A stretch of DNA of 64,000 bases. Source: Demequina capsici (GTDB taxonomy: Bacteria; Actinomycetota; Actinomycetes; Actinomycetales; Demequinaceae). Shown here one piece after another: positions 1 to 64,000 of this stretch (positions are counted from its first letter, which is position 1; the number at the start of each line of letters is the position of its first letter). The position numbers and the translations under genes are program-made. The stretch covers positions 186,001 to 250,000 of the forward strand of contig NZ_CP134880.1 in assembly GCF_032102965.1 (NCBI RefSeq). Reading direction: 5' to 3'. The notes beneath the pieces are model-generated. The model made no database searches. It worked only from the letters and a program-made list of their open reading frames with translations, and was not told the origin of the DNA.

Positions 1-455
1 CCGCCGCCCACGCCGTTGGCCACGCCCACGATGACGGCGGCCACCGGGCTCGCGCCCATGTCGAGCGCGATCCCTGTGCCGATGACCACGAAGATCGCCA
101 AGCCGAACGCGTCGGACATCTCCACGATGCGGTGCCGGGTGAAGGCTCCCAGGTCGCGTCGACGTGCGAACGGGACGATCGCCAGGGCCGTCGCCACGGC
201 CACCCAGACGAGCGCAGGATTCTCGATCCAGAAGACCGGCCGCTGCAGCAGGAGGTCGCGCATCGTCCCTCCGCCGACGGCGACGAGCCCTGCAAGCACC
301 ACGGCGCCCACCAGGTCCATCCGGCGTCGGCTCGCCGCCACAGCGCCGGAGATCGCGAACGCGACCGTGCCCAGGTATTCGAGCACCACGCGCAGCGTGC
401 CGAGCGCATGCTCCAGGATCCCGTCGGTCGCGGCGCTCGTCAGCAGGCTGTTCAT
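1..455 (-). CDS. TRIC/UPF0126 family cation channel-like membrane protein (3' end cut by window edge)
   Basis: Reading the minus strand from ATG at 455 gives MNSLLTSAATDG and then a hydrophobic protein that stays open to the window edge. It carries the family hallmarks TVAFAISGAVAASRRRMDLVG (about residues 30-50) and GGGTMRDLLLQRPVFWIENP (about 62-81), followed by further membrane segments ending in GTGIALDMGASPVAAVIVG. These motifs are typical of the UPF0126 domain, which occurs twice in TRIC-type (trimeric intracellular cation) channel homologues. About 150 residues are visible, so the C-terminal part is missing. The physiological role of bacterial members is poorly known. It is divergent from the lipoprotein gene at 605. 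Identification is from motif recognition and is firm at the family level. Confidence 0.88.
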   Translation of the reverse strand, partial: MNSLLTSAATDGILEHALGTLRVVLEYLGTVAFAISGAVAASRRRMDLVGAVVLAGLVAVGGGTMRDLLLQRPVFWIENPALVWVAVATALAIVPFARRRDLGAFTRHRIVEMSDAFGLAIFVVIGTGIALDMGASPVAAVIVGVANGVGG

Positions 456-604
456 GACTCTCCTCTGCGGCCCGCGAGCTCCTGCGAGCGGCGATCCAGC
501 GTACTCGCGCACGATGCGGCCCGTCGCCCCGGTGTCGAAGCGGTCGACGCTCAGCGGGCTTGATAGCGTCGGCTGGGCATACCGGTGGGAGCCGGACGTC
601 GAAC

Positions 605-1087
605 GTGAGGAGCCGGTGGGTGGGCAGCGTCAGGGCAGGTGCCGCCGTCGCGGGCGTGATGACGAGCATGCTCGCGCTCGCGGCATGCTCCTCGCCGGCC
701 GCGCAGGACGTGGTCCCGCGCCAGCTGAGCGTGGGCGAATGCATCGACTTCGGCAGCTATGTCACGTCGGCGAACGGTGCGGTCGGGGGCGACGGCACGT
801 CGTCCCTTCCGCAGGTCGACTGCGGAGAGGCGCACGACGGCGAGGTCTACGCGGTGTCCACAGCCACGGACGACGCGTTCGACTCGGACGCGCTGATCGC
901 CGAGGTGGACACGCTCTGCTACGACTCGTTCGAGGAGTACGTGGGCACGCCGTTCGCCGACTCGTCGCTCTACTACTCGATCGTCTACCCCACCGGTTCC
1001 ACGTGGAACCAGGGCGATCGCATGCTCGCCTGCGTGCTCGTCGCGAAGCAGCAGACCACGGGCTCGCTGAAGGGCTCCGGCTTGTAG
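605..1087 (+). CDS. Lipoprotein with septum-formation-type domain
   Basis: The 160-residue product starts with a basic, hydrophobic signal sequence (MRSRWVGSVRAG...) ending in a lipobox LAAC with the lipidated Cys at about residue 28, so it should be anchored outside the membrane. The rest matches the actinobacterial septum-formation-related domain: VGECIDFGSY, then VDCGEAHDGEVYAV, then YPTGSTWNQGDRMLACVLV, with four cysteines likely forming two disulfides. I chose GTG 605 because it puts charged residues directly before the hydrophobic stretch; an in-frame TTG at 560 would add 15 residues. The molecular function of this domain family is not established. It lies just upstream of purS, whose own -10 box overlaps the stop codon. 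Confidence 0.8.
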   Translation: MRSRWVGSVRAGAAVAGVMTSMLALAACSSPAAQDVVPRQLSVGECIDFGSYVTSANGAVGGDGTSSLPQVDCGEAHDGEVYAVSTATDDAFDSDALIAEVDTLCYDSFEEYVGTPFADSSLYYSIVYPTGSTWNQGDRMLACVLVAKQQTTGSLKGSGL

Positions 1088-1090
1088 ACT
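1085..1090 (+). promoter_or_regulatory. -10 box of a leaderless purSQ transcript
   Basis: TAGACT lies 7 nt before the ATG of purS, so transcription should start at or next to the start codon. The box overlaps the TAG stop of the upstream lipoprotein gene. No convincing Shine-Dalgarno precedes purS, which fits a leaderless mRNA. Confidence 0.55.
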
Positions 1091-1097
1091 TGCGGCC

Positions 1098-1349
1098 ATG
1101 CCCACCATCGTCGTCGACGTGATGCCCAAGCCCGAGATCCTTGACCCGCAGGGCAAGGCCGTCTCCTCCGCCCTCCCCCGCATCGGGATCGAGGGCTTCG
1201 CGCAGGTCCGCCAGGGCAAGCGCTTCGAGCTCACCGTCGAGGGCGAGGTCACCGACGAGGTGCTCGCCGCCGCCCGCAAGGCGGCCGAGACGCTGCTGAG
1301 CAACCCGGTGATCGAGGACGTCGTGTCCGTGGCCGTCGAGGACGTCTGA
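1098..1349 (+). CDS. purS: Phosphoribosylformylglycinamidine synthase subunit PurS
   Basis: The 83-residue protein matches the small PurS subunit (usual length about 80 residues). PurS bridges PurQ and PurL and helps channel ammonia in the fourth step of purine synthesis, FGAR + ATP + Gln to FGAM. Recognisable features are the N-terminal strand [19 protein letters not shown], the [17 protein letters not shown] segment, and the C-terminal [10 protein letters not shown]. It is followed after 2 nt by purQ, so the two are cotranscribed. The partner subunit PurL is encoded about 56 kb away at 57567, which is unusual because the genes are normally adjacent. Confidence 0.96.
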
Positions 1350-1351
1350 GC

Positions 1352-2056
1352 ATGACCGCCCGCATCGGAGTCGTCACGTTCCCCGGCACGCTCGACGATC
1401 GCGATGCCGCCCGCGCCGTCCGTCTTGCCGGTGCCGAGGCCGTCCCGCTGTGGCACGGTTCCGAAAGCCTCGAGGATGTCGACGCCGTGGTGCTTCCCGG
1501 CGGTTTCTCCTACGGCGACTACCTGCGCGCCGGAGCGATCGCACGCTTCGCGCCCATCATGGACAAGGTCGTGGACGCCGCGAACGGCGGCATGCCCGTG
1601 CTGGGTATCTGCAACGGCTTCCAGCTGCTGACCGAGGTCCACCTGCTGCCCGGGTCGATGATCAAGAACGACCACCTGCACTTCATCTGCCGTGACCAGA
1701 CGCTCCGCATCGAGAACGCGGAGACCAGCTGGACCACGGAGTACCGGGAGGGCGAGGAGATCGTCATCCCGCTGAAGAACCAGGACGGCCAATACGTGGC
1801 TGACGAGAAGACGCTCGACATGCTCGAGGCCGAGGGCCGCGTGGCCTTCCGTTACGTCGGCTGGAACCCGAACGGCTCGCGACGCGACATCGCGGGCATC
1901 ACCAACGAGCGCGGCAACGTGGTCGGCCTCATGCCGCACCCCGAGCATGCTGCGGAGCCGGGCTTCGGCCCCGACTCCCGCGAAGCAGGGCGGATGGGCA
2001 CCGACGGCCTGGCCTTCTTCACCTCCGCGATCAAGGGCCTGCTCTCGCACGCCTGA
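1352..2056 (+). CDS. purQ: Phosphoribosylformylglycinamidine synthase, glutaminase subunit PurQ
   Basis: This 234-residue class I glutamine amidotransferase releases ammonia from glutamine for PurL. The nucleophile elbow [11 protein letters not shown] contains Cys87, the oxyanion segment is [14 protein letters not shown] (about 48-61), and the His/Glu pair of the triad lies in MPHPEHA near residues 195-201. The length is normal for the family. It begins 2 nt after purS and is followed after 66 bp by an unrelated ABM-ASCH gene with its own ribosome binding site. No PurL lies nearby. Confidence 0.97.
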
Positions 2057-2122
2057 CCGGCGAAGGCCACTGCCAGGCCCACGTGCGGGTCGCCCCACCA
2101 TCGCACCGCCCGAGGAGGCGCC

Positions 2123-2917
2123 ATGATCGTCGAGTCCGTCGTCCTGCCCGTCAAGCCCGGCTTCGAGCCCGGCTTCGAGCGCGCGTTCCACGCGGCCGAA
2201 CCGCTGATCGCGCGCCAGCCCGGCTACGTGTCCCACTCCCTGCGCCGCGGCGTCGAGGAGGGGTCGACCTACCTGCTCACCGTCGAGTGGGAGACGGTCG
2301 AGGACCACGAGGTCGGCTTCCGTGAGTCGCCCGACTACCAGGAGTGGAAGGCGCTGCTCCACCCGTTCTACGAGCCGGTCCCTGAGGTCCTGCACTACGG
2401 CGACGACCTTGCGGGGCCTCGCGAGGCATGGGTGGACGAACCGGGCGACCCGGACGATGCGGCGCTCGTGGCCTTCTGGGAGCGGTGCCGCGAGGCGGTT
2501 CCGGGCATGCCTGCCGAGGTTCCCGCCGCGTGGGCGTTCGGCGGCACGCGAGCGCAGGCGTCGAAGCTGCTGGAGCTCGTGCTCGCCGGGGTCAAGACCG
2601 GCACGGCCTCCGCGCTGTGGGACTTCGAGGCGGACGACGACCCCCTGCCCGAGGTCGGCGAGGTGAACATCATCGTCGACGCCGACGGCGTTCCTCGAGC
2701 CGTGGTCCAGACCACCGACATCCGCGTCGTCAGGTTCCACGAGGTGGACGAGCAGCATGCCGCCTCCGAGGGAGAGGGCGATCTGTCGCTCGCCCACTGG
2801 CGCGAGGTGCACGCCGAGTTCTGGGACGAGTACTCGACGGCGGGCTTCTCACCGGAGATGCCTGTGGTGTGCGAACGGTTCCGGCTGGTGCACTCCGAGG
2901 GCGCACCGCGCCCCTGA
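2123..2917 (+). CDS. Fusion protein: antibiotic-biosynthesis-monooxygenase-like domain plus ASCH domain
   Basis: The 264-residue protein has two parts. Residues 1 to about 97 form a dimeric alpha/beta-barrel monooxygenase (ABM) domain, with RQPGYVSHSLRRG, TYLLTVEWET and SPDYQEWKALLHPFYEPVPEV. Residues about 115-264 form an ASCH domain, with the signature GGTRAQASKLLELVLAGVKTGTAS followed by an acidic region and FHEVDEQHAASEGEGD. ASCH domains are PUA-like folds thought to bind RNA or nucleotides, and some hydrolyse N4-acetylcytidine. ABM domains bind small hydrophobic substrates or haem. A strong AGGAGG lies 6 nt before the ATG. The joint function is unknown; both assignments rest on motif recognition. 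It follows purQ and may be read through from it. Confidence 0.8.
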   Translation: MIVESVVLPVKPGFEPGFERAFHAAEPLIARQPGYVSHSLRRGVEEGSTYLLTVEWETVEDHEVGFRESPDYQEWKALLHPFYEPVPEVLHYGDDLAGPREAWVDEPGDPDDAALVAFWERCREAVPGMPAEVPAAWAFGGTRAQASKLLELVLAGVKTGTASALWDFEADDDPLPEVGEVNIIVDADGVPRAVVQTTDIRVVRFHEVDEQHAASEGEGDLSLAHWREVHAEFWDEYSTAGFSPEMPVVCERFRLVHSEGAPRP

Positions 2918-2935
2918 AGCGACTGGAGGCCGTGC

Positions 2936-3400
2936 TCAGGCGAGGCGGAGGATGTAGGACTGCATCCGGTATGCCGCCGTCGCATGGCGCACCGGCGTTC
3001 CGGCGGCCTTGAACCCCGCACGCTCGTAGAGGCTGATCGCTCGGACGTTGTCCTCCTTCACGTCGAGCGCGAGCGTCGTGAAGCCGGCGGCGGTCGCGTG
3101 CGCGATCGCGTCTGCGAGCAGCTCGCAGCCCACGCCTGAACCGATGCCTCGCGGGTCGACCGCGAGGTAGTGCAGGTACGCCTCCGCCGCGTCGACGGTT
3201 CCCTGCTCCACGGTCGCGAAGCCGAACCTCGGTGCAGTCGCGACCGCGAACCGTACCAGCGGTGACGCGAACGACTCCCGCACCCGGCGGGCCATCGTCT
3301 CGTGGTCGACGCTGCCGTCACGGCGCTCGATCGCGGCCACCCACACCTCGGCGCAGCGTTCCACGTCGTCGGGCACCACTCCATCACGGATCGTCACCAT
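2936..3400 (-). CDS. GNAT family N-acetyltransferase
   Basis: The 154-residue protein has the GNAT layout. An N-terminal VTIRDGVVPDDVERCAEVWVAAI leads to the central YLHYLAVDPRGIGSGVGCELLADAIAHA, where the PRGIGSGVG loop is the acetyl-CoA pyrophosphate-binding motif, then LALDVKEDNVRAISLYERAGF near the C-terminus. The acceptor cannot be told from sequence. It converges with the ABM-ASCH gene, leaving 18 bp between stops, and is separated from the LuxR gene by 78 bp on the same strand. GTG or ATG start choice near 3400 is slightly uncertain. Confidence 0.87.
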   Translation of the reverse strand: MVTIRDGVVPDDVERCAEVWVAAIERRDGSVDHETMARRVRESFASPLVRFAVATAPRFGFATVEQGTVDAAEAYLHYLAVDPRGIGSGVGCELLADAIAHATAAGFTTLALDVKEDNVRAISLYERAGFKAAGTPVRHATAAYRMQSYILRLA

Positions 3401-3478
3401 GCTGATGATTCAACCGTGTCCGCGCCCCTCTCGAGTCCGCCTGGCCCATCGAGCGACCCGCTCTGCACCCCGGAGGGC

Positions 3479-4606
3479 TCACGCGGCGAAGAAGCCGTCC
3501 ATCCGCACGTCGTCCCCCTGACGGGGCATGTACTGGTCGAAGTAGACGCGGGAGACGAGCTCGCGGCGGCTCGCGACGGAGGCCTTCTCGAAGATCGACT
3601 TGAGATGGTCCTGCACGGTGTACGGGGAGACGTGCATGGCCGCCGCGATCTCCTTGGTGTCCGCACCGCGCAGCACATGGGCGGTGACGTCCCGCTCGCG
3701 CGCCGTGAGGCCGAACGCGTCGGCGACCAGGCCGATCACCTCCTGGGGGCGCGCCTCCTCGATCGTCACCACCACGTCTCCGGCGCGTTCGCCTGCGCCA
3801 CCGAGAGGTGAGGCGTGGAGCACCAGCCAGATGCCCTCGCGGGTCCGGATGCGCACCCGTGGCGTCTGGTCGATCTGGCCCCTGGCCAGGCGGCGCGCCG
3901 CAGGGACCAGCTCGTGCACGAGCGACAACGGGTCGCCGGCGCCGGGGTTGCTCGCCATCTGCTCCAGGTGGGCGGCCGCACCGGCGCTCGCCTGGACCAG
4001 GCGGTCGTCACCGTCGACGATGACGACGCTCGGTCCGTGGCTCTGCACGGCGCGTGCCGCGGAGACCTGGGCGAGCATCCCGATCCGGATACCGCGCGTG
4101 AACGACGGCGCGACGTCCTCGAGGAACGACAGCTCGGCGGCGTCGAACGGGGCGTCGTCGCTGCCGCGGAACACCGCGATCGCGCCCCATGCCCCGTGGC
4201 GGTCGCGCAGCACGGTTCGAGCCTCGTCATGGAAGTCGTAGTAGGGGATCATGATCTCCGCCATGCGCGTCGACGCGGAGACGTCGCCCTGTGTCCACTC
4301 ATGCATGCCGACCGGGCTGGAGCCGGTCCTCACGAGCGTCTGGAAGGCGGTCGGCTCGTCCTCGCCGTACTCGATGCGGGCCCACTGGACGTCGGCCTCG
4401 TTGTGCCCCGTGAGGCCGGAGAACTTGCGGTGGCTCGACACCATGGCCGTGGCGGGGTCGAGCGTGGCCAGGCAGCCGCCGGCGATGGGGAGGACCCGTT
4501 CGACGACGGCTGAGGCCTCGTCGAGGAACGTATGCAGGGGGAGGCCGGCGCGCGACATGACGTCGATGTCGCTCCGCGCGCGCCCGAGGACCAGCTCGCT
4601 AGGCAT
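3479..4606 (-). CDS. LuxR-type transcriptional regulator with GAF-like sensor region
   Basis: The start chosen is MPSELVLGRARSDID, giving 375 residues; an upstream in-frame ATG at 4705 would add 33 residues that do not look conserved. Residues about 15-180 resemble a GAF-type sensor (LPIAGGCLATLDPATAMV, GAWGAIAVFRGSDDAPFDAAELSFLEDVAP). A PAS-like middle (about 190-290) precedes a clear C-terminal LuxR helix-turn-helix: FGLTARERDVTAHVLRG, then TKEIAAAMHVSPYTVQDHLKSIFEK. There is no receiver domain. It is transcribed divergently from the flavin oxidase at 4755 across a 148-bp gap, so it probably controls that gene and itself. The signal is unknown. Confidence 0.85.
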   Translation of the reverse strand: MPSELVLGRARSDIDVMSRAGLPLHTFLDEASAVVERVLPIAGGCLATLDPATAMVSSHRKFSGLTGHNEADVQWARIEYGEDEPTAFQTLVRTGSSPVGMHEWTQGDVSASTRMAEIMIPYYDFHDEARTVLRDRHGAWGAIAVFRGSDDAPFDAAELSFLEDVAPSFTRGIRIGMLAQVSAARAVQSHGPSVVIVDGDDRLVQASAGAAAHLEQMASNPGAGDPLSLVHELVPAARRLARGQIDQTPRVRIRTREGIWLVLHASPLGGAGERAGDVVVTIEEARPQEVIGLVADAFGLTARERDVTAHVLRGADTKEIAAAMHVSPYTVQDHLKSIFEKASVASRRELVSRVYFDQYMPRQGDDVRMDGFFAA

Positions 4607-4754
4607 GTTGAAAGTGTGCGACGCGGCAGCGCGACGCGCCATCCCACATTTATGGGGTATGGCAGGATCCCTCGTCACTGGGATTGCGGATCGATGGCTC
4701 CGCAAAGACGATGGGTGACGTCACTGCAGACATCACACGATTGGAACCCCGTCC

Positions 4755-6125
4755 ATGACCATCCTCGACATCGTCGACACCGCAGCCAGGCTGCGCGAAC
4801 AGCTCGGCGGCCGCATCCTCCTTCCTGGAGACGATGCCTACGACACGGCGCGCACGCCGTGGAACCTCGCGATCGACCAACGGCCCTTCGCCGTCGCGCG
4901 CCCCGAGTCGGCGGAGGACGTCGTCGACGTGGTGAACGCGGCCGCCGCCCTGGGCCTGCGCGTGGCACCGCAGTCCACGGGCCATGGCGCCGGTGCGCTC
5001 GCCGACAGCGATCTCTCGGGCGCGATCCTCGTCTCGCTCTCCGCGCTGCGCGGTGCGACCGTGGACCCCGTCTCACGCACAGCCCGCGTGCTCGGCGGCT
5101 CCCAGTGGAACGACGTGCTGGCCGAGGCCGCGCCGCACGGGCTCACGGCGATGCACGGCAGCGCAGGCGACGTCGGTGTCGTGGGCTACGCGCTGAGCGG
5201 CGGGCTGTCCTTCTATGCACGCGCGCACGGCCTCGCGGTCAACCTGGTGCGAGGCGTCCAGATCGTCACCGCCGACGGATGCCTCGTCCGCGCCAGCGCC
5301 GACGAGAATCCTGAGCTGTTCTGGGCGGTCCGGGGCGGCTCCGGGGCCTTCGGCATCGTCGTCTCCCTCGAGATCGACCTGCTTCCGTACGCCGAGGTCG
5401 TCGCCGGCATGATGCTGTGGGACGCCACCCAGGCGCCGCGTGTCGCGCATGCCTGGGCCGAGTGGACGCGCACCGCGCCCGAGTCCGCGACCACCTCCAT
5501 GCGGCTCATGCACTTTCCACCGCTCCCGGAGCTCCCGCCGTTCCTGTCCGGCCGTAGCGTGCTGGTCATCGACGGGGTGGTTCTCGAGGACGACGCGACC
5601 GCCGACGCGGTGCTGGCTCCGCTGCGCGCGCTGGCGCCGGAGCTGGACACGGTCGCGCGGATCCCGTCAGCGGCGGTGGTCCACATGCACATGGACCCGC
5701 CGGAGCCGTCCCCGGCCGCCTCCGCGGGAGGCATGCTCGTGGGCCTCCCCGCCGACGCGGTCGACGCCTGGCTGGACGCCTCGACGACGATTCCCGGCCT
5801 CACGTTCGCCGAGATCCGACACGTGGGCGGTGCCGCCGCGCGCAGGCCTTCCCGCTCAGGCGCGCTCGGTGCGCTCGACGCCGAGTACCTGGTGGCGGGC
5901 ATCGGCATGGTGCCCGTGCCGGAGGCCGCCGCTGCGGCGCAGGCGGGGGTGCACGCGTTCGTGGCCGCGCTCGCGCGGTGGCACGCGCCCGTGCTCGCAT
6001 TGACCTTCATCGACGGGGGCGTGGCCAACGGTCCCGGATTCGGCGACGCCTCCGCCCGCCTGCGGGAGCTCAAGGCGATCTACGACCCCCGCGCCATGTT
6101 CGCCGCAGCGCACCCTGTCGATTGA
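4755..6125 (+). CDS. FAD-binding oxidoreductase (berberine-bridge / 6-hydroxynicotine oxidase-like)
   Basis: The 456-residue protein has an N-terminal PCMH-type FAD domain (RPESAEDVVDVVNAA, then PQSTGHGAGALAD near residue 75, then GDVGVVGYALSGGLSFYARAHGLA). The His in STGHGAG sits where many family members carry covalently bound FAD. The C-terminal part ends in RELKAIYDPRAMFAAAHPVD, the short substrate-domain ending of the berberine-bridge-enzyme group. The second covalent anchor (Cys) of bicovalent members is not seen. No signal peptide is present, so it is cytoplasmic. The substrate is unknown. The neighbouring divergent LuxR regulator likely controls it, and a strong hairpin follows its stop. 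Confidence 0.87.
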   Translation: MTILDIVDTAARLREQLGGRILLPGDDAYDTARTPWNLAIDQRPFAVARPESAEDVVDVVNAAAALGLRVAPQSTGHGAGALADSDLSGAILVSLSALRGATVDPVSRTARVLGGSQWNDVLAEAAPHGLTAMHGSAGDVGVVGYALSGGLSFYARAHGLAVNLVRGVQIVTADGCLVRASADENPELFWAVRGGSGAFGIVVSLEIDLLPYAEVVAGMMLWDATQAPRVAHAWAEWTRTAPESATTSMRLMHFPPLPELPPFLSGRSVLVIDGVVLEDDATADAVLAPLRALAPELDTVARIPSAAVVHMHMDPPEPSPAASAGGMLVGLPADAVDAWLDASTTIPGLTFAEIRHVGGAAARRPSRSGALGALDAEYLVAGIGMVPVPEAAAAAQAGVHAFVAALARWHAPVLALTFIDGGVANGPGFGDASARLRELKAIYDPRAMFAAAHPVD

Positions 6126-6152
6126 CGGGCTCGCTGCCCGACGTGCCAGGCT

Positions 6153-6189
6153 CGTCGGCGTCCGCAGATTCCGGCTGCGGACGCCGACG
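6153..6189. terminator. Bidirectional terminator hairpin between convergent genes
   Basis: A perfect 15-bp inverted repeat (arms 6153-6167 and 6175-6189, CGTCGGCGTCCGCAG and its complement) encloses a 7-nt loop. It lies midway between the convergent stops at 6125 and 6243. There is no T-run, as is common for hairpin terminators in very GC-rich genomes. Confidence 0.8.
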
Positions 6190-6242
6190 TCAGGCCCTGC
6201 CTCCCGACATGACCCGCCCGTCCGCGCGTCGTCGCCCGATGT

Positions 6243-7274
6243 TCAGGCGCGCATGAGCCGGCTCTTGAGCTCGGCGAACGCGTCGAAGGTGACCCGGTTG
6301 AAGTCCGCACCCAGCTGATTGGGCACGGTCACGAGCAGCGTGTCGGCGCTCATCACCGCCGGGTCGTCGCGCAGCTCCCGCTCGATCTTGTCCAGGTCGC
6401 CCACGTAGGTCTTCCCGAACGTGGAGACCGCGCTGTCCAGCTCGCCGATCTGGTCACGGTTCGCGCCCATGAGATCGCGTTCGAGCTGCGGGCCGAAGTA
6501 CATGCGCGTGGCGTCGTCGATGATCGGCATGATCGAGCGGGACACCGACACGCGAGGCTCACCCGCATGGCCGGCGTCGCGCCACGCCTGGCGGAAGATC
6601 TCGATCTGACGCTGCTGGACCACGCCGAGCGGCTCGCCCGTGGCCTCCGCCACGAGGGTGGAGGACATCAGATGCATGCCCAGCTCGCCCACGCGTCGAG
6701 CCGAGTCGTTGCCGCCGGCGCCGTACCAGATCCGCTCGCTCAGCCCCGGTGATTGCGGCTGGATGGGCAGGAGCCGGCCGGCCGGCACGTGGGCGTGCGC
6801 CCCTGGCACCGCGACGCCGGCGCCGGAGATCGCCTCGCGGAACTGCGCGATGCGCCGCGCGGAGTCCTCAGCCGGCGTCATGCCATCGGGGAGCGGGTAG
6901 CCGAACGTACCAGGGCCGTCGGCCGGTGACTCGGGTGAGCCGCGGGACACGCCCAGCTGCAGGCGACCGCCCGAGACGAGGTCGGCCGTCGCCGCGGCCT
7001 CCGCCATGTAGAGCGGGTTCTCGTAGCGCATGTTGATCACGCCGGTTCCCAGCTCGATGCGCGAGGTGCGCGCGCCCATGGCGGCGAGCAGCGGGAACGG
7101 GGACGACGTGTTCTGCTCGAAGTGGTGCACCCGCATCCAGGCGCCGTCCATCCCGGCGTCCTCGGCGGCCTCAGCCAGCCGGATCGTGTCGTCCATCACG
7201 TCCTTGGCGGTGCGCACCTTGGAGCCGGGCGCTGCGGACCACCAGCCGAAGGACAGGAAACCGACGTTCCGCAT
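6243..7274 (-). CDS. LLM-class flavin-dependent oxidoreductase (luciferase-like monooxygenase)
   Basis: ATG at 7274 is preceded by GGAGG at a good distance and gives MRNVGFLSFGWW, so I discard the 21 extra residues of the longest frame; the product is 343 residues. Family features include EDAGMDGAWMRVHHFEQNTSSPFPLLAAMGARTSRIELGTGVINMRYENPLYMAEAAATADLVSGGRLQLGVSRGSPE, the classic luciferase-like barrel with its non-prolyl GVSRG strand. Such enzymes use reduced flavin supplied by a partner reductase, or F420. The substrate is unknown. The gene is divergent from the GNAT-kinase gene at 7373. Confidence 0.9.
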   Translation of the reverse strand: MRNVGFLSFGWWSAAPGSKVRTAKDVMDDTIRLAEAAEDAGMDGAWMRVHHFEQNTSSPFPLLAAMGARTSRIELGTGVINMRYENPLYMAEAAATADLVSGGRLQLGVSRGSPESPADGPGTFGYPLPDGMTPAEDSARRIAQFREAISGAGVAVPGAHAHVPAGRLLPIQPQSPGLSERIWYGAGGNDSARRVGELGMHLMSSTLVAEATGEPLGVVQQRQIEIFRQAWRDAGHAGEPRVSVSRSIMPIIDDATRMYFGPQLERDLMGANRDQIGELDSAVSTFGKTYVGDLDKIERELRDDPAVMSADTLLVTVPNQLGADFNRVTFDAFAELKSRLMRA

Positions 7275-7360
7275 CGCACCTCCACCTGTATGCGCCATCA
7301 CGGCATGACCGTGGATGCAACTCCACGGACGCGCCACGCATTCCTGGGCGTGGACGGCGA

Positions 7361-7366
7361 TACGTT
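7361..7366 (+). promoter_or_regulatory. -10 box, leaderless start of the GNAT-kinase gene
   Basis: TACGTT is followed by exactly 6 nt (GGACCC) and the ATG at 7373, the spacing of a leaderless actinobacterial promoter. No -35 box is obvious. Confidence 0.5.
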
Positions 7367-7372
7367 GGACCC

Positions 7373-8350
7373 ATGATCACCATCCGCGAGGTGGAGCCCG
7401 ACGACCCTGAGGCGCTGGCGCTGTGGGACGAGCAGCAGCAGGAGCTCGCGGAGCGCTACGACGCTCCCGACCTGGAGCTCGAGACCAGGTTCTCCTCGCT
7501 CCTGGTCTCGCTCGTCGGCTACTCGGACGACGAGGCCGTCGCGACCGTGGTCCTGCGCTGGTCGCCGCACCACGAGGACGGCGCCGTGGAGGTCAAGCGC
7601 CTGTACGTGAAGCCCGATCATCGCGGACACGGCCACTCCCGCGCGTTGATGGGCGTCGCTGAGTCGTTCGCCCGCCGAGCCGGCGCCACGCGCCTGGTCC
7701 TCGAGACGGGGGACCAGCAGCCCGAGGCGCTCTCGCTCTACGACAGCATCGGCTACACCCGCATCGCAGGGTACGGCGAGTGGAAGGACGATGAGGGCAC
7801 GCTCTGCTACGGACGCACGCTGCCCACGCGCCTGCTGATCGTCAACGGGACGATCGGCGCTGGCAAGACCGCGGTGGCGGCCGGAGTGCTCGATGCGCTG
7901 GGCGATCGCGGCGCACGGGTGGCGTTCCTCGACGCCGACGCCGTCTGCCAGGCAGCACCTGCGCGTGAGTCCGATCCGTATCACCAGGAGCTCATGTTCG
8001 CAGCGATGAGCCGGCTCGCGCCGCTCTACCGTCAGCGAGGCTACGGCTGCGTCGTCGTGGCCCGCGTGGTCGAGGCGCCGGAGGATCGGGCGCGCTGGTC
8101 CCTGGCCTTCGCCTCGGAGGTCGGCGCGCCCGAGGTGGTGGTCGCCAGGGTGACCGCGCCGCTCGACGAGCGACGCGCGAGGATCGACGTCCGCGAGCCG
8201 GAAGGGCGTTGGCGTGACTGGGCGCACGCGCGCACCGTCGAGCTGGACGACGTGCTCGAGACGCAGGCGCTCGACGACGTTGTGGTGGAGAACTCGGGGC
8301 GCAGCGCGCGCGACACCGCGGAGGAGCTGCTGGCCGAGATCGGCTGGTGA
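7373..8350 (+). CDS. Fusion protein: GNAT acetyltransferase domain plus P-loop kinase domain
   Basis: The 325-residue protein joins two domains. Residues 1 to about 150 are a GNAT domain with KRLYVKPDHRGHGHSRALM (acetyl-CoA loop around 81-89) and ETGDQQPEALSLYDSIGYTRI. Residues about 152-325 form a P-loop domain: LIVNGTIGAGKTAV carries Walker A at 159-166, followed by RVAFLDADAVCQ (183-193), whose acidic residues could bind Mg. This resembles small nucleoside or metabolite kinases and the AAA_33 group. It is probably leaderless. A protein that acetylates and phosphorylates a small molecule such as an antibiotic is imaginable, but the substrate is unknown. It converges with the next gene, 16 bp apart. 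Confidence 0.82.
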   Translation: MITIREVEPDDPEALALWDEQQQELAERYDAPDLELETRFSSLLVSLVGYSDDEAVATVVLRWSPHHEDGAVEVKRLYVKPDHRGHGHSRALMGVAESFARRAGATRLVLETGDQQPEALSLYDSIGYTRIAGYGEWKDDEGTLCYGRTLPTRLLIVNGTIGAGKTAVAAGVLDALGDRGARVAFLDADAVCQAAPARESDPYHQELMFAAMSRLAPLYRQRGYGCVVVARVVEAPEDRARWSLAFASEVGAPEVVVARVTAPLDERRARIDVREPEGRWRDWAHARTVELDDVLETQALDDVVVENSGRSARDTAEELLAEIGW

Positions 8351-8366
8351 GCAGGGCGCCCGAGCG

Positions 8367-10511
8367 TCACCTGGCGTGCTGCGGCGTCCTGCTCAGCAGG
8401 CTGTGCCGCCACTGCGGCTCGTGCGTGCGGATCCATGCCGCGTCACGCCGCCACACCGTGCCGATGCCGCGCTCCCACAGCGCGACCCAGGGCTGCTCGC
8501 CGGTGCGCCGCATCGCCTCCAGGTAGTCGTACATGCGTGCGGAGCGTTCCGCGAGGAGCGGCACCAGCTGCTCGCGTGCCTCCTCGCCCAGCCCGTAGCC
8601 GTCGGCGAGGCCGCGCAGCCGCTCCAAGCTTCCCCGCAGGTCCGAGTCGGCGCTGTAGAGCGGGGCGAAGGTGTGCGCCACGTGCGCCAGCTCCCAGAGC
8701 CTCGTCCCGGGCGCGGACGCATCCCAGTCGATGGCGGCGAGCGTCCCGTCCTCCCTGATCACCAGGTTCGACGGCACCAGATCCTGGTGCACGATCAGGT
8801 CGTGCCCGGGTGCGGGCAGCCCTGCGAACCAGCGGGCGTCCGCGGGTGGCACGAAGCCCTCGAGCGCGTCGTGCATCTCGCGGACGAAGCGGCCGATGCG
8901 CCGGGAATCGAGGGCGGATGCCGGGGCGCGCGGGTCGTCGAGCCTGGTCCCGGGCATGAACTCCAGCAGGTGCCGTCCTTGGTCGTCCCAGCCGAACGAG
9001 CGTGGAGCGCCGGTGAATCCCACGCCGCGAAGATGCGTCAGGAGGGCGTGCAGGGCGCCGGTGTAAGGGTCGGGGGCGTGCGTGCTGATGCGGGTGCGCG
9101 GTACCCGATCCGTGCTGGCCGCCGGCGCCGACCTCGCGGTGGCCTCGGCGATGGGCGACGCCGCTGTGAGCGGCGCGGCCTCCGTGGCGCGGTCGGTCGC
9201 GGCCGCCCGGGGGTCCGCATTCTCAGAGTCCGCTCGCGCAGAGCCGTCGGTGCGTCCTCCCCGTGCGGGGTCGGTCGCCAGCGCATGGAGGAGGCTTGCC
9301 CGGCGCCTGCGCGGCAGGAAGGCGCGTGCAGCCGCGAGCCCGGGCGGGCGCTGCTCGGCGCGCAGCGGCGCGGCGGCGGAGCCGCTGCTCGTCGGCGACG
9401 CGGGCCGGTTCGCTCCGTGAGAGCCCTTCAGGAAGGCGAGCGCGGCGTCCACCCGTGCGTGCTCGCGGCGCGGCTCGGGTTGTCCATACGGGGTGGGCAG
9501 GGGGGACTTCGGTGGTCGGACGCCGGGCGTGGGTGGCGTGGCCGCGTCGGTCCGCCACGCCCAGCCCGGCGGCCAGGTGGGCTCGAGCACCCGAGGCGCC
9601 GGTCGAGGGGAGCGGTCGCCGGCGATCCGCCCGAGAGCCCACTCGAGGCCCTCGATGCTGTCGGTCAGGCGGGCCTCGGCGTCATCGTGGCCCGTCGCGT
9701 GGACCACGACGCGACCATGCCACGCCGAGTCGACCAGCGCATGCGCCACCCAGCGGTCGCGGCTGCCGGCGCCGAAGGGGAGGATCACCCGTCCGGACAG
9801 CTCGGCGCCCGCGTCGACGCCCGAGATGACGACCGCCACGAGCGACTCGCTGAGCAGCGCGAGGATCGAGTCGAGGTCGGCGACGTGGTGCTGGGCGTGC
9901 TGGAGCTGCAGCGCGACGCCCACGTTCCTGAGTCCGCGGCGTGCAAGCGCGTCGACGATGTCACGCATCGTCTGTGGCTCGCCGGCCCAGCCGCCTTGGT
10001 TGGTGAGCACCACGCACAGGCCGTGGCCATGCGCCAGGCGGACGCTTGCGGTGAGGTGGTCCGCGGCGCGCTCCACCTCGACCGCATGCTGGTGCGCGGT
10101 GAGCGTGGGAGGAGCGCCGGGCGGCGAGAAGGCGATCGGCATCCAGACGTCGGGGGACAGGCCGCGGCGGGTCACGGTGTCCAGCAGGGTACGGAGCGCG
10201 TAGGGCATGGCGCCGAATCGTGCCTGGTAGTCGGATTCGCCGAGGTCGGGCAGCAGGTGGGGGACCCAGATTCCCTCGAGCGCAATGCCCTCGCGTCTCA
10301 GCGCGTCGATGGTGCCGACTCGCGTGCCCGGGTCGTCGCTGAACCGGTCCCAGATGACGCGGGTGATCCCGAGCCGACGGAGCATCGCGGCGTGAGCGGT
10401 GGGGTCGCGGTCGATCGCGTCGAATCTGAGGTGGGTGGCGGACAGCTGGTCGCGAGCAGCCCAGGCGGGGATGTCGTGCCTGCTGGGCGGCATGCGCGAG
10501 GGCAGGGTCAT
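8367..10511 (-). CDS. Fusion protein: TIM-barrel domain, disordered linker, aminoglycoside-phosphotransferase-like domain
   Basis: AGGAGG lies 8 nt before ATG 10511; the product has 714 residues. Residues about 20-300 look like a TIM barrel of the sugar isomerase/epimerase type (LRRLGITRVIWDRF, GIALEGIWVPHLLPDLGES, HGLCVVLTNQGGWAG, VVVISGVDAGAEL). Residues about 300-480 are rich in Pro, Ala, Arg and Ser and are probably disordered. Residues about 480-714 form a choline/aminoglycoside-kinase-like domain: HQDLVPSNLV gives the catalytic Asp577 and Asn582, and IDWD the metal-binding Asp595. Either half is common alone, but I do not know this combination. A sugar-processing kinase is one inference. 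The antisense strand carries a long spurious reading frame. Confidence 0.78.
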   Translation of the reverse strand: MTLPSRMPPSRHDIPAWAARDQLSATHLRFDAIDRDPTAHAAMLRRLGITRVIWDRFSDDPGTRVGTIDALRREGIALEGIWVPHLLPDLGESDYQARFGAMPYALRTLLDTVTRRGLSPDVWMPIAFSPPGAPPTLTAHQHAVEVERAADHLTASVRLAHGHGLCVVLTNQGGWAGEPQTMRDIVDALARRGLRNVGVALQLQHAQHHVADLDSILALLSESLVAVVISGVDAGAELSGRVILPFGAGSRDRWVAHALVDSAWHGRVVVHATGHDDAEARLTDSIEGLEWALGRIAGDRSPRPAPRVLEPTWPPGWAWRTDAATPPTPGVRPPKSPLPTPYGQPEPRREHARVDAALAFLKGSHGANRPASPTSSGSAAAPLRAEQRPPGLAAARAFLPRRRRASLLHALATDPARGGRTDGSARADSENADPRAAATDRATEAAPLTAASPIAEATARSAPAASTDRVPRTRISTHAPDPYTGALHALLTHLRGVGFTGAPRSFGWDDQGRHLLEFMPGTRLDDPRAPASALDSRRIGRFVREMHDALEGFVPPADARWFAGLPAPGHDLIVHQDLVPSNLVIREDGTLAAIDWDASAPGTRLWELAHVAHTFAPLYSADSDLRGSLERLRGLADGYGLGEEAREQLVPLLAERSARMYDYLEAMRRTGEQPWVALWERGIGTVWRRDAAWIRTHEPQWRHSLLSRTPQHAR

Positions 10512-10615
10512 CGTGAACCCTCCTCAGCCAGGGTCCGGGGCGACCGTGGCGGTCGCCGTGGTGCGGGTGATGCGGTGCGTGCGGGGCGGTGCTGGCCGGG
10601 CGGTACCCGGAGAGG

Positions 10616-11317
10616 TTAGTCGGACAGGCAGAACTGGAGCGCGGCGGCGGCGTGGATCTCGAGCGAGTCGAAGTAGGGGATGTCGACGTCGTCCGCCGTC
10701 ATGACCATGGGGATCTCGGTGCAGCCGGCGATCACGCCCTGGGCGCCGCGCTCCGCGAGGCGTGCGGTCGCGTCGAGCACCAGGTCGCGGCCGTCGGCGT
10801 CGACGATGCCGTGCGTGAGCTTGTCGTACACCAGGTCGTGCAGCTGCTGGAGCTGCGGCTCCTCGGGCACCAGGATGGTGACACCGTTCGCGGCCATGCG
10901 CTCCCTGTAGAAAGGCATCCGCATGGTGAAGCCTGTGCCGAGCAGTGCGACGGTGTCGAGGCCCTGCGCCTTGATGGCCTTGGCCGTCTCGTCGATCATG
11001 TGGATCACGGGGACGTCCACGGCGGCCTGGACGGAGGCGGCCGCCACGTGCATGGTGTTGGCGCAGATGAGGATCGCCTCCGCGCCGCCTTCGACGAGCC
11101 AGCGGGCGTCCTTCGCGAAGGTGCGGGCGAGTCCCACCCAGTCGCCCGCGTGCTGCGACTGGCCCACGTCGCCGAAGTCGTAATGGCGGATCACCAGGTC
11201 GGCGGTGCGTCCGGGGATGGCGGCGTCCACGCCTTCGTGGAGGCGTCGTTCGTATACGAGCGTGCTGTGCCAGGTGATTCCGCCGAGGAGGCCGAGCCGT
11301 CGGGGAGAGGTGCGCAT
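10616..11317 (-). CDS. Aspartate/glutamate racemase family protein
   Basis: I start at ATG 11317 (MRTSPRRLGLLGGITWHST), giving 233 residues, close to the usual 230. The two catalytic cysteines of cofactor-independent racemases are present: Cys85 in LICANTMH and Cys199 in IAGCTEIP. The N-terminal LGLLGGITWHST matches the substrate-binding LGxxGGxxWxST of the aspartate racemase group. It would interconvert L- and D-aspartate or glutamate, for example for the cell wall. It is on the same strand as the TIM barrel-kinase gene, 104 bp upstream of it, and divergent from the copper module. Confidence 0.92.
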   Translation of the reverse strand: MRTSPRRLGLLGGITWHSTLVYERRLHEGVDAAIPGRTADLVIRHYDFGDVGQSQHAGDWVGLARTFAKDARWLVEGGAEAILICANTMHVAAASVQAAVDVPVIHMIDETAKAIKAQGLDTVALLGTGFTMRMPFYRERMAANGVTILVPEEPQLQQLHDLVYDKLTHGIVDADGRDLVLDATARLAERGAQGVIAGCTEIPMVMTADDVDIPYFDSLEIHAAAALQFCLSD

Positions 11318-11412
11318 GGATCCGACCCTAGACCTGTGCGCGGGGTGCCCACCAGGGTGACGCTCGCATTGTTGAGAACTTCGTCCCTTTCGCCCACCGC
11401 GGAACACCCCCA

Positions 11413-11433
11413 ACCTTCCAGTACCCTGGAAGC
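11413..11433 (+). promoter_or_regulatory. MerR-type operator with overlapping leaderless promoter of the merR gene
   Basis: The dyad ACCTTCC (11413-11419), an 8-nt spacer and GGAAG (11428-11432) matches the CueR-type operator half-sites and is built like the second site at 12152-12173. Within it, TACCCT (11422-11427) can act as a -10 box 6 nt before the merR ATG. The regulator is thus probably autoregulated and its mRNA leaderless. Confidence 0.7.
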
Positions 11434-11913
11434 ATGCGCATCGGAGATCTCGCCGCCCACGCAGGTGTCACCGCCAAGACGGTGCGGTACTACGAATCGA
11501 TCGGCCTCATGGAGGAGGCGCCGCGTCACGCCAACGGCTACCGCGACTACGGGGACGACGCGCTCGCGCAGCTCCGCTTCATCCGCGACTCCCAGGCGGC
11601 CGGGCTGTCCCTCGCCGAGACGGGCGAGATCCTCGCCATGAAGCGGGCGGGCGAGTCCACCTGCCAGCACACGCGCGCGCTGCTCGAGCGGCGGCTCGAG
11701 GACATCGAGCGCCAGATCGACAGCCTGCTCGCCGCCAAGGCCGAGCTGCTCGCCATGCATGCCAGAGCCGAGACGCTCGATCCGGTCGCCTGCACCGATC
11801 CCGCACGATGCCAGGTGATCGAGGCCGGGCGCGCCGACCATCACGGTGCGCACGTGCACGGCTCGGGGCCTGCACTGCTCGGAAGCACCATCCCGATGCG
11901 GGTGGGCGCGTGA
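11434..11913 (+). CDS. MerR family heavy-metal-responsive regulator (CueR/ZntR-like)
   Basis: The 159-residue protein has the MerR winged helix (MRIGDLAAHAGVTAKTVRYYESIGLM, then NGYRDYGDDALAQLRFIRDSQAAGLSL), a dimerisation coiled coil (about 78-110), and a metal loop with Cys120 and Cys126 (VACTDPARCQV) followed by a His-rich tail (DHHGAHVHG). Cys77 (STCQH) sits at the position that is Ser in E. coli CueR and Cys in the zinc sensor ZntR. The genes it should control, chaperones and CopA, point to copper. Two matching operators flank it. Its stop overlaps the start of the next gene (GTGA). Confidence 0.9.
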   Translation: MRIGDLAAHAGVTAKTVRYYESIGLMEEAPRHANGYRDYGDDALAQLRFIRDSQAAGLSLAETGEILAMKRAGESTCQHTRALLERRLEDIERQIDSLLAAKAELLAMHARAETLDPVACTDPARCQVIEAGRADHHGAHVHGSGPALLGSTIPMRVGA

Positions 11914-12152
11914 ACGCCGAGCCCGCAGTGCGCGCGGACCTGGAGCTTCGGGTGGGCGGCATCACCTGCGCGGGCTGCGCCGCCACGATCCGTGACGGCC
12001 TGCTGCAGCTCCCCGGCGTCGCGTCGGCGGGCGTGAGCCCCGTGACTCACCGGGCGGTCCTGCGCCCCGATGGCACGGTGGATCCCGACGACCTGGAGAT
12101 GATGGCGCAGGCGGCGATCATGGGCCTCGGCTACCGCGTCGTCCCCGCTTGA
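11910..12152 (+). CDS. Small heavy-metal-associated (HMA) domain protein, CopA-like
   Basis: Starting at GTG 11910, which overlaps the merR stop by 4 nt, gives an 80-residue single HMA domain with the copper-binding GGITCAGCAATIRDG. Its sequence is closer to the N-terminal HMA domain of the CopA encoded at 12543 (GMTCSSCAATIQGGL, RTDGTIDPE, MMRATILELGYQV) than to the CopZ-like protein at 12232, which suggests a duplicated piece of CopA. It is cotranscribed with merR and not with copZ-copA, since the copZ promoter overlaps its stop codon. A role as a copper chaperone or buffer linked to the sensor is an inference. Confidence 0.85.
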   Translation: MNAEPAVRADLELRVGGITCAGCAATIRDGLLQLPGVASAGVSPVTHRAVLRPDGTVDPDDLEMMAQAAIMGLGYRVVPA

Positions 12153-12180
12153 CCTTCCCCTTCACTGGAAGGTCTAGCCT
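12149..12180 (+). promoter_or_regulatory. CueR-type promoter/operator of the copZ-copA operon
   Basis: TTGACC (-35, 12149-12154) and TAGCCT (-10, 12175-12180) are separated by 20 bp. The spacer holds the dyad ACCTTCC-N8-GGAAGGT (12152-12173). Apart from one extra spacer base, this closely follows the E. coli copA promoter read by CueR. A long spacer that the regulator must untwist is the hallmark of MerR activation. The -35 box overlaps the stop codon of the upstream HMA gene. Confidence 0.85.
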
Positions 12181-12231
12181 CGTCCTCATCAGGCGGACCA
12201 CGGGGCCCGCCCCGACCGCGAGGAGCATCGC

Positions 12232-12456
12232 ATGACCGCCACCCCCAGCATCGACATCACCGTCCAGGGCATGACCTGCGAAGGCTGCGCCGGCAAGGTC
12301 CGCAGGGCGCTCACCGCGACCGACGGAATCGCGGGCGCGGAGATCGACGTCGCGAGCGGAGCCGTCAAGGTGCTCACCGACGGCACCGTTCCCGCCGACG
12401 ACCTGGAGTTCGCCATCGACGAGGCCGTCACCGGGGCCGGCTACACCGTCGCCTGA
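12232..12456 (+). CDS. copZ: Copper chaperone CopZ-like protein
   Basis: The 74-residue single HMA domain has the metal site GMTCEGCAGKVRRALT and the typical C-terminal DEAVTGAGYTVA. GAGGAG precedes the ATG. Such proteins carry Cu(I) to the exporter CopA. It is the first gene after the MerR-type promoter, with copA following after 86 bp and its own ribosome binding site, so the pair forms the copper efflux operon. Confidence 0.93.
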   Translation: MTATPSIDITVQGMTCEGCAGKVRRALTATDGIAGAEIDVASGAVKVLTDGTVPADDLEFAIDEAVTGAGYTVA

Positions 12457-12542
12457 CCCGCACCGTCGCCTGACCTGCCCCGTCGCCTCACCCACGCCGG
12501 TCCCGCCGGAGGTCGAGGCGAGTCTCGTCCGAGGAGCCATCC

Positions 12543-14852
12543 ATGACCGCCACCCCTGAACTCGCACCCGACGCCGGCAGTGCGCTGCCCGTGACGCTGT
12601 CCGTCGAGGGCATGACGTGCTCCAGCTGCGCCGCGACCATCCAAGGCGGGCTGTCGCGCCTGGACGGCGTGGCCGACGCCACGGTCAACTTCGCCACCCG
12701 CCGCGCCACCGTCCGCACGGACGGCACCATCGATCCCGAGGCGCTCGCGGACATGATGCGCGCCACCATCCTCGAGCTCGGCTACCAGGTGCCCGAGCAG
12801 GAGGCCGACGGCGACGCCCTCGCGCAGGAGCACGCGCAGCACGCCGCCGCCGACGCCGCGAGGATCGCCGACTTCCGACGCCGCTTCACGGTGGCAGCGG
12901 TGCTCACCGTGCCGCTGATGGCGATCTCCATGATCCCTGCCCTGCAGTTCACGGGCTGGGAGTGGGCGGCGCTCGCGCTCGCCACCCCCGTCGTCGGCTG
13001 GGCCGGATGGCCGTTCCACCGGGCCACGATCGGCGCCGCCCGCCACCGAGCCACCACCATGGACACCCTGGTGACGCTCGGGACGACCGCCGCCTGGACC
13101 TGGTCCACGGTCGTCATCGTCGCCCATGCGACCGGCGCGCTCGCGCACACCCACGTGTACTTCGAGACCGGCGCGGTCATCGTCACCTTGATCCTGCTGG
13201 GCAAGTGGATGGAGGTGCGGTCGTCAGCCAGGGCCGGCGACGCGATCCGAGCCCTCAGCAGCCGGCAGGCATCCACCGCCACGCTTGAGGACGGCACCGT
13301 CATCGAGCGGTCGGCGCTCGTGGTCGGGATGCGCTTCGTGACCCGCCCCGGCGAGATCATCGCGACCGACGGCACGGTCGTCGACGGCGAGGCGGCCGTC
13401 GACGCCAGCCTGGTGACAGGCGAGTCCGTGCCCGTGCGGGTGGCCGTGGGCGGCGAGGTCGTGGGCGGCACCGTTGCGACCGATGGAGCCCTCACCATCG
13501 AGGCCACCAGGGTGGGATCCGAGACCATGCTCGCGCAGATCGCCCGCATGGTCGATCAGGCGCAGACGGGTCGCGCCAAGGTGCAGCGCCTCGCGGACCG
13601 TGTGGCCCGCATCTTCGTCCCCGCGGTGATCGGCCTCAGCCTGCTCACCCTGGCCGGATGGCTCGTCACGGGCCACGGCGTCGCCGACGCGTTCACCGCC
13701 GCCGTCGCGGTCCTCATCATCAGCTGCCCGTGCGCGCTCGGCCTGGCGACCCCACTCGCGATCATGGTCGGCACCGGCCGCGGAGCCCAGCTCGGCGTGC
13801 TCGTGAAGGGGCCCGAGGCGCTGGAGGACACCCGCGAGGTGACCACGATCGTCCTGGACAAGACCGGCACAGTGACCGAGGGCCGGATGACGCTGGTGTC
13901 CGCGAGCGCAGCCGGAGCGGACCAGGTCGAGGCCGACGCACTGCTCGACGCGGTCGCGTCCGTCGAGGCACGCTCCGAGCATCCGATCGCCCAGGCGATC
14001 GCCGCCGCCCGCGCAGGCCGGTTGCCGGTCAAGGGCTTCCGGGCGCTCGCCGGGTCGGGCGTCGTCGCCACCGTCAAGGGAGTCGGCGCCGACGGCGCCA
14101 ACGCCGAGGTCACCGTCGGCTCGCGGCGCCTGTTCGACGATGTCCCCGACGAGATCGAGGACGTTGCCAGAGCCGCCGAGCGCGAGGGACGCACCGCCGT
14201 CCTCGCCGGCCGCTCACCGGTGGCGGTCGGCGGGGTGGGCACGGGTGCGCTCGCGGTGCGTCCGCCGCTCGTCGCGGAGGCCGTCCTGGTGGTCAGCGAC
14301 GTCGTGAAGCCCACCTCGCGCGAGGCCGTGAGCGCGTTCCGCGAGCTCGGCCTGGACGTCGTCCTGCTCACCGGCGACAACGCACGTGCCGCGCAGGCCG
14401 TGGCCGACGAGGTAGGCATCGAGCGCGTGATCGCCGAGGTGCTGCCTGCGGACAAGGCCGAGGTGGTCCGCTCCCTGCAGGCCGAAGGTGCACGCGTCGC
14501 CATGGTCGGCGACGGCATCAACGACGCGCCCGCGCTGGCCCAGGCGGACCTGGGCCTTGCCGTCGGCACAGGCACCGACGTGGCGCGCGAGGCGTCCGAC
14601 CTCACCATCGTGTCCGGTGACCTGCGAGCAGCGGCCGATGCCATCGCGCTGTCGCGTCGCACGCTCGGCACGATCCGCGGCAACCTGTTCTGGGCCTTCG
14701 CCTACAACAGCGCGGCGATCCCGCTCGCAGCGTTCGGCGTCCTGGACCCCATGATCGCGGCTGCGGCCATGGGCGCGTCGAGCCTGTTCGTGGTGGGCAA
14801 CTCGCTGCGCCTGCGAGGCTTCGCGGGCTACCGCTCGGCGTCGCGAGGCTGA
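12543..14852 (+). CDS. copA: Cu(I)-exporting P1B-type ATPase CopA
   Basis: The 769-residue protein has one N-terminal HMA domain (GMTCSSCA near residue 22), the actuator motif VTGESVPV, the transmembrane metal site CPC (395-397), the phosphorylated Asp439 in DKTGT, SEHPIAQ in the nucleotide domain, and GDGINDAP (Asp657). The helix motifs NLFWAFAYNSAAIP and MGASSLFVVGNSLRLR match the P1B-1 subgroup that moves Cu(I). It sits in the inner membrane and exports copper. It follows copZ in an operon under a CueR-type promoter. Its last 25 bp overlap the end of the convergent PrsW-like gene. Confidence 0.96.
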   Translation: MTATPELAPDAGSALPVTLSVEGMTCSSCAATIQGGLSRLDGVADATVNFATRRATVRTDGTIDPEALADMMRATILELGYQVPEQEADGDALAQEHAQHAAADAARIADFRRRFTVAAVLTVPLMAISMIPALQFTGWEWAALALATPVVGWAGWPFHRATIGAARHRATTMDTLVTLGTTAAWTWSTVVIVAHATGALAHTHVYFETGAVIVTLILLGKWMEVRSSARAGDAIRALSSRQASTATLEDGTVIERSALVVGMRFVTRPGEIIATDGTVVDGEAAVDASLVTGESVPVRVAVGGEVVGGTVATDGALTIEATRVGSETMLAQIARMVDQAQTGRAKVQRLADRVARIFVPAVIGLSLLTLAGWLVTGHGVADAFTAAVAVLIISCPCALGLATPLAIMVGTGRGAQLGVLVKGPEALEDTREVTTIVLDKTGTVTEGRMTLVSASAAGADQVEADALLDAVASVEARSEHPIAQAIAAARAGRLPVKGFRALAGSGVVATVKGVGADGANAEVTVGSRRLFDDVPDEIEDVARAAEREGRTAVLAGRSPVAVGGVGTGALAVRPPLVAEAVLVVSDVVKPTSREAVSAFRELGLDVVLLTGDNARAAQAVADEVGIERVIAEVLPADKAEVVRSLQAEGARVAMVGDGINDAPALAQADLGLAVGTGTDVAREASDLTIVSGDLRAAADAIALSRRTLGTIRGNLFWAFAYNSAAIPLAAFGVLDPMIAAAAMGASSLFVVGNSLRLRGFAGYRSASRG

Positions 14853-16210
14853 TCTGCGGACTCCTCGCTCGGATGCCCCGCCTGCGTGGTCATAGGGTCG
14901 GGGGCGTCCGCGTCCACGGAGTCCACGGCCGCTGAATCCGGGCCCATGGGCGCCGCACCGCGCGCGCGGGTGAGGGGCAGCTCCGCCGTCTCGAGAGCGT
15001 CCGACTCCGTGGAGCCGGCGGCCTCAGCGTCCGCCGCTGCCGGAGCGTCCGCCGACGGGGTCGTGGCGTCGTCCGGGAGGTCCGGCGTGTCGAGCCAGGC
15101 GGGAGGCGCGGTGGCCGCTGCCACGTCCTTCCGCGCGTAACGGAGCTCCTGCAGCGCCTGCACGTAGCGGGCGGACTCGAGCCCGTCGTCGTGCGCCGTG
15201 ATGAGCGTGTCGAGTTGCGCCCGCTGCAGACGGCCGAACGCGATCGCCGCGCCTGTGCCGTACTGCGCGGCCATCCGGCTCCTGGCGCGTTGGCGCACCC
15301 TGCGGCTGGACAGCGCCGCGAAGTCGGCAGGGCTCACGTGCTCGTCGGGCACCAGATCGCGGGCGTCCGCGCCGAGCGCGCTGCGCTCGCGCAGATGCAC
15401 CCAGCGCAGAGTGACGAGCCCGAGCACCAGCACCGGGATGCCCTTGATGATCGCTGCCGGGACGACGCCGAGGTTGAGGAGAGGCGAGTTGAAGAACCCG
15501 TGCAGCAGCATGGCCGCGCCCAGCGAGAGCACGACCGTCAGGGTGCGGGTGGGCAGCCTGCGCGTGGAGCCGAAGAAGAAGCCGACCGCCGCCCCCGTGA
15601 TCGCCGTGTACGTGGCGTGCGACCACAGCCCGGTGACGAAGCCGCGCAGCACGAACGTCTGCATGACGACCGACAGCGACGTGCCCTGCGCCGACCACTG
15701 GGTGGAGTACAGGAAGTTCTCCGTCACCTGGAAGCCCAGGCCGACCACGACGCCGTAGAACAGGCCGTCGGAGGCGTTGCGGACACGTGCGCCGGGGATC
15801 AGCGCGAGCGCGACGACCACCAGCATCTTGAGGGGTTCCTCCACGAGCGGGGCCGCGATCGCGGAGTCCCACTCCGAGGTTCCGCCACGCAGTGAGGCGA
15901 GGATGCCGTGCAGCGCAGGCGACGCGACCATCGCGATCCCCGGCACCAGCACGGCGCCGCTCGCGAACGCCACCGCGGTGGTGCGCAGCGAGCGCCGCTC
16001 GAACATCTCGAAGCGGTAGACCAGCAGGCCGAGCGTGAGCCCGTACGCGGTCCACAGGGAGAACGCCAGCAGCCCGGGCCCGGGGGCGTCCACCAGCACG
16101 GTGACGACGGCGGGGGCGAGACGCACGGCACCGGCCGCGAACAGCACCATCCCCACCCACATCACGGGATGCCTGAAGTCGAGCACGGACGACGTGCGGG
16201 GTGCGATCAT
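14828..16210 (-). CDS. PrsW-family intramembrane metalloprotease
   Basis: Starting at ATG 16210 gives 460 residues. About nine membrane segments occupy residues 15-300. The protease family motifs are all visible: EEPLK (124-128), the GLGFQVTENF block (157-166), His198 in LWSHATYT, and LLHGFFNSPLL further on. PrsW of Bacillus cleaves the anti-sigma factor RsiW at the membrane. The C-terminal third is an extended acidic, Ala/Pro/Asp-rich tail, probably disordered and cytoplasmic. Its ATG overlaps the stop of the preceding gene by one base (TGATG), so it is the last gene of a three-gene operon whose second product is a membrane-anchored protein and a candidate substrate. Confidence 0.88.
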   Translation of the reverse strand: MIAPRTSSVLDFRHPVMWVGMVLFAAGAVRLAPAVVTVLVDAPGPGLLAFSLWTAYGLTLGLLVYRFEMFERRSLRTTAVAFASGAVLVPGIAMVASPALHGILASLRGGTSEWDSAIAAPLVEEPLKMLVVVALALIPGARVRNASDGLFYGVVVGLGFQVTENFLYSTQWSAQGTSLSVVMQTFVLRGFVTGLWSHATYTAITGAAVGFFFGSTRRLPTRTLTVVLSLGAAMLLHGFFNSPLLNLGVVPAAIIKGIPVLVLGLVTLRWVHLRERSALGADARDLVPDEHVSPADFAALSSRRVRQRARSRMAAQYGTGAAIAFGRLQRAQLDTLITAHDDGLESARYVQALQELRYARKDVAAATAPPAWLDTPDLPDDATTPSADAPAAADAEAAGSTESDALETAELPLTRARGAAPMGPDSAAVDSVDADAPDPMTTQAGHPSEESADQPRDAER

Positions 16211-16791
16211 CAGGACACCGGCCTGAATCTCACGGACTCGACGAGCGCCTGCGCGGACGTGAAGACCGTCTCCAGCGAGACGTTCGGCGCTGTCATCACC
16301 ACCGTGATCTGCAGGTCCCCATGGCGGACCACCCACAGCAGCTGCGAATCGGTGCCGTTCTGAGCGGCCAGCAGGATCGCGGGATCCCCCGCCGTCGTCG
16401 AGAACGTCTGGGGATCGCTCACCACCCACTGGCTCTGCGCGTCGGCCTCGAGCTGCTGCCGCGTCGGGTCCACCGCGTCCTCGAGCGTGCCCGAGGCGGG
16501 GACGGCAGGGCTCACGATCAGCGTCGCGCCCGCCTGGGTGAACACCTGGAACGCCTCAGAGCTCGGCTCGTACGCCCACCCGTCAGGCGGGAGCACGCTG
16601 ATTCCGCCCGTGGTGGAGATCCGACCTGCATCCGCGCCGGGGCCTCGCAACGCGGCATCGAGCATGGGCAGGCCCACGAGGTAGGCGACGGCGATCAGCC
16701 CGATCACGACCGCCCCCGCGACCCCGCGCTTGCCGATGATCCGGATCGCCAACGGTATCCGGCCTGTGGGTCGCGTCTCGGCGAGGAACAT
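16210..16791 (-). CDS. Membrane-anchored protein of unknown function upstream of prsW
   Basis: ATG 16791 is preceded by AAGGAG. The 193-residue product has a short basic cytoplasmic part, one transmembrane helix (GVAGAVVIGLIAVAYLVGL, about 24-42) and an exposed domain of about 145 residues with ISVLPPDGWAYEPSSEAFQVFT, TLIVSP, and LQITVVMTAPNVSLETVFTSAQALVESVRF. The pattern of alternating strands and a last amphipathic helix recalls the PsbP/Mog1-like fold, but that is tentative. It lies 2 nt after the upstream gene and overlaps prsW by one base. Topology makes it a possible substrate or partner of the protease. Confidence 0.75.
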   Translation of the reverse strand: MFLAETRPTGRIPLAIRIIGKRGVAGAVVIGLIAVAYLVGLPMLDAALRGPGADAGRISTTGGISVLPPDGWAYEPSSEAFQVFTQAGATLIVSPAVPASGTLEDAVDPTRQQLEADAQSQWVVSDPQTFSTTAGDPAILLAAQNGTDSQLLWVVRHGDLQITVVMTAPNVSLETVFTSAQALVESVRFRPVS

Positions 16792-16793
16792 CG

Positions 16794-17255
16794 TCAGCTC
16801 CTTGTCGTGCGCCTGACCTGCGTGACGACCGCCTGCGCAAGCGAGTACAGGCCCGCAAGGTCGTGCCGCCCCTCGGCGAGCTCGAGATCGCCCGCCTCGC
16901 CGACCACGCAGCGATCGCCGCGGCGCACGAAGAAGCGCACACGCCCCAGCTCCGGGAAGGACAGGTCCGGCAGCGGCAGCAGCTCGTCCACCCACGCGCC
17001 GGCCTCGAACAGGAACGCGTGCGCGGCATGGCTCACCTCGTCGTGGCTGCCTGCCCCGACGATGCCCCCGCCGGTGCTCATGAGCAGCGACGTGGTGCCG
17101 TCCCATCCGCAGATGAGGGTGACCACCACGTCAGGGAACGCGATGTCGATCCCGGCGAGCCAGGCCTCCGCGCCCTCAGGGGCGCCGTAGTCGAGGGCCG
17201 GCGCCGTGAGCGCCCGCTCACGCACGTGGAGCGTCGCCTCCGCTGCCTCGCTCAC
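16794..17255 (-). CDS. Conserved hypothetical protein, first gene of the PrsW operon
   Basis: GTG 17255 follows GAGGAGGAG at a good distance. The 153-residue soluble protein has no signal peptide or transmembrane segment. Visible blocks include VVVTLICGWDGTTSLLMSTGGGIVGAGSHDEV, AAHAFLFEAGAW, VRFFVRRGDRCVVGE and DLAGLYSLAQAVVTQVRR. I do not recognise the family. A GTTSLLMSTGGG-like stretch is shared by small actinobacterial proteins of unknown function. Tight spacing shows it is translated together with the anchored protein and PrsW. It is separated from the MetZ gene by 32 bp on the same strand. Confidence 0.7.
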   Translation of the reverse strand: MSEAAEATLHVRERALTAPALDYGAPEGAEAWLAGIDIAFPDVVVTLICGWDGTTSLLMSTGGGIVGAGSHDEVSHAAHAFLFEAGAWVDELLPLPDLSFPELGRVRFFVRRGDRCVVGEAGDLELAEGRHDLAGLYSLAQAVVTQVRRTTRS

Positions 17256-17287
17256 CGCTCCTCCTCGTCGTGTGTGGGCTGTGGGGG

Positions 17288-18505
17288 TCAGATCGCTGAG
17301 AGCGCCTGGTCCAGGTCGGCGCGCAGATCCTCGACGTCCTCGAGGCCGATGCTGAGCCGGACCGTCGCGGAGCTCATCCCCACCTTGGCGCGGCCCTCGG
17401 GACCGAGCCTGCGGTGGGTGGTCGTGGCGGGGTGCGTGGCGATCGACTTCGCGTCGCCCAGGTTGTTGGAGATGTCGATGATCCGCAGCGCATCCATGAA
17501 GCGGAAGGTCGCGGCCTTCGCCTCGTCGCCGTGCGGGTCCGTGCCGTCAGGGAGCGCGATGTCGATGGTGACGAGCGTGCCGCCCAAGGTCATCTGGCGC
17601 GTCGCGAGCTCGTACTGAGGGTGCGACGGCAGCAGCGGGTACCGGGACGTGGCGATCCGGGGATGCGTCTCGAGCCAGCCCGCCAGGTCGAGGGCCGATG
17701 CGGACTGGGCCTTCACGCGGACCGGCAGCGTCTCCAGAGACTTGCCCAGCACCCAGGCGTTGAAGGGGGAGATCGTCAGGCCCACGTTGCGGACCATCTG
17801 CCTCACCTTGTCCACGTACTCCACGCCGCCCAGGACTGCGCCGCCGAGCACCCGGCCCTGGCCGTCGATGTGCTTGGTCGCCGAGTACACGACCGCGTCG
17901 GCGCCGAGCGCGAGCGGCTTCTGGCCGATGGGGGTGGCGAACACGTTGTCGACGATCAGCAGGGCGCCGGCCGCCTTCGCGAGGCCTGCGACATGCGCGA
18001 TGTCGACGACGTCCTGCATGGGGTTCGTGGGCGACTCGAGGAACACCGCGTCGGCAGGGGTCGCGAGCACGCGCTCCCAGTCGGCTGGGTCGGTCGCGTC
18101 GACGTAGTCGACCGTGATGCCCCAGCCCGTGAAGTACTCGTCGAACACATTGATCGACGAGCCGAACAGCGCCCGCGAGGACACGAGCCGTGAGCCGGCG
18201 CGCAGGATCGCCGCGAGGGAGACGAACACCGCCGCCATGCCGGTAGCCGTCGCGAAGCAGTCGTCGGCGCCTTCGATCGCGGCCAGCCGCTCCTCGAACA
18301 TGGTCACCGTCGGGTTGGCGTACCGCGAGTACTGATACCTCTGGATCTCGCCCGCGAACGCGGCCTCGGCCTCGGCCGCCGTGGGGTAGATGTACCCCTG
18401 CGTCATGAAGATCGGCTCCGCCATCTCGTCGAACGGCGTGCGGTGCTGGCCCGCGCGTACGGCGAGCGTGTCGGGGCGGAACGCGGGGACGTCTGCGGCG
18501 GTCAT
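17288..18505 (-). CDS. metZ: O-succinylhomoserine sulfhydrylase / Cys-Met metabolism PLP enzyme (MetZ-like)
   Basis: The 405-residue protein belongs to the gamma-elimination/replacement PLP family. The cofactor lysine is Lys211 in YSATKHIDGQGRVLGG, a form typical of MetZ (O-succinylhomoserine sulfhydrylase), and other family marks are YQYSRYANPTVTMFEERLAAIEGA and VFLESPTNPMQDVVD. It would make homocysteine from an activated homoserine and sulfide. ATG 18505 is preceded 6 nt upstream by TACGCT, so the mRNA is probably leaderless. The substrate choice (succinyl or acetyl ester) cannot be fixed from sequence. Confidence 0.92.
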   Translation of the reverse strand: MTAADVPAFRPDTLAVRAGQHRTPFDEMAEPIFMTQGYIYPTAAEAEAAFAGEIQRYQYSRYANPTVTMFEERLAAIEGADDCFATATGMAAVFVSLAAILRAGSRLVSSRALFGSSINVFDEYFTGWGITVDYVDATDPADWERVLATPADAVFLESPTNPMQDVVDIAHVAGLAKAAGALLIVDNVFATPIGQKPLALGADAVVYSATKHIDGQGRVLGGAVLGGVEYVDKVRQMVRNVGLTISPFNAWVLGKSLETLPVRVKAQSASALDLAGWLETHPRIATSRYPLLPSHPQYELATRQMTLGGTLVTIDIALPDGTDPHGDEAKAATFRFMDALRIIDISNNLGDAKSIATHPATTTHRRLGPEGRAKVGMSSATVRLSIGLEDVEDLRADLDQALSAI

Positions 18506-18511
18506 GGGGCC

Positions 18512-18517
18512 AGCGTA
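18512..18517 (-). promoter_or_regulatory. -10 box, leaderless start of metZ
   Basis: On the minus strand TACGCT is followed by GGCCCC and the ATG of metZ. The same hexamer with the same 6-nt spacing precedes the ROK gene at 20514. Confidence 0.55.
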
Positions 18518-18559
18518 GTAGCGCCCGTCGCGGTCAGGCACGCGCCGCACGCGGCGCTG

Positions 18560-19303
18560 TCAACGGCGGACGGTGGTCGCGCCGGTGATGGCGGCGATGA
18601 TCTCCTCGTACGCGTCGTGAGGGGCGGTGAACGACCCGTTCATGCGGCCGTGGCGCAGCACGTCGATCCTGTCGGCCACCGCGCGGACGTCGGTGAGGCT
18701 GTGGCTGATGAGGACCACTCCGAGGCCCAGCGTGCGCAGACCCTGGATGTGGTTGAGGACCTCGGCCGTCTGGGCGACGGACAGCGAGGCGGTGGGCTCG
18801 TCGAGCACCACGAGCTGGGGATCGCCGACCAGCGTGCGCGCGATCGCGACGCACTGGCGCTGACCTGCGGACAGCTGCGCGACGGGCGTGCGAGGGTTCG
18901 CGATGCGCGCGTTCAGCCTGTCCAGGTACTCGCGCGCCATCTGCTCCATGCGCTCCTCGGCGAGCAGGCCGTTCACGCGGATCTCGCGTCCCAGGAAGAT
19001 GTTCGCGGTGACGTCCAGGTTGTCCGCGAGCGCGAGGCCCTGGAAGACGGTCGCGATCCCCCGTGCCTGCGCCGCGGCAGGCTTGGAGAAGACGGCCGGC
19101 TCCCCGTTCAGGAGCATGGTCCCTGATGTCGGCTGGTGGACCCCCGCGATGATGCGCGCGAGCGTGGACTTGCCTGCGGCGTTGTCCCCCACGAGCGCGA
19201 CGATCTCGTGGCGGTCCACCTGGAAGTCCACGTCGACCAGCGCGCGGACGGCGCCGAACGACTTGGAGATCCGGTTCATGCGCAGCAACGGTGGTGCGTT
19301 CAT
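18560..19303 (-). CDS. Sugar ABC transporter ATP-binding protein (single-domain, FrcA-like)
   Basis: The 247-residue ATPase has Walker A GDNAAGKST (about 39-47), signature LSAGQRQ, Walker B LVVLDEPTASL and the switch His in VLISHS. The GDNAAGKST form is typical of single-domain sugar ATPases such as FrcA. GAGGAG precedes the ATG. It lies 38 bp downstream of the ROK repressor on the same strand and has no permease or binding protein of its own here. The neighbouring divergent operon already encodes a double-domain ATPase. It may serve the same permease or one encoded elsewhere. Confidence 0.88.
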   Translation of the reverse strand: MNAPPLLRMNRISKSFGAVRALVDVDFQVDRHEIVALVGDNAAGKSTLARIIAGVHQPTSGTMLLNGEPAVFSKPAAAQARGIATVFQGLALADNLDVTANIFLGREIRVNGLLAEERMEQMAREYLDRLNARIANPRTPVAQLSAGQRQCVAIARTLVGDPQLVVLDEPTASLSVAQTAEVLNHIQGLRTLGLGVVLISHSLTDVRAVADRIDVLRHGRMNGSFTAPHDAYEEIIAAITGATTVRR

Positions 19304-19341
19304 GTCAGCAGCTCCTCATCACCGACCTGGACCCGGGTGCA

Positions 19342-20514
19342 TCATCGCGCTCCGGGGACCGACGTGAGCTCGGAGGCGAGCGCCAGCGCTCCGTGCAGTG
19401 GCGCACGCCTCTCGAGCTCGCCGCGCCGCACCTCGAGGGGCGTGGCGCTGTTCAGCAGGACTCTTCGTTCGACCGCGACGCGCAGAGGGTCGAGCAGCAG
19501 CGTCTCGGTCTGCGCCAGCTCCCCGCCTACGACGATCAGCTGGGGGTCGAAGGCGACGGCGAGGTTGGCTACGGCGGTGCCGATGGCGGCGCCGGCGTCC
19601 GTGATGATCTGACGGCAGCCCGCGTCCCCGCCGATGGCCAGGTCGATGAGGTCGGTGAGGCTGACGGGGCCGCGGCTGATGCGCAGCGACTCGATGAGCG
19701 CGCGCGCTCCGACGAGCGTGTCGAGGCATCCGCGGCTGCCGCAGCGGCAGATGGGTCCCTGGGGGTCCGCGAGCACATGGCCGATCTCCCCGGCGGTGCC
19801 GTGCGCGCCGGCTCGCACCGCGCCGTTCAGGATCAGGGCTGCGCTGGTGTTGTACGAGGCGTGCACGTAGAGCGCGTCCTGCACCCCGCGGGCGGCACCG
19901 AAGCGGGCCTCGCCGAGCGCTCCCAGGTTCGCGTCGTTGTCGACTGCCACGGGGCGTTGGAGCCGGGCCTCCACGACCTGGGCGATGTCGATGTCGCTCC
20001 AGCCGGGCATGAGGCCGGTGTTGCGGACGGTGCCGGTGCTCGGGTCGACCGGGGCGGGCACTCCGATGCCGACGCCGAGCACCTCGGACGCGGTGGATCC
20101 GAGCCCGTCGAGCAGCTCCATCGCGAGCAGCGCCGTGCGGTCGAGCGTGGTGTCGAGGCGGTGGTCGTTCGGCAGCGGCAGGGTCTGGCTGGCGAGGATG
20201 TCGAACCCGGTGTCGGCGATCGCGATGCGCAGCGCCCTGGGCGCGATGTGGACCCCGACGAGCATCCCGGCCCGGTGGGCGACGGTGACCAGCTGGGCAC
20301 GGCGGCCGCTGCGGACGGTGTTGCGCGTCTCCACCTCTCCGGTGGCGAGCAGCTGCTTGACGATGGTCGACACGGTCGCGGGGGACAGTCCGGTGGCAGC
20401 GGCGAGCTCGACCTGGGTGATCCCTCCGTACTGGCGCACGGTGGCGAGGATCCGGGCGCTGTTGGCCTCCCGGAGCGCGGACTGGGAGCCAGTCGCCGCT
20501 GTCTGACGTGCCAC
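19342..20514 (-). CDS. ROK family transcriptional repressor (XylR/NagC-like)
   Basis: GTG 20514 gives 390 residues, the normal ROK repressor length; a further upstream ATG would add 66 residues of non-conserved sequence. An N-terminal winged helix (residues about 15-75: NSARILATVRQYGGITQVELAAATGLSPATVSTIVKQL) is followed by the sugar-kinase-like ROK fold. The zinc motif is CRCGSRGCLDT, with GEIGHVLAD before it. It is transcribed divergently from the XylGHF-like importer, so it likely represses that operon until the sugar (perhaps xylose) binds. TACGCT 6 nt upstream of GTG suggests a leaderless mRNA. Confidence 0.92.
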   Translation of the reverse strand: MARQTAATGSQSALREANSARILATVRQYGGITQVELAAATGLSPATVSTIVKQLLATGEVETRNTVRSGRRAQLVTVAHRAGMLVGVHIAPRALRIAIADTGFDILASQTLPLPNDHRLDTTLDRTALLAMELLDGLGSTASEVLGVGIGVPAPVDPSTGTVRNTGLMPGWSDIDIAQVVEARLQRPVAVDNDANLGALGEARFGAARGVQDALYVHASYNTSAALILNGAVRAGAHGTAGEIGHVLADPQGPICRCGSRGCLDTLVGARALIESLRISRGPVSLTDLIDLAIGGDAGCRQIITDAGAAIGTAVANLAVAFDPQLIVVGGELAQTETLLLDPLRVAVERRVLLNSATPLEVRRGELERRAPLHGALALASELTSVPGAR

Positions 20515-20520
20515 GGGACG

Positions 20521-20526
20521 AGCGTA
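20521..20526 (-). promoter_or_regulatory. -10 box, leaderless start of the ROK repressor gene
   Basis: TACGCT on the minus strand is followed by CGTCCC and GTG 20514. The spacing is identical to that at metZ. Confidence 0.5.
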
Positions 20527-20702
20527 CCGGAGGTCGGTCGCGCGACGCCATCCTGGGTTCAGGTGATGAATACAAGAATGTGAACGCTCACCTCGTCGAC
20601 GGGGCTTCGGGCCGTTTCGCGGGCGATCAGGGCGCATTCGGGGCGTCGGTCCGGGCGTAAATTCACGATCCGTAACGAAACGATCACGATTGAGTTCGAG
20701 AC

Positions 20703-20732
20703 TTGACGCCAAGAAAGGCCAGCCAATAACGT
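20703..20732 (+). promoter_or_regulatory. Predicted promoter of the xylGHF-like operon
   Basis: TTGACG (20703-20708) and TAACGT (20727-20732) lie 18 bp apart in a locally AT-richer part of the 287-bp divergent gap. Transcription would start near 20739, leaving a leader of about 60 nt with AGGAGA before the ATG at 20802. Just upstream, TCACGATC and GATCACGATT (about 20661-20694) form repeated elements that could bind the ROK repressor; this is inference. Confidence 0.55.
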
Positions 20733-20801
20733 CACCCGATGAAGGACGGGCCGACGGCGGCTCACTTCCTCACTCGAAGACGCATGAGGAGACGACGGGC
20801 A

Positions 20802-22340
<1,539 letters not shown>

Positions 22341-22375
22341 GAAATCTGCATCGACCAGCAGAAGGAAGACCGACG

Positions 22376-23728
22376 ATGAAGTCATTGAAAAACCTGCTCG
22401 GCGGTGACGTGCGGCAGTTCTCCATGCTGTTCGCGCTCATCGCGCTGATCCTGTTCTTCCAGGTGATGACGGGTGGCAAGGTGCTCACCCCCACCAACAT
22501 GGCGAACCTGATCAACGGCAACTCGTACGTGCTGATCCTCGCGATCGGCATGGTGATGGTCATCGTGATCGGCCACATCGACCTGTCGGTCGGATCCGTG
22601 GCCGCCGTGACCGGCATCATCGTCGCGCTCGCGATGCGCGACTGGGGCTTCCCCTGGTGGGGCGGCCTGCTGCTGGGCCTCGCCGTCGGGGCGGTGATCG
22701 GTGCGTGGCAAGGATGGTGGGTCGCGTACGTGGGGATCCCAGGATTCATCACGACGCTGGCCGGAATGATGCTGTTCCGCGGCCTCAACCAGTTCATCGG
22801 CAAGTCCAACTCGGTGCCTGTGCCCAAGGAGTTCCAGACGCTCGGCGCCGGATACCTGCCGGAGTGGGGACCCAACACCGGGCTGAACAACTCGACGCTG
22901 CTGCTCGGCATCCTCGCGGTGGCATACGTCATCTGGCACGAATGGCAGCTGCGCAGGAAGGCGCTCCGCATCGGCGTCCAGCCCGACTCGATGGCCATCG
23001 CCGGCGTCCGCGCAGGCCTGCTGATCGCGGTCGTCGCCTACGCGACCTACCTGTTCGGCTCGGGCCGAGTCGGCACGTCGTTCCCCGTTCCGGGGCTGCT
23101 GCTCGTCGGCCTCGTGATCGTCTACCACGTGCTCACGCAGCGCACCCAGATCGGCCGGCACATCTACGCGGTCGGCGGCAACAGGGTCGCAGCCTCGCTG
23201 TCAGGCGTCTCCACGCGGCGCACCTACTTCTTCGTGATGATGAACATGTCCGTGCTCGCCGCCGTGGCAGGCATGGTGTTCATCGGCCGCTCCACCGCCT
23301 CCGGCCCGTTCGACGGCACCAACTGGGAGCTCGACGCGATCGCGGCCGTCTTCATCGGTGGCGCCGCCGTCTCCGGCGGCATCGGCACCGTCACGGGCTC
23401 CATCATCGGTGGCCTCGTGATGGCCACCCTCAACAACGGGCTTCAGCTCATGGGCGTCGGATCCGACCGCACCCAGATCATCAAGGGTCTGGTGCTGCTC
23501 GCCGCAGTCGCGTTCGACGTCTACAACAAGCAGCAGGGCCGGAAGTCCATCATCGGGCTCATCTTCCGCCGCCGCCCTGCACTCGAGACCACCGACGAGG
23601 GACAGGTGCCGGCGCTCGCGCCCGACATCGACCCGACGTCGGGAGCCGCGGTGGCGGCCGGCGGGGTGCCGGCTGCGCCTGACGCTCAGGATCAGCATCC
23701 AATGGGGGATGCGAAGGACAGAAGGTAG
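22376..23728 (+). CDS. xylH: Sugar ABC transporter permease (XylH-like)
   Basis: ATG 22376 follows GAAGGAAG and gives 450 residues with about ten to twelve membrane helices. The family motif MVMVIVIGHIDLSVGSVAAVTG (about residues 58-79) and GGAAVSGGIGTVTGSIIGGL near the C-terminus mark the branched-chain/ribose-type permease family. The insert PEWGPNTGLNNST between helices is typical of XylH/GguB. The C-terminal 40 residues are polar and probably cytoplasmic. The gene lies 35 bp after the ATPase gene and 7 bp before the binding-protein gene. Confidence 0.93.
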   Translation: MKSLKNLLGGDVRQFSMLFALIALILFFQVMTGGKVLTPTNMANLINGNSYVLILAIGMVMVIVIGHIDLSVGSVAAVTGIIVALAMRDWGFPWWGGLLLGLAVGAVIGAWQGWWVAYVGIPGFITTLAGMMLFRGLNQFIGKSNSVPVPKEFQTLGAGYLPEWGPNTGLNNSTLLLGILAVAYVIWHEWQLRRKALRIGVQPDSMAIAGVRAGLLIAVVAYATYLFGSGRVGTSFPVPGLLLVGLVIVYHVLTQRTQIGRHIYAVGGNRVAASLSGVSTRRTYFFVMMNMSVLAAVAGMVFIGRSTASGPFDGTNWELDAIAAVFIGGAAVSGGIGTVTGSIIGGLVMATLNNGLQLMGVGSDRTQIIKGLVLLAAVAFDVYNKQQGRKSIIGLIFRRRPALETTDEGQVPALAPDIDPTSGAAVAAGGVPAAPDAQDQHPMGDAKDRR

Positions 23729-23735
23729 GGAACAC

Positions 23736-24863
23736 ATGCGCAAGACACTTCCAGGGCTGATCGCCCTCGCCGCGGCGGGCAGCCTCGCCCTCTCGGCCTG
23801 CGCCTCGGACCGCGGCGACACGGCTGCGGAGGGCTCGACAGGGTCGTCGAGCGGCAGCGACTCAGGGATCTGCATCCCTGACGGCTCTGTCATCGGCGTC
23901 GCGCTTCCGCAGAAGACGTCGGAGAACTGGGTGCTCGCCGAGCAGCTGTTCAACGACGGCCTCACCGAGGCGGGCTTCGACCCGATCGTCCAGTTCGGCA
24001 ACTCCGGCGTGACGGAGCAGCAGAACCAGATCGACTCCATGGTCGAGCAGGGCGCCAAGGTGATCGTGGTCGGTGCCATCGACGGATCCCAGCTGGGCAC
24101 CCAGCTCGAGTCCGCCAAGGACTCGGGCGCGACCGTCATCGCCTACGACCGTCTGGTGAAGAACACCGAGGCGGTGGACGCCTACATCGCGTTCGACAAC
24201 TACCAGGTGGGCGTGCTCCAGGGCACCGCGCTGCTCGATGGTCTCAAGGAGCGCAAGGGCGACGGTCCGTACAACATCGAGCTGATCGCCGGATCGTCCG
24301 ACGACGCGAACTCGACCCCGTTCTTCGAGGGCGCGATGAGCGTGCTCCAGCCGAAGATCGACGACGGCACGCTCACCGTCGTGTCGGGCCAGACCACCTT
24401 CGAGCAGGCGGCGACGCAGGGCTGGAAGGCTGAGAACGCCCAGAAGAGGATGGACACCATCCTGTCCGGCTACTACTCCGGTGACGTCGCGCTCGACGGC
24501 ATCCTGTCGCCGAACGACACGCTCGCCCGCGCCGCGCTGACGGCCGTGGAGCAGGCCGGCAAGGACGTGCCCGTCATCACCGGTCAGGACTCCGAGGTGG
24601 AGTCCGTGAAGTCGATCATGGCCGGCGTGCAGTACTCGACCATCTACAAGGACACCCGTGAGCTCGTGCAGCAGACGATCGACTCGATCGTCGACCTGCA
24701 GAACTGCGGCGACATCCCGATCAACGACACCACGCAGTACGACAACGGCGTGAAGGTCGTGCCGGCCTACCTGCTCACCCCGGTCATCGTGACTGAGGCG
24801 AACGCGGCAGAGGTCTACGCGAACGACCCGACCCTCGGGCCGATCGTCGCGGGCACGGAGTGA
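23736..24863 (+). CDS. xylF: Sugar ABC transporter substrate-binding lipoprotein (XylF/ChvE-like)
   Basis: ATG 23736 gives 375 residues with a lipoprotein signal ending LALSAC (Cys22). After a short Ser/Gly linker comes the periplasmic-binding-protein fold of the ribose/xylose group: GVALPQKTSENWVLAEQLFNDGL, DSMVEQGAKVIVVGAIDG, VIAYDRLVKNTEAVDAYIAFDNYQVG and PVITGQDSEVESVKSIMAG. The extra ISTFEGxx-like and NSTPFFEGAM segments are also found in ChvE/XylF. It would capture an aldose at the cell surface for the XylGH transporter. A strong hairpin after the stop ends the operon. Confidence 0.93.
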   Translation: MRKTLPGLIALAAAGSLALSACASDRGDTAAEGSTGSSSGSDSGICIPDGSVIGVALPQKTSENWVLAEQLFNDGLTEAGFDPIVQFGNSGVTEQQNQIDSMVEQGAKVIVVGAIDGSQLGTQLESAKDSGATVIAYDRLVKNTEAVDAYIAFDNYQVGVLQGTALLDGLKERKGDGPYNIELIAGSSDDANSTPFFEGAMSVLQPKIDDGTLTVVSGQTTFEQAATQGWKAENAQKRMDTILSGYYSGDVALDGILSPNDTLARAALTAVEQAGKDVPVITGQDSEVESVKSIMAGVQYSTIYKDTRELVQQTIDSIVDLQNCGDIPINDTTQYDNGVKVVPAYLLTPVIVTEANAAEVYANDPTLGPIVAGTE

Positions 24864-24890
24864 TCCGCCCGGCCATCTAGCAGCACCGAC

Positions 24891-24927
24891 GGCGCCCCCG
24901 GTCCCGCTTCGGCGGGGCGGGGGCGCC
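24891..24927 (+). terminator. Terminator hairpin after the xylGHF-like operon
   Basis: GGCGCCCCCGGTCCCGC, loop TTCG, then GCGGGGCGGGGGCGCC pairs almost fully with one unpaired base. The UUCG tetraloop makes it very stable. There is no T-run. It lies between the convergent stops at 24863 and 24960 and may act in both directions. Confidence 0.85.
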
Positions 24928-24959
24928 CCACGTCCTGGGGAGTCGGCGGCGTCCCGCTG

Positions 24960-25952
24960 TCAGGCACGGGGCAGTCGCATGGTGATCGTGGTGCCTGCGG
25001 ACGACGTGTCGGTCACCTCGACCTCGCCGCCGAACCGGCCGACGGTGTCCTGCACCAGGCTGAGGCCGATCCCGAAGCCGGTGCGCGCGGATCCTCCGCC
25101 GTCCACGGCCTCCGAGGATCGCGCGAATCGTTCGAAGACGCGCGCAGGGTCGATGCCGCGGATGCCCGGTCCATGGTCCGTCACCGCGAGCGCGACCCTG
25201 CCGCGCCGAGCCTCGACCGACACTGCGACCTCCTGGCCCGACGGCGAGTGCTTGACCGCGTTGTCGATCAGCGCGATGAGGACGCGCTGGAGGCTGGTCT
25301 CCGGCATCAGGACGGCGAGCGCAGGGTCGACGTCGCCGCTCGCGATCGTGACGTCGCGCTCGTGCGCGAGCACGGCCATGGCCGACGCCGCCGCCTGGAT
25401 CACCCGGGCGACCTCCGTGGGCTGCGCGTGAGACTGCTCGGTGGTGTCCACGGACGCGAGCAGGTCGTTCACGACCCCGATCACGTTGCGCGAGTCCGCA
25501 CGCAGCTCGCCGACAGTGGCCCTGGCCGGGTCGTCCGTCGCGAGCGTGCGCTCCAGCAGCTGGAGCCGCGAGTCGAGGATCGCAAGCGGGGTGCGGAGCT
25601 CGTGCGAGGCGTCGGCGACGAACCGCCGCTGACGGGCGAGCGCGTCGACCAGGGGTGCGACGGCGCGGCGGGTCGCGACGCGCGCGAGCACGCCAGACAG
25701 CACCACGGCCAGCACGCCGACGATCAGCCCGCCCCAGATGACGTCGCGTCCCTCGACGGTGATGACGGGCTCGTCCTTGCTCGGATCCACGAGCTGACCG
25801 AGCGGCACCTGATCCACCACGATCACCACCTCCGCGATGAGCACCAGCAGCACGAGCGCGGACAGCGCGACGACGATCCAGATGCCCACGCGCAACGAGG
25901 CATCCCTGATCAGGCGCGCGTCGGCGTCCAGCGGCGCCGTGCGGCGGGTCAA
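24960..25952 (-). CDS. Sensor histidine kinase (partner of the OmpR-type regulator)
   Basis: The 330-residue kinase has two transmembrane helices (about 21-47 and 72-90) around a short extracytoplasmic loop of about 24 residues, so it senses through the membrane or a partner. The H-box FVADASHELRTPLAI carries His117. The N-box is LIALIDNAVKHSP, followed by TDHGPGI and the G-box TGFGIGLSLV. It starts with TTG overlapping the TGA of the response regulator (TTGA), so the two are translationally coupled. The signal is unknown. Confidence 0.92.
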   Translation of the reverse strand: MTRRTAPLDADARLIRDASLRVGIWIVVALSALVLLVLIAEVVIVVDQVPLGQLVDPSKDEPVITVEGRDVIWGGLIVGVLAVVLSGVLARVATRRAVAPLVDALARQRRFVADASHELRTPLAILDSRLQLLERTLATDDPARATVGELRADSRNVIGVVNDLLASVDTTEQSHAQPTEVARVIQAAASAMAVLAHERDVTIASGDVDPALAVLMPETSLQRVLIALIDNAVKHSPSGQEVAVSVEARRGRVALAVTDHGPGIRGIDPARVFERFARSSEAVDGGGSARTGFGIGLSLVQDTVGRFGGEVEVTDTSSAGTTITMRLPRA

Positions 25953-26617
25953 GGCTGGCCCACGCGGTAGCCGCGCCCGCGCACGGTGGTCACGACGTCC
26001 GCCGCGGTCTTCTTGCGCAGATAGTGCACGTACGTGTCGACGGTGCCGAGCGTGTCCGTCGACTCGAAGACGCCATCGAGGATCTCCTCGCGACTGAAGG
26101 TGCGCTCAGGGTGGGCCGCGAGCAGGTGGAGCAGGGCGGTCTCGCGCGCGGTCAGCACCTTGCGGCCGGCGGTGGGAGAGGTGATGGTCCGGGACTCCGG
26201 CGCGAACTCCCACGAGCCGATCCGCAGCGTCGGCTCCTCCTCGACGGTCCCGGAGCGGCGGATCGCCCGCAGGCGTGCGAAGAGCTCGTCGAACTCGAAG
26301 GGCTTCACGAGGTAGTCGTTGGCGCCGGCGTCGAGGCCGGTCACCTTGTCCTGCACGGTGCCGAGCGCGGTGAGCATGAGCGCCGGCGTCGTGACCCCGC
26401 CGGCGCGGAGCCGCTCGATCATGGCCACCCCGTCGAGCGACGGCAGCCTGCGGTCGATCACGAGCACGTCGAACCTGCCGAGCCGGGCTGCGTCCAGCGC
26501 TTCGACGCCGTCGACGGCGAGCTGCACCTCGTACACCTCGTCGAGCACCTGCGTCATGATCGGCCCCAGCTGGGGGTCGTCCTCGGCCAGCAGCAGCCTC
26601 GGTCGGGACTCGTTCAT
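25949..26617 (-). CDS. OmpR/PhoB-type response regulator
   Basis: ATG 26617 gives 222 residues. The receiver domain (residues 1-120) has the acidic pocket AEDD (11-14), phosphoacceptor Asp55 in VIDRRLP and Lys in YLVKPFEFDEL. A winged-helix effector domain follows (LTARETALLHLLAAHPERTFSREEILDGVF, DTYVHYLRKK, VRGRGYRVG). The next gene, the kinase, overlaps its stop. It is divergent from a glycosyltransferase gene at 26741, which could be one target. Confidence 0.94.
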   Translation of the reverse strand: MNESRPRLLLAEDDPQLGPIMTQVLDEVYEVQLAVDGVEALDAARLGRFDVLVIDRRLPSLDGVAMIERLRAGGVTTPALMLTALGTVQDKVTGLDAGANDYLVKPFEFDELFARLRAIRRSGTVEEEPTLRIGSWEFAPESRTITSPTAGRKVLTARETALLHLLAAHPERTFSREEILDGVFESTDTLGTVDTYVHYLRKKTAADVVTTVRGRGYRVGQP

Positions 26618-26740
26618 GCGCGTGCTCCACGTCCTCGAGAGTCGTGGCGTCGACGTCGCGACGCCCTCAGGCCCATCATGCCTGAGCGATACCATGCAGC
26701 GGTGCGCCGGAGAGCGAGCGGCGCCGGAAGGAGCCCCACG

Positions 26741-27610
26741 GTGACCAGCGTCGGCATCGTCGTCAGCACCCTGGGCAGGGTCGAGGCCGTCGATGCGCTG
26801 CTGTCCTCGCTCGAGGGACAGTGCCGTGACGGGGACCGCGTCGTGGTGGTCGCCCAGGACCGGCCGTCCGAGCTCGCCCGTCTGGTCGCACGTCACGCCG
26901 ATGCGGGTCTTCCCGTCGCCATGATCACGTCCGCGCGGGGCGCCTCGCGCGGACGCAACGCGGGTGCTGCGCTGCTCGACCGCACGGTGGATGTCCTCCA
27001 CTTCCCGAACGACACGTCGCGCTACCCGCGGGGCACGCTGGACGCGCTGCGTGGCGCGGTCGCGGCGACGCCCCTCGCCGCCCTCACGCCGTACGGCGGC
27101 GATGCCCCGAAGGCCGTGCTCCCGGTCACCGGCACCCCGCTCGACCGGTACAACGCGTGGTCCGTGATCGAGATGGGCCTCGTGATCCGTGCGGACAGCT
27201 TCGCGGAGCTGGGCGGCTTCGACGCGGAGATCGGCACGGGCGCCGCGACGCCGTGGCAGGCGGGTGAGGCGACGGACCTGGTGCTCCGCGCCCTCGATCG
27301 GTGGGGTCCCGGATGCCTGAGCTGGCTGCCGCCGACGGTGCTGCTGGAGGGGATCGCAGAGTCGCACGGTCTGAACCCCCGGGAACGACGAAGGAAGCTT
27401 CGCGCCTACAACCGCGGCCTGGGCATGGTCGTCAGGCGCTGGCGCTATCCCGCGTGGTGGGTCCTCGCCTTCGTGCTGGGAGGCCTGGCATGGAGCCTCA
27501 GGCACCCTGGCTATGCGCTCGTCGACGGCTGGCAGGTGGCCCTCGGGCGCGCGGAAGGATGGGTCGGTCGGGTCCTCGGAGGCTCCGAGCTGCAGGCGGT
27601 CGATCGCTGA
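26741..27610 (+). CDS. Glycosyltransferase family 2-like protein
   Basis: GTG 26741 is preceded by AAGGAG and gives 289 residues. An N-terminal GT-A fold is seen in VGIVVSTLGRVEAVDALLSSLEGQ, TSARGASRGRNAGAALL (a typical nucleotide-sugar-binding region) and LHFPNDTSRYPRGTL, where the D of NDTS may be the metal-binding acidic residue. ELGGFDAEIGTG follows. A hydrophobic segment near residues 233-250 (WWVLAFVLGGLAWSL) suggests membrane attachment. It belongs to the polysaccharide gene region and converges with the flippase gene, 19 bp apart. The sugar is unknown. Confidence 0.87.
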   Translation: MTSVGIVVSTLGRVEAVDALLSSLEGQCRDGDRVVVVAQDRPSELARLVARHADAGLPVAMITSARGASRGRNAGAALLDRTVDVLHFPNDTSRYPRGTLDALRGAVAATPLAALTPYGGDAPKAVLPVTGTPLDRYNAWSVIEMGLVIRADSFAELGGFDAEIGTGAATPWQAGEATDLVLRALDRWGPGCLSWLPPTVLLEGIAESHGLNPRERRRKLRAYNRGLGMVVRRWRYPAWWVLAFVLGGLAWSLRHPGYALVDGWQVALGRAEGWVGRVLGGSELQAVDR

Positions 27611-27629
27611 GCGCGTCCGCAGCGTCTGC

Positions 27630-28892
27630 TCACGCCAGCAGCGGCGGCTCGTCGGGGTCCGCCTCCGGTGCGCGTTGCATCGCGATGTCTCGCAACGCGA
27701 CGCGCGCCTGGCGCCAGGGGACGACGGTGCTGATCAGCTCGGTGACGGCGTAGCCGATCGCCGCACCGACCGAGCCGATCGACGGCGTCAGGATCAGCAT
27801 CGCAGGGACTCCGATCGCGGAGCCGAGCAGCGTGGCGACCACGACGATGCGCGTGCGGCCGCAGGGGAACAACAGATGCCTCGTGACCGACGTGCGGACC
27901 GAGTAGGCGGCGAAGGCGGCACCCAGGATGACGAGGACGGTCCGGTCCGCAGCGGCGTCCCCGCCGAAGAGGACCCGGCTCGCCCAGGGCCCAAGCGAGG
28001 CGACGGCGACCCATCCGACGAGGCCGAGCACCGCGTGCGCGCCGATCGCGCGTCGCACCCGGGTCGCGCGCGCGGCGCCGTGCGCCTCCGCTGTCCACGC
28101 CTGAAGCGCGTTGCCCAGCGTGATCGGGATGAACTGGCCGAGCTTGATCATCTTGTCGGCCGACGCGTAGGCGCTCGCCTCGGCAGCCGGCGTCGAGACG
28201 TTGACCAGCGGGGAGGGGACGGAGGAGTACGCGCCGAGGGCCGCGTCGTTCACCGCGACGGCGGCGGTCGAGCGCAGCAACGCAGGCAGCTCGGCGCGGG
28301 TGGGCCACGGACCGGGCGCGTCCCGGAGCACCTTGCGCGAGTACGCCGCCGTGCCGCCTGCGGTCACGGCGATGCCGATCAGCGGGTAGACGATGAGGGC
28401 GCCGGTGGCGGCGATCAGACCGGCGGCGGCCAGGGCACCGAGCACGCGCGGGATGGCGTCGAGCCGTGCGATGGCGCCGGGGTCGGCCACGCCGACGGCG
28501 AACCAGCTGAACGACATCGCGATGAGCGCGCCCTGAAGCCCCATCAGCACCGTCAGCAGCTCGTACCCGGGGGTGGCGATGGCGAGGCAGATGACCACGA
28601 GCGCAGGGATCACCGGGACCGCCATGAGCCCGCGGACCACCAGGGACTCGCGGTAGAGACGTGCCCGCATCTCCACGGGGGCGTGCGCCACATGCGCCGG
28701 CCCGACGGTCGTCCACCCGAACGCGAGCGCGATGGCGGCGAACGTGCCGACCGATTCGCCGGCGATCGCGCTCGACCACCCGGCGGCGCCCGCGGTCCGT
28801 GCCACGACCGGGAGCACGACGAGCGGTGAGATCGCCGCGAGGGCTGGGATGAGCGAGAACCCGACGAGGCGGTGCCAGAGCGGGGCGTGCAT
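27630..28892 (-). CDS. Polysaccharide flippase-like membrane protein (Wzx/MATE-like)
   Basis: The start is MHAPLWHRLVGFSLIPAL at 28892, overlapping the upstream stop by one base. The 420-residue protein has about twelve hydrophobic helices spread over its whole length and no soluble domain, the pattern of oligosaccharide flippases that turn lipid-linked glycans to the outside. The assignment rests on topology and on the surrounding glycosyltransferase genes rather than on a sharp motif. Confidence 0.75.
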   Translation of the reverse strand: MHAPLWHRLVGFSLIPALAAISPLVVLPVVARTAGAAGWSSAIAGESVGTFAAIALAFGWTTVGPAHVAHAPVEMRARLYRESLVVRGLMAVPVIPALVVICLAIATPGYELLTVLMGLQGALIAMSFSWFAVGVADPGAIARLDAIPRVLGALAAAGLIAATGALIVYPLIGIAVTAGGTAAYSRKVLRDAPGPWPTRAELPALLRSTAAVAVNDAALGAYSSVPSPLVNVSTPAAEASAYASADKMIKLGQFIPITLGNALQAWTAEAHGAARATRVRRAIGAHAVLGLVGWVAVASLGPWASRVLFGGDAAADRTVLVILGAAFAAYSVRTSVTRHLLFPCGRTRIVVVATLLGSAIGVPAMLILTPSIGSVGAAIGYAVTELISTVVPWRQARVALRDIAMQRAPEADPDEPPLLA

Positions 28893-30016
28893 CAGGAGAC
28901 CTCGTGCAGCGTGGTCGCAAGCACGTCCGCGACGGCGTCCGCCGCCTTGTCCCACGTGTAGGGCTCGGCGTGCGCGGGACCGCGCGCCGCAAGCACCGCG
29001 AGGCGGTCGGCGTCGTCGAGCAGCGTGACGAGCGCGGCGCCGAAGGCCGCAGGGTCACGGGCATCCGCGAACACGGCGACATCGCCTCCGACCTCGCGCA
29101 GGACGGGGATGTCGTGGGCGAGCACCGCGACACCGCGGTGCATCGCGTCGAGCACGGGCAGCCCGAACCCCTCGAGGAGCGAGACGCACGCGTACACGTC
29201 AGCCACGGCGAACACATCCTCGAGCGTCGCGGCGTCGACCCAGTCGCGCAGGATCACGTCCTCGTGAAGCCCCAAGGTCGCGACGAGCGGCGCGAGCGCC
29301 TCGGGGACGCCGGAACCGACGATCACCGCCGCAGGGCGGCGATCGGCCGGCAGCAGGCCGACAGCGTGGACGAGCGAGGCGAGGTTCTTGTGCGGCATCG
29401 CGTTGCCGATCGTGGCGACGACACGGCGACCGGCGGGGATTCCGAGGCGTTCCCTGCCCCCTGGGGCTGCGGCCGTCGCCGGAGGCCGTGAGCCGTTCGG
29501 GACCACGGTGATCCTCTCCGGCTGCACGTGCAGGTGCGTGACGATGTCCCGCGCGGCCGCATCGGACACGGTGAGCACCCGGGTCGCGTGGCGCGCCGCG
29601 AGGGACGCGAGCATCGCGGTCGCGGTTCGGGTCACACGCGCGAGCCCCTTCCCGGGCACCGCGTGGTAGATCGCGTCGTGCACGGTGACCACGGTGGGCG
29701 TGCGTCCGGTCACGGGGCCGAAGTTGGCGGGGCACCACAGGACGTCGGCCTCCCGGCGAGCGGCGGCGCGTGGCACCCGTGCCACCGTTCCCCACGCCCA
29801 GGAGGCCCTCCCGGCGCCGACGCCGGGCACCACGTGCAGGGCGCCGGGCGCGAGGTCGCGCACCGCCTCGACGCCCGCCTCGCCCGTGAGGGTGACCACC
29901 TCGGTGCCTTCGAGCCGAGACGCGACGCGCGGAAGCAGCTCCTTGACGTAGGTCTCGGTACCACCGCGGGTGCCGGTGAAGCCCAGCAGGTCGACCACGA
30001 GCGTCCGCCGAGGCAC
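28892..30016 (-). CDS. Glycosyltransferase family 1/4
   Basis: The 374-residue enzyme has a GT-B fold. The N-terminal half shows LLGFTGTRGGTETYVKELLPRVA (acceptor side, Gly-rich loop) and TVVTVHDAIYHAVPG. The C-terminal half has TVVPNGSRPP, VVATIGNAMPHKNLASLVHAV and the donor-binding SLLEGFGLPVLDAMHRGVAVL with the E-x7-type acidic pair. GTG 30016 directly abuts the stop of the upstream gene. It is the middle gene of a three-gene operon (glycosyltransferase, glycosyltransferase, flippase) and probably adds a sugar to a lipid-linked surface polysaccharide. Confidence 0.92.
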   Translation of the reverse strand: MPRRTLVVDLLGFTGTRGGTETYVKELLPRVASRLEGTEVVTLTGEAGVEAVRDLAPGALHVVPGVGAGRASWAWGTVARVPRAAARREADVLWCPANFGPVTGRTPTVVTVHDAIYHAVPGKGLARVTRTATAMLASLAARHATRVLTVSDAAARDIVTHLHVQPERITVVPNGSRPPATAAAPGGRERLGIPAGRRVVATIGNAMPHKNLASLVHAVGLLPADRRPAAVIVGSGVPEALAPLVATLGLHEDVILRDWVDAATLEDVFAVADVYACVSLLEGFGLPVLDAMHRGVAVLAHDIPVLREVGGDVAVFADARDPAAFGAALVTLLDDADRLAVLAARGPAHAEPYTWDKAADAVADVLATTLHEVS

Positions 30017-31213
30017 TCAGACCCCGGTGGCCGTCGGTGCCGCGCTGCGGTGAGGCACGGTGAGGATCGCGGCGAAGAAGCTCATCATGATCATCTGGAA
30101 CCCGATGATCAGCGTCATCGCCGAAGGCACCGCGACGCGTACGACCTCACGCGCGTCCTGGCGGCCGAAGTCGACGCTTCCCCAGTGCACCAGCTGGGAC
30201 ACGCCGATGGCGACGCCGAGCAGGAACAGCAGCAGCCCGGCGATGAGGCCGCGCTCGAGGGTCCAGGCGGAGGCGAGCCGCCGATAGCCTGCAGATGCGG
30301 GGAGGAAGCCCTCCGCGGTCGCATACAGCTTCGTGAGCCACCAGAACAGCAGCGCCTGGAATCCGATGACGGCGAGCGCGGACGCGTAGATCATCGTCGT
30401 CACGTCGAAGCCCACGGCCCCTACCTTGACCGGGCCGATCGCGAGGGTGACCGTCGTGACCGTGCCCAGGAGGAATGCGAAGAGCCCTGGATAGATGAAG
30501 AGCCATCGCGGCGAGAACATGAGCAGGAACCGCAGGTGCCGCCATCCGTCATGCCAGGAGCGCAGGTGGGGGGCGCGCGAGCGGCCGTCAGGTGACAGGG
30601 TCGTGGGCACCTCGACGATCCGCAGGTTCGCCAGCGTGGCCTTCACGACCATCTCCGACGCGAACTCCATGCCTGTCGTCTGCAGCGCGAGCGCCAGGAT
30701 CGCCTCCCGACGGAAACCGCGCAGGCCGCAGTGGAAGTCGCCGATGCCTGGTCGGAAGAAGAGCCGGCCGATGCCCGACAGGACGGGATTGCCAACGTAG
30801 CGGTGGAGCGCGGGCATCGCTCCCGGCGCGATGCCGCCCTTGAACCGGTTGCCCATCACGAGATCGGCGCCGCTCCGGAGCCGCTCGACGAACGGGGCGA
30901 GCGCAGTGAAATCGTACGAGTCGTCGGCGTCGCCCATGATCACGTATGTGCCGGAGGCGGCCTCGATCCCCGCGATGAGCGCGGCGCCGTACCCCTTGCG
31001 GGGCACGTCGATCACGCGTGCTCCGAGCCGACGCGCGAGGTCCTGGGAGCCGTCCTGCGATCCGTTGTCCGCGACGAGCACCTCGCCCGCGACCCCGTGA
31101 CCCGCGAGGAACCCCTGCGCCTTCCGGATGCAGACCTCGAGAGTCTCGGCCTCGTTCAGGCAGGGCATCAGGATGGTCAGCTCGACGTCCGGCGAGCGGT
31201 CAGGACGGTTCAC
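30017..31213 (-). CDS. Membrane glycosyltransferase family 2 (dolichol-phosphate-mannose-synthase-like)
   Basis: I prefer GTG 31213 (398 residues); GTG 31264 is possible but its Shine-Dalgarno abuts the start. Residues about 10-235 are a GT2 domain: LTILMPCLNEAETLEVCI, VLVADNGSQDGS, the metal-binding GDADDSYDF, and DFHCGLRGFRREAI. Then RAPHLRSWHDGWRHLRFLL leads into four C-terminal transmembrane helices. This architecture is common in enzymes that load polyprenyl phosphate or start glycan chains. It is the first gene of the minus-strand polysaccharide operon. A candidate -10 box TAGAGT lies at 31286-31291. Confidence 0.92.
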   Translation of the reverse strand: MNRPDRSPDVELTILMPCLNEAETLEVCIRKAQGFLAGHGVAGEVLVADNGSQDGSQDLARRLGARVIDVPRKGYGAALIAGIEAASGTYVIMGDADDSYDFTALAPFVERLRSGADLVMGNRFKGGIAPGAMPALHRYVGNPVLSGIGRLFFRPGIGDFHCGLRGFRREAILALALQTTGMEFASEMVVKATLANLRIVEVPTTLSPDGRSRAPHLRSWHDGWRHLRFLLMFSPRWLFIYPGLFAFLLGTVTTVTLAIGPVKVGAVGFDVTTMIYASALAVIGFQALLFWWLTKLYATAEGFLPASAGYRRLASAWTLERGLIAGLLLFLLGVAIGVSQLVHWGSVDFGRQDAREVVRVAVPSAMTLIIGFQMIMMSFFAAILTVPHRSAAPTATGV

Positions 31214-31353
31214 GCGGGCAGGCCTCTCTCGTGCTGGAGGCGCGGCGACGCGCGCCGTGAGCACCCTCCACGCACCATCACGGCGACTCTAGTCCATCGC
31301 CGTGGCCCGGCCCCAACTGTGTGGACGCGCGGTCGCGATGCTGCGCCGAACCC

Positions 31354-31359
31354 TATGAT
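31354..31359 (+). promoter_or_regulatory. -10 box upstream of the DUF6541-glycosyltransferase operon
   Basis: TATGAT is close to the consensus -10 and unusual in this GC-rich sequence. An ATG at 31368 sits where the transcript would begin and opens a 27-codon frame that ends at 31451, overlapping the DUF6541 start at 31438. It could be a leaderless leader peptide. No clear -35 is seen. Confidence 0.45.
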
Positions 31360-31437
31360 GGAGCGCGATGAGGGGAACCGGGACGGCCGAGCGAGGCGCA
31401 CGGCGTCGGCACGCCGAGGGAAGGACTGTCGCCCGTC

Positions 31438-33387
31438 GTGGACGCTGTTGAGTGGGTCGACGCGCTCCCCGCTCTGGCGGCGGGGCTCGGAGTCCTGATC
31501 GTTCCTGGCGCCGCCGTCGTCGTGTGCGGATGGGGCCTGTCGCTCAAGCGCCTGTTGGCGGCACCTGCGCTCTCGATCGCGATCGCGGCTGTGGGTGCTA
31601 CGCTCGCGGGCGCGGCGGGAATCGCATGGAACGTCCTGACCCTCGCAGCTTTCAGCCTGATCCTCATGGGGGTCGCGTACGGCGTGCGCCGGTATGCGCG
31701 TGCCTCCGGCGACGCTGGGGTATCGCAGCACGCGCCGGTGGCGGCCAGGGCCGCCGCGCTCGTCGGGCTCGCTCTCGGCGCGACCGTGATCGGCTGGCAC
31801 GTGAGCCAGGGTCTCATGGGTCCGGGCGTCTTCTCCTTCACCTATGACGACACGGTGCACCTCAACGCCGTCCGGTGGGCGATGGAGCACCACGACGCCT
31901 CTCCCTGGTTCATCGGCTCCGTCAGCAAGATCGGCTTCTACCCCAACGGGTGGCACAGCGTGGCCAGCGTCATCGGCCTGGCGGCGTCCGTGCAGCCGAT
32001 CGTCGCGATCAACGTCACGAATCTGCTGATCGCCGCGCTCGTCTGGCCTGCGAGCATGCTGGCGCTCGTCTGGACCCTTCTGCGGCGACGGCCCGCCGCG
32101 CTGGTCGCGGGCGGCGTGCTGGCCGGCGCGTTCGTCGGCGTCCCGTACTCCTTCCTCTTCTTCGGCACCCTCTACCCCAACCTCACCGGCTACGCGATGG
32201 TGCCTGCGGCCGTGGCGTCGGCCCTGTGGGTGGGTGAGGCGTCCGGTCCCAGGGATCGACTGCGGGCGCTGGTGCTCGCGGTCGGTCTCGCAGGCGGCAC
32301 CGGGCTCGCGCATCCGAACGCGTTCCTGGTCGTGGTGGCGTTCGTCGCCTTCATCGTGGTGGCGCGCCTCTGGACAGACGTCGTCCGCGGTCGGTCGTCG
32401 ATGTCGACGCGCAGAGCGTGGTTCATCACCGGCGCCATCGCGGCGGCGGGCGGTGTGCTGTGGCTCGCCACGCGCACGCACTGGGACTGGCCGTCATGGG
32501 GAGGTCCCGCGCGGGAGCTGTGGGAGGGTCTGGCCGCGGCTCCCTACCGCATGCCGGTCAGCATCGCGCTGCTGGTGCTGCTCGTGATCGGCTACGCGTC
32601 CGTCGGGCGTGTCCGCGAGGCCCCTGCACTCATCGCCCCGTTCGCGGCGGCGCTCGTCCTGTTCGTCGTCGGTGCCGGATTCGCCTCCGAGAACATCCTG
32701 CGCAACATCATCGCGGATCCGTTCTACAACGACCCCTGGCGTCTGTTCGCGATCCTGAGCATCTCGCAGGTGCCGATCGCGGTCGTCGGTGCGGTCACGG
32801 TGTGGGACCTGGGCCTGCGTCTGCTCGCTCGGGTGCCCCGCGGGCGCGAGGCTCTGACACGTATCGTCGCGGTCGCGGGCGTGGGCGCCCTCGTGCTGGT
32901 CGCGAACGGCCCGACCGTCGCCGCGGGGGTGAGCTCGATGCAGTCGGTGCGCACGCCCCCTGCGACGGGCGGCTACGTGACCGCCGACGAACTCGCGCTG
33001 ATGGAGCGGCTGGACAGGACGACCGATTCGGACGCGCTGCTGATCGGCGATCCTCAGACCGGGACCGCGTTCGCCTACGGCATCTCCGGACGCCACGTGG
33101 TCGAGATGCACATCCTCGGCGACCTGACGGCGGACGAACAGTACCTCTCGCAGCACCTTGCCCAGATCGACTCGGATCCACGGGTGTGCCAGGCGGTCAC
33201 GGCCGTCGGCGTGAGCTACGCGCTGGACTTCGGTGCGGTGCGGCTCGACTTCGACCTCGGGACGGACAAGACGTACCCGGGCCTGCACGACCTCACACCC
33301 GGGGAGCATCTGCAGCTGGTCGATCAGGAGGGACCGGACGCTCGGCTGTTCCGCATCGTGGGGTGCGACGCGAGGGCCGCCGCGTGA
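31438..33387 (+). CDS. DUF6541 family polytopic membrane protein
   Basis: The 649-residue protein from GTG 31438 has about a dozen transmembrane helices in residues 1-500 and an extracytoplasmic C-terminal domain. An early loop carries FTYDDTVHLNAVRWAMEHHDASPW and the next KIGFYPNGWHSVASVIG, patterns seen in DUF6541 proteins, which sit in cell-wall polysaccharide clusters of actinobacteria and resemble GT-C type glycosyltransferases. In that fold an acidic pair such as DD in the first loop would be catalytic; this is inference. It overlaps the following glycosyltransferase gene by GTGA, so the two are coupled. Confidence 0.82.
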   Translation: MDAVEWVDALPALAAGLGVLIVPGAAVVVCGWGLSLKRLLAAPALSIAIAAVGATLAGAAGIAWNVLTLAAFSLILMGVAYGVRRYARASGDAGVSQHAPVAARAAALVGLALGATVIGWHVSQGLMGPGVFSFTYDDTVHLNAVRWAMEHHDASPWFIGSVSKIGFYPNGWHSVASVIGLAASVQPIVAINVTNLLIAALVWPASMLALVWTLLRRRPAALVAGGVLAGAFVGVPYSFLFFGTLYPNLTGYAMVPAAVASALWVGEASGPRDRLRALVLAVGLAGGTGLAHPNAFLVVVAFVAFIVVARLWTDVVRGRSSMSTRRAWFITGAIAAAGGVLWLATRTHWDWPSWGGPARELWEGLAAAPYRMPVSIALLVLLVIGYASVGRVREAPALIAPFAAALVLFVVGAGFASENILRNIIADPFYNDPWRLFAILSISQVPIAVVGAVTVWDLGLRLLARVPRGREALTRIVAVAGVGALVLVANGPTVAAGVSSMQSVRTPPATGGYVTADELALMERLDRTTDSDALLIGDPQTGTAFAYGISGRHVVEMHILGDLTADEQYLSQHLAQIDSDPRVCQAVTAVGVSYALDFGAVRLDFDLGTDKTYPGLHDLTPGEHLQLVDQEGPDARLFRIVGCDARAAA

Positions 33388-34541
33388 CCGCCCCGCTACG
33401 GCTGGCGATCGCGTATGACTGTCTGTTCCCGTTGACCACGGGCGGCGGCGAACGCCAGTACCGTGCGATGTCCGAGGAGCTGGTGAAGCGCGGCCATCAG
33501 GTCGACTACCTCACAGCCCTGCAGTGGGACCGGGAGCCGGAGACCCCGTTCACCTTGTCGCCGGTGACCGGGCGGCTGCGCCTCTACGACGACGCGGGCG
33601 TGAGGTCCAGCCTCGCCGCGGCCCGCTTCGCTGCGGGACTTCTCGGCTCCCTCGTGCGGCGCCGCGGAAGGTATGACGCGGTGATCGTGTCAGGGCTCCC
33701 GATCCTCAACGTGTTCGCCGCGCGGCTGGCCCTGCTGGGCTCGGGCACCCAGGTGGTCGTCGACTACTTGGAGGTGTGGGGTCGCGCTCAGTGGGTCGAG
33801 TATGCGGGCAGGCCCACGGGTACGCTCGCGTGGCTCCTCCAACGCGCCGCGATCCGGATCACGCCCTTGGCGACCTGCCATTCGAGGCTCAGCGCGAACA
33901 GGCTCCGTCAGGAGGGACTGCGGTCCACGCCGCTGGTCAGCCCCGGGCTGATCGACCAGGTGGACGACGTACCGCTGCGCGCGGACCCCGCCGATCCGCC
34001 GTACGTGCTGTACGTGGGCCGCCACATCCCCGACAAGCGCGTGGAGGACCTGCCGGCGGCCGTGGCGCAGGCTCGGCATGCCGTGCCGGGGCTCGAGCTC
34101 GTCCTGCTCGGGTCGGGGCCGACGACTCGGGCCGTGCGTGCCGCCGTCGAGGCGCTGGGATCGCCCCGCTGGATCACCATGCCCGGCTTCGTGAGCCAGG
34201 AGCGCCTCGACGAGCTGATGGCGGGTGCGGCATGCCTCGCGAATCCGTCGCGTCGCGAGGGGTACGGCCTCGTCGTCGTCGAGGCGGCTGCGCATGGCAC
34301 CCCGGTCGTGGTGGTGGACCATCCAGGCAACGCATCGGTGGAGCTGATCGACCCGGGCGTGAACGGATTCGTCGCGGAGTCCGGGGCGCCGACCGCGTTC
34401 GGCGACGCGATCGCGGCGGCGGTGCGAGGCGGGCGTGAGCTGCGCGTCGCGACGCGCGGCTGGTTCGATGACGCCGTCACGACCAGGACGATCGAGCGCA
34501 CTGTCGGGGCGATCGTGGAGGCGATTCAGGCGCGGCGGTGA
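33384..34541 (+). CDS. Glycosyltransferase family 4
   Basis: GTG 33384 overlaps the stop of the DUF6541 gene by 4 nt; the product has 385 residues. The GT-B fold shows LAIAYDCLFPLTTGGGERQYRAMSEELVKRGH at the N-terminus, then YVLYVGRHIPDKRVEDLPAAV and LVLLGSGP, and the donor-site SRREGYGLVVVEAAAHGTPVVVVDHP with the conserved Glu pair. It ends the plus-strand polysaccharide operon, and a strong hairpin follows. The donor sugar and acceptor are unknown. Confidence 0.93.
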   Translation: MTAPLRLAIAYDCLFPLTTGGGERQYRAMSEELVKRGHQVDYLTALQWDREPETPFTLSPVTGRLRLYDDAGVRSSLAAARFAAGLLGSLVRRRGRYDAVIVSGLPILNVFAARLALLGSGTQVVVDYLEVWGRAQWVEYAGRPTGTLAWLLQRAAIRITPLATCHSRLSANRLRQEGLRSTPLVSPGLIDQVDDVPLRADPADPPYVLYVGRHIPDKRVEDLPAAVAQARHAVPGLELVLLGSGPTTRAVRAAVEALGSPRWITMPGFVSQERLDELMAGAACLANPSRREGYGLVVVEAAAHGTPVVVVDHPGNASVELIDPGVNGFVAESGAPTAFGDAIAAAVRGGRELRVATRGWFDDAVTTRTIERTVGAIVEAIQARR

Positions 34542-34551
34542 CACCGGACAC

Positions 34552-34589
34552 GACGAGGCCCCGGACGCGTGCGCGCCCGGGGCCTCGTC
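34552..34589. terminator. Bidirectional terminator hairpin
   Basis: Arms GACGAGGCCCCGG (34552-34564) and CCGGGGCCTCGTC (34577-34589) pair perfectly over 13 bp with a 12-nt loop. It lies between the convergent glycosyltransferase gene (stop 34541) and alpha-xylosidase gene (stop 34616). Confidence 0.85.
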
Positions 34590-34615
34590 TCGGTGGTCGG
34601 TCGGTCGGTCGTGGA

Positions 34616-36886
34616 TCAGACCAGCTTCGCCGTGTAGGCGCGGCCCGAGGTCGACACCGCGGTGGCGACGCCGTCGCCGACGGTCACCCTCACCGTGTCC
34701 GTCTCGCCCGTCGTCGACTCCAGCAGGACGGTCCGCTCCGCGGCGCCGCCGGGGTACACGTGCAGCTCGACGTCGCTGAGGAAGTCGTAGTCGGGCCGGT
34801 CGGTACGGGTGCCGCGCGGGATGACGGCTCCCTCGCGCACGTAGAGGGGCAGCGACTCGAACCCGTGGTTCTCCTTGAGCCAGCGTCCGCCCTCGACCTT
34901 CGCGCCGGTGAGCAGGGATGTCCACGTGCCTTCGGGCAGGTAGAGGGTCACGTCGCCGTTCTCGGTGAACACGGGTGCCACGAGCAGGTCGTCGCCCAGC
35001 ATGTACTGCCGGTCCAGGTGCTGCGTGGCGGGGTCGCCGGGGAATGCCATGAACATGGGCCGCATCATCGGCAGGCCGGTCTGAGCGGTCTGCGCCGAGG
35101 TTCGGTACAGGTACGGCATGAGCGACAGCTTCAGCTTCGTGAAGATGCGGGTGACGTCGACCGCCTCGTCGTCGAAGGCCCACGGCACGCGGTAGCTGCT
35201 GGACCCGTGAAGGCGCGAGTGGCTCGACATGAGACCGAAGGCGAGCCAGCGCTTGAACACGGCGGCGTCAGGAGTGCCCTCGAAGCCGCCGATGTCGTGG
35301 CTCCAGTAGCCGAAGCCGGAGGACAGCAGCGACAGGCCTCCGCGCAGCGACTCCGCCATGGACACGAAGGACGACGAGTTGTCGCCTCCCCAGTGCACAG
35401 GCATGGTCTGGCCGCCGGCGGTGGCGGAGCGGGCGAACAGCACGGCTTCGCCCGCGCCCTTCTCCTGGACCAGCACCTCGTGCACGGCCTCGTTGTAGAG
35501 CTGCGTGTAGAGGTTGTGCATGGTCATCGGGTCGGTGCCGTCGTGCCAGACCACGTCCGTCGGGATGCGCTCGCCGAAGTCGGTCTTGATCGCGTCGACG
35601 CCCTGACGGACCAGGGTGCGTACGAACCCCTGGAACCAGGCCTTCGCTTGCGGGTTCGTGAAGTCCACGAGTCCCATGCCCGCCTGCCACTGGTCCCACT
35701 GCCACACCGAGCCGTCGGGGCGCTTGACCAGGTAGCCGCCCTCGACGCCCTCGCGGAACATCCTTCCTCGCTGCGCGATGTACGGGTTGATCCAGGCGGA
35801 GACGTGCAGGCCCTTGTCCTCGTGCATGCGCTTGAGCATGAGGTCGGGGTCGGGGAACACGCGCTCGTCCCAGACGCCGTCGGTCCAGTTGAACTCGCGC
35901 ATCCAGAAGCAGTCGTAGTGGAACACGGACAGCGGGATGTCGCGCTCGGCCATGCCGTCCACGAACGACGTGACGGTGGCCTCGTCGTACTCGGTGGTGA
36001 ACGACGTGGTGAGCCACAGGCCGAACGACCAGGCGGGCACGCGCGGCGGGCGACCGGTGAGCTCCGTGTAGCGACGGACCACGTCAGCCGGCGTCGGGCC
36101 CGCGATGACGAAGTACTCGAGCGACTCGCCCGCGGTGGAGAACTGCACGCGCTCCACGGTCTCGGTGCCCACCTCGAAGCTGACGTGCTGCGGGTGGTTG
36201 ACGAACACGCCGTAGCCCTTCGAGGACAGGTAGAACGGGATGTTCTTGTATGCCTGCTCCGAGCTGGTGCCGCCGTCGGCGTTCCACATGTCCACCGACT
36301 GGCCGTTCTTCACGAAGGCGCCGAAGCGCTCGCCGAGGCCGTAGATGGTCTCCGCGACGTCCAGGTCGAGCTGCTCGTGCACATACGTGCGCGCCGGCGC
36401 CATGCCATCGGGGCTGTAGCCCACGAGCCCGGCGGGCTCCGCCGTGACCGTCGACTCCTTGCCCAGCTCGATGTAGCCGATCGACTTGTGGCCCGAGCCG
36501 GTGACGCGCACGCCGTCCACCTCGAAGTCCAGGCGCCACGGCCCGCCCTTGGTGACGCGTGCGGTCAGCGGACCGGACGTGAGGGTGCCGCCCGCCTCGT
36601 CGGCGTCGGCCGTCCCGGAGCCCTCGACCGCCCCGGGAAGCGCGAAGCCCGTCGCGGGCACCGCGCCCTGGTGGTGGTCGATCCGCACCCGCACCACTCC
36701 TTCGAGCGGGGAGGACAGGGTGACGGTGAGCATGGGCAGGTTGAGCGTGTCGCCACGGCCCGCGATGCGCTTGGTGGGCGCGTAGGCGGTGAGCGTGGGG
36801 CCGTCGGCCCACACGTCGTACGCCTCCTGACCGTAGTGGGCGGTGACGCCGGGGCGGCGCATCCAGAACCCATCGGTGAACTTCAC
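34616..36886 (-). CDS. yicI: Alpha-xylosidase, glycoside hydrolase family 31 (YicI-like)
   Basis: GTG 36886 overlaps the upstream permease stop (GTGA) and follows GGAG; the product has 756 residues against 772 for E. coli YicI. The nucleophile is Asp436 in KTDFGER and the acid/base Asp502 in HWGGD. The FHYDCFWMREFNWTDGVWD block (Cys327 region) is the feature that gives YicI its preference for xylose over glucose. There is no signal peptide, so it acts in the cytoplasm, releasing alpha-linked xylose from imported oligosaccharides such as isoprimeverose from xyloglucan. It is the last gene of the operon with the ABC importer under the LacI regulator. Confidence 0.94.
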   Translation of the reverse strand: MKFTDGFWMRRPGVTAHYGQEAYDVWADGPTLTAYAPTKRIAGRGDTLNLPMLTVTLSSPLEGVVRVRIDHHQGAVPATGFALPGAVEGSGTADADEAGGTLTSGPLTARVTKGGPWRLDFEVDGVRVTGSGHKSIGYIELGKESTVTAEPAGLVGYSPDGMAPARTYVHEQLDLDVAETIYGLGERFGAFVKNGQSVDMWNADGGTSSEQAYKNIPFYLSSKGYGVFVNHPQHVSFEVGTETVERVQFSTAGESLEYFVIAGPTPADVVRRYTELTGRPPRVPAWSFGLWLTTSFTTEYDEATVTSFVDGMAERDIPLSVFHYDCFWMREFNWTDGVWDERVFPDPDLMLKRMHEDKGLHVSAWINPYIAQRGRMFREGVEGGYLVKRPDGSVWQWDQWQAGMGLVDFTNPQAKAWFQGFVRTLVRQGVDAIKTDFGERIPTDVVWHDGTDPMTMHNLYTQLYNEAVHEVLVQEKGAGEAVLFARSATAGGQTMPVHWGGDNSSSFVSMAESLRGGLSLLSSGFGYWSHDIGGFEGTPDAAVFKRWLAFGLMSSHSRLHGSSSYRVPWAFDDEAVDVTRIFTKLKLSLMPYLYRTSAQTAQTGLPMMRPMFMAFPGDPATQHLDRQYMLGDDLLVAPVFTENGDVTLYLPEGTWTSLLTGAKVEGGRWLKENHGFESLPLYVREGAVIPRGTRTDRPDYDFLSDVELHVYPGGAAERTVLLESTTGETDTVRVTVGDGVATAVSTSGRAYTAKLV

Positions 36887-37773
36887 TTGACTGCTCCTGC
36901 CGTGATGCCGCGCGTGAGGGTGCGCTGGAAGATGAGGAAGAAGATCATCGTGGGGATGATGCTGATGAGCGTGCCCGCGATGAGGGTGGTCGTGTCCGTC
37001 TGGCGCTCGCCGTTGAGCTGCTCGAGCAGCAGCGGCACCGTCAGCGAGTCGGACGTGTTGAGGAATGCCAGCGGAAGCAGGAACTCGTTCCACGTCCAGA
37101 TGAAGAAGAACACCATGAGGACCGACAGCGTCGGCCGGATGATCGGCACGATCACGGACCGCAGGATCTTGCCCCGGCTCGCTCCGTCCACGGCGGCCGC
37201 CTCAAGGATCTCCTTGGGGAACGTGCCGAGCAGGCTCGACAGCAGATAGGTGCCGAACGCCGCCTGGATCACCGTGAACGTGATGATGACGGACCACGGG
37301 TTGGAGAGCAGTCCCAGCTTGTCGTACAGCTTGAACAGCGGGTCGAACAGCATCTCCTGAGGGATCAGGTTCGCCATGAGGAACGCGAGCACGATCCAGG
37401 TGCGTCCCCGCACGCGGCCGATCCCGATCGCGAAGGAGTTCAGGACGGACAGGATGACGCCGAGCACCGCCACCATCGTGGAGATGAAGATCGAGTTCCA
37501 CAGCGCGCGCGGGAAGTTCTGCGTCTCCCAGAAGGTCTTGATGCCGGTGAAGTCGAGCGCCTTCGGCAGGTCGAGCGGGCTGGAGTTCGCGTAGTCCGCG
37601 GGCGACTTGAACGCGTTGATCAGCAGCAGGACCATCGGGAAGACGACGATCAGCGCGCCCAGGCAGGCGAGGATCATGAGGATCCACTCGGCGGGGGTGC
37701 GGGGACGCGACTTGTTGCTCCCCTTGGCGGGTGCGGCGCTCTGCGGCGCTGCATCGGTGGTGAGCGTGGTCAT
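36883..37773 (-). CDS. Carbohydrate ABC transporter permease (MalG-type)
   Basis: The 296-residue protein has about six transmembrane helices. The EAA loop EAAAVDGASRGKILRSVIVPIIRP contacts the ATPase. AGTLISIIPTMIFFLIFQRTLTRGITAGAVK is the usual MalG-type C-terminus. It overlaps the alpha-xylosidase start by 4 nt and follows the other permease gene after 4 nt. Together with that permease and the lipoprotein at 38822 it imports an oligosaccharide. No dedicated ATPase is encoded here; such CUT1 systems commonly share an MsmK-type ATPase encoded elsewhere. Confidence 0.94.
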   Translation of the reverse strand: MTTLTTDAAPQSAAPAKGSNKSRPRTPAEWILMILACLGALIVVFPMVLLLINAFKSPADYANSSPLDLPKALDFTGIKTFWETQNFPRALWNSIFISTMVAVLGVILSVLNSFAIGIGRVRGRTWIVLAFLMANLIPQEMLFDPLFKLYDKLGLLSNPWSVIITFTVIQAAFGTYLLSSLLGTFPKEILEAAAVDGASRGKILRSVIVPIIRPTLSVLMVFFFIWTWNEFLLPLAFLNTSDSLTVPLLLEQLNGERQTDTTTLIAGTLISIIPTMIFFLIFQRTLTRGITAGAVK

Positions 37774-37777
37774 GGCG

Positions 37778-38755
37778 TCACGCGTCCTTTCGCTCGGCGC
37801 GGGTCTGCACCTGGATGAAGATCACGGCCACGACGAAGACGACGATCGTGATGGCCGACGCGATGGTCGCGGCGTAGCCCTTGTCCGGGCCCTTGATGAA
37901 CTCGTTGTAGGCGTAGAACGAGGGCACGTACGTCGACTTCGTGGGGCCGCCGCCTGTGAGGATGAAGACGGGCGCGAACACCTTGAGCGCCGCGATGGTG
38001 GTGGTCAGGGCGACCACGAACACCTCGGGGCGGATCATCGGCAGGGTGATCGCGCGGAAGCGCTGGAACCAGTTGGCGCCGTCGAGCTCGGCCGCCTCGT
38101 ACAGCTGAGGCTCCACGCGGCCCAGTGCAGCCATGAAGATCACGATGGGGTAGCCGATCTGGATCCAGATCATGAGCACCATGACGGATCCCATGGCCGT
38201 GCCGTACGAACCGCCGAGCCAGTTGATCTCCACCGTCGACCCTGTGATCGCGGACAGGAACTGATTCAGCACGCCGTCGGAGTTGGGCTTGAGGATCCAG
38301 CTGAACATCACGCCGGCGACGGCGATGGGGAGGATCTGCGGCAGGTAGTAGGTGGCGCGCAGGAAGCTGGAGAGCTTGCCGCTGAAGCGCCGCCCGACCA
38401 CGTCGAACAGCAGGGCGGAGATGATCAGGCCCAGCAGCGTCGGGATGATCACCATGGCGATCACGACCAGGAAGATGTTGCGGAACGACTGCAGGAACTC
38501 GTGGTCGGAGAACAGCGCGATCCAGTTGTCGAGGCCCGCGAAGTGCTCCTCGGCACGCCCGCCCTTCCAGTGGAAGAAGCTCAGGCGGAGGTTGCGCACC
38601 AGCGGGTAGAAGATGACGATCCCGACGGCGATGGCGCCGGGGATGAAGTAGAGCCAGTAGCCGAGCTTGCTGCCGCTGCGCTCGGGGATGCGCGCGGCCT
38701 CGGCGGGGCGCCGCTTGCGGCGCTGCTCGCGTACGAGGGGGAGGGAGGAAGACAT
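37778..38755 (-). CDS. Carbohydrate ABC transporter permease (MalF-type)
   Basis: The 325-residue protein has a basic N-terminal tail and about six helices. The ATPase-contact loop is YEAAELDGANWFQRFRAITLPMIRP, and LRLSFFHWKGG after the first helix is typical of MalF-like CUT1 permeases. It lies between the binding-lipoprotein gene, from which a hairpin separates it, and its partner permease. The ribosome binding site is weak, which fits lower expression than the binding protein. Confidence 0.94.
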   Translation of the reverse strand: MSSSLPLVREQRRKRRPAEAARIPERSGSKLGYWLYFIPGAIAVGIVIFYPLVRNLRLSFFHWKGGRAEEHFAGLDNWIALFSDHEFLQSFRNIFLVVIAMVIIPTLLGLIISALLFDVVGRRFSGKLSSFLRATYYLPQILPIAVAGVMFSWILKPNSDGVLNQFLSAITGSTVEINWLGGSYGTAMGSVMVLMIWIQIGYPIVIFMAALGRVEPQLYEAAELDGANWFQRFRAITLPMIRPEVFVVALTTTIAALKVFAPVFILTGGGPTKSTYVPSFYAYNEFIKGPDKGYAATIASAITIVVFVVAVIFIQVQTRAERKDA

Positions 38756-38772
38756 GGGTGAGGTCCGTCTCT

Positions 38773-38807
38773 GACGTGGCCCGGGCCGGTGAGACCCGGG
38801 CCACGTC
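38773..38807 (-). promoter_or_regulatory. Intercistronic hairpin between binding-protein and permease genes
   Basis: A 13-bp perfect stem (GACGTGGCCCGGG at 38773-38785 and CCCGGGCCACGTC at 38795-38807) with a 9-nt loop lies between the lipoprotein stop (38822) and the permease start (38755). Hairpins here often protect or terminate part of the mRNA so that binding protein is made in excess of permease, as with malE-malF; that role is inferred. Confidence 0.75.
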
Positions 38808-38821
38808 GTGGATTGGGCTGG

Positions 38822-40141
38822 TTACTGGACGGTCGAGACGTAGTCCTCGTAGTACGTGCCCAGCTGCGCGTTGGCGGAGGTGGCGTCGTACGTGCCGTTG
38901 ACCAGGCCCTGCATCACGGAGTTCAGGTCGCCGTAGAAGTCAGGGGTGGGCCAGTCGGGGTAGAAAGACAGGCCGTCCTTGTCGTTGACCTCGTTGAACA
39001 GGCTGATGAGGGTCTGCGCGTCGGGGTCCGTGATCTGGGAGGCGTCGGCGGCGACGGGGAGGCCGCCGGAGTCGCCGAGCAGGTTCTGGACCTCGGGGCT
39101 CATCGTGATGTCGATGAACTTCGCTGCCAGGTCGGGGTTCTTCGACTGCGCCGGGATCACCCAGATGTTGCCGCCGGAGCCCGGGGTCAGGGTCGTCTCC
39201 GGCCAGTTGGTGATGCCGAAGTTGAAGTCGGTGATGTCCGACAGCATGCGGCCGTACCACCAGGAGCCCGAGTAGAACATCGGGGACTCGCCGTTGATGA
39301 ACTGCAGGCCGGCGTCCTCGGCGGTCATGCCGGAGACGTCCTTGGAGATGTAGCCCTTGGAGATCCAGTCCTGCAGGGTGGACGACGCGTACGTGACCTC
39401 CTTGCCGGTCCAGTCAACGGGGTTCTGGTACAGCTGGTAGTCGTTCACCCACTGGCGGTCGGCCTGGCTCAGCGCGAGCTGGTACCAGAGTTGGCCCATG
39501 GGGTACTCCTGGGCGGAGGTGGTCAGCGGCGTGATGCCGTTGTCCACGAAGGTCTGCATGTCGGACTCGAGCTCGTCCATGGTCGTGGGCACGGTCAGGC
39601 CGTACTGGTCGAACATGTCCTTGTTGTAGTAGAGGAAGACGAACTCGCCGTAGTTCGGGACGCCGTACCAGTCGCCCGAGCCCATGACGCCGTTCTCGTC
39701 GTACTTGGCGATGGTGTCGATGCCGGACGCGAGCTTGTCGCCCCACCCGTACTCGTCGTAGTACTTGTCCAGGTTCTGGATCACGCCGATGGACGCGAGC
39801 TGGCCGGCGGTGCCGTTGCCCTTGTTGTACTCGGACACGTCGGGCGCGTCCGATGAGTCGAACAGCTGCTCTGCCGAGGAGTTGAGGTCCTCGAACGCCG
39901 TGGTCTGCAGGTTGACGGTCGCGCCGGTCTCCTGCTCGAAGATGTCGATCGCCTTGTTCCAGGCGATGCCCATCGCGGAGTCCTCGCCCTCGTAGTGCAT
40001 GACGGTGAGGGTCTGTCCGGCGTAGTCTCCCGAGCCGCTGCTGCCGGAGGCTGCTGGCTCGTCGCCGCCGGACGAGCATGCCGTGAGCGCGAGTGCGCCG
40101 ACGGCGAGGATCCCGGCGGCCGCTGCTGTGCGTCGCTTCAT
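38822..40141 (-). CDS. Extracellular solute-binding lipoprotein for oligosaccharides (CUT1 family)
   Basis: ATG 40141 follows GGAGAG. The 439-residue protein has a lipoprotein signal ending ALTAC (Cys22), a Gly/Ser linker, and a family 1 binding-protein fold: LTVMHYEGEDSAMGIAWNKAIDIFEQETGATVNL, YGVPNYGEFVFLYYNKDMFDQYGL, and GESPMFYSGSWWYGRML. It should capture an oligosaccharide for the two permeases. The LacI-type palindrome 58 nt upstream implies induction by that sugar. Coupling with an alpha-xylosidase points to xyloglucan fragments or isoprimeverose. Confidence 0.93.
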   Translation of the reverse strand: MKRRTAAAAGILAVGALALTACSSGGDEPAASGSSGSGDYAGQTLTVMHYEGEDSAMGIAWNKAIDIFEQETGATVNLQTTAFEDLNSSAEQLFDSSDAPDVSEYNKGNGTAGQLASIGVIQNLDKYYDEYGWGDKLASGIDTIAKYDENGVMGSGDWYGVPNYGEFVFLYYNKDMFDQYGLTVPTTMDELESDMQTFVDNGITPLTTSAQEYPMGQLWYQLALSQADRQWVNDYQLYQNPVDWTGKEVTYASSTLQDWISKGYISKDVSGMTAEDAGLQFINGESPMFYSGSWWYGRMLSDITDFNFGITNWPETTLTPGSGGNIWVIPAQSKNPDLAAKFIDITMSPEVQNLLGDSGGLPVAADASQITDPDAQTLISLFNEVNDKDGLSFYPDWPTPDFYGDLNSVMQGLVNGTYDATSANAQLGTYYEDYVSTVQ

Positions 40142-40198
40142 CTCTCTCCTACTTCCTTGTAGTCGGCCCTGGTCGGGCCTGTGATGTGCAAGGCATCG

Positions 40199-40218
40199 TC
40201 GTCGAAGCGCTTCGACGA
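40199..40218. promoter_or_regulatory. LacI-family operator of the alpha-xyloside operon
   Basis: TCGTCGAAGCGCTTCGACGA is a perfect 20-bp palindrome with a central CG-rich core typical of LacI/PurR-family sites. It lies 58 nt upstream of the binding-lipoprotein start. Its central 14 bp recur exactly at 41310-41323, upstream of the lacI-type gene. Confidence 0.85.
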
Positions 40219-40278
40219 TGCCGACGGGCCAGCGTTCTCGGTGGGTTCTGAGACCTGACGCTGGGCCGTCTTCCCGGT

Positions 40279-41286
40279 TCAGCCCGCGGGGATGCGGACG
40301 GAGCCGAAGTCCTGGTATTCGGGCGGGAGCAGGACGGTGCGCGCTCCGCGCTCCCCCCTGTCGATGGCGGCGACCAGAAGGTCGACCGCCGCAGCGCAGG
40401 ACGCGTGCGCGTCCAGCGGGATCCTGTCGATCGGGACCCCCAGGTGATGCGTCGTGTACGCCGCCGCGGCGGCGATCACGGACACGTCGTGGGGGACGGT
40501 GAAGCCGTGCGCCAGCAGCGCAGGCAGGGAGTCCGCGGCCACATCCGACCCGGTGTTGAGGACCAGGCCGGTGAGGTGCGGAAGGGCTGCGAGGAGCTCG
40601 GACACGGCGCGCGTCGCCGAGTGCTCGTCGGGGTAGGCGACCGCGAAGTCGATGCCGTGCTCCCGGCACCTGTCCTCGAAGGAGGAGAGGAAGCGGAGCG
40701 GGAAGTTCGACTCTCGGTCCATCGTGACGCGCGGATGGGAGATCAGTCCGATGCCGCGATGACCTGCGTCGACGAGCCGGTCGACGGCCATCCGGGCGGC
40801 CGCCTCGAAGTCGAGGTCCACGCACATGAGGCCGGTCGTGTCGGCGGGGATGCCGACGAACACGACGGGGTAGTCGAGCCGGCGGGCCAGGTCGGCGCGA
40901 GCGTCGTGCGCGTCGACGTCGAGGACGATGATGCCGTCAGCGAGCGCGGTTCCGGCGGAGCGACGCATGGCCTCCATGGGGTCGTCGTGCACCAGCAGCA
41001 GGGTGTCGTAGTCGAGCGCCCTCGCCTCCTTGGTGACCTCCATCGCGAACTGCATGTGGACCGAGTGGTCGGTGTCGGCGTGGAGCGGGGCGGTGACGGC
41101 GATGATCTGCGAGCGGTTGGCGGCGAGCATGCGCGCGCTTGCGCGAGGCAGGTAGTCGAGCTCGGCGGCGGCCTTGAGGACGCGCTCGCGGGTGCCGTGG
41201 GAGATGGAGCGCTTGCCGCTCAGCGCGTACGAGACGGTGCTGATGGAGACACCCGCGGCCTTCGCCACGTCATCCACAGTCGCCAT
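40279..41286 (-). CDS. LacI family transcriptional regulator
   Basis: The 335-residue regulator has the LacI helix-turn-helix at the N-terminus (TVDDVAKAAGVSISTVSYALSGKRSIS) with the hinge helix YLPRASARMLAANRS, then a sugar-binding core (IIAVTAPLHADTDHSVHMQFAMEVTKEA, GIIVLDVDAHD, HRGIGLIS). It lies 137 bp upstream of the oligosaccharide operon, in the same orientation. Palindromes identical over 14 bp precede both this gene and the operon, so it should control both. The inducer is probably an alpha-xylosyl oligosaccharide or a product of it. Confidence 0.94.
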   Translation of the reverse strand: MATVDDVAKAAGVSISTVSYALSGKRSISHGTRERVLKAAAELDYLPRASARMLAANRSQIIAVTAPLHADTDHSVHMQFAMEVTKEARALDYDTLLLVHDDPMEAMRRSAGTALADGIIVLDVDAHDARADLARRLDYPVVFVGIPADTTGLMCVDLDFEAAARMAVDRLVDAGHRGIGLISHPRVTMDRESNFPLRFLSSFEDRCREHGIDFAVAYPDEHSATRAVSELLAALPHLTGLVLNTGSDVAADSLPALLAHGFTVPHDVSVIAAAAAYTTHHLGVPIDRIPLDAHASCAAAVDLLVAAIDRGERGARTVLLPPEYQDFGSVRIPAG

Positions 41287-41309
41287 CTCAGACTCCGTCG
41301 TCCCGTTCT

Positions 41310-41323
41310 TCGAAGCGCTTCGA
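41310..41323. promoter_or_regulatory. LacI-family operator of the regulator gene itself
   Basis: TCGAAGCGCTTCGA repeats the core of the operator at 40199-40218. It lies about 11-24 nt downstream of the predicted transcription start of the lacI-type gene, a position suited to autorepression by blocking RNA polymerase. Confidence 0.85.
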
Positions 41324-41340
41324 TGCGCATCGCTGATCCG

Positions 41341-41369
41341 ACATTAGGTTGCCTGCGGAAACAATGCAA
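41341..41369 (-). promoter_or_regulatory. Promoter of the lacI-type gene
   Basis: On the minus strand TTGCAT (41369-41364) and TAATGT (41346-41341) are 17 bp apart, a standard sigma-70-like promoter. The leader is about 48 nt and contains the operator at 41310-41323. Confidence 0.65.
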
Positions 41370-41480
41370 CCCGGGCTGTGGGTCGTGACCTATTCGTGAC
41401 CTTCGGTGTCGGTGAAGGATCTGCGGCATCGTCAGCGAGTCCGCGCCGCCGCGCACAACCGCCGACGCGCACAACTGCCG

Positions 41481-41608
41481 CGCACACCGACCCACGCACC
41501 CGCTGCGCACACCCACCCACGCACACCCACCCACGCACCCGCTGCGCACACCCACCCACGCACACCCACCCACGCACCCGCCGCGCACACCCACCCACGC
41601 ACCCGCTG
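41481..41608. repeat. Compound tandem repeat array in the gap between lacI and acetylxylan esterase
   Basis: The array is built from a 14-mer CGCACACCCACCCA and an 11-mer CGCACCCGCTG, arranged as 14+11, 14+14+11, 14+14+11, 14+11 (units of 25, 39, 39 and 25 bp). Two small variants occur (CGCACACCGACCCA in the first unit, GCCG for GCTG in the third). The C-rich strand is the given strand. It lies in a 394-bp gene-free stretch upstream of lacI and downstream of the esterase stop. No conserved protein is encoded. The preceding 41441-41480 has degenerate CGCACAAC pieces of the same kind. Confidence 0.9.
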
Positions 41609-41670
41609 CAGATCGACAATCGTGACGCATGCGGGCCGCGAGCGGCCCACGTGTCGACGATCGTGACGCA
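41609..41670. repeat. Two copies of a motif shared with the 50.2-kb repeat region
   Basis: CAGATCGACAATCGTGACGC (41609-41628) directly follows the tandem array. A second version, GTGTCGACGATCGTGACGC, lies at 41651-41669. The first is the exact reverse complement of 50235-50254, next to another G/C-rich array 8.6 kb away. Function is unknown; it may be the conserved end of an intergenic repeat family. Confidence 0.85.
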
Positions 41671-41680
41671 GACCGTGCAG

Positions 41681-42676
41681 CTAGACGGCTGCGGCGAGAA
41701 GCTCCGTGACGAACTCGAGCTGCTTCTTGATCTGGAAGGCGCCGCCGCCCTCGTGGTTGTTGTAGGGGTATACCTCGATGCGCTTGTCGGGCTCGCCGCC
41801 CAGCTCTCCGTAGCGGTGGAACGCCGCATACGTGGTCGACGGCGGGCAGGTCGTGTCCCGCAGCGCCACCGACCACAGCGCCCGCGCGCGCCCCCGGCGC
41901 GCATGGTTGGCCGCGTCGACGTAGCTCAACGTGTGGAAGACCTGCTCCACCCGGTCCCGGTGCGCAGCCAGGTAGCTGCGCACTTCGTCGTACGGGTCGC
42001 CGTCCACGAGGTCCACCGCACGTCGGATATGGCACAGGAACGCCACATCAGCCATCAGCGCGATCGGGGCGTCGTGGAGACCCACCGCCGCGATCGCCAG
42101 CGCCCCACCCTGCGAGGCTCCCGCGACGATGATGCGCGACGCCTCCACGCCCGGAAGCGCGGCAGCGGCGTCGATCGCCAGCGCCGCGTCGGTCATCGCC
42201 CGGACGTAGTAGTGCTCGTGCGGGTCCAGGATCCCGCGTGTCAGGAAGCCCGAATGCGCGGGGCCTGAACCGTGGGGATCGGGGGTGTCGCCCACGCTGC
42301 CCCAGCCGGCCGCTCCCTGACCGCGCGTGTCGACCATGAGGTGCGCGACGCCGACGGAGGGCCACAAGGTGTGCTCGACGGGAAGTCCGCGACCGCCCCC
42401 GTAGCCCTGGAACTGGACGACGACCGGGAGCGGTCCCGCCGCCTCGGCCGGTGCCGAGAGCCACGCCTTGATCGGCTCGCCGCCGTACCCGCTGAACGAC
42501 ACGTCGTGGACCTTCACCCGCGCGAGACCTGTGTCCACGGGGACGGCCACGGGAGCGCGAGCCGCCGAGCGTGATTGCGCGAGCGTCGTCGACCAGAACG
42601 CGTCGAAGTCGTCCGGCTCGGCGATCTCGGGGCGGTAGGCCTCGAGCTCCTCGAGCGGGAGGTCGTACAGGGCCAC
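41681..42676 (-). CDS. axe: Acetylxylan esterase (AXE1 / cephalosporin-C deacetylase family)
   Basis: GTG 42676 lies 1 nt after the rhodanese stop, so translation is coupled; the product has 331 residues. The alpha/beta-hydrolase triad is Ser188 (GASQGG), Asp274 (LRDTTCPPST) and His308 (NNHEGGG). The GYGGxxG oxyanion loop (90-95) and DTRGQG are characteristic of AXE1 enzymes, which remove acetyl groups from xylo-oligosaccharides or other small acetyl esters. No signal peptide is seen, so it acts in the cytoplasm. It is next to the alpha-xylosidase locus but is separated from it by the repeat region. Confidence 0.92.
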   Translation of the reverse strand: MALYDLPLEELEAYRPEIAEPDDFDAFWSTTLAQSRSAARAPVAVPVDTGLARVKVHDVSFSGYGGEPIKAWLSAPAEAAGPLPVVVQFQGYGGGRGLPVEHTLWPSVGVAHLMVDTRGQGAAGWGSVGDTPDPHGSGPAHSGFLTRGILDPHEHYYVRAMTDAALAIDAAAALPGVEASRIIVAGASQGGALAIAAVGLHDAPIALMADVAFLCHIRRAVDLVDGDPYDEVRSYLAAHRDRVEQVFHTLSYVDAANHARRGRARALWSVALRDTTCPPSTTYAAFHRYGELGGEPDKRIEVYPYNNHEGGGAFQIKKQLEFVTELLAAAV

Positions 42677-42677
42677 C

Positions 42678-43097
42678 TCAGCCCTGGCGCCAGGGAAGGC
42701 CCAAGGCCTTCCAGCCGGCCGCCCCGCCACGGTGGCCGGACGCGTCGGGCGCGCCCTCGAACCCGTCGAGGATGTTGTAGGCAGGGCCGATGCCGGCCTC
42801 CGTCGCCGCCTTCGCCGCGCCGATCGAGCGCTGGCCTGAACGGCAGAGGAAGACCACGGGACGCTCCTCGCCCGGCGTCAGCCCCGCCTCGAGGAGCTGC
42901 TGCATGAAGGTCGCGTTGGGGGCGCCGCCCGGCCACGTCACCCACTCGATGAACACCGGCGGCGCGCCCGCGGGAACCGTGTCAGGGACGCCGACCCACT
43001 GCCACTCGGCGGCGGTGCGCACATCCACCAGGATCGCGCCGTCCTCGACCATCTCCCATGCCTGCTGCGGCGTGATGTCGCCTGCATACTCCGTCAT
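42678..43097 (-). CDS. Rhodanese-like domain protein
   Basis: ATG 43097 follows GGGAG; the product is 139 residues. The single rhodanese domain has ITPQQAWEMVEDGAILVDVRTAAEW at the N-terminus and the active loop VFLCRSGQRS with Cys85. The fold transfers sulfane sulfur; the acceptor is unknown. The insert VPAGAPPVFIEWVTWPGGAPNATF is seen in a subgroup of bacterial rhodaneses. It is coupled to the esterase gene downstream and lies 65 bp from the exporter operon upstream. The longer reading frame on this strand is only readthrough upstream of the start. Confidence 0.92.
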   Translation of the reverse strand: MTEYAGDITPQQAWEMVEDGAILVDVRTAAEWQWVGVPDTVPAGAPPVFIEWVTWPGGAPNATFMQQLLEAGLTPGEERPVVFLCRSGQRSIGAAKAATEAGIGPAYNILDGFEGAPDASGHRGGAAGWKALGLPWRQG

Positions 43098-43162
43098 CGC
43101 GAACTCCCTCGTCCCTGCGGTCGCCGCCCAGTCTAGGGCGGGACGAGGCACGGCGACCGTCC

Positions 43163-45331
43163 TCAGCCGCGCGTCCGCGTGAGCGAGCGGGCCGACGCAC
43201 GCGCGGTCGCCGCCACGACGAGGGCTCCGACCGCGATCCCCGCCAGGGCGATGGCGACGGTCTGCAGCAGCAACGGGACCGCGTGTCCCAGGTGCGTCAC
43301 AGCCCAGGCGGAGCCGAATGTCGACGATCCGGACACGGTGGCGTCGACAAGGCCGACGGGTCCGCTCCACGTCCCGCTCCAGTCCGTGCGCGTGAACAGC
43401 ACGAGCGCGGCCACGAGCCCCGTGAGTGCGCCGACGGCGACGGACGTCGCGAGGGGGAGCGCGAACTGCGCCGCGGCGGCGAGGCGCGCGTCGCTCCTGC
43501 TGAGCCCCAGTGCCGCCTGAGCGTCGGCCTCGGCGCGCGCACCTGCCCGCGCGACGAGCTGCGCCGCGAGCGCCGCGAGGCTGAGCACGCCGAAGGTGAC
43601 GATGATGACCGCCTGCGAGTACTGCGTCGTCCCGTCGCCCCAGCCCCAGCTCGCCGCCACCGCGAACGGTCCAGGTGCGGCCTCCCCGGGGCCGACGTCG
43701 ATCCACTCGGCGAGCGCGAGCCACGTCATCGACCCGACCGCCACCGCGGATGCCACCGCGAGCACCGACGCCGGTCCGGAGGCCTGCCGGGGGCGGTCGG
43801 CGAGCGCCGACGACGCGGCGATCTGCCAGGGACGGCTGCCGCGCGCGAGTCGCCGCGTCGTGAACGCGGTCGCGCGCCGAGAGAGCTCGACGAGCAGCAT
43901 CGTCGACGTGACGGCAGCGCCGACGCCCACGAGGACCGCCGCGATCCTGAAGCCGCCGGAAGCGTCGATGCCTCCTCCCCAGGCACCGTTCCCGACGATC
44001 ACCTTCACGGAGAGCACGGTGAACAGCGCGAGCGGACCCCAGATCACCAGCAGCGGCCACAGCGGAACGGTGCGGGATACCTGCGCCTCGGACACGGGCG
44101 TCACCGGCTTGAGCGCGGCTGCGGGTGCGACGCGGGCCGCCCAGAAGGCCGGCACTGCTCCGAGGATCCCTGCGACGAGCACCGCCGCAGCGCTCAGGAC
44201 GCACGCCACCCACCAGGGAACGCTCGGCGCGGCCCACGCCAGCGCGTCGGGGTTCGCGGCGACCACCCGCGCCCAGTCGGACGCGAACAGTGCGTAGGCC
44301 GTGCCCACGCCCACAGCGGCCGCGAGCGTCCCGATCGCGCCGACCTCCAGCAGCGTCGCGCCGACGATCGACGACCGTCTCGCTCCGAGCACCCGTGCGG
44401 TGGCCACCCAACGGGTGCGCACCTGCGCCTGGGCACGCCCCACCGCGAAAGCCATGCCGATCAGCCCGAGGACGAGCACCCCGGCAGCGATGGCGAGCAC
44501 GACCGCCGCCGGGTCGATCGCGGTGCCGTAGTAGTCGAGGTGAGCGGCAGAGGTGCTGAACAGGGCAAGCGCCGGCGTCTGCCGATCCGCGGAGACGGAC
44601 ACCTGCCACATGAGGGTGCCGTTGTGGGAACCGGCGGCCGCGCTCGCCGCCTGGGCCGTCGCCGCGAGCGCCGGCACGGAGTCCCAGCCGACGATGCCGT
44701 CGTACAGGTAGGTGCCGTAGCGGCTCGGAAGGGACGTGCGGAGCGTGCCGCTCACGATCAGCCGGCCGAGCTCGATGTTCGAGTCCTGCTCCCCATCCCA
44801 CGCGATCGTGCTGAGCTGGACCGCATCGCCGATGCTCACGTGGTTGGCGTCCGCCCAGTGCGCGTCGACGGCGATCTCGCCTTCGCGCGGGGCGTCGCCG
44901 GTCAGCAGCAGCGCACCCCAGCTCACGTCCCCGGTCATCGCCGCGACGTTCACGAGCGCCGCATCCCACGGGTAGCCGCCCGCTGCGGCGAGCTCCGTCG
45001 GAGTCGAGACGAACCCCCTGATATCGAGAGGCATCACCGCCGTGGCATGCGAGCCGTCACCCGTCGAATCGGCCATGGCTCGGCGCACCTGCTCCCACGT
45101 GAGCTGCGCGGGGTCGTCGGCGGCGTCGGCCTCGTAGAAGATCGCCGACCCCCGCCACGCACCGTCCAGCCCGTACGCGGAGCGCACGCCCGCGCTGACC
45201 CCCACCTGGCTCTGCATCGCCACGAACGCCGCATAGGACGCGAGCCCCACGGCCAGCGTCAGCAGCGCCGTCGTCCAGATCACGTACGCGCGATGCGACC
45301 GGAGCTGCTCGCGCATCAGCTGGCGGATCAT
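43163..45331 (-). CDS. FtsX-like ABC transporter permease (third permease of the exporter)
   Basis: The start is ATG 45331, overlapping the preceding stop (ATGA); the product is 722 residues. After a first helix (TTALLTLAVGLASYAAFVAM) comes an extracytoplasmic domain of about 210 residues, then FtsX-type helices (VLVLGLIGMAFAVGRAQAQVRTRW, and a second set near the C-terminus). This is the MacB/LolC-like architecture of mechanotransmission exporters. The first about 30 residues and the following VGRAQAQ[VA]RTRWVATARVLGARRS block are nearly the same as in the next gene, so the two arose by duplication. It is the last gene of the operon. Confidence 0.87.
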   Translation of the reverse strand: MIRQLMREQLRSHRAYVIWTTALLTLAVGLASYAAFVAMQSQVGVSAGVRSAYGLDGAWRGSAIFYEADAADDPAQLTWEQVRRAMADSTGDGSHATAVMPLDIRGFVSTPTELAAAGGYPWDAALVNVAAMTGDVSWGALLLTGDAPREGEIAVDAHWADANHVSIGDAVQLSTIAWDGEQDSNIELGRLIVSGTLRTSLPSRYGTYLYDGIVGWDSVPALAATAQAASAAAGSHNGTLMWQVSVSADRQTPALALFSTSAAHLDYYGTAIDPAAVVLAIAAGVLVLGLIGMAFAVGRAQAQVRTRWVATARVLGARRSSIVGATLLEVGAIGTLAAAVGVGTAYALFASDWARVVAANPDALAWAAPSVPWWVACVLSAAAVLVAGILGAVPAFWAARVAPAAALKPVTPVSEAQVSRTVPLWPLLVIWGPLALFTVLSVKVIVGNGAWGGGIDASGGFRIAAVLVGVGAAVTSTMLLVELSRRATAFTTRRLARGSRPWQIAASSALADRPRQASGPASVLAVASAVAVGSMTWLALAEWIDVGPGEAAPGPFAVAASWGWGDGTTQYSQAVIIVTFGVLSLAALAAQLVARAGARAEADAQAALGLSRSDARLAAAAQFALPLATSVAVGALTGLVAALVLFTRTDWSGTWSGPVGLVDATVSGSSTFGSAWAVTHLGHAVPLLLQTVAIALAGIAVGALVVAATARASARSLTRTRG

Positions 45332-47466
45332 GCCGCGATCCTTTCGACGAGGCGGGCGGGGTTGCGCGTGGTCAGCGCGGCGGCGGTCGCGCCGACGGCC
45401 ACGGACCCGAGCAGCACGAGCAGCGCGGCGAGCCCCGGGACCACGGTGTGCGACAGGTGCGTGAACGCCCACGCGGGCCCGAGCATGGTCTTGCTCGTGA
45501 CGTCGCCGGACTCGCTGTACGTGCGGGACTCGGTGCTGAACATCAGGCAGGCCGTCGCCGACCCGAGCGCGGCACCGACGACGACGCCGAGCGCGAGCGG
45601 GAGCCCGAACTGCACCGCGGATGCCAGGCGAGCGGCCCGCGCGTCGAGACCGAGCGCGGCGTGCGCCGTCGACTCTGCACGCGTGGCGTGGCGCCCCGCA
45701 GTGAATGCAGCCAACGCGACCAGCACCAGGAGGAACCCGACGATCGCGACCTCCACGAGCGTCGTCCTGTAGCCCACGAACCGTCCGGCGCCGAAGGCGA
45801 ACGGGCCGAGCGCCTCCCACTGCGGGTCGACGGATACGTACGGCTCCCAGGTCTCGCTCCACGCGGTCAGGGAGATCGCCACGACCGTGTACATCGCCAC
45901 GCCCGACGCCAACGCCAGGACCGCCGCCGGGGCCGACGCGAGCGCAGGGCGACCGCGAAGCGCGGCGCCGGCCGTGAGCATCCACGGCGTCGAGCTGCGC
46001 TCCAAGGCGACCGCCGTCGCGCGTACCACGCGCCGCATGATCTCGACGATCATCGCGAGGGAGGTCACTCCGGCCGCCAGCAGCACGATCCACCGCAGGA
46101 GGCCGTATGCGCTGGAGTAGTGGAGCGCGACGCCCCAGCCTGTGTCGCCGGGAAGTCCCTGCACCATCATGAGCACCACCACGAAGGCAAGCCCCCAGAC
46201 CACCAGCAGCGGCCACACCCGCACCGTCCTCGAGAACTGTGCGGACGTCGCCGGGGTCTCCGGCTTGAGTGCGGCGGCGGGCGTGACGCGTGCCGCCCAG
46301 AAGGCGGGCACGGCACCCATGATCGCGGCGATGACGAGGCTCACGGCCACCATGCCGAGCGGATACCAGGCGGCGACGGCGACCGACGAGGGGATCAGCG
46401 CGTCTGGATTCGCCGACAGCACACCTGCCCACTCGATGGCGAGCGCCGCATACGCGATCCCCGCTCCGAGCACACCCGCGACGAGGCCCACCGCCGCCGT
46501 CTCCACCGCGGTCGCGGCGACCACGGTGGAGCGCCTCGCTCCCAGCACGCGGGCGGTCGCCACCCACTGGGTGCGCGCCTGCGCCTGCGCCCGGCCGACT
46601 GCGAAGGCCATGCCGATCAGCCCGATCACGAGCACTCCGGCCGCGATCAGCAGGTAGCTGCTCGGTCCCCCATGGTCGAGGAAGTAGTCGTGCCCCACCT
46701 GATCAGCGTCGAGCGCCGCGAGCGAGGGCGTCTCGCGCTGCGCGGAGAGCATCACCATGTCCAGCGACTCGTCTGGGTCGGCGCCTCGGGCGGCATACGC
46801 CCGCTGCTCCAGGTCGAACACGCTGTCCCAGCCGATCAGCGTCTGCTCCTGCCAGGCCGCATAGCCCCCGGAGGCAGTGGTCCGAAGCAGGCCGCTGACG
46901 GTGACGGTGCCGAGCGACACGACGTCCCTGCCGATGCCGAAGGTCGCGACGGTGACGGGGTCGCCCGCCGCGACCCCGTTGTCGGCGGCCCATTGGGCGT
47001 CGACCGCGACCTGGCCTGCGCCCGGGGCGTCTCCCGATTCAAGGAGGGTGGGCCAGTCGACCTCGCCCGTGGTGGCGCTGGCTCCGTACACGGGGTGAGT
47101 CTCGGCCTGGTCCAGCCAGTCGGCGGGCGACACACCGGCGGGGATGACGGTGAGGCCCGTGTCGGTGATCGCCGCGATGCCCGCGCCCTCGGCGTTCGCC
47201 TCCCCCAGAAGGGCGTTGAGCTCAGCGGGCGTCACGGTGAGGCACGCACAGTCCACCGACGGATCGCCCTGGGACACGGCGACCGCTGTGTTCCACCCGC
47301 CGTCCATGCCATGCGCCGAGGCCACGTGCTGCACGACGGCCCCCTGCTGCACGCCCACGAAGGCTGCGAACGAGGCGAACCCGATCGCCAGCGTCAGCAG
47401 CGCCGTGGTCCAGATCACGTAGGCGCGGTGCGACCGGAGCTGCTCGCCCACGAGCTGGCGGATCAT
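45328..47466 (-). CDS. FtsX-like ABC transporter permease (second permease of the exporter)
   Basis: The 712-residue protein has the same layout as its downstream paralogue: N-terminal helix (TTALLTLAIGFASFAAFVGV), a large extracytoplasmic domain (about residues 35-270), then FtsX helices including LIGMAFAVGRAQAQARTQWVATARVLGARRSTVVAA. It overlaps the genes on both sides by 4 nt. With the ATPase at 49304 it should form an exporter of peptides, antibiotics or lipids, or a signalling complex with a two-component system. The extracytoplasmic domains of the two paralogues differ much more than their membrane parts. Confidence 0.87.
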   Translation of the reverse strand: MIRQLVGEQLRSHRAYVIWTTALLTLAIGFASFAAFVGVQQGAVVQHVASAHGMDGGWNTAVAVSQGDPSVDCACLTVTPAELNALLGEANAEGAGIAAITDTGLTVIPAGVSPADWLDQAETHPVYGASATTGEVDWPTLLESGDAPGAGQVAVDAQWAADNGVAAGDPVTVATFGIGRDVVSLGTVTVSGLLRTTASGGYAAWQEQTLIGWDSVFDLEQRAYAARGADPDESLDMVMLSAQRETPSLAALDADQVGHDYFLDHGGPSSYLLIAAGVLVIGLIGMAFAVGRAQAQARTQWVATARVLGARRSTVVAATAVETAAVGLVAGVLGAGIAYAALAIEWAGVLSANPDALIPSSVAVAAWYPLGMVAVSLVIAAIMGAVPAFWAARVTPAAALKPETPATSAQFSRTVRVWPLLVVWGLAFVVVLMMVQGLPGDTGWGVALHYSSAYGLLRWIVLLAAGVTSLAMIVEIMRRVVRATAVALERSSTPWMLTAGAALRGRPALASAPAAVLALASGVAMYTVVAISLTAWSETWEPYVSVDPQWEALGPFAFGAGRFVGYRTTLVEVAIVGFLLVLVALAAFTAGRHATRAESTAHAALGLDARAARLASAVQFGLPLALGVVVGAALGSATACLMFSTESRTYSESGDVTSKTMLGPAWAFTHLSHTVVPGLAALLVLLGSVAVGATAAALTTRNPARLVERIAA

Positions 47467-49307
47467 CGCCTCGCCATCCCTTCGCGCAGCGCCTCGGAGG
47501 GCGTCTCGAGGTGGACTGCGCTCGCGACCGCCGCAGTGAGCACGGCATACGACGCACAGATCAGGAGGACGACGGGTATCACGGCTGTCCAGTTGACCGA
47601 TCCGAGCGCGGTGCCCACGTAGGAGTCGGTGATGATCCCGTTCAGGGAGAGGCGTGCGCGGTCGAGCATCGTCAGGAGTGCACGAGCGGTGACACCCGTG
47701 GCGGTCCCGACCAGCGTCGCGATGACGGCGAGCGTCGCTCCCTCGACGACCACCGCGATCCTGACCGTGCGGGCGGACGAGCCCAGCGCGGTGAGGGTCG
47801 CAGCGTTGCGACCGCCAGCCCGCACCGCCGCGAACGCCAGAGGTGACAGTCCGACGAGGATCAGCAGTGACCAGAGGATCCAGGTCCCGGCGGCCGGGTC
47901 CTCATACGAGTAGCCGCCGTCCTGCCCGGCGACGTAGTGGATGCCCTGCCCTGTGACGCCCTCCACCCCGGTCATCACCTCCGACTCGATCGCCGCGCGG
48001 TCGGCCGCTGGCGACACGTAGACGAAGTAGGCGTGCCCCACGGGAGGCAGGTTCACTCGGGCCGAGTTCACGTAGGCGACGCCGTACCCGACCAGGGGCA
48101 CGACGGCCTCCGGCCGGTACGTGAACGGGTCCTTCGGGTCGACTGTGATCTGCGCCGTGCTGGGCGCGTTCGCGACGGCGGCGGTCGGGTGGGTCTGCAG
48201 CGCCAGCGCCACCTCGTCGTCGAGGCCGACGAGTTGGGCTGGGTCCACCGCGATGATCTCCACGGCGGGGTTCTCGCCGACGATGTCCGCCGCTATGACG
48301 TGAGCGACCCCGTCGATCGCGAGCAGGCGGTCGGTGACGGCGCCCGAGGCCGTCGGGTACTCGGTGTACACGAACGCGAACGCGTCCGAATGGCGGACGC
48401 CCGTCTGGACGGAGGAGAGCAGGCCGACCAGGAAGGCGAGCGCGCCGATCGCCATGACGACCCGTCCCGTCGCCTTCGTCGGGTCGGTTGCGCGAGTGCG
48501 CAGCACGGCGGCGAGCTCGATGGATCCGGCCCGGTCCGCGAGCCTCGTCGTCGCGCCGAGCGCGTGGATGGCGAGCGTCGTCGCCCACGGGAGGACCGCC
48601 GTCAGCGCGAGCCCGCAGGCCGCGACCCACGCCACGACGTAGGCCACGTCGGAAACGGTCGCCGCGGTTGCCGAAGGGTCGGCGTAGTCGCCCCCATGTG
48701 AGGCCGCGATCCCGACGATCACCCCGGCCGACGCGGAGAGCGCCCCGGTCGCAGCGATCGCCAGGCGGCCGATGCGAGGTGGTCGGTACGGCTCCAGGCC
48801 CGCACGCCGCTGCTCGACCGGCGACCGTCCAGCGCGCCGCGCGGCGACGGCATGGGCGATCGCCAGTGCGACGGTGCCCATCGCGGCCTCGACCGCTCGC
48901 GTTGCCCACGCGTCGGTGCGGGTGCTGAACCAGGGCCAGCCGTGGGTCATCTCCAGGAACAGGTGGGCCGCTCCGGCGAGGATGAAGGCTGCGCCTGTGG
49001 CGATGGCGCCATCCCGCAGGCCTGCGAGCACGGTGCGCCTCATGGACGTCGCCGCAGTCTCGCCGAGCGCGGCGCGGGTCGCGCGCTCGTCGGAGCCCTG
49101 CGACCTCACCCCGAGCATCGCAGTCAGGATCAAGGTGAGCAGCGCTGTGGGGATCGCGAGGTAGATGACGAGGAAGCCGACCCGGTCGAAGCCCATCGCC
49201 GAGTCGCTGTAGAACACCTCGCCGTACGTGCGCAGATCCCAGGGGACCGTGATCACCATGAGCGCCGCGGACGCGATGCCTGCGACGGCGGCGGCAGGTG
49301 CCCTCAT
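47463..49307 (-). CDS. FtsX-like ABC transporter permease (first permease of the exporter)
   Basis: This 614-residue membrane protein differs from the two following paralogues. It begins with a helix and a short loop (VITVPWDLRTYGEVFYSDSAMGFDRVGFLVIYL), then LTLILTAMLGVRSQGSDERATRAALGETAATSMRRTVLAGLRDG, the cytoplasmic coupling segment of FtsX-type permeases. A second extracytoplasmic domain (about 300-470) and a final FtsX block near SLLILVGLSPLAFAAVRAGGRNAATLTALGSSARTVRIAVVVEGATL follow. It overlaps the ATPase gene and the next permease gene by 4 nt each. It is the first of three permeases served by a single ATPase. Confidence 0.84.
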   Translation of the reverse strand: MRAPAAAVAGIASAALMVITVPWDLRTYGEVFYSDSAMGFDRVGFLVIYLAIPTALLTLILTAMLGVRSQGSDERATRAALGETAATSMRRTVLAGLRDGAIATGAAFILAGAAHLFLEMTHGWPWFSTRTDAWATRAVEAAMGTVALAIAHAVAARRAGRSPVEQRRAGLEPYRPPRIGRLAIAATGALSASAGVIVGIAASHGGDYADPSATAATVSDVAYVVAWVAACGLALTAVLPWATTLAIHALGATTRLADRAGSIELAAVLRTRATDPTKATGRVVMAIGALAFLVGLLSSVQTGVRHSDAFAFVYTEYPTASGAVTDRLLAIDGVAHVIAADIVGENPAVEIIAVDPAQLVGLDDEVALALQTHPTAAVANAPSTAQITVDPKDPFTYRPEAVVPLVGYGVAYVNSARVNLPPVGHAYFVYVSPAADRAAIESEVMTGVEGVTGQGIHYVAGQDGGYSYEDPAAGTWILWSLLILVGLSPLAFAAVRAGGRNAATLTALGSSARTVRIAVVVEGATLAVIATLVGTATGVTARALLTMLDRARLSLNGIITDSYVGTALGSVNWTAVIPVVLLICASYAVLTAAVASAVHLETPSEALREGMARR

Positions 49308-50092
49308 CGCTCCACCCCCGCGAGCGCGTCCAGCCCGGCGAGCACCGCGTCGGGAGTGGGGTCCGTGACGTGGCCGGCGACCTTGCCGTCGGCGAAGAGG
49401 AGCACCTGGCCCGCGTATGACGCCGCAGTTGGATCGTGCGTGACCATGACCACCGACTGGCCCAGCTCACGGCATGAGACCCGCAGATGGGCGAGCACCT
49501 CGGCGCTCGCATGCGTGTCCAGGTTGCCGGTCGGTTCGTCGGCCAGGACCACACGAGGCCGGGTGATCAGCGCGCGGGCGATGGCGACCCGCTGTTGCTG
49601 ACCACCCGACATCTCGTACGGGCGGCGATCCAGCTCGCGGCCGATGCCGAGCATCTGCACGAGCGCGTCCAGCCATTCAGGGTCCTGCGGCAGTCCGTTG
49701 AGGCGCAGCGGCAGCACGATGTTGTCGCGCGCGCTCATGGTCTGCATCAGGTTGAAGCCCTGGAAGACGAAGCCGATGATCCGACCCCGCACCTTCGATA
49801 GCTGCTTGTCCTTCATGGCCGTGATCTCGTCGTCCCCGACCCAGACCTGACCGGAGTCCGGCCGGTCGAGCCCGGCGAGCAGGTGCACCAGAGTCGTCTT
49901 GCCTGAGCCGGACGGCCCCATGACGGCGGTGAGCACCCCGGCCGGGATGTCGAGGTCGACGTGATCGACCGCAGTGACGGTCGACGCGCCGCTCCCGTAC
50001 GCCTTGGCCAGCCCCCTGGACCTGAGCGCGAGCGGCGCGTCGACCGGCGACGCGTGTCGCGCCGCCGAGGATTCCCCCGAATTCCCCTTCAT
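49304..50092 (-). CDS. ABC transporter ATP-binding protein (MacB/LolD-like)
   Basis: ATG 50092 is preceded by a -10 box 7 nt upstream and gives 262 residues. The ATPase has Walker A GPSGSGKTT, Q-loop FVFQGFNLMQTMSARDNIVLPL, signature MSGGQQQRVAIARAL, Walker B VVLADEPTGNLD and the switch His in VTHDP. The LVHLLAGLDRPDSG and FNLMQT patterns are typical of the MacB/LolD group that drives FtsX-like permeases. The first about 30 residues (MKGNSGESSAARHASPVDAP) are a low-complexity extension. It starts the four-gene exporter operon. Confidence 0.93.
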   Translation of the reverse strand: MKGNSGESSAARHASPVDAPLALRSRGLAKAYGSGASTVTAVDHVDLDIPAGVLTAVMGPSGSGKTTLVHLLAGLDRPDSGQVWVGDDEITAMKDKQLSKVRGRIIGFVFQGFNLMQTMSARDNIVLPLRLNGLPQDPEWLDALVQMLGIGRELDRRPYEMSGGQQQRVAIARALITRPRVVLADEPTGNLDTHASAEVLAHLRVSCRELGQSVVMVTHDPTAASYAGQVLLFADGKVAGHVTDPTPDAVLAGLDALAGVER

Positions 50093-50099
50093 GCTGACG

Positions 50100-50105
50100 A
50101 CGCTA
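50100..50105 (-). promoter_or_regulatory. -10 box of the exporter operon, leaderless start
   Basis: On the minus strand TAGCGT is followed by 7 nt and the ATG of the ATPase gene. No -35 consensus is apparent at the proper distance, which would fit a promoter needing an activator bound upstream at 50151-50168. Confidence 0.5.
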
Positions 50106-50150
50106 TCCGTGGGCTTCCGTGGTCCGCGTCGGTCCACGGGATGGACCTGG

Positions 50151-50168
50151 GTCATACCCAGGTATGAC
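50151..50168. promoter_or_regulatory. Palindromic operator upstream of the exporter operon
   Basis: GTCATACCCAGGTATGAC is an inverted repeat of 8-bp arms with a 2-nt centre. It overlaps a second dyad, ACCTGGGT-CAT-ACCCAGGT (50145-50163). It lies 46 bp upstream of the -10 box, an activator position. The NarL-type response regulator encoded at 50653 is the obvious candidate to bind it. Confidence 0.7.
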
Positions 50169-50234
50169 GTGGGCGGCGTCGACGCCAGGCGACGGGGTGG
50201 ACCGGCGTGTGCGGGGGCGGTGGCCGACGCCTGG

Positions 50235-50534
50235 GCGTCACGATTGTCGATCTGTGGGCGTGCGCGAGGCTGGCGCCGTCACGAATGTCGATGTTTGGGG
50301 GGTAGAAGGCGATCCGCGGGGGTGGAGGGCGATCCGCGGGGGTGGGGGGCGATCCGCGGGGGTGGAGGGCGAGTGCGTGGCGCGGAAGGCGATCCGCGGG
50401 GGTGGAGGGCGAGTGCGTGGCGCGGAAGGCGATCCGCGGGGGTGGGGGGCGATCCGCGGGGCGAACGGGATCGATTGCTCGCGCGCGCAGGTCTCGCGAA
50501 CCCTCGCCCGCCTCAGATAGACGTTCGTGACGGC
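50235..50534. repeat. Intergenic element bounded by inverted copies of the shared motif
   Basis: GCGTCACGATTGTCGATCTG (50235-50254) at the left and CAGATAGACGTTCGTGACGGC (50514-50534) at the right are imperfect inverted copies. A third degenerate copy, GTCACGAATGTCGATGT (50278-50294), lies inside, just before the 20-bp array. The left end is the exact reverse complement of 41609-41628. No coding sequence is credible across 50093-50652. The 300-bp unit looks like a non-autonomous repeat element, but no target-site duplication was identified. Confidence 0.65.
50308..50467. repeat. 20-bp tandem repeat array with two alternating unit types
   Basis: Eight head-to-tail 20-mers start at 50308, 50328, 50348, 50368, 50388, 50408, 50428 and 50448. 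Type A is GGCGATCCGCGGGGGTGGAG, with a GGGG-ending variant in units 2 and 7. Type B, GGCGAGTGCGTGGCGCGGAA, is units 4 and 6. Unit 8 diverges in its last 7 bases. The order A, A', A, B, A, B, A', A'' suggests duplication of an A-B pair. Confidence 0.92.
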
Positions 50535-50592
50535 GAGACGGGGGTGGGCGCATCACGGATAGACAATAAAGACGCTTAGCGAGACCGCCGTT

Positions 50593-50640
50593 CGCCCACG
50601 ACGTCGCCCACGACGTCGCCCACGACGTCGCCCACGACGT
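50593..50640. repeat. 12-bp tandem repeat, four perfect copies
   Basis: CGCCCACGACGT is repeated four times without change, followed by a degenerate CGCGCTCGACGT. It ends 12 bp before the stop codon of the response regulator gene and so lies in its 3' untranslated region. Confidence 0.95.
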
Positions 50641-50652
50641 CGCGCTCGACGT

Positions 50653-51309
50653 TCACGCGTGCGGCGTGACCAGCCCCGTCTCGTACGCGATCACGACGGC
50701 TTGCACCCGATCGCGTGCTCCCAGCTTGGCCAGCACTCGGCCCACATGGGTCTTGACGGTCGGCTCTGCGAGGAACAGCTCAGCGCAGATCTCCTGGTTG
50801 CTGAGGCCGCGAGCCATGAGCAGCAGCACCTCGCGCTCGCGGTCGGTGAGGTCTGCGAGCCGCGTGTCGTCGACTGGCTCCGGCAGGGCCGCCACACGGT
50901 CCAGCAGGCGGCGCGTGGACGAAGGAGCGATCACCGCGTCGCCGTCCCTCACGGTGCGGATCGCTGCCAGCAGGTCCTCGGGCGGCGTGTCCTTGAGGAG
51001 GAACCCCGATGCTCCGGCGCGGATGGCGGCAAGCACGTGCTCGTCGAGGTCGAAGGTCGTGAGGATGACCACCTTCGACCCCGATGCGGCGGTGAGCGCC
51101 GCGCAGGCAGCGATGCCGTCCATGCCGGGCATGCGCACGTCCATGAGCACGACGTCGGCGGGCGGCTCGAGCGCGAGCAGGGTCGACACGGCCGACGCGC
51201 CGTCGCCGGCCTCCGCGACGACCTCCATGTCGGGCTGCGAGTCCACGACCATCCGGAAGCCGGCGCGGATCAGCTGCTGGTCGTCCACGAGCGCCACACG
51301 GATGGTCAT
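50653..51309 (-). CDS. NarL/FixJ-type response regulator
   Basis: The 218-residue regulator has a receiver domain with Asp9-Asp10, phosphoacceptor Asp57 (VLMDVRMPG) and Lys in FLLKDTPPEDL, and a C-terminal LuxR-type helix-turn-helix (LTDREREVLLLMARGLSNQEICAELFLAEPTVKTHVGRVLAKL). It is the partner of the kinase at 51847, from which a phosphoribosyltransferase gene separates it. A possible own -10 box CATACT lies 7 nt before its ATG. It is a likely activator of the exporter operon next to it. Confidence 0.94.
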   Translation of the reverse strand: MTIRVALVDDQQLIRAGFRMVVDSQPDMEVVAEAGDGASAVSTLLALEPPADVVLMDVRMPGMDGIAACAALTAASGSKVVILTTFDLDEHVLAAIRAGASGFLLKDTPPEDLLAAIRTVRDGDAVIAPSSTRRLLDRVAALPEPVDDTRLADLTDREREVLLLMARGLSNQEICAELFLAEPTVKTHVGRVLAKLGARDRVQAVVIAYETGLVTPHA

Positions 51310-51346
51310 GGGCGCAAGTATGCCCCCGGTCGATCCAGGGGGAGGA

Positions 51347-51850
51347 TCAGACCTCGCCGAGCTCGGGGTGCGGCTTGCCAGGGGTGACGGGCGGCAGCGC
51401 CGACCACGGGAAGGTGATCCACAGGTCGGTGCGCTTGAACACGTAGTCGGGGTCGATCACGGAGCGTGACTTGGCGAACAGCACGACGGTGCGGACCTCA
51501 GCGGCGTACTGCTCCATCAGCGACTTCACGAGCGCGAGCGTCTCGCCCGTGTCGGCCACGTCGTCCGCGATGAGCACCTTCATGCCGCGCATCGCCTCGG
51601 TGTCCAGCAGCGGCGGGAGCACCACGGGCGCGGGGAGCCGCTCGTCGATGCCGGTGTAGAACTCGACGTTGAGCGTGCCGACGCCCTTCGTCCCGAGCGC
51701 GTAGGACAGGGCGCCGCCGACGGGCAGCCCGCCGCGCGCGACGGCGACCACCAGGTCAGGCTCGTAGCCGGAGTCCGCGACCATCTGTGCCAGCTCCCGT
51801 GACGCCTCGCCGTAGCCCTGCCACGTGAGCACCTCGCGCTCTTCGCTCAT
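51347..51850 (-). CDS. Purine-type phosphoribosyltransferase family protein
   Basis: The 167-residue protein has the PRPP-binding loop VLIADDVADTGETL (92-105) and the upstream VVAVARGGLPVGGALSYALG, typical of type I phosphoribosyltransferases. It resembles the archaeal/actinobacterial hypoxanthine/xanthine group (FYTGIDERLPAP, FPWSALPPV at the end). It would salvage purine bases, but substrate assignment is tentative. Its ATG overlaps the TGA of the sensor kinase gene, and the response regulator gene follows after 37 bp, so it is embedded in the two-component operon. Confidence 0.88.
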   Translation of the reverse strand: MSEEREVLTWQGYGEASRELAQMVADSGYEPDLVVAVARGGLPVGGALSYALGTKGVGTLNVEFYTGIDERLPAPVVLPPLLDTEAMRGMKVLIADDVADTGETLALVKSLMEQYAAEVRTVVLFAKSRSVIDPDYVFKRTDLWITFPWSALPPVTPGKPHPELGEV

Positions 51851-52671
51851 CCGTCTTCTCCTGGTTCCGGGCCGGCCACAGGCGCCGACGTTGAGGTGAG
51901 GCTACCCTCCCGAGGTCCCAGTGGCATTCGCGCCCTGACCAGGAATCCGCCGCCCGCCTTCGGGCCGGCAGTGAGCGTGCCGCCGAACGCGCTGGCGCGC
52001 TCCGCCATGCCTGCGATCCCGAGTCCCGCACCGTCGCCGCGCGCGGCCGCGCCACGGCCGTCGTCCGCGACGGTGACGGCGAGCGCGTCGGCCTCCCACG
52101 TCAGCTGTACGAATGCCTTCGGGGACGGGCCGGCATGCTTGAGGACGTTGGTGAGCGCTTCCTGGACGATGCGGTAGGCGGCGAGTCCGGCGCCGATGGG
52201 TGCGGGGCGTGGGGTGCCCGTCGTCACGTAGCTGACGTCGAGCCCGCCGTCACGTGTCGCGGCCACGAGCGCCGGGATGTCGGTGAGTGACGGCTGCGGG
52301 CCCAGCTGCGCCTCGCCGTCGGCGTCGCGCAGCACGCCGAGCAGCGCCCGCATCTCGGTGAGGGCGGAGCGGCTGACGTCGGCGATGGTCTCGAGGCCGC
52401 GCAAGGCAGCATCGGGGTCGACTCGGCCGGCGAAGCGGCCCCCGTCGGCCTGCGCCACGACGACGGACAGGGTGTGGGCCACGACGTCGTGCATCTCGCG
52501 CGCGATCCGGGCTCGCTCGACGGAGGCGGCGAGCTCGAGCGCGGCGGCGGCGTCCCGCTCCTTCACGGCCTCGAGCTCGGCGGAGCGGCGCCGTTCGGCG
52601 CGGAGCTGCAGCGCCAGCCGTACCGCGACGGCCGCTGCGATGAGCGCGAGCGCCGTGACGAGCAAGGTCAT
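51847..52671 (-). CDS. NarL-type sensor histidine kinase (HisKA_3)
   Basis: The 274-residue kinase has one N-terminal transmembrane segment (residues about 3-20), a coiled-coil stretch, and a HisKA_3 domain whose His61 lies in REMHDVVAHTLSVVVAQADGG. The ATP-binding part shows YRIVQEALTNVLKHAG, VADDGRG and GAGLGIAGMAERASAFGG. It lacks an extracytoplasmic sensor, so it may read its signal within the membrane or from the exporter, as BceS-like kinases do. TAGGGT 6 nt before ATG suggests a leaderless mRNA. It is cotranscribed with the phosphoribosyltransferase. Confidence 0.93.
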   Translation of the reverse strand: MTLLVTALALIAAAVAVRLALQLRAERRRSAELEAVKERDAAAALELAASVERARIAREMHDVVAHTLSVVVAQADGGRFAGRVDPDAALRGLETIADVSRSALTEMRALLGVLRDADGEAQLGPQPSLTDIPALVAATRDGGLDVSYVTTGTPRPAPIGAGLAAYRIVQEALTNVLKHAGPSPKAFVQLTWEADALAVTVADDGRGAAARGDGAGLGIAGMAERASAFGGTLTAGPKAGGGFLVRARMPLGPREGSLTSTSAPVAGPEPGEDG

Positions 52672-52677
52672 GAGGTC

Positions 52678-52683
52678 ACCCTA
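52678..52683 (-). promoter_or_regulatory. -10 box, leaderless start of the NarL-type kinase operon
   Basis: TAGGGT on the minus strand is followed by GACCTC and the ATG at 52671. Confidence 0.5.
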
Positions 52684-52740
52684 GGGCGCTGCTGTCCACA
52701 GGCGCCACGGCCGACCCTTTGCTCCGATTTGTCCGAATGC

Positions 52741-52746
52741 TAGCGT
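52741..52746 (+). promoter_or_regulatory. -10 box for the small membrane protein gene
   Basis: TAGCGT lies 43 nt before the ATG at 52790, in the 118-bp gap divergent from the kinase gene. The leader would include a weak Shine-Dalgarno (CAAGGG). Confidence 0.35.
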
Positions 52747-52789
52747 CTGCGGACAGCCTGGGGGACTCGACGGCGGACAAGGGCATCAC

Positions 52790-53134
52790 ATGACACAGCA
52801 TCTTCACTCGACCACCTTCACGATCGGAGGTGTGCATCCGCTGCCTCTCGCGCTCGCGGTGGGGCTCGCGTTGGCGCTTGCGGGTGCTGCCTGGCTGCTG
52901 CTCCGTGACCGCGGCGCGAAGGCGCGCGTCCAGCAGGATCAGCCCTCGGCGCCCACGTCGGGCGTGGTGTTCGAGCCGGAGGTGGAGTGGACTCCCGAGG
53001 ACTCGGAGTCGTTGCGGCAGGCGTTCGAGGGTCGGTCTGCGTCCGCACAGCATGGCGGGGAGCCGGATCGCGATCCGGGAGCCGGTTCCGCGGCTGTGAG
53101 CGAGCGCGAGGCGTTCGCCGATCGTGAGGCGTGA
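52790..53134 (+). CDS. Small membrane-anchored protein of unknown function
   Basis: The 114-residue protein has a short N-terminal tail, one transmembrane helix (about 17-38: HPLPLALAVGLALALAGAAWLLL) and a polar, acidic cytoplasmic tail with EPEVEWTPEDSESLRQAFEGRS. I do not recognise a family. The next gene begins within 80 bp, and a GTG overlapping this stop (GTGA at 53131) would couple the two. The pair is probably cotranscribed. Confidence 0.65.
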   Translation: MTQHLHSTTFTIGGVHPLPLALAVGLALALAGAAWLLLRDRGAKARVQQDQPSAPTSGVVFEPEVEWTPEDSESLRQAFEGRSASAQHGGEPDRDPGAGSAAVSEREAFADREA

Positions 53135-53211
53135 ACTCGGGGTCGCATCGGGTGCAGAAGCCGCCGTGGTGCGTTCTCATGGAAGGGGCGGAATCTGACG
53201 AAGGAAGTGTC

Positions 53212-53814
53212 ATGGCACCTGAGGACGCGCAGGGCGATGATGCTCTGCTGAGCGCGCTCGAGCAGGCGCTCGCGGGCGAGGAGCCGTGGCGGCCCCGCAT
53301 GGATCCCGTGGCACCCGCGTCAGCCGGTCGGGATGAACCGTCGGTCGGGCGAGAGGTGCCGTCGGTCGGCCGGGACGAGCCGTCGGCAGCGCACGAAGCC
53401 GGGCAGGACGGTTCGCGTGCCGGGCGGGAGGTGCCGTCAGAAGGGTCGCGCGCAACATTGGACCGCGCAGCGATGCCATCGCCCGCCTTGCCGGGACGAC
53501 GCCCGGGTGAGGCGCTCGAGACGCGGACGCACCCCGCGGCCGGAGTCCGTGCATTGGTGCGGGACTGCGGAACCTCGCGCCTCGACGGGCGCACGCACGT
53601 GCTCCTGATCTCCGACCAGGCGCCGCTGGTGCTAGGTGGCCTGTTTCCTCGGGTGGCTCCGGCCATCGCGGAGAGGCTTGGCTCCGACGGGTACACCTGG
53701 GAGGAGCTGGTGCACCTTCACGTGACGGCGCCGGGACGGGTCTGGGAGGACGTGCTTCGCGTGGCGCGCGACACGCTCGCGCAGCTGGCCGAACCGCAGG
53801 CGCGGACCGGCTGA
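53212..53814 (+). CDS. Hypothetical protein with short internal repeats and a conserved C-terminal domain
   Basis: ATG 53212 is preceded by AAGGAAG; a coupled GTG at 53131 in the same frame would add 27 residues. From 53212 the product has 200 residues. An acidic N-terminus (MAPEDAQGDDALLSALEQALAG) is followed by repeats of the form GR(D/E)(E/V)PS (four or five copies, residues about 40-75) in a region likely to be disordered. The C-terminal 75 residues (THVLLISDQAPLVLGGLFPRVAPAIAERLG, then YTWEELVHLHVTAPGRVWEDVLRVARDTL) look folded. The family is not recognised. The preceding gene encodes a small membrane protein. Confidence 0.65.
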   Translation: MAPEDAQGDDALLSALEQALAGEEPWRPRMDPVAPASAGRDEPSVGREVPSVGRDEPSAAHEAGQDGSRAGREVPSEGSRATLDRAAMPSPALPGRRPGEALETRTHPAAGVRALVRDCGTSRLDGRTHVLLISDQAPLVLGGLFPRVAPAIAERLGSDGYTWEELVHLHVTAPGRVWEDVLRVARDTLAQLAEPQARTG

Positions 53815-54036
53815 CCGGAGCTCCGTAGGCGACGTGGCCCTGAACGGCTGCCCAGGGCGTCTGCCCTGAACCGCGACTTCGCGCCGCATCGCCGCAGCGC
53901 ACCGCACCGCCGCCACGCGCCCCCTGGCGAGCGGCGCCGGTACTCTGGCACCGCGCCAGGCAGCTCCCCGCCGGGGCTTCCCGCCGGGGCTTCCCGCATC
54001 GGCGCGACCACGACCGCCACACACGAGAGCGCCGCC
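53815..54036. other. Intergenic region upstream of the GH2 gene
   Basis: This 222-bp stretch has no credible gene. It contains GCCCTG/CAGGGC dyads near 53838-53862 that could form small hairpins, a -10-like TACTCT at 53941-53946, and a 13-bp direct repeat (CCGCCGGGGCTTC) near 53978-54001. Confidence 0.6.
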
Positions 54037-57000
54037 ATGAAGACTGGATCCGTCCGAGTCCGCCGTGGCATCGTGCTGGGCGCCGCGATCGCGCTCGTCG
54101 CGGGCTTCGTCGCCTTCGTGAGCTGGCCCTCGAGCGCACGGCCATGGGCCGGTACTCCTGAGACGTTCGAGGTGAACCGCCTGCCCAGCACGGCGCGGAC
54201 CATCCCCGTGGCCGACGCCCAGACGGTCCAGAGCGTCGGCGCGACGGTGGCCGAGAGTCAGTCGCCGTGGCTGATGTCGCTGAACGGCGCGTGGTCGTTC
54301 CGCTGGTCCCCTGACGAGGCGTCGGCGTCGCTCGACTTCGTGGATCCGGCGACCGACGTGGACGACTGGGATGTGGTCCAGGTGCCGCATCAGTGGCAGC
54401 TCGACGGGTACGGCGACTCCGCGACGGGTGACCTCGCCTACCTCGACACGGTGTACCCGTGGCAAGGATATGAGGACATCGAGCCGCCTGCGACGCCTAC
54501 CGTGGGTGCCTCCGTCGGCTCGTATCGACGCGAGGTGACCCTCCCCGACGGCTGGTCGGGGCGGCGCACGATCCTCGCGTTCCAGGGTGTGAAGTCGGCG
54601 TTCACCGTCTGGGTGAACGGCGTCGAGATCGGGTACAGCGAGGACAGCTACGCGCCCGCCGAGTTCGAGGTCACCGACGCGCTGCATGCGGGCGTGAACA
54701 CGATCGCGGTGAGGGTCTTCCGCTGGTCGGACGGGTCGTGGCTGGAGAACCAGGACCAGATCGACCTCAGCGGGATCTTCCGCGACGTGGAGATGTACTC
54801 GGTGGGCGACGCCCACCTCGAGGACGACACGGTGACGACCGACGTCCACGACGACCTGCAGGGCGCCACGGTCACGACGGTGCTTGACGTGTCGAGGGCG
54901 GAGGGCGAGGCCGACGCGGTCCGCGTGACGCTGCTCGATCCCGCCGGTCAGCAGGAGGGCATGACCGAGGTCGTGCTGCCCGCGGGCGGCTCCTCGCCGG
55001 TCGAGGCGAGCCTCGAGGTGCCGGATGCGCGGCTGTGGACCGCGGAGACGCCCGATCTGTACACGCTCGTCTACGAGCTCCTGCGCGGTGACGAGGTCCG
55101 CGAGACGGTGGCGACGCGCATCGGCATCCGCGAGTTCCAGATCGTGGACGGGCAGATGCGTCTCAACGGTCATGTGCTGGACATCAAGGGCGTGAACCGG
55201 GGCGAGATGCAGCCGGACGTGGGGCAGGCGCTCACTGAGGAGCAGATGCGCGCCGACCTGATCGCCATGCGTCAGGCGAACATCACAGCGGTGCGGACGT
55301 CGCACTATCCCGCGAGCCCGACCCTGTACCGTCTGGCTGACGAGATCGGCATGTACGTGATGGACGAGGCGAACGTCGAGACGCATGGATTGCGCCCGTT
55401 CCCTGAGGGCTCCCCGGAGTGGGACGGGGCCGTGCTGGACCGGATCTCGACCATGTATGAGCGCGACAAGAATCACGCGTCCGTCCTGTGGTGGTCGCTC
55501 GGCAACGAGGTGGGCCCCGGCGAGGTTTTCGCGCGAGCCGCCGACTGGCTGCGAGCGACCGATCCGGGTCGGCTGGTGCATTTCCAGGAGGACAGCACGG
55601 TCGCTGACATCGATGGCGTCTTCTACCCGACGCTGGACGAGCTCGAGGCCCGTGCGCAGGCGGGGGGCGCTCGCCCGTGGATCATGACCGAGTATCAGAT
55701 GGCGATGGGCAACTCGGTCGGGGGGATCGAGGACTACTGGAAGGTCGTCGACTCGTCCCCGACCATGCAGGGAGGGTTCGTCTGGGACTGGGCGGACCAG
55801 GCGATCCGGCTGCCGGTCGAAGGCGGCGTCGATGGGCTGCCGATCACCGACGACACCGGTGCGACCTACTTCTCGTACGGGGGCGACTGGGGCTCGTACG
55901 CGACGTCGGGTGCCTTCGAGCTGAACGGCCTCGTGCTGCCCGACCGCACGCCACAACCCGAGCTTGCGGCGGTTGCGGCGGTGTACGCGCCTGTCGAGCT
56001 GGTCGACTCGGACGCCGTGGCGGGCCGTGTGGAGCTTCGCAACGAGAACCTGGTGACTGACCTGGCCGCGTACGACGTGACGTGGACCTTGGAGGCGGAC
56101 GGCTCGGTGGTGACGGCCGGCACCCTGGACCTGTCCCTCGCTGCGGGCGAGACGGCTTGGGTGGGCCTGCCCGTCTCGGCGGCCGACGCGGTGGTGCGCG
56201 GGGCGGAGCACGTCGTCACGCTCGAGTTCCGTCTGAAGGGGGCGACGGCGTGGGCAGATGCCGGCTTCAGGGTGGCGGCGTTGCAGGTGGCGTTGCCCAC
56301 CTCGGCGGACGCGTCGGTGGACGCATCGTCGGGCGCGGCGGCGCCAGGGGATCCGGTCTCAGGGGATGCCGACGAGGCCGGGAGGACCGGGAGCGTCGGG
56401 GCCGCGGGGACCGAGCCGCGCGTCGATTCGGGCGCGGGGACGGATTCGCCGGGGGCCCTTCAGGTGCGTCGCTCAGGAGGGTCGGTCACTGTGACGGGAG
56501 ACTCGGTGGCCGTCGCGGTGGACGAGTCGACGGGCGCGCTCGTCTCGTACGAGGTGGACGGGCGGGAGCTCCTGGCCGGCGCCTCCGCTGCGGACTTCTG
56601 GCGGGCGACCACGCAGAACGACGAGTGGAACGGCCTTGCCTCGGCGGCGCGACAGTGGCGGAGCGCAGGCGCGAACCTCGATGTGGGGGACGTGCGCGTG
56701 TCCCGCGGCGCGGCCGGCTCGGTGATCGTGACCGTGGAGGCGCAGGTGCCGGTTGACGGCGACCCTGCCTACCGCGTCGTCTACGCGGTGCAGCCGGACG
56801 GTGCCGTGGTGGTGGACGTATCGCTGGGTGCGGCGGACACGGCTGCGGAGCTCCCGGCGATGGGCGTGGAGCTGCTGGTCGACCCGACGCTGACGGATCT
56901 CACCTGGTTCGGGGATGGACCGGGCGAGTCCTGGTCGGATCGCACGGTGGGCACCCTCCTTGGAACGTGGTCCTCGACGGTGGCGGACCAGCTGTTCCCC

Positions 57001-57372
57001 CAGGTGGTGCCGCAGGCGACGGGCAACCACACCGGGGTCCGATGGATCTCGTTGACCGATGCGTCGGGCACGGGCCTGCAGGTGGTGTCGCTCGGAGGCC
57101 CGCTGCAGGCGGCGGCGCTGCCTGTGAGCGAGGCGGCCATCGAGGCGGCCGCGCATCCGTACCAGCTGGTGCTCGACGACGCAGCGGTTCATCTCACGAT
57201 CGACGCCGTGCAGCAGGGCGTCGGCTTCAGCTGGGGTCCGCGGGCGGTGCCGTCGGGCACGGTCGCCGCGAATGAGGCGCATGCGGTGCGCTGGGTGCTG
57301 CGCGGCGTGACAGCAGCCGACGACCGGGCGGCGGAAGCACGGGCGGCCCGGACGGCGCACGCGGTCGACTGA
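54037..57372 (+). CDS. Membrane-anchored glycoside hydrolase family 2 enzyme, LacZ-like with altered sugar pocket
   Basis: The 1111-residue protein starts with a signal anchor ([23 protein letters not shown]), so it should act outside the cell. LacZ-type domains follow: sugar-binding ([22 protein letters not shown]), TIM barrel with acid/base Glu491 (WSLGNEVG) and nucleophile Glu552 ([10 protein letters not shown]), and a C-terminal Bgal_small_N domain after a Ser/Gly/Asp-rich insert of about 60 residues (about 755-815). The metal ligands Glu448 and His450 (DEANVETHG) and His423 (SHYP) are kept. Two sugar-contact histidines of LacZ, His357 and His540, are replaced by Gly389 and Met555. It may act on a different beta-glycoside than galactosides. 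Confidence 0.9.
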
Positions 57373-57519
57373 TCGGGCGCGCCATCGTGCAGCCCGCCTC
57401 GGGGGCATGCGAGCGCCACGACCGCGCCAGGTCCCCGGCCGCGGGCACGCCGGCTTCCCGACGGACCGGGCTGCGGTGGCCATGCACGCTCTGCGCTCGG
57501 AGTCCTGCACGCGCGCGGG

Positions 57520-57525
57520 TACCCT
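57520..57525 (+). promoter_or_regulatory. -10 box upstream of purL
   Basis: TACCCT lies 41 nt upstream of the purL ATG. A GTGAGGA near 57555 could serve as ribosome binding site. This supports independent transcription of purL away from purSQ. Confidence 0.45.
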
Positions 57526-57566
57526 GGTTCGGTAATCCATCGCCGGACTTTCCCGTGAGGACATCC

Positions 57567-59894
57567 ATGACCGACACCACCACGCCCGCCGCGCCCGCGC
57601 ACGTGCCCGACACCGTCGAGAACGCCGCCGCGACGCCGGACCAGGAGATGCCCTGGGCCGAGCTGGGCCTGAAGGCGGACGAGTACGACCGCATCGTCGC
57701 ACTGCTCGACCGTCGACCCACAGCGGCGGAGCTCGCGATGTACTCCGTCATGTGGTCGGAGCACTGCAGCTACAAGTCCTCCAAGGTGCACCTCAAGCAG
57801 TTCGGTGAGAAGACCACCGACGACATGAGGAAGCACCTCATGGTCGGCATCGGCGAGAACGCCGGTGTCGTGGACATCGGCGACGGCTGGGCCGTGACCT
57901 TCAAGGTCGAGTCCCACAACCATCCGTCCTATGTGGAGCCCTACCAGGGCGCCGCGACCGGCGTGGGCGGCATCGTCCGCGACATCCTCGCGATGGGCGC
58001 GCGCCCGGTGGCCGTCATGGATGAGCTGCGTTTCGGCGAGATCGACCACCCTGACACCGCCCGCGTCGTCCATGGCGTCGTGTCCGGCGTCGGTGGTTAC
58101 GGCAACTCGCTGGGCCTGCCCAACGTGGGCGGCGGCGTCGTGTTCGACTCCTGCTATCAGGGCAATCCGCTGGTCAACGCGCTCTGCGTGGGTGTGATGA
58201 GGCACGAGGACATCCACCTGGCCTCCGCCGAGGGCGTGGGCAACAAGGTGGTGCTGTTCGGTGCGCGCACCGGCGGCGACGGCATCGGTGGAGCCTCGAT
58301 CCTCGCGTCGGAGACGTTCGAGGATGGTGTCCCCGCCAAGCGCCCGTCCGTGCAGGTGGGCGACCCGTTCATGGAGAAGGTGCTCATCGAGTGCTGCTTG
58401 GAGCTGTTCGCGGCGGACGTGGTGAAGGGCATCCAGGACCTGGGCGCTGCGGGCATCTCCTGCGCCACGTCGGAGCTCGCCTCCAACGGATCGGGCGGCA
58501 TGCATGTGTGGCTGGACGACGTCCTGCTGCGTGACCCGACGCTGAACGCGGGCGAGATCCTGATGTCGGAGTCGCAGGAGCGGATGATGGCGGTCGTCGA
58601 GCCTTCGAAGCTCGAGGAGTTCCTCGCGATCACCGGCAAGTGGGACATCGAGACCGCTGTGGTCGGCGAGGTCAACGACTCCGGTCGCCTCACCATCGAT
58701 CACCACGGTCAGCGGATCGTCGATGTGGACCCTCGCACGGTCGCGCACGAGGGACCGACCTATCACCGTCCTTACGCACGTCCGGCCTGGATGGACGGCC
58801 TTCAGGCCGACCATGCGCCGTCGCTTCCCGAGGACCCCGACGAGCTGCGTGCGGCCGCGGTCGAGCTGCTCGCGTCGCCGAACCTGGCGGACCGCAGCTG
58901 GGTGACCAGCCAGTACGACCGCTATGTGCAGGGCAACACCAAGATGGCACGCCCCGACACGACGGGCGTGATCCGCGTGGACGAGTCGACGGGCCGCGGC
59001 GTCGCGATCGCCACCCGTTCCAACGACCGCTTCACCAAGCTGGACCCGTACGCGGGCGCGGGCCAGTCGCTCGCTGCCGCGTATCGTGCGGTCGCGATCG
59101 CTGGTGCGACGCCCGTGGCGGTCACGGACGGGCTCAACTTCGGCTCGCCTGAGGATCCGGATTCGATGTGGCAGTTCGCGGAGGCCATCCGAGGGTTGGC
59201 CGATGCGTGCCAGACGCTCGGCGTCCCGGTCACGGGTGGCAACGTGTCGCTCTACAACGGCACGGGCGAACCCGGCCGGATCGACTCGTCGATCAACCCG
59301 ACGGCGATCGTCGGGGTGCTGGGCGTGTTCGACGACGTCACGCGCGCCACCCCGTCGGGCTGGCGCGAGGGCGGGCAGGTGCTGTACCTGCTGGGCACCA
59401 CGCGTGACGAGCTCGACGGCTCGCAGTTCGCGGCGCTTCAGGGCCACTTGGGCGGTCTGCCGCCTGTAGTCGACTTCGAGGCGGAGAAGGTGCTGGCGGA
59501 GGTGCTGGTCGCCGCTTCTCGGGACGGCCTGATCGACGCCGCGCGTGACGTGAGCGAGGGTGGCCTCCTTGCTGCGGCATCGCTCGGCGCCCTCCGCTAC
59601 GGGGTGGGTGCGCGCATCGTCGTGGACGAGATCTGCAAGCGTGACGGCATCACCGCCGCCCAGGCGCTGCTCAGCGAATCCCAGGGCCGCGCACTGGTCG
59701 CCGTGCCGCGTACCGAGGAGCCGCGCTTCACCGCGATGCTGGAGGCACGCGGCGTTCCGGCGCTTCGTGTGGGCGTCACGTATGACCACGAGGCGAGCTC
59801 GGAGGCAGCGCTTGAGTTCCAGGGCCTGTTCGCGCTCCCGCTGGCGGAGCTGGAGCAGGTCTGGGCTGAGACGATCCCGTCCCGTTTCGCCTGA
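57567..59894 (+). CDS. purL: Phosphoribosylformylglycinamidine synthase subunit PurL
   Basis: ATG 57567 gives 775 residues, the normal size for the short (Bacillus-type) PurL that needs separate PurS and PurQ. Family blocks include [22 protein letters not shown] (substrate and ATP site), [43 protein letters not shown] and [13 protein letters not shown]. It makes FGAM from FGAR in purine synthesis. Its stop overlaps the next gene by one base (TGATG). Its partner genes purS and purQ are 55.5 kb upstream on the same strand. Confidence 0.97.
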
Positions 59895-60265
59895 TGGTCC
59901 CGCGCCGGCGCATCCCGGTGGCTGCTGGTAGGGCTGCCGTGGCTGCTTGGCGTGCGGCTGCGGATGAGGGCTCTGACGTTGAGCGCGTGACGACGGCGAC
60001 GGCGGTGCGGTTCCTGCTCGAGGAGCTCTCGGTGCGCGCTCCCGGCCGTTCGGTCGAGGTGCGCGTGCCGCCGTTCGGTGCTGTCCAGTGCATCGAGGGG
60101 ACGACTCATACTCGTGGCACTCCTCCTGCGGTGATCGAGACGGACGCGGCGACGTGGTTGTCGCTCGCGACCGGCGCGCTCGTATGGTCCGACGCGCTGG
60201 CCGATGGTCGGTTGCAGGCCTCGGGCGAGCGCACCGACCTCACTGCGCTGCTGCCGTTGGTGTGA
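59894..60265 (+). CDS. SCP-like (sterol carrier family) small protein
   Basis: The 123-residue protein overlaps the purL stop by one base. It has VRFLLEELSVRAPGRSVEVRVPPFGAVQCIEGTTHTRGTPPAVIETDAATWLSLATGALVW, the pattern of the bacterial SCP/sterol-carrier-like domain found next to purine genes in many actinobacteria. DALADGRLQASGERTDLTALLPL is the usual C-terminus. No enzymatic function is known. Its last 160 bp are read in the opposite direction as the C-terminal end of the HNH gene. Confidence 0.85.
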   Translation: MVPRRRIPVAAGRAAVAAWRAAADEGSDVERVTTATAVRFLLEELSVRAPGRSVEVRVPPFGAVQCIEGTTHTRGTPPAVIETDAATWLSLATGALVWSDALADGRLQASGERTDLTALLPLV

Positions 60266-61740
60266 CCTTGCTTCGTCGCGCGCGGCTCCTTCGCGGCGGT
60301 GTCGATGCGTGCACGTCCGCCGAGTCGGGGCGTGCGGCTCGGGTCGATCCGCCTTGGTGGGATCAGCCACACCCTGGTGCCGCGTGCCTCGATGCTCCAC
60401 CCGTCCCTGTGCACGTCGTGATGGCAGCGCACGCAGAGCAGCACGCCGTTGGAGAGGTCTGTGCGACCGGAGTCTCGCTCCCACCATCGGACGTGGTGGG
60501 CTTCGCACCAGTCGGGCGGCGCGTGGCACTTCGCACAACCTCCGTCGCGTTCGACGAGCGCGAGCCGTTGGGCCTGGGTGAACAGCCGTCGCCGGCGGCC
60601 CCAGTCGAGGATCTCGCCCTCGCCGCCGAGCACTGCGGGGATGACCTCAGCGTCGGCCGCGAGCCGGCGTGCGGTGGCCACGCTGACGGGTGTCGGCATG
60701 CCGTCGATGGCGGCCGTCCCTTCGCCGTTCGAAAGATCGTCGAGCGTGAGGCGCACGACCACAGTGGTCTTCACTCCTGCGTGGGTCGACTCGCAACCCT
60801 GCGCATGCCGTGCCAGCCAGGTGAGTGCGTCGGCACGGAGCTGACCGGCTGAGGGCGCGATCGCGACGCCTTGCCCACGGCTCCGCCGCTCGTCTCGAGC
60901 CATCTGAAAGGCGTTGCGGACGAACGCATCGATCATCGCGCGTACTGGCGCGGCGGCACCCGGGTCGAGGCGTGCGGTGAGCAGCATCGACCCGTCCGCT
61001 TCGTGCTTCATCGACAGGAATCGCTCGTGGTGCGCGCGTTCCTCGCGGCGCTCGAGCTCGCGCGGGTCCATGCGCGCTTCAGCGAAGGCGACCATGCGCC
61101 GCACCTGCGGAAGCGGGAGCCCGACAGCCTTGGTCACCATGTCGCGCTCGGCCTGCGCGAGGTCCTCGGGATCGACCGCGCGGACGACACGGTCCAAGGC
61201 CCCTGCCAGAAGCGCACCTGCGTCGACCGAGAGGTGCCCGCGCGAGAGCGCCTCTGCCAGGAAAGGGAGGATCGGCGCTGCGTCGTGGTTCGCGCGGTCG
61301 CCGTCGTGTTGCCGGCTCGCGGCACCAGGATCGTCGGCCCGGTCACCGGCCCGGTCACCCGCCCGGTCATCTGCCGCGTCGCTGGCCCCGACCTCGGTCC
61401 CGGCCAAGGCTCGTCTCTGGGCACGTGCGGCGTCGGCCACGACCTTGCCCACGCGCGCGAGTCGTCCTGCCTCCGCCGTCGTTCCACCGGAGACCGACGC
61501 GACGAGAGCGTCGGGCGAGCGGAATCCCTCCCGCCGCGCCAGCTCGACCGCGCCGTGGGTCGGCTTCGAGCGGCGGGTCACCTCTGCTGCGAGGCGGGCC
61601 GCGACCACGTCCCATTCGCGGCGCACGGCGAAGACCTCGCGTTGAAGCGCCAGGAGGTCGGCTCGAGGCAGTGACTGCGCCTCATCGGCGAGCGCGCGAA
61701 CGGCCGCGATCGCGGCGCGGACGTCGGTCAATTCGCTCAT
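60106..61740 (-). CDS. DUF222 (13E12-type) HNH endonuclease domain protein
   Basis: From ATG 61740 (MSELTDVRAAIAAV) the product has 544 residues. Residues about 10-300 are the helical DUF222 region (LARREGFRSPDALVASVSGGT, EARMDPRELERREERAHHERFL). A C-terminal HNH motif follows: CAKCHAPPDWCEAHHVRWWERD, then LSNGVLLCVRCHHDVHRDGW with paired zinc cysteines. Such genes are scattered in many copies in actinobacteria, and their role is debated. A Asp/Arg/Gly repeat (AGDRAGDRADD) lies near residue 135. The last about 55 residues are low-complexity and overlap the purL-linked SCP gene on the other strand. Confidence 0.88.
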   Translation of the reverse strand: MSELTDVRAAIAAVRALADEAQSLPRADLLALQREVFAVRREWDVVAARLAAEVTRRSKPTHGAVELARREGFRSPDALVASVSGGTTAEAGRLARVGKVVADAARAQRRALAGTEVGASDAADDRAGDRAGDRADDPGAASRQHDGDRANHDAAPILPFLAEALSRGHLSVDAGALLAGALDRVVRAVDPEDLAQAERDMVTKAVGLPLPQVRRMVAFAEARMDPRELERREERAHHERFLSMKHEADGSMLLTARLDPGAAAPVRAMIDAFVRNAFQMARDERRSRGQGVAIAPSAGQLRADALTWLARHAQGCESTHAGVKTTVVVRLTLDDLSNGEGTAAIDGMPTPVSVATARRLAADAEVIPAVLGGEGEILDWGRRRRLFTQAQRLALVERDGGCAKCHAPPDWCEAHHVRWWERDSGRTDLSNGVLLCVRCHHDVHRDGWSIEARGTRVWLIPPRRIDPSRTPRLGGRARIDTAAKEPRATKQGHTNGSSAVRSVRSPEACNRPSASASDHTSAPVASDNHVAASVSITAGGVPRV

Positions 61741-61983
61741 GGGTACATTCGACCATCGAGGTCTGACAATTCGGACAAAACGGCGGCGCGCCTTGGAGGT
61801 GAGGTTCATGGCACCGCGTGGGCCGAGTGCGCGCCCGGGTGCACCGCCCAGTTCCAGCCACGATCCCCCCGCGTCGGTCCACCCGCAGTGATGCTGTGCA
61901 CGGCGTCGGCGTCGGCGCCCGCGTCAGGCCCATGTGCCACGATGGTGGCGCGCGGTCGGGGGCGGCTGCTGGAAGGGGAACCG

Positions 61984-63057
61984 ATGAGGCGTGTCGCCAT
62001 GCTGGCTGCCGCCGTCGCTGCAGCAGCCACGGTCAGCGCCTGCGCGGGCGTCGCGGCAGAACCGTCGCCCGGCTCGAGCATTCCCGCAGCGACGACGTCG
62101 GCGGTGGTGGCGTCCGGGGGTGCGGATTCGGCGTCGCCCCAGGTCTCGGTGCGTGCCGACGCGGGCGCGAACGTCGGCACCGGCACCGGCACCGGCACCG
62201 GCACGGCGGCCCAGCCGACCTCCTTCTACGACGCCGCGAACCAGGCCGACGTCGCGTACCAGCAGGCGAAGGACCAGGGCCGGGAGGCCGATGCCGCGTT
62301 GCTGGAGCGCATCGCGTCCCAGCCGGCGGCCACGTGGCTGGGCGAGTGGAGCGGCGACGTCGCAGGCACGGTGCGCACGATCACGCACGACGCCGCGGCC
62401 GCCGATCAGATCGCGCTGCTCGTCGTCTACGACATCCCTGGCCGCGACTGCGGCCTCTACAGCGCGGGAGGTGCCGCGCAGGGTGAATACCTGGCCTGGG
62501 TGGGCCAGGTGGCCTCCGGGATCGCGGACGACGCGACCGTCTGGGTCATCCTGGAGCCCGACGCGCTCGCGCAGATGGGCGACTGCGACGGTCAGGGTGA
62601 CCGTGCTGCGCTCCTGGCGGGAGCGGCGCGAACCCTGGATGACGCCGGAGCAGAGGTCTTCCTCGACGCCGGCCATGCGGGCTGGAACAGCGCGGCGGAC
62701 ACGGCTGCTCGGATCGAGCAGGTCGGCACGCAGCATCTGGCGGGCTTCGCGACGAACACGTCGAACTATGACGACACGTCCGCCGAGCAGGCGTGGGCCG
62801 ACCAGGTCGCCTCGGCTGTGGGACTGCCCTACGTGGTCGACACGTCGCGGAACGGCAACGGCTCCACCGGCGAGTGGTGCAATCCGAGGGGTCGTGCATT
62901 GGGCCAGAACCCCGGGCTGACGGGACGGGCGACCGGGATGATCGCGACCGTGTGGGCCAAGGTCCCGGGCGAGTCCGACGGCACGTGCAACGGTGGCCCC
63001 GCAGCGGGCCAGTGGTGGGATGAGATGGCCCTGGAGCTGGCGCGCGATGCCTCGTGA
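61984..63057 (+). CDS. Glycoside hydrolase family 6 lipoprotein (cellulase type)
   Basis: ATG 61984 follows AAGGGG and gives 357 residues. A signal peptide ends in the lipobox VSAC (Cys20), so the enzyme is anchored at the surface. A Ser/Ala-rich linker with GTGTGTGTGT (65-74) leads to a GH6 catalytic domain: VVYDIPGRDCGLYSAGG with conserved Asp155, VILEPDALAQ with the acid Asp193, VFLDAGHAGWNS, and WAKVPGESDGTC near the C-terminus. GH6 enzymes invert beta-1,4-glucan bonds as endoglucanases or cellobiohydrolases. No carbohydrate-binding module is present, and two Cys pairs probably form disulfides. Confidence 0.92.
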   Translation: MRRVAMLAAAVAAAATVSACAGVAAEPSPGSSIPAATTSAVVASGGADSASPQVSVRADAGANVGTGTGTGTGTAAQPTSFYDAANQADVAYQQAKDQGREADAALLERIASQPAATWLGEWSGDVAGTVRTITHDAAAADQIALLVVYDIPGRDCGLYSAGGAAQGEYLAWVGQVASGIADDATVWVILEPDALAQMGDCDGQGDRAALLAGAARTLDDAGAEVFLDAGHAGWNSAADTAARIEQVGTQHLAGFATNTSNYDDTSAEQAWADQVASAVGLPYVVDTSRNGNGSTGEWCNPRGRALGQNPGLTGRATGMIATVWAKVPGESDGTCNGGPAAGQWWDEMALELARDAS

Positions 63058-63135
63058 CCGTGTGGTTCGTCCGTGTGGTTCGTCCGCGTGGGACGCGCCC
63101 GCGCCGCCCTGTCCGTCACCGCGCAGACCCGACCG

Positions 63136-63504
63136 TTACAGCGCCGACCCGATCGCCATCCCAAGCGCTGCGGCCGCCACTCCCGCAACGACCATGCCCA
63201 GGCACTGTGCGGCGGCCAGCCCCCATTCGCCCGCGCGCATGAGCCGCACGGTCTCCACGAGTGCGGTGCTGAACGTGGAGTACCCGCCGGCGAAGCCGGT
63301 GCCGAGCACGGCGAGCACCGCATCGGGTGCCGAATGGGAGGAGACCACTCCCGCGAGCACGCCGAGGAACAGGCAGGCCGTGACGTTGACGACGAACGTG
63401 CCCCAGGGGAAGCGGCTGCGGTTCACGTGGCCGACGCCGGTGTCGGCCCAGTAGCGAGCCGCGCCTCCGAGGCCTCCGGCGATCGCGGTGAGCAGCAGCG
63501 TCAT
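63136..63504 (-). CDS. crcB: Fluoride channel CrcB/FluC, second copy
   Basis: ATG 63504 overlaps the TGA of the upstream crcB gene; the product is 122 residues with four transmembrane helices. The motifs GGLGGAARYW (N-terminus), WGTFVVNVTACLFLGVLAG and TGFAGGYSTFSTALVE are those of Fluc fluoride channels. Paired genes like these often encode heterodimeric channels. A 13-bp tandem direct repeat (GTGTGGTTCGTCC) lies between this stop and the GH6 gene. Confidence 0.94.
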   Translation of the reverse strand: MTLLLTAIAGGLGGAARYWADTGVGHVNRSRFPWGTFVVNVTACLFLGVLAGVVSSHSAPDAVLAVLGTGFAGGYSTFSTALVETVRLMRAGEWGLAAAQCLGMVVAGVAAAALGMAIGSAL

Positions 63505-63929
63505 GACGCCACCGCCTGGCGCGACGCGGGCCGGGGCAAGCGCCCGCCGACCCAGAGTCCCGCTCCGGCGCAGACGATGCCGACGAGCAGGCTGCCGAGC
63601 GCGTAGCCGAGTCCGACCGCCGCGTGCCCGCCTTCGAGCAGCCGCGTCGTCTCCAAGGCGAACGAGGAGTAGGTGGTGAAGCCGCCCATCACCCCTGTGC
63701 CGATCCCCATGCGCGCAAGGCGCCAGCTGCCGGTGTCCCCGATGCGGGCGATCCATTCGACGAGGACTCCGAGCAGGAACGCTCCGACCGCGTTGGCGAT
63801 GAGGGTGGCCCACGGCACTCCGCTTGAAGCGGTGGGCAGGGCGTGGCCCAGGGTGGCGCGACCGGTGGTTCCCACGGCGGCGCCGACGATCACTGCCGCG
63901 GTGACGACCGCGGGGTGGTTGGCCCTCAC
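63501..63929 (-). CDS. crcB: Fluoride channel CrcB/FluC, first copy
   Basis: The 142-residue protein has four helices, with GAAVGTTGRATLGHALP, WATLIANAVGAFLLGVLVEW and TGVMGGFTTYSSFALETTRLLE, the Fluc motifs. GTG 63929 overlaps the TGA of a gene that enters the window from the right (GTGA). Together with the next crcB gene it probably forms a two-subunit fluoride exporter. Confidence 0.94.
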   Translation of the reverse strand: MRANHPAVVTAAVIVGAAVGTTGRATLGHALPTASSGVPWATLIANAVGAFLLGVLVEWIARIGDTGSWRLARMGIGTGVMGGFTTYSSFALETTRLLEGGHAAVGLGYALGSLLVGIVCAGAGLWVGGRLPRPASRQAVAS

Positions 63930-64000
63930 CGGACCACCGGGTCCTTCCAGTCGACGACGCTGAGCGGGACGGTGACGACGGGGCGGTGCTGGTGCTGGGA
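63926..64000 (-). CDS. C-terminal end of an unknown protein upstream of crcB (partial)
   Basis: The minus strand from 64000 stays open for 24 codons and ends in HRPVVTVPLSVVDWKDPVVR before TGA at 63928-63926, which overlaps the crcB GTG start by 4 nt. The coupled spacing makes a real gene likely. The visible tail is too short to name a family. Confidence 0.55.
   Translation of the reverse strand, partial: SQHQHRPVVTVPLSVVDWKDPVVR

Follow-up and report, generated by a model that had tools for sequence, protein, structure and literature searches.

The closest described systems are the 'REPtrons', formed by REP/REPIN sequences and RAYT (TnpA-REP) genes. According to two reports (PMC3733652, PMC8266576), they are characterised by short intergenic repeats, paired or palindromic and many of them gene-less, which lie between convergent or same-direction genes; some bracket the gene of a DNA-processing enzyme, and several families occur per genome. 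The repeats described here are alike in these respects. However, the gene they bracket is predicted to encode an AbiEi-EDxHD nuclease and not a HUH Y1 transposase, and the family found in the analysed DNA is a direct pair with a phase of 41-42 bp instead of a hairpin, built from a 20-mer without GTAG. Many intergenic copies, as expected of a REPtron, are present here, albeit in low copy number (eight clusters in this family). PMC3733652 also describes CGTC-tagged REPs, which 'apparently lack a dedicated transposase', have stems of 8-9 bp with loops of 4-5 nt and are reported from five phyla, Actinobacteria not included; REP-like sequences without conserved tags are mentioned there for M. tuberculosis. 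Like the CGTC-tagged REPs, our motif is intergenic, and read backwards it includes CGTC, but no stem of 8-9 bp appeared in the folds of its pairs.

The gene of a homing endonuclease lies within its own target, whereas the candidate units found here are intact on both sides of the gene, which would speak against a homing gene of this kind. The fold of the predicted catalytic domain resembles that of the EDxHD/Vsr-like homing endonuclease I-Bth0305I, the dimer of which has a target nearly 60 bp long (PMC3943268). AbiEi, from the AbiE type IV toxin-antitoxin system, recognises a pair of 23-bp inverted repeats with 3 bp between them; in the promoters bound by AbiEi and Rv2827c, the spacing of such pairs is 3 or 13 bp (PMC7319586). 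The predicted N-terminal fold is that of AbiEi, and the geometry of a double inverted repeat recurs here; in our case, however, the AbiEi part is joined to a nuclease and sites are also located downstream and scattered. MITEs, one of them with an internal minisatellite (PMC4596501), share gene-less copies, paired ends and internal arrays. They differ in that the ends here are pairs of half-sites and the gene-bearing partner encodes a nuclease, not a transposase.

The window, i. e. the whole stretch of DNA analysed, comprises 64,000 nucleotides of Demequina capsici (NZ_CP134880.1, positions 186,001 to 250,000). A first-pass annotation had reported the 20-mer CAGATCGACAATCGTGACGC and its exact reverse complement at two distant intergenic places, here called site A and site B, and both positions were confirmed (Table 1). 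The shared 20-mer is real and not due to chance, as that annotation had assumed: with up to three mismatches the window holds two matches, compared with a mean of 0.02 in shuffled sequences. The three degenerate copies listed earlier were found again as TCGACGATCGTGACG, TCGACATTCGTGACG and TAGACGTTCGTGACG, and a fourth that had been missed, TAGACAATAAAGACG, was added. Overlooked as well was that the copies of both sites come in pairs at a distance of 41-42 bp. The unit of the window family is a pair of direct half-sites with this phase; the 20-mer is only the half-site. At site B the minus pair precedes the array and the plus pair follows it, which is the reverse of the order in clusters D, F, G and I. 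The frame check found no coding-like frame over either site. The gap around site A measures 394 bp by the listed frames, as estimated before (about 390 bp); that around site B is 497 bp by the longest frame and would attain the earlier estimate of 560 bp with the ATG at 50092 as start codon. The tandem arrays at and beside the two sites are the three top-scoring distinct arrays of the window. The 41-bp arrays were also considered as CRISPR-like, a reading that was abandoned since the unit as such is found again (k609, k2398).

Table 1. Half-sites and tandem arrays at sites A and B (window coordinates)
Feature	Position	Strand	Description
Site A, first half-site	41609-41628	+	Exact 20-mer; core 41613-41627
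Site A, second half-site	41650-41669	+	Core TCGACGATCGTGACG at 41654-41668, 1 mismatch; 41 bp past the first
Site B, half-site	50235-50254	-	Exact 20-mer, reversed; core 50236-50250
Site B, second half-site of minus pair	50277-50291	-	Core TCGACATTCGTGACG, 1 mismatch; 41 bp on
Site B, first half-site of plus pair	50518-50532	+	Core TAGACGTTCGTGACG, 3 mismatches
Site B, degenerate second half-site of plus pair	50560-50574	+	Core TAGACAATAAAGACG, 4 mismatches; 42 bp on
Tandem array adjoining the site A pair	41481-41602		39-bp unit, about 3 copies, score 230
Tandem array between minus and plus pairs of site B	50298-50463		20/40-bp unit, scores 198 and 218
Tandem array beside site B, reaching the response regulator frame	50592-50652		TCGCCCACGACG, 5 copies, score 108

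In the complete genome, the 17-base core with up to two mismatches had 23 matches, whereas the reversed pattern had none. Eight clusters, which span 0.23 to 2.23 Mb of the 3.08-Mb chromosome, contain 21 of the 23; the other two are single matches inside coding-like frames. None of the clusters tested lies inside such a frame. Within the eight clusters, the spacing of neighbours on the same strand was 41 or 42 bp in all 14 cases. Restriction to two sites or a random spread over coding sequence had been named beforehand as speaking against a repeat family; neither was observed, the motif being mostly clustered outside coding-like frames. Five of five folded pairs were no more stable than shuffled sequences (z -1.05 to 0.86), by which a hairpin or terminator reading of the window motif was rejected. 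In one cluster the order is plus pair, gene, minus pair, i. e. the motif brackets a gene, and the reading frame of this gene takes in the first minus copy's core. No other copy with a gene was found in the window's own family.

According to structure prediction, the product of the bracketed gene joins an AbiEi-like domain to a nuclease of the Vsr/EDxHD type that resembles I-Bth0305I. In the model (pLDDT 90.7), residues 9-196 match AbiEi (6y8q) with a Z score of 10.6 over 180 residues, and residues 199-305 match I-Bth0305I (3r3p) with a Z score of 11.9 (96 of 97 residues); the catalytic part also matches Vsr (1cw0, Z 9.7). With Foldseek, AbiEi alone fell below an E value of 0.001 (4.0e-5), and I-Bth0305I was found at 0.051. 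E199, D231, E242, D244, H249 and D258 are invariant in all 18 aligned proteins, and the catalytic residues are presumably among them. In Pfam searches of the A2 members, MTES_1575 and DUF559 were found in 20 of 20 and AbiEi_4 in six of 20, with nothing else listed; the protein of locus L028 likewise matched MTES_1575 and DUF559. The best AbiEi model of PADLOC matched 14 of the 18 proteins.

Each of the five small DUF559/MTES_1575 genes in this genome is flanked by repeats with a sequence of their own; the best scores are 45 (L027), 39 (L024), 27.5 (L026), 18 (L028) and a weak 15 (L025). One AbiEi-EDxHD gene of the genome lies at about C1:2226252-2227193. Across 27 Demequina genomes, flank repeats with a score of at least 20 were present at 54 of 83 loci. 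The same score was reached by only three of 821 mismatched flank pairs, three of 800 random placements in the window and three of 297 placements in 29 other loci of the genus, the latter all in one locus. A cut-off of 16 gave 65 of the 83 loci against 26 of 821, 23 of 800 and 23 of 297, respectively, and left 18 loci below it. Outside the genus, 18 of 40 loci scored at least 20 (controls: four of 781) and 22 scored less. A further 36 named loci largely repeat earlier ones and were excluded from these counts.

The form of the flank repeats goes with the type of the protein. Geometry was taken from the best 12-mer of each locus, a listing which catches GC-rich noise in some loci and was used for this purpose only. 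Among the 62 loci with a score of at least 18, a hairpin score above 10 occurred at none of the 15 RQH/PQH/QQH-type loci, nine of which had 41-42 bp as the best direct phase, whereas 19 of the 20 WQ-type loci had a hairpin. A WQ-type element carries strong hairpins at both ends (z -7.3 and -6.6), and at one element end 25-bp arms are separated by 6 bp. Over all pairs, the similarity of the repeats tracked protein identity weakly (Spearman 0.14), a value reached in none of 999 permutations. Two of these repeats also have gene-less copies scattered over the genome. The L027 motif had 51 matches (reversed pattern: eight), of which four are the gene's own ends and 27 belong to same-strand neighbours with a spacing of exactly 41 in 16 of 17 cases; the palindrome half-site of L026 had eight matches (reversed pattern: one), three of them at the gene's own ends. 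The genus seems to hold many such families, of which the window family is one.

The exact motif is not a genus-wide repeat. With up to one mismatch, the core gave between none and five matches per genome in 38 relatives, and no paired copies were among the matches listed; a frequent match, TCGACAAGCGTGACG, is presumably rpoB. The exact 15-base core occurred once in G017, and two exact-pattern matches examined in G057 look coding by eye. Of four near relatives, G003 and G047 carried variant pairs, TCGACGATCCTGAC, yet no listed DUF559 locus of these two genomes shows such a pair. G003 additionally has palindromes of another family at seven or more places, and its four listed small genes are not of the matching type. 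In G047, the gene located at the site of gene I is without a flank repeat (score 12.5).

Elements were present in some relatives and absent from others at orthologous sites. A 1,161-bp stretch that holds a gene element of D. salsinemoris has a counterpart of 21 bp in G003 and one of 37 bp in G000. Site A is absent from G003, where its array is missing together with the pair, and site B is reduced to 35 bp (G047) or 22 bp (G011). In different species, the intergenic place of site A holds unrelated repeat families. No target-site duplication was recognised at the empty sites, the flanks of which are too diverged to reveal a short one.

The repeat family with the window motif as its half-site is probably part of a nuclease-linked mobile element, sites A and B being gene-less, REP-like copies; the arrangement would be similar to REP/RAYT but with an unrelated enzyme. 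In a full element, the gene of the AbiEi-like/Vsr-EDxHD endonuclease would be flanked at either end by a unit made up of two half-sites. In the window family this end unit would consist of two direct copies 41-42 bp apart, which is about four helical turns and would place the half-sites on the same face of the helix, and in other families of a palindrome of 50-60 bp. The protein may bind the unit as a dimer via its AbiEi parts, act on the upstream unit to repress its own promoter, and cut or nick the DNA where the units lie. When such a break is repaired, the unit could be copied into intergenic places, either alone or together with the gene, and further rounds of repair there could leave the local tandem arrays. 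The first-pass annotation had proposed a lineage-specific intergenic family with a conserved motif and variable arrays, possibly a mobile non-coding element. The eight clusters, the comparison of the arrays and the relatives support such a family, and its mobility as far as presence and absence between relatives can tell. What has to be revised is the unit, a pair of half-sites instead of the 20-mer. For the suggested site for a nucleoid or replication protein no support was found; the candidate partner is instead the AbiEi-EDxHD nuclease, the gene of which is bracketed by the same motif.

The promoter sites of AbiEi and Rv2827c, 23-bp inverted repeats according to PMC7319586, resemble the 25-bp arms 6 bp apart described above, and the upstream unit is positioned close to the start codon. 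The repeats might then be operators only: the AbiEi-like protein would repress its own gene by way of the upstream unit, and all other units, downstream or scattered, would be additional regulatory sites and not element ends. We regard this as unlikely. In many loci the downstream unit overlaps or comes after the stop codon, several scattered units are located between convergent frames (e. g. D, E, G, k430, k504, h38 and h2670), a repressor does not need the invariant nuclease site, and there are relatives without the entire unit of gene and repeats.

Less likely still is that another enzyme, a RAYT or an IS transposase, spreads these REP-like repeats and that the nuclease genes are passengers or, like a free-standing homing endonuclease, use the repeats as insertion sites. 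This would account for units in genomes without a listed cognate gene and for the unrelated repeat families that share the place of site A across species. Yet flank repeats differ from gene to gene within this genome, their form goes along with the protein type as outlined above, and the bracketed genes that were scanned match nuclease and AbiEi families but no transposase. A low-complexity artefact, two GC-rich minisatellite regions that have a 20-mer in common by chance, is suggested by the GC-rich arrays adjoining both sites, but can practically be dismissed given the 0.02 matches expected, the 23 genome matches against none for the reversed pattern, and the fixed phase.

Returning to the nuclease-linked element, the repeats and the nuclease gene together point to a kind of genomic parasite for which we found no description. 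The open-licence literature, seen mostly as titles and the beginnings of abstracts, yielded neither a link of DUF559/MTES_1575/AbiEi-EDxHD genes to flank repeats nor a dedicated enzyme for actinobacterial REP-like repeats, and we are not aware of such an enzyme in Actinobacteria. A broader claim, which we hold to be about as likely as not, is that these elements form a novel class of mobile DNA in bacteria: AbiEi-EDxHD nucleases, each with a private code of paired half-sites, would spread themselves and gene-less REP-like copies, perhaps with adjacent genes as cargo, by site-specific cleavage and repair. Under this claim the REP-like repeats of Actinobacteria would gain a dedicated enzyme. Tying such genes to their own repeat families gives them a testable function and would add a second, enzymatically unrelated route to REP-like repeats, and dozens of natural pairs of protein and site would be available for studies of DNA recognition. 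Within Demequina, PF18741 had three to 11 matches per genome, one of them often a large frame. Of the 198 genomes sampled from the order, 170 had a match to an AbiEi-EDxHD profile built from a closer set of 20 sequences, the alignment of 18 being too diverse for scanning the collection.

The copies of the 20-mer half-site in the window carry no gene and belong to a repeat system that is linked to a nuclease. The shared motif is real: the 20-mer and its exact reverse complement occur where the first-pass annotation had placed them, at sites A and B (2 matches against 0.02 expected), and the three degenerate copies it had described are present together with a fourth. In the genome of Demequina capsici, which has 3,083,245 bases and holds the window at C1:186001-250000, a 17-base core gave 23 matches with at most 2 mismatches, whereas the reversed pattern gave none. 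All but two, which are single and lie within coding-like frames, are grouped in eight clusters (A, B, D, E, F, G, H, I). Neighbouring copies on the same strand of a cluster have a spacing of 41 or 42 bp in 14/14 cases, degenerate copies counted, and as judged by eye the stretch separating them has no conservation across clusters. Clusters A, E and H consist of a ++ pair only; in D, F, G and I plus copies are followed by minus copies, and in B the -- pair precedes the ++ pair. A coding-like frame was absent over 24 of 28 tested places of three repeat families, a set that left out cluster I and two second-family clusters near 671 and 832 kb; the other four were single matches.

Cluster I contains one gene between its plus pair and its minus pair. 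Counted from a start codon picked by us, it measures about 940 bp. The frame extends through the first minus copy's core, stopping 7 bases beyond. The protein matches MTES_1575 over the Pfam cut-off and DUF559 just under it. It is one of five small D. capsici genes that match PF04480, and the other four (L024-L027) have flank repeats too, with a different sequence for each.

Coordinates and repeats of the features (window positions unless a locus or C1, in genome coordinates, is named)
Feature	Position	Arrangement or sequence	Remark
Half-site, site A	41609-41628	+	
Half-site, site B	50235-50254	-	
Fourth degenerate copy	50560-50574		
Short tandem array	12444-12493	without motif	scores of the three arrays 59-79
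Short tandem array	61335-61388	without motif	
Short tandem array	63058-63152	without motif	
Cluster E	L007:1459-1771	direct pair	~190 bp upstream of tRNA-Gln gene
Pair in relative G003	L185:1501-1712	direct pair	~80 bp upstream of tRNA-Leu gene
GNAT acetyltransferase gene	L365:1459-2399 = C1 608558-609496		
L027 flanks		inverted arms of 65 nt; CGGGTGAGTGAGTGTCG copies at 41-bp spacing	
L026 flanks		55-nt palindrome TGGCACGTG...	
L024 flanks		54-nt repeat with GAGCACAT...	
L025 flanks		ACGAACCAATCTC	weak, score 15

PF18741 was matched in 44/44 Demequina genomes, with counts of 3 to 11 per genome. The matches often include one frame of about 1,400 aa, which was excluded from the set of loci; large proteins with an MTES_1575 match (frames of ~1,300-2,250 aa) occur in many of these genomes. 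The set comprised 83 loci from 27 Demequina genomes: 60 small-frame loci among the PF18741 matches listed, 18 added from G003, G047, G057 and G011 (five places already in the set being left out), and the five of D. capsici. Each was scored by the best ungapped match of its upstream against its downstream flank. A score of at least 20 was reached by 54/83 loci against 3/821 mismatched flank pairs, 3/800 random window placements of identical geometry and 3/297 placements at 29 ABC/regulator loci of the genus, these last three all in one locus; 18/83 loci scored below 16. With a cut-off of 16 the counts were 65/83 loci against 26/821, 23/800 and 23/297, respectively. A full-length profile (A1, E 1e-10) found the family in 170/198 genomes and 67/72 genera of the order, and outside the genus 18 of 40 loci of our own selection scored at least 20, against 4/781 controls.

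The form of the repeat unit was compared in the 62 loci with a flank score of at least 18, the proteins being typed by the residues at one alignment position. A hairpin is present in 19/20 loci with WQ proteins. The 15 with RQH, PQH or QQH proteins all have hairpin scores of 10 or less, and nine of them show 41 or 42 as their best direct phase. In one element the hairpins consist of two 25- to 31-bp arms with a 6-bp centre and fold with z -7.3 and -6.6. For the window family, five direct pairs were folded, none better than shuffles. By eye, we read the half-sites of the window family (CAGATCGACAATCGTGACG) and of the second direct family (that of L027) as having a common first part and a different second part. 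Across the full set of pairs, repeat similarity is weakly related to protein identity (Spearman 0.14; reached by 0/999 permutations), its mean climbing clearly only above ~65% identity (16 pairs).

The relatives differ in what they carry at these places. At site B the flanking matches lie 35 bp apart in G047 and 22 bp apart in G011, compared with 468 and 483 bp in D. capsici; G003 has 112 bp there with a minus pair alone, and G057 has different DNA. At site A, where D. capsici has 233 bp, the flanking matches adjoin in G003, without pair or array. G047 (L402) has a lone 55-bp palindrome of GGGACATGAGTGC type instead of the direct pair and array, and thus one intergenic place has been taken by two unrelated repeat families. 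At the place of the cluster I gene the flanking matches of G005 and G022 are ~0.5 kb apart rather than 1.5-1.6 kb, and G047 has a diverged homologue without flank repeats. The stretch with the gene-bearing element of D. salsinemoris measures 1,161 bp and has counterparts of 21 bp (G003) and 37 bp (D. capsici); G057 has a related gene there. We infer movement, and the earlier proposal of a mobile non-coding element pointed in the right direction. In the site B orthologues of G016, G019, G020 and G008 the flanking matches enclose ~2.0-2.8 kb of other DNA; site B is a possible hot spot for insertions.

Gene-less copies are scattered in other families as well. With at most 3 mismatches allowed, the motif of the second direct family was matched 51 times and its reversed pattern 8 times; of the 51, four are ends of the gene itself and 27 lie in same-strand neighbours, spaced exactly 41 in 16/17 cases, with up to six copies in one run. 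A GNAT acetyltransferase gene lies between a ++ pair and six minus copies of this family in 41-bp phase, possibly as cargo of a composite element. The L026 palindrome half-site gave 8 matches against 1 for the reversed pattern, three being ends of the gene itself. The variant TCGACGATCCTGAC forms a small number of pairs in G003 and G047, none of them at the DUF559 loci listed for these genomes. On contig C4 of G003 at least seven places have palindromes related to the D. salsinemoris element; 0/4 of the small genes listed for G003 are of WQ type.

The structure predicted for the protein of a Demequina relative (L245; 23-sequence alignment) has a mean pLDDT of 90.7. Residues 9-196 of the model resemble 6y8q, an AbiEi antitoxin (Z 10.6 and rmsd 5.5 over 180 residues), the only Foldseek match with E <0.001. 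Residues 199-305 resemble DUF559-like 3hrl (Z 12.9), the catalytic domain of I-Bth0305I (Z 11.9 and rmsd 2.8 over 96/97 residues) and Vsr (Z 9.7). E199, D231, E242, D244, H249 and D258 are invariant in 18/18 diverse members, and MTES_1575 is designated a Vsr-type REase in PMC3710099. The promoter is bent by AbiEi, which occupies a pair of 23-bp inverted repeats separated by 3 bp (PMC7319586), and I-Bth0305I is a dimer on a target of nearly 60 bp (PMC3943268). Both geometries would fit a protein dimer that sits on two half-sites with a 41-42 bp spacing or on two ~25-bp arms. The upstream unit could act as an operator. For the scattered units and the one at the stop codon, a role as sites of cleavage and spreading would be the best explanation. 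Binding and cutting are what we infer, as are copying and array growth. The system works like REP/RAYT but fails the tests that define it, and if movement is true it would be a new class.

Of the 16 clusters in the two direct families, five (A, B, F, G, k608) have non-motif tandem arrays with a score of at least 80; among control segments of the window the count is 1/189, a contrast that is indicative only, the control segments being mostly coding and some cluster segments longer. Short arrays without the motif occur in the window as well.
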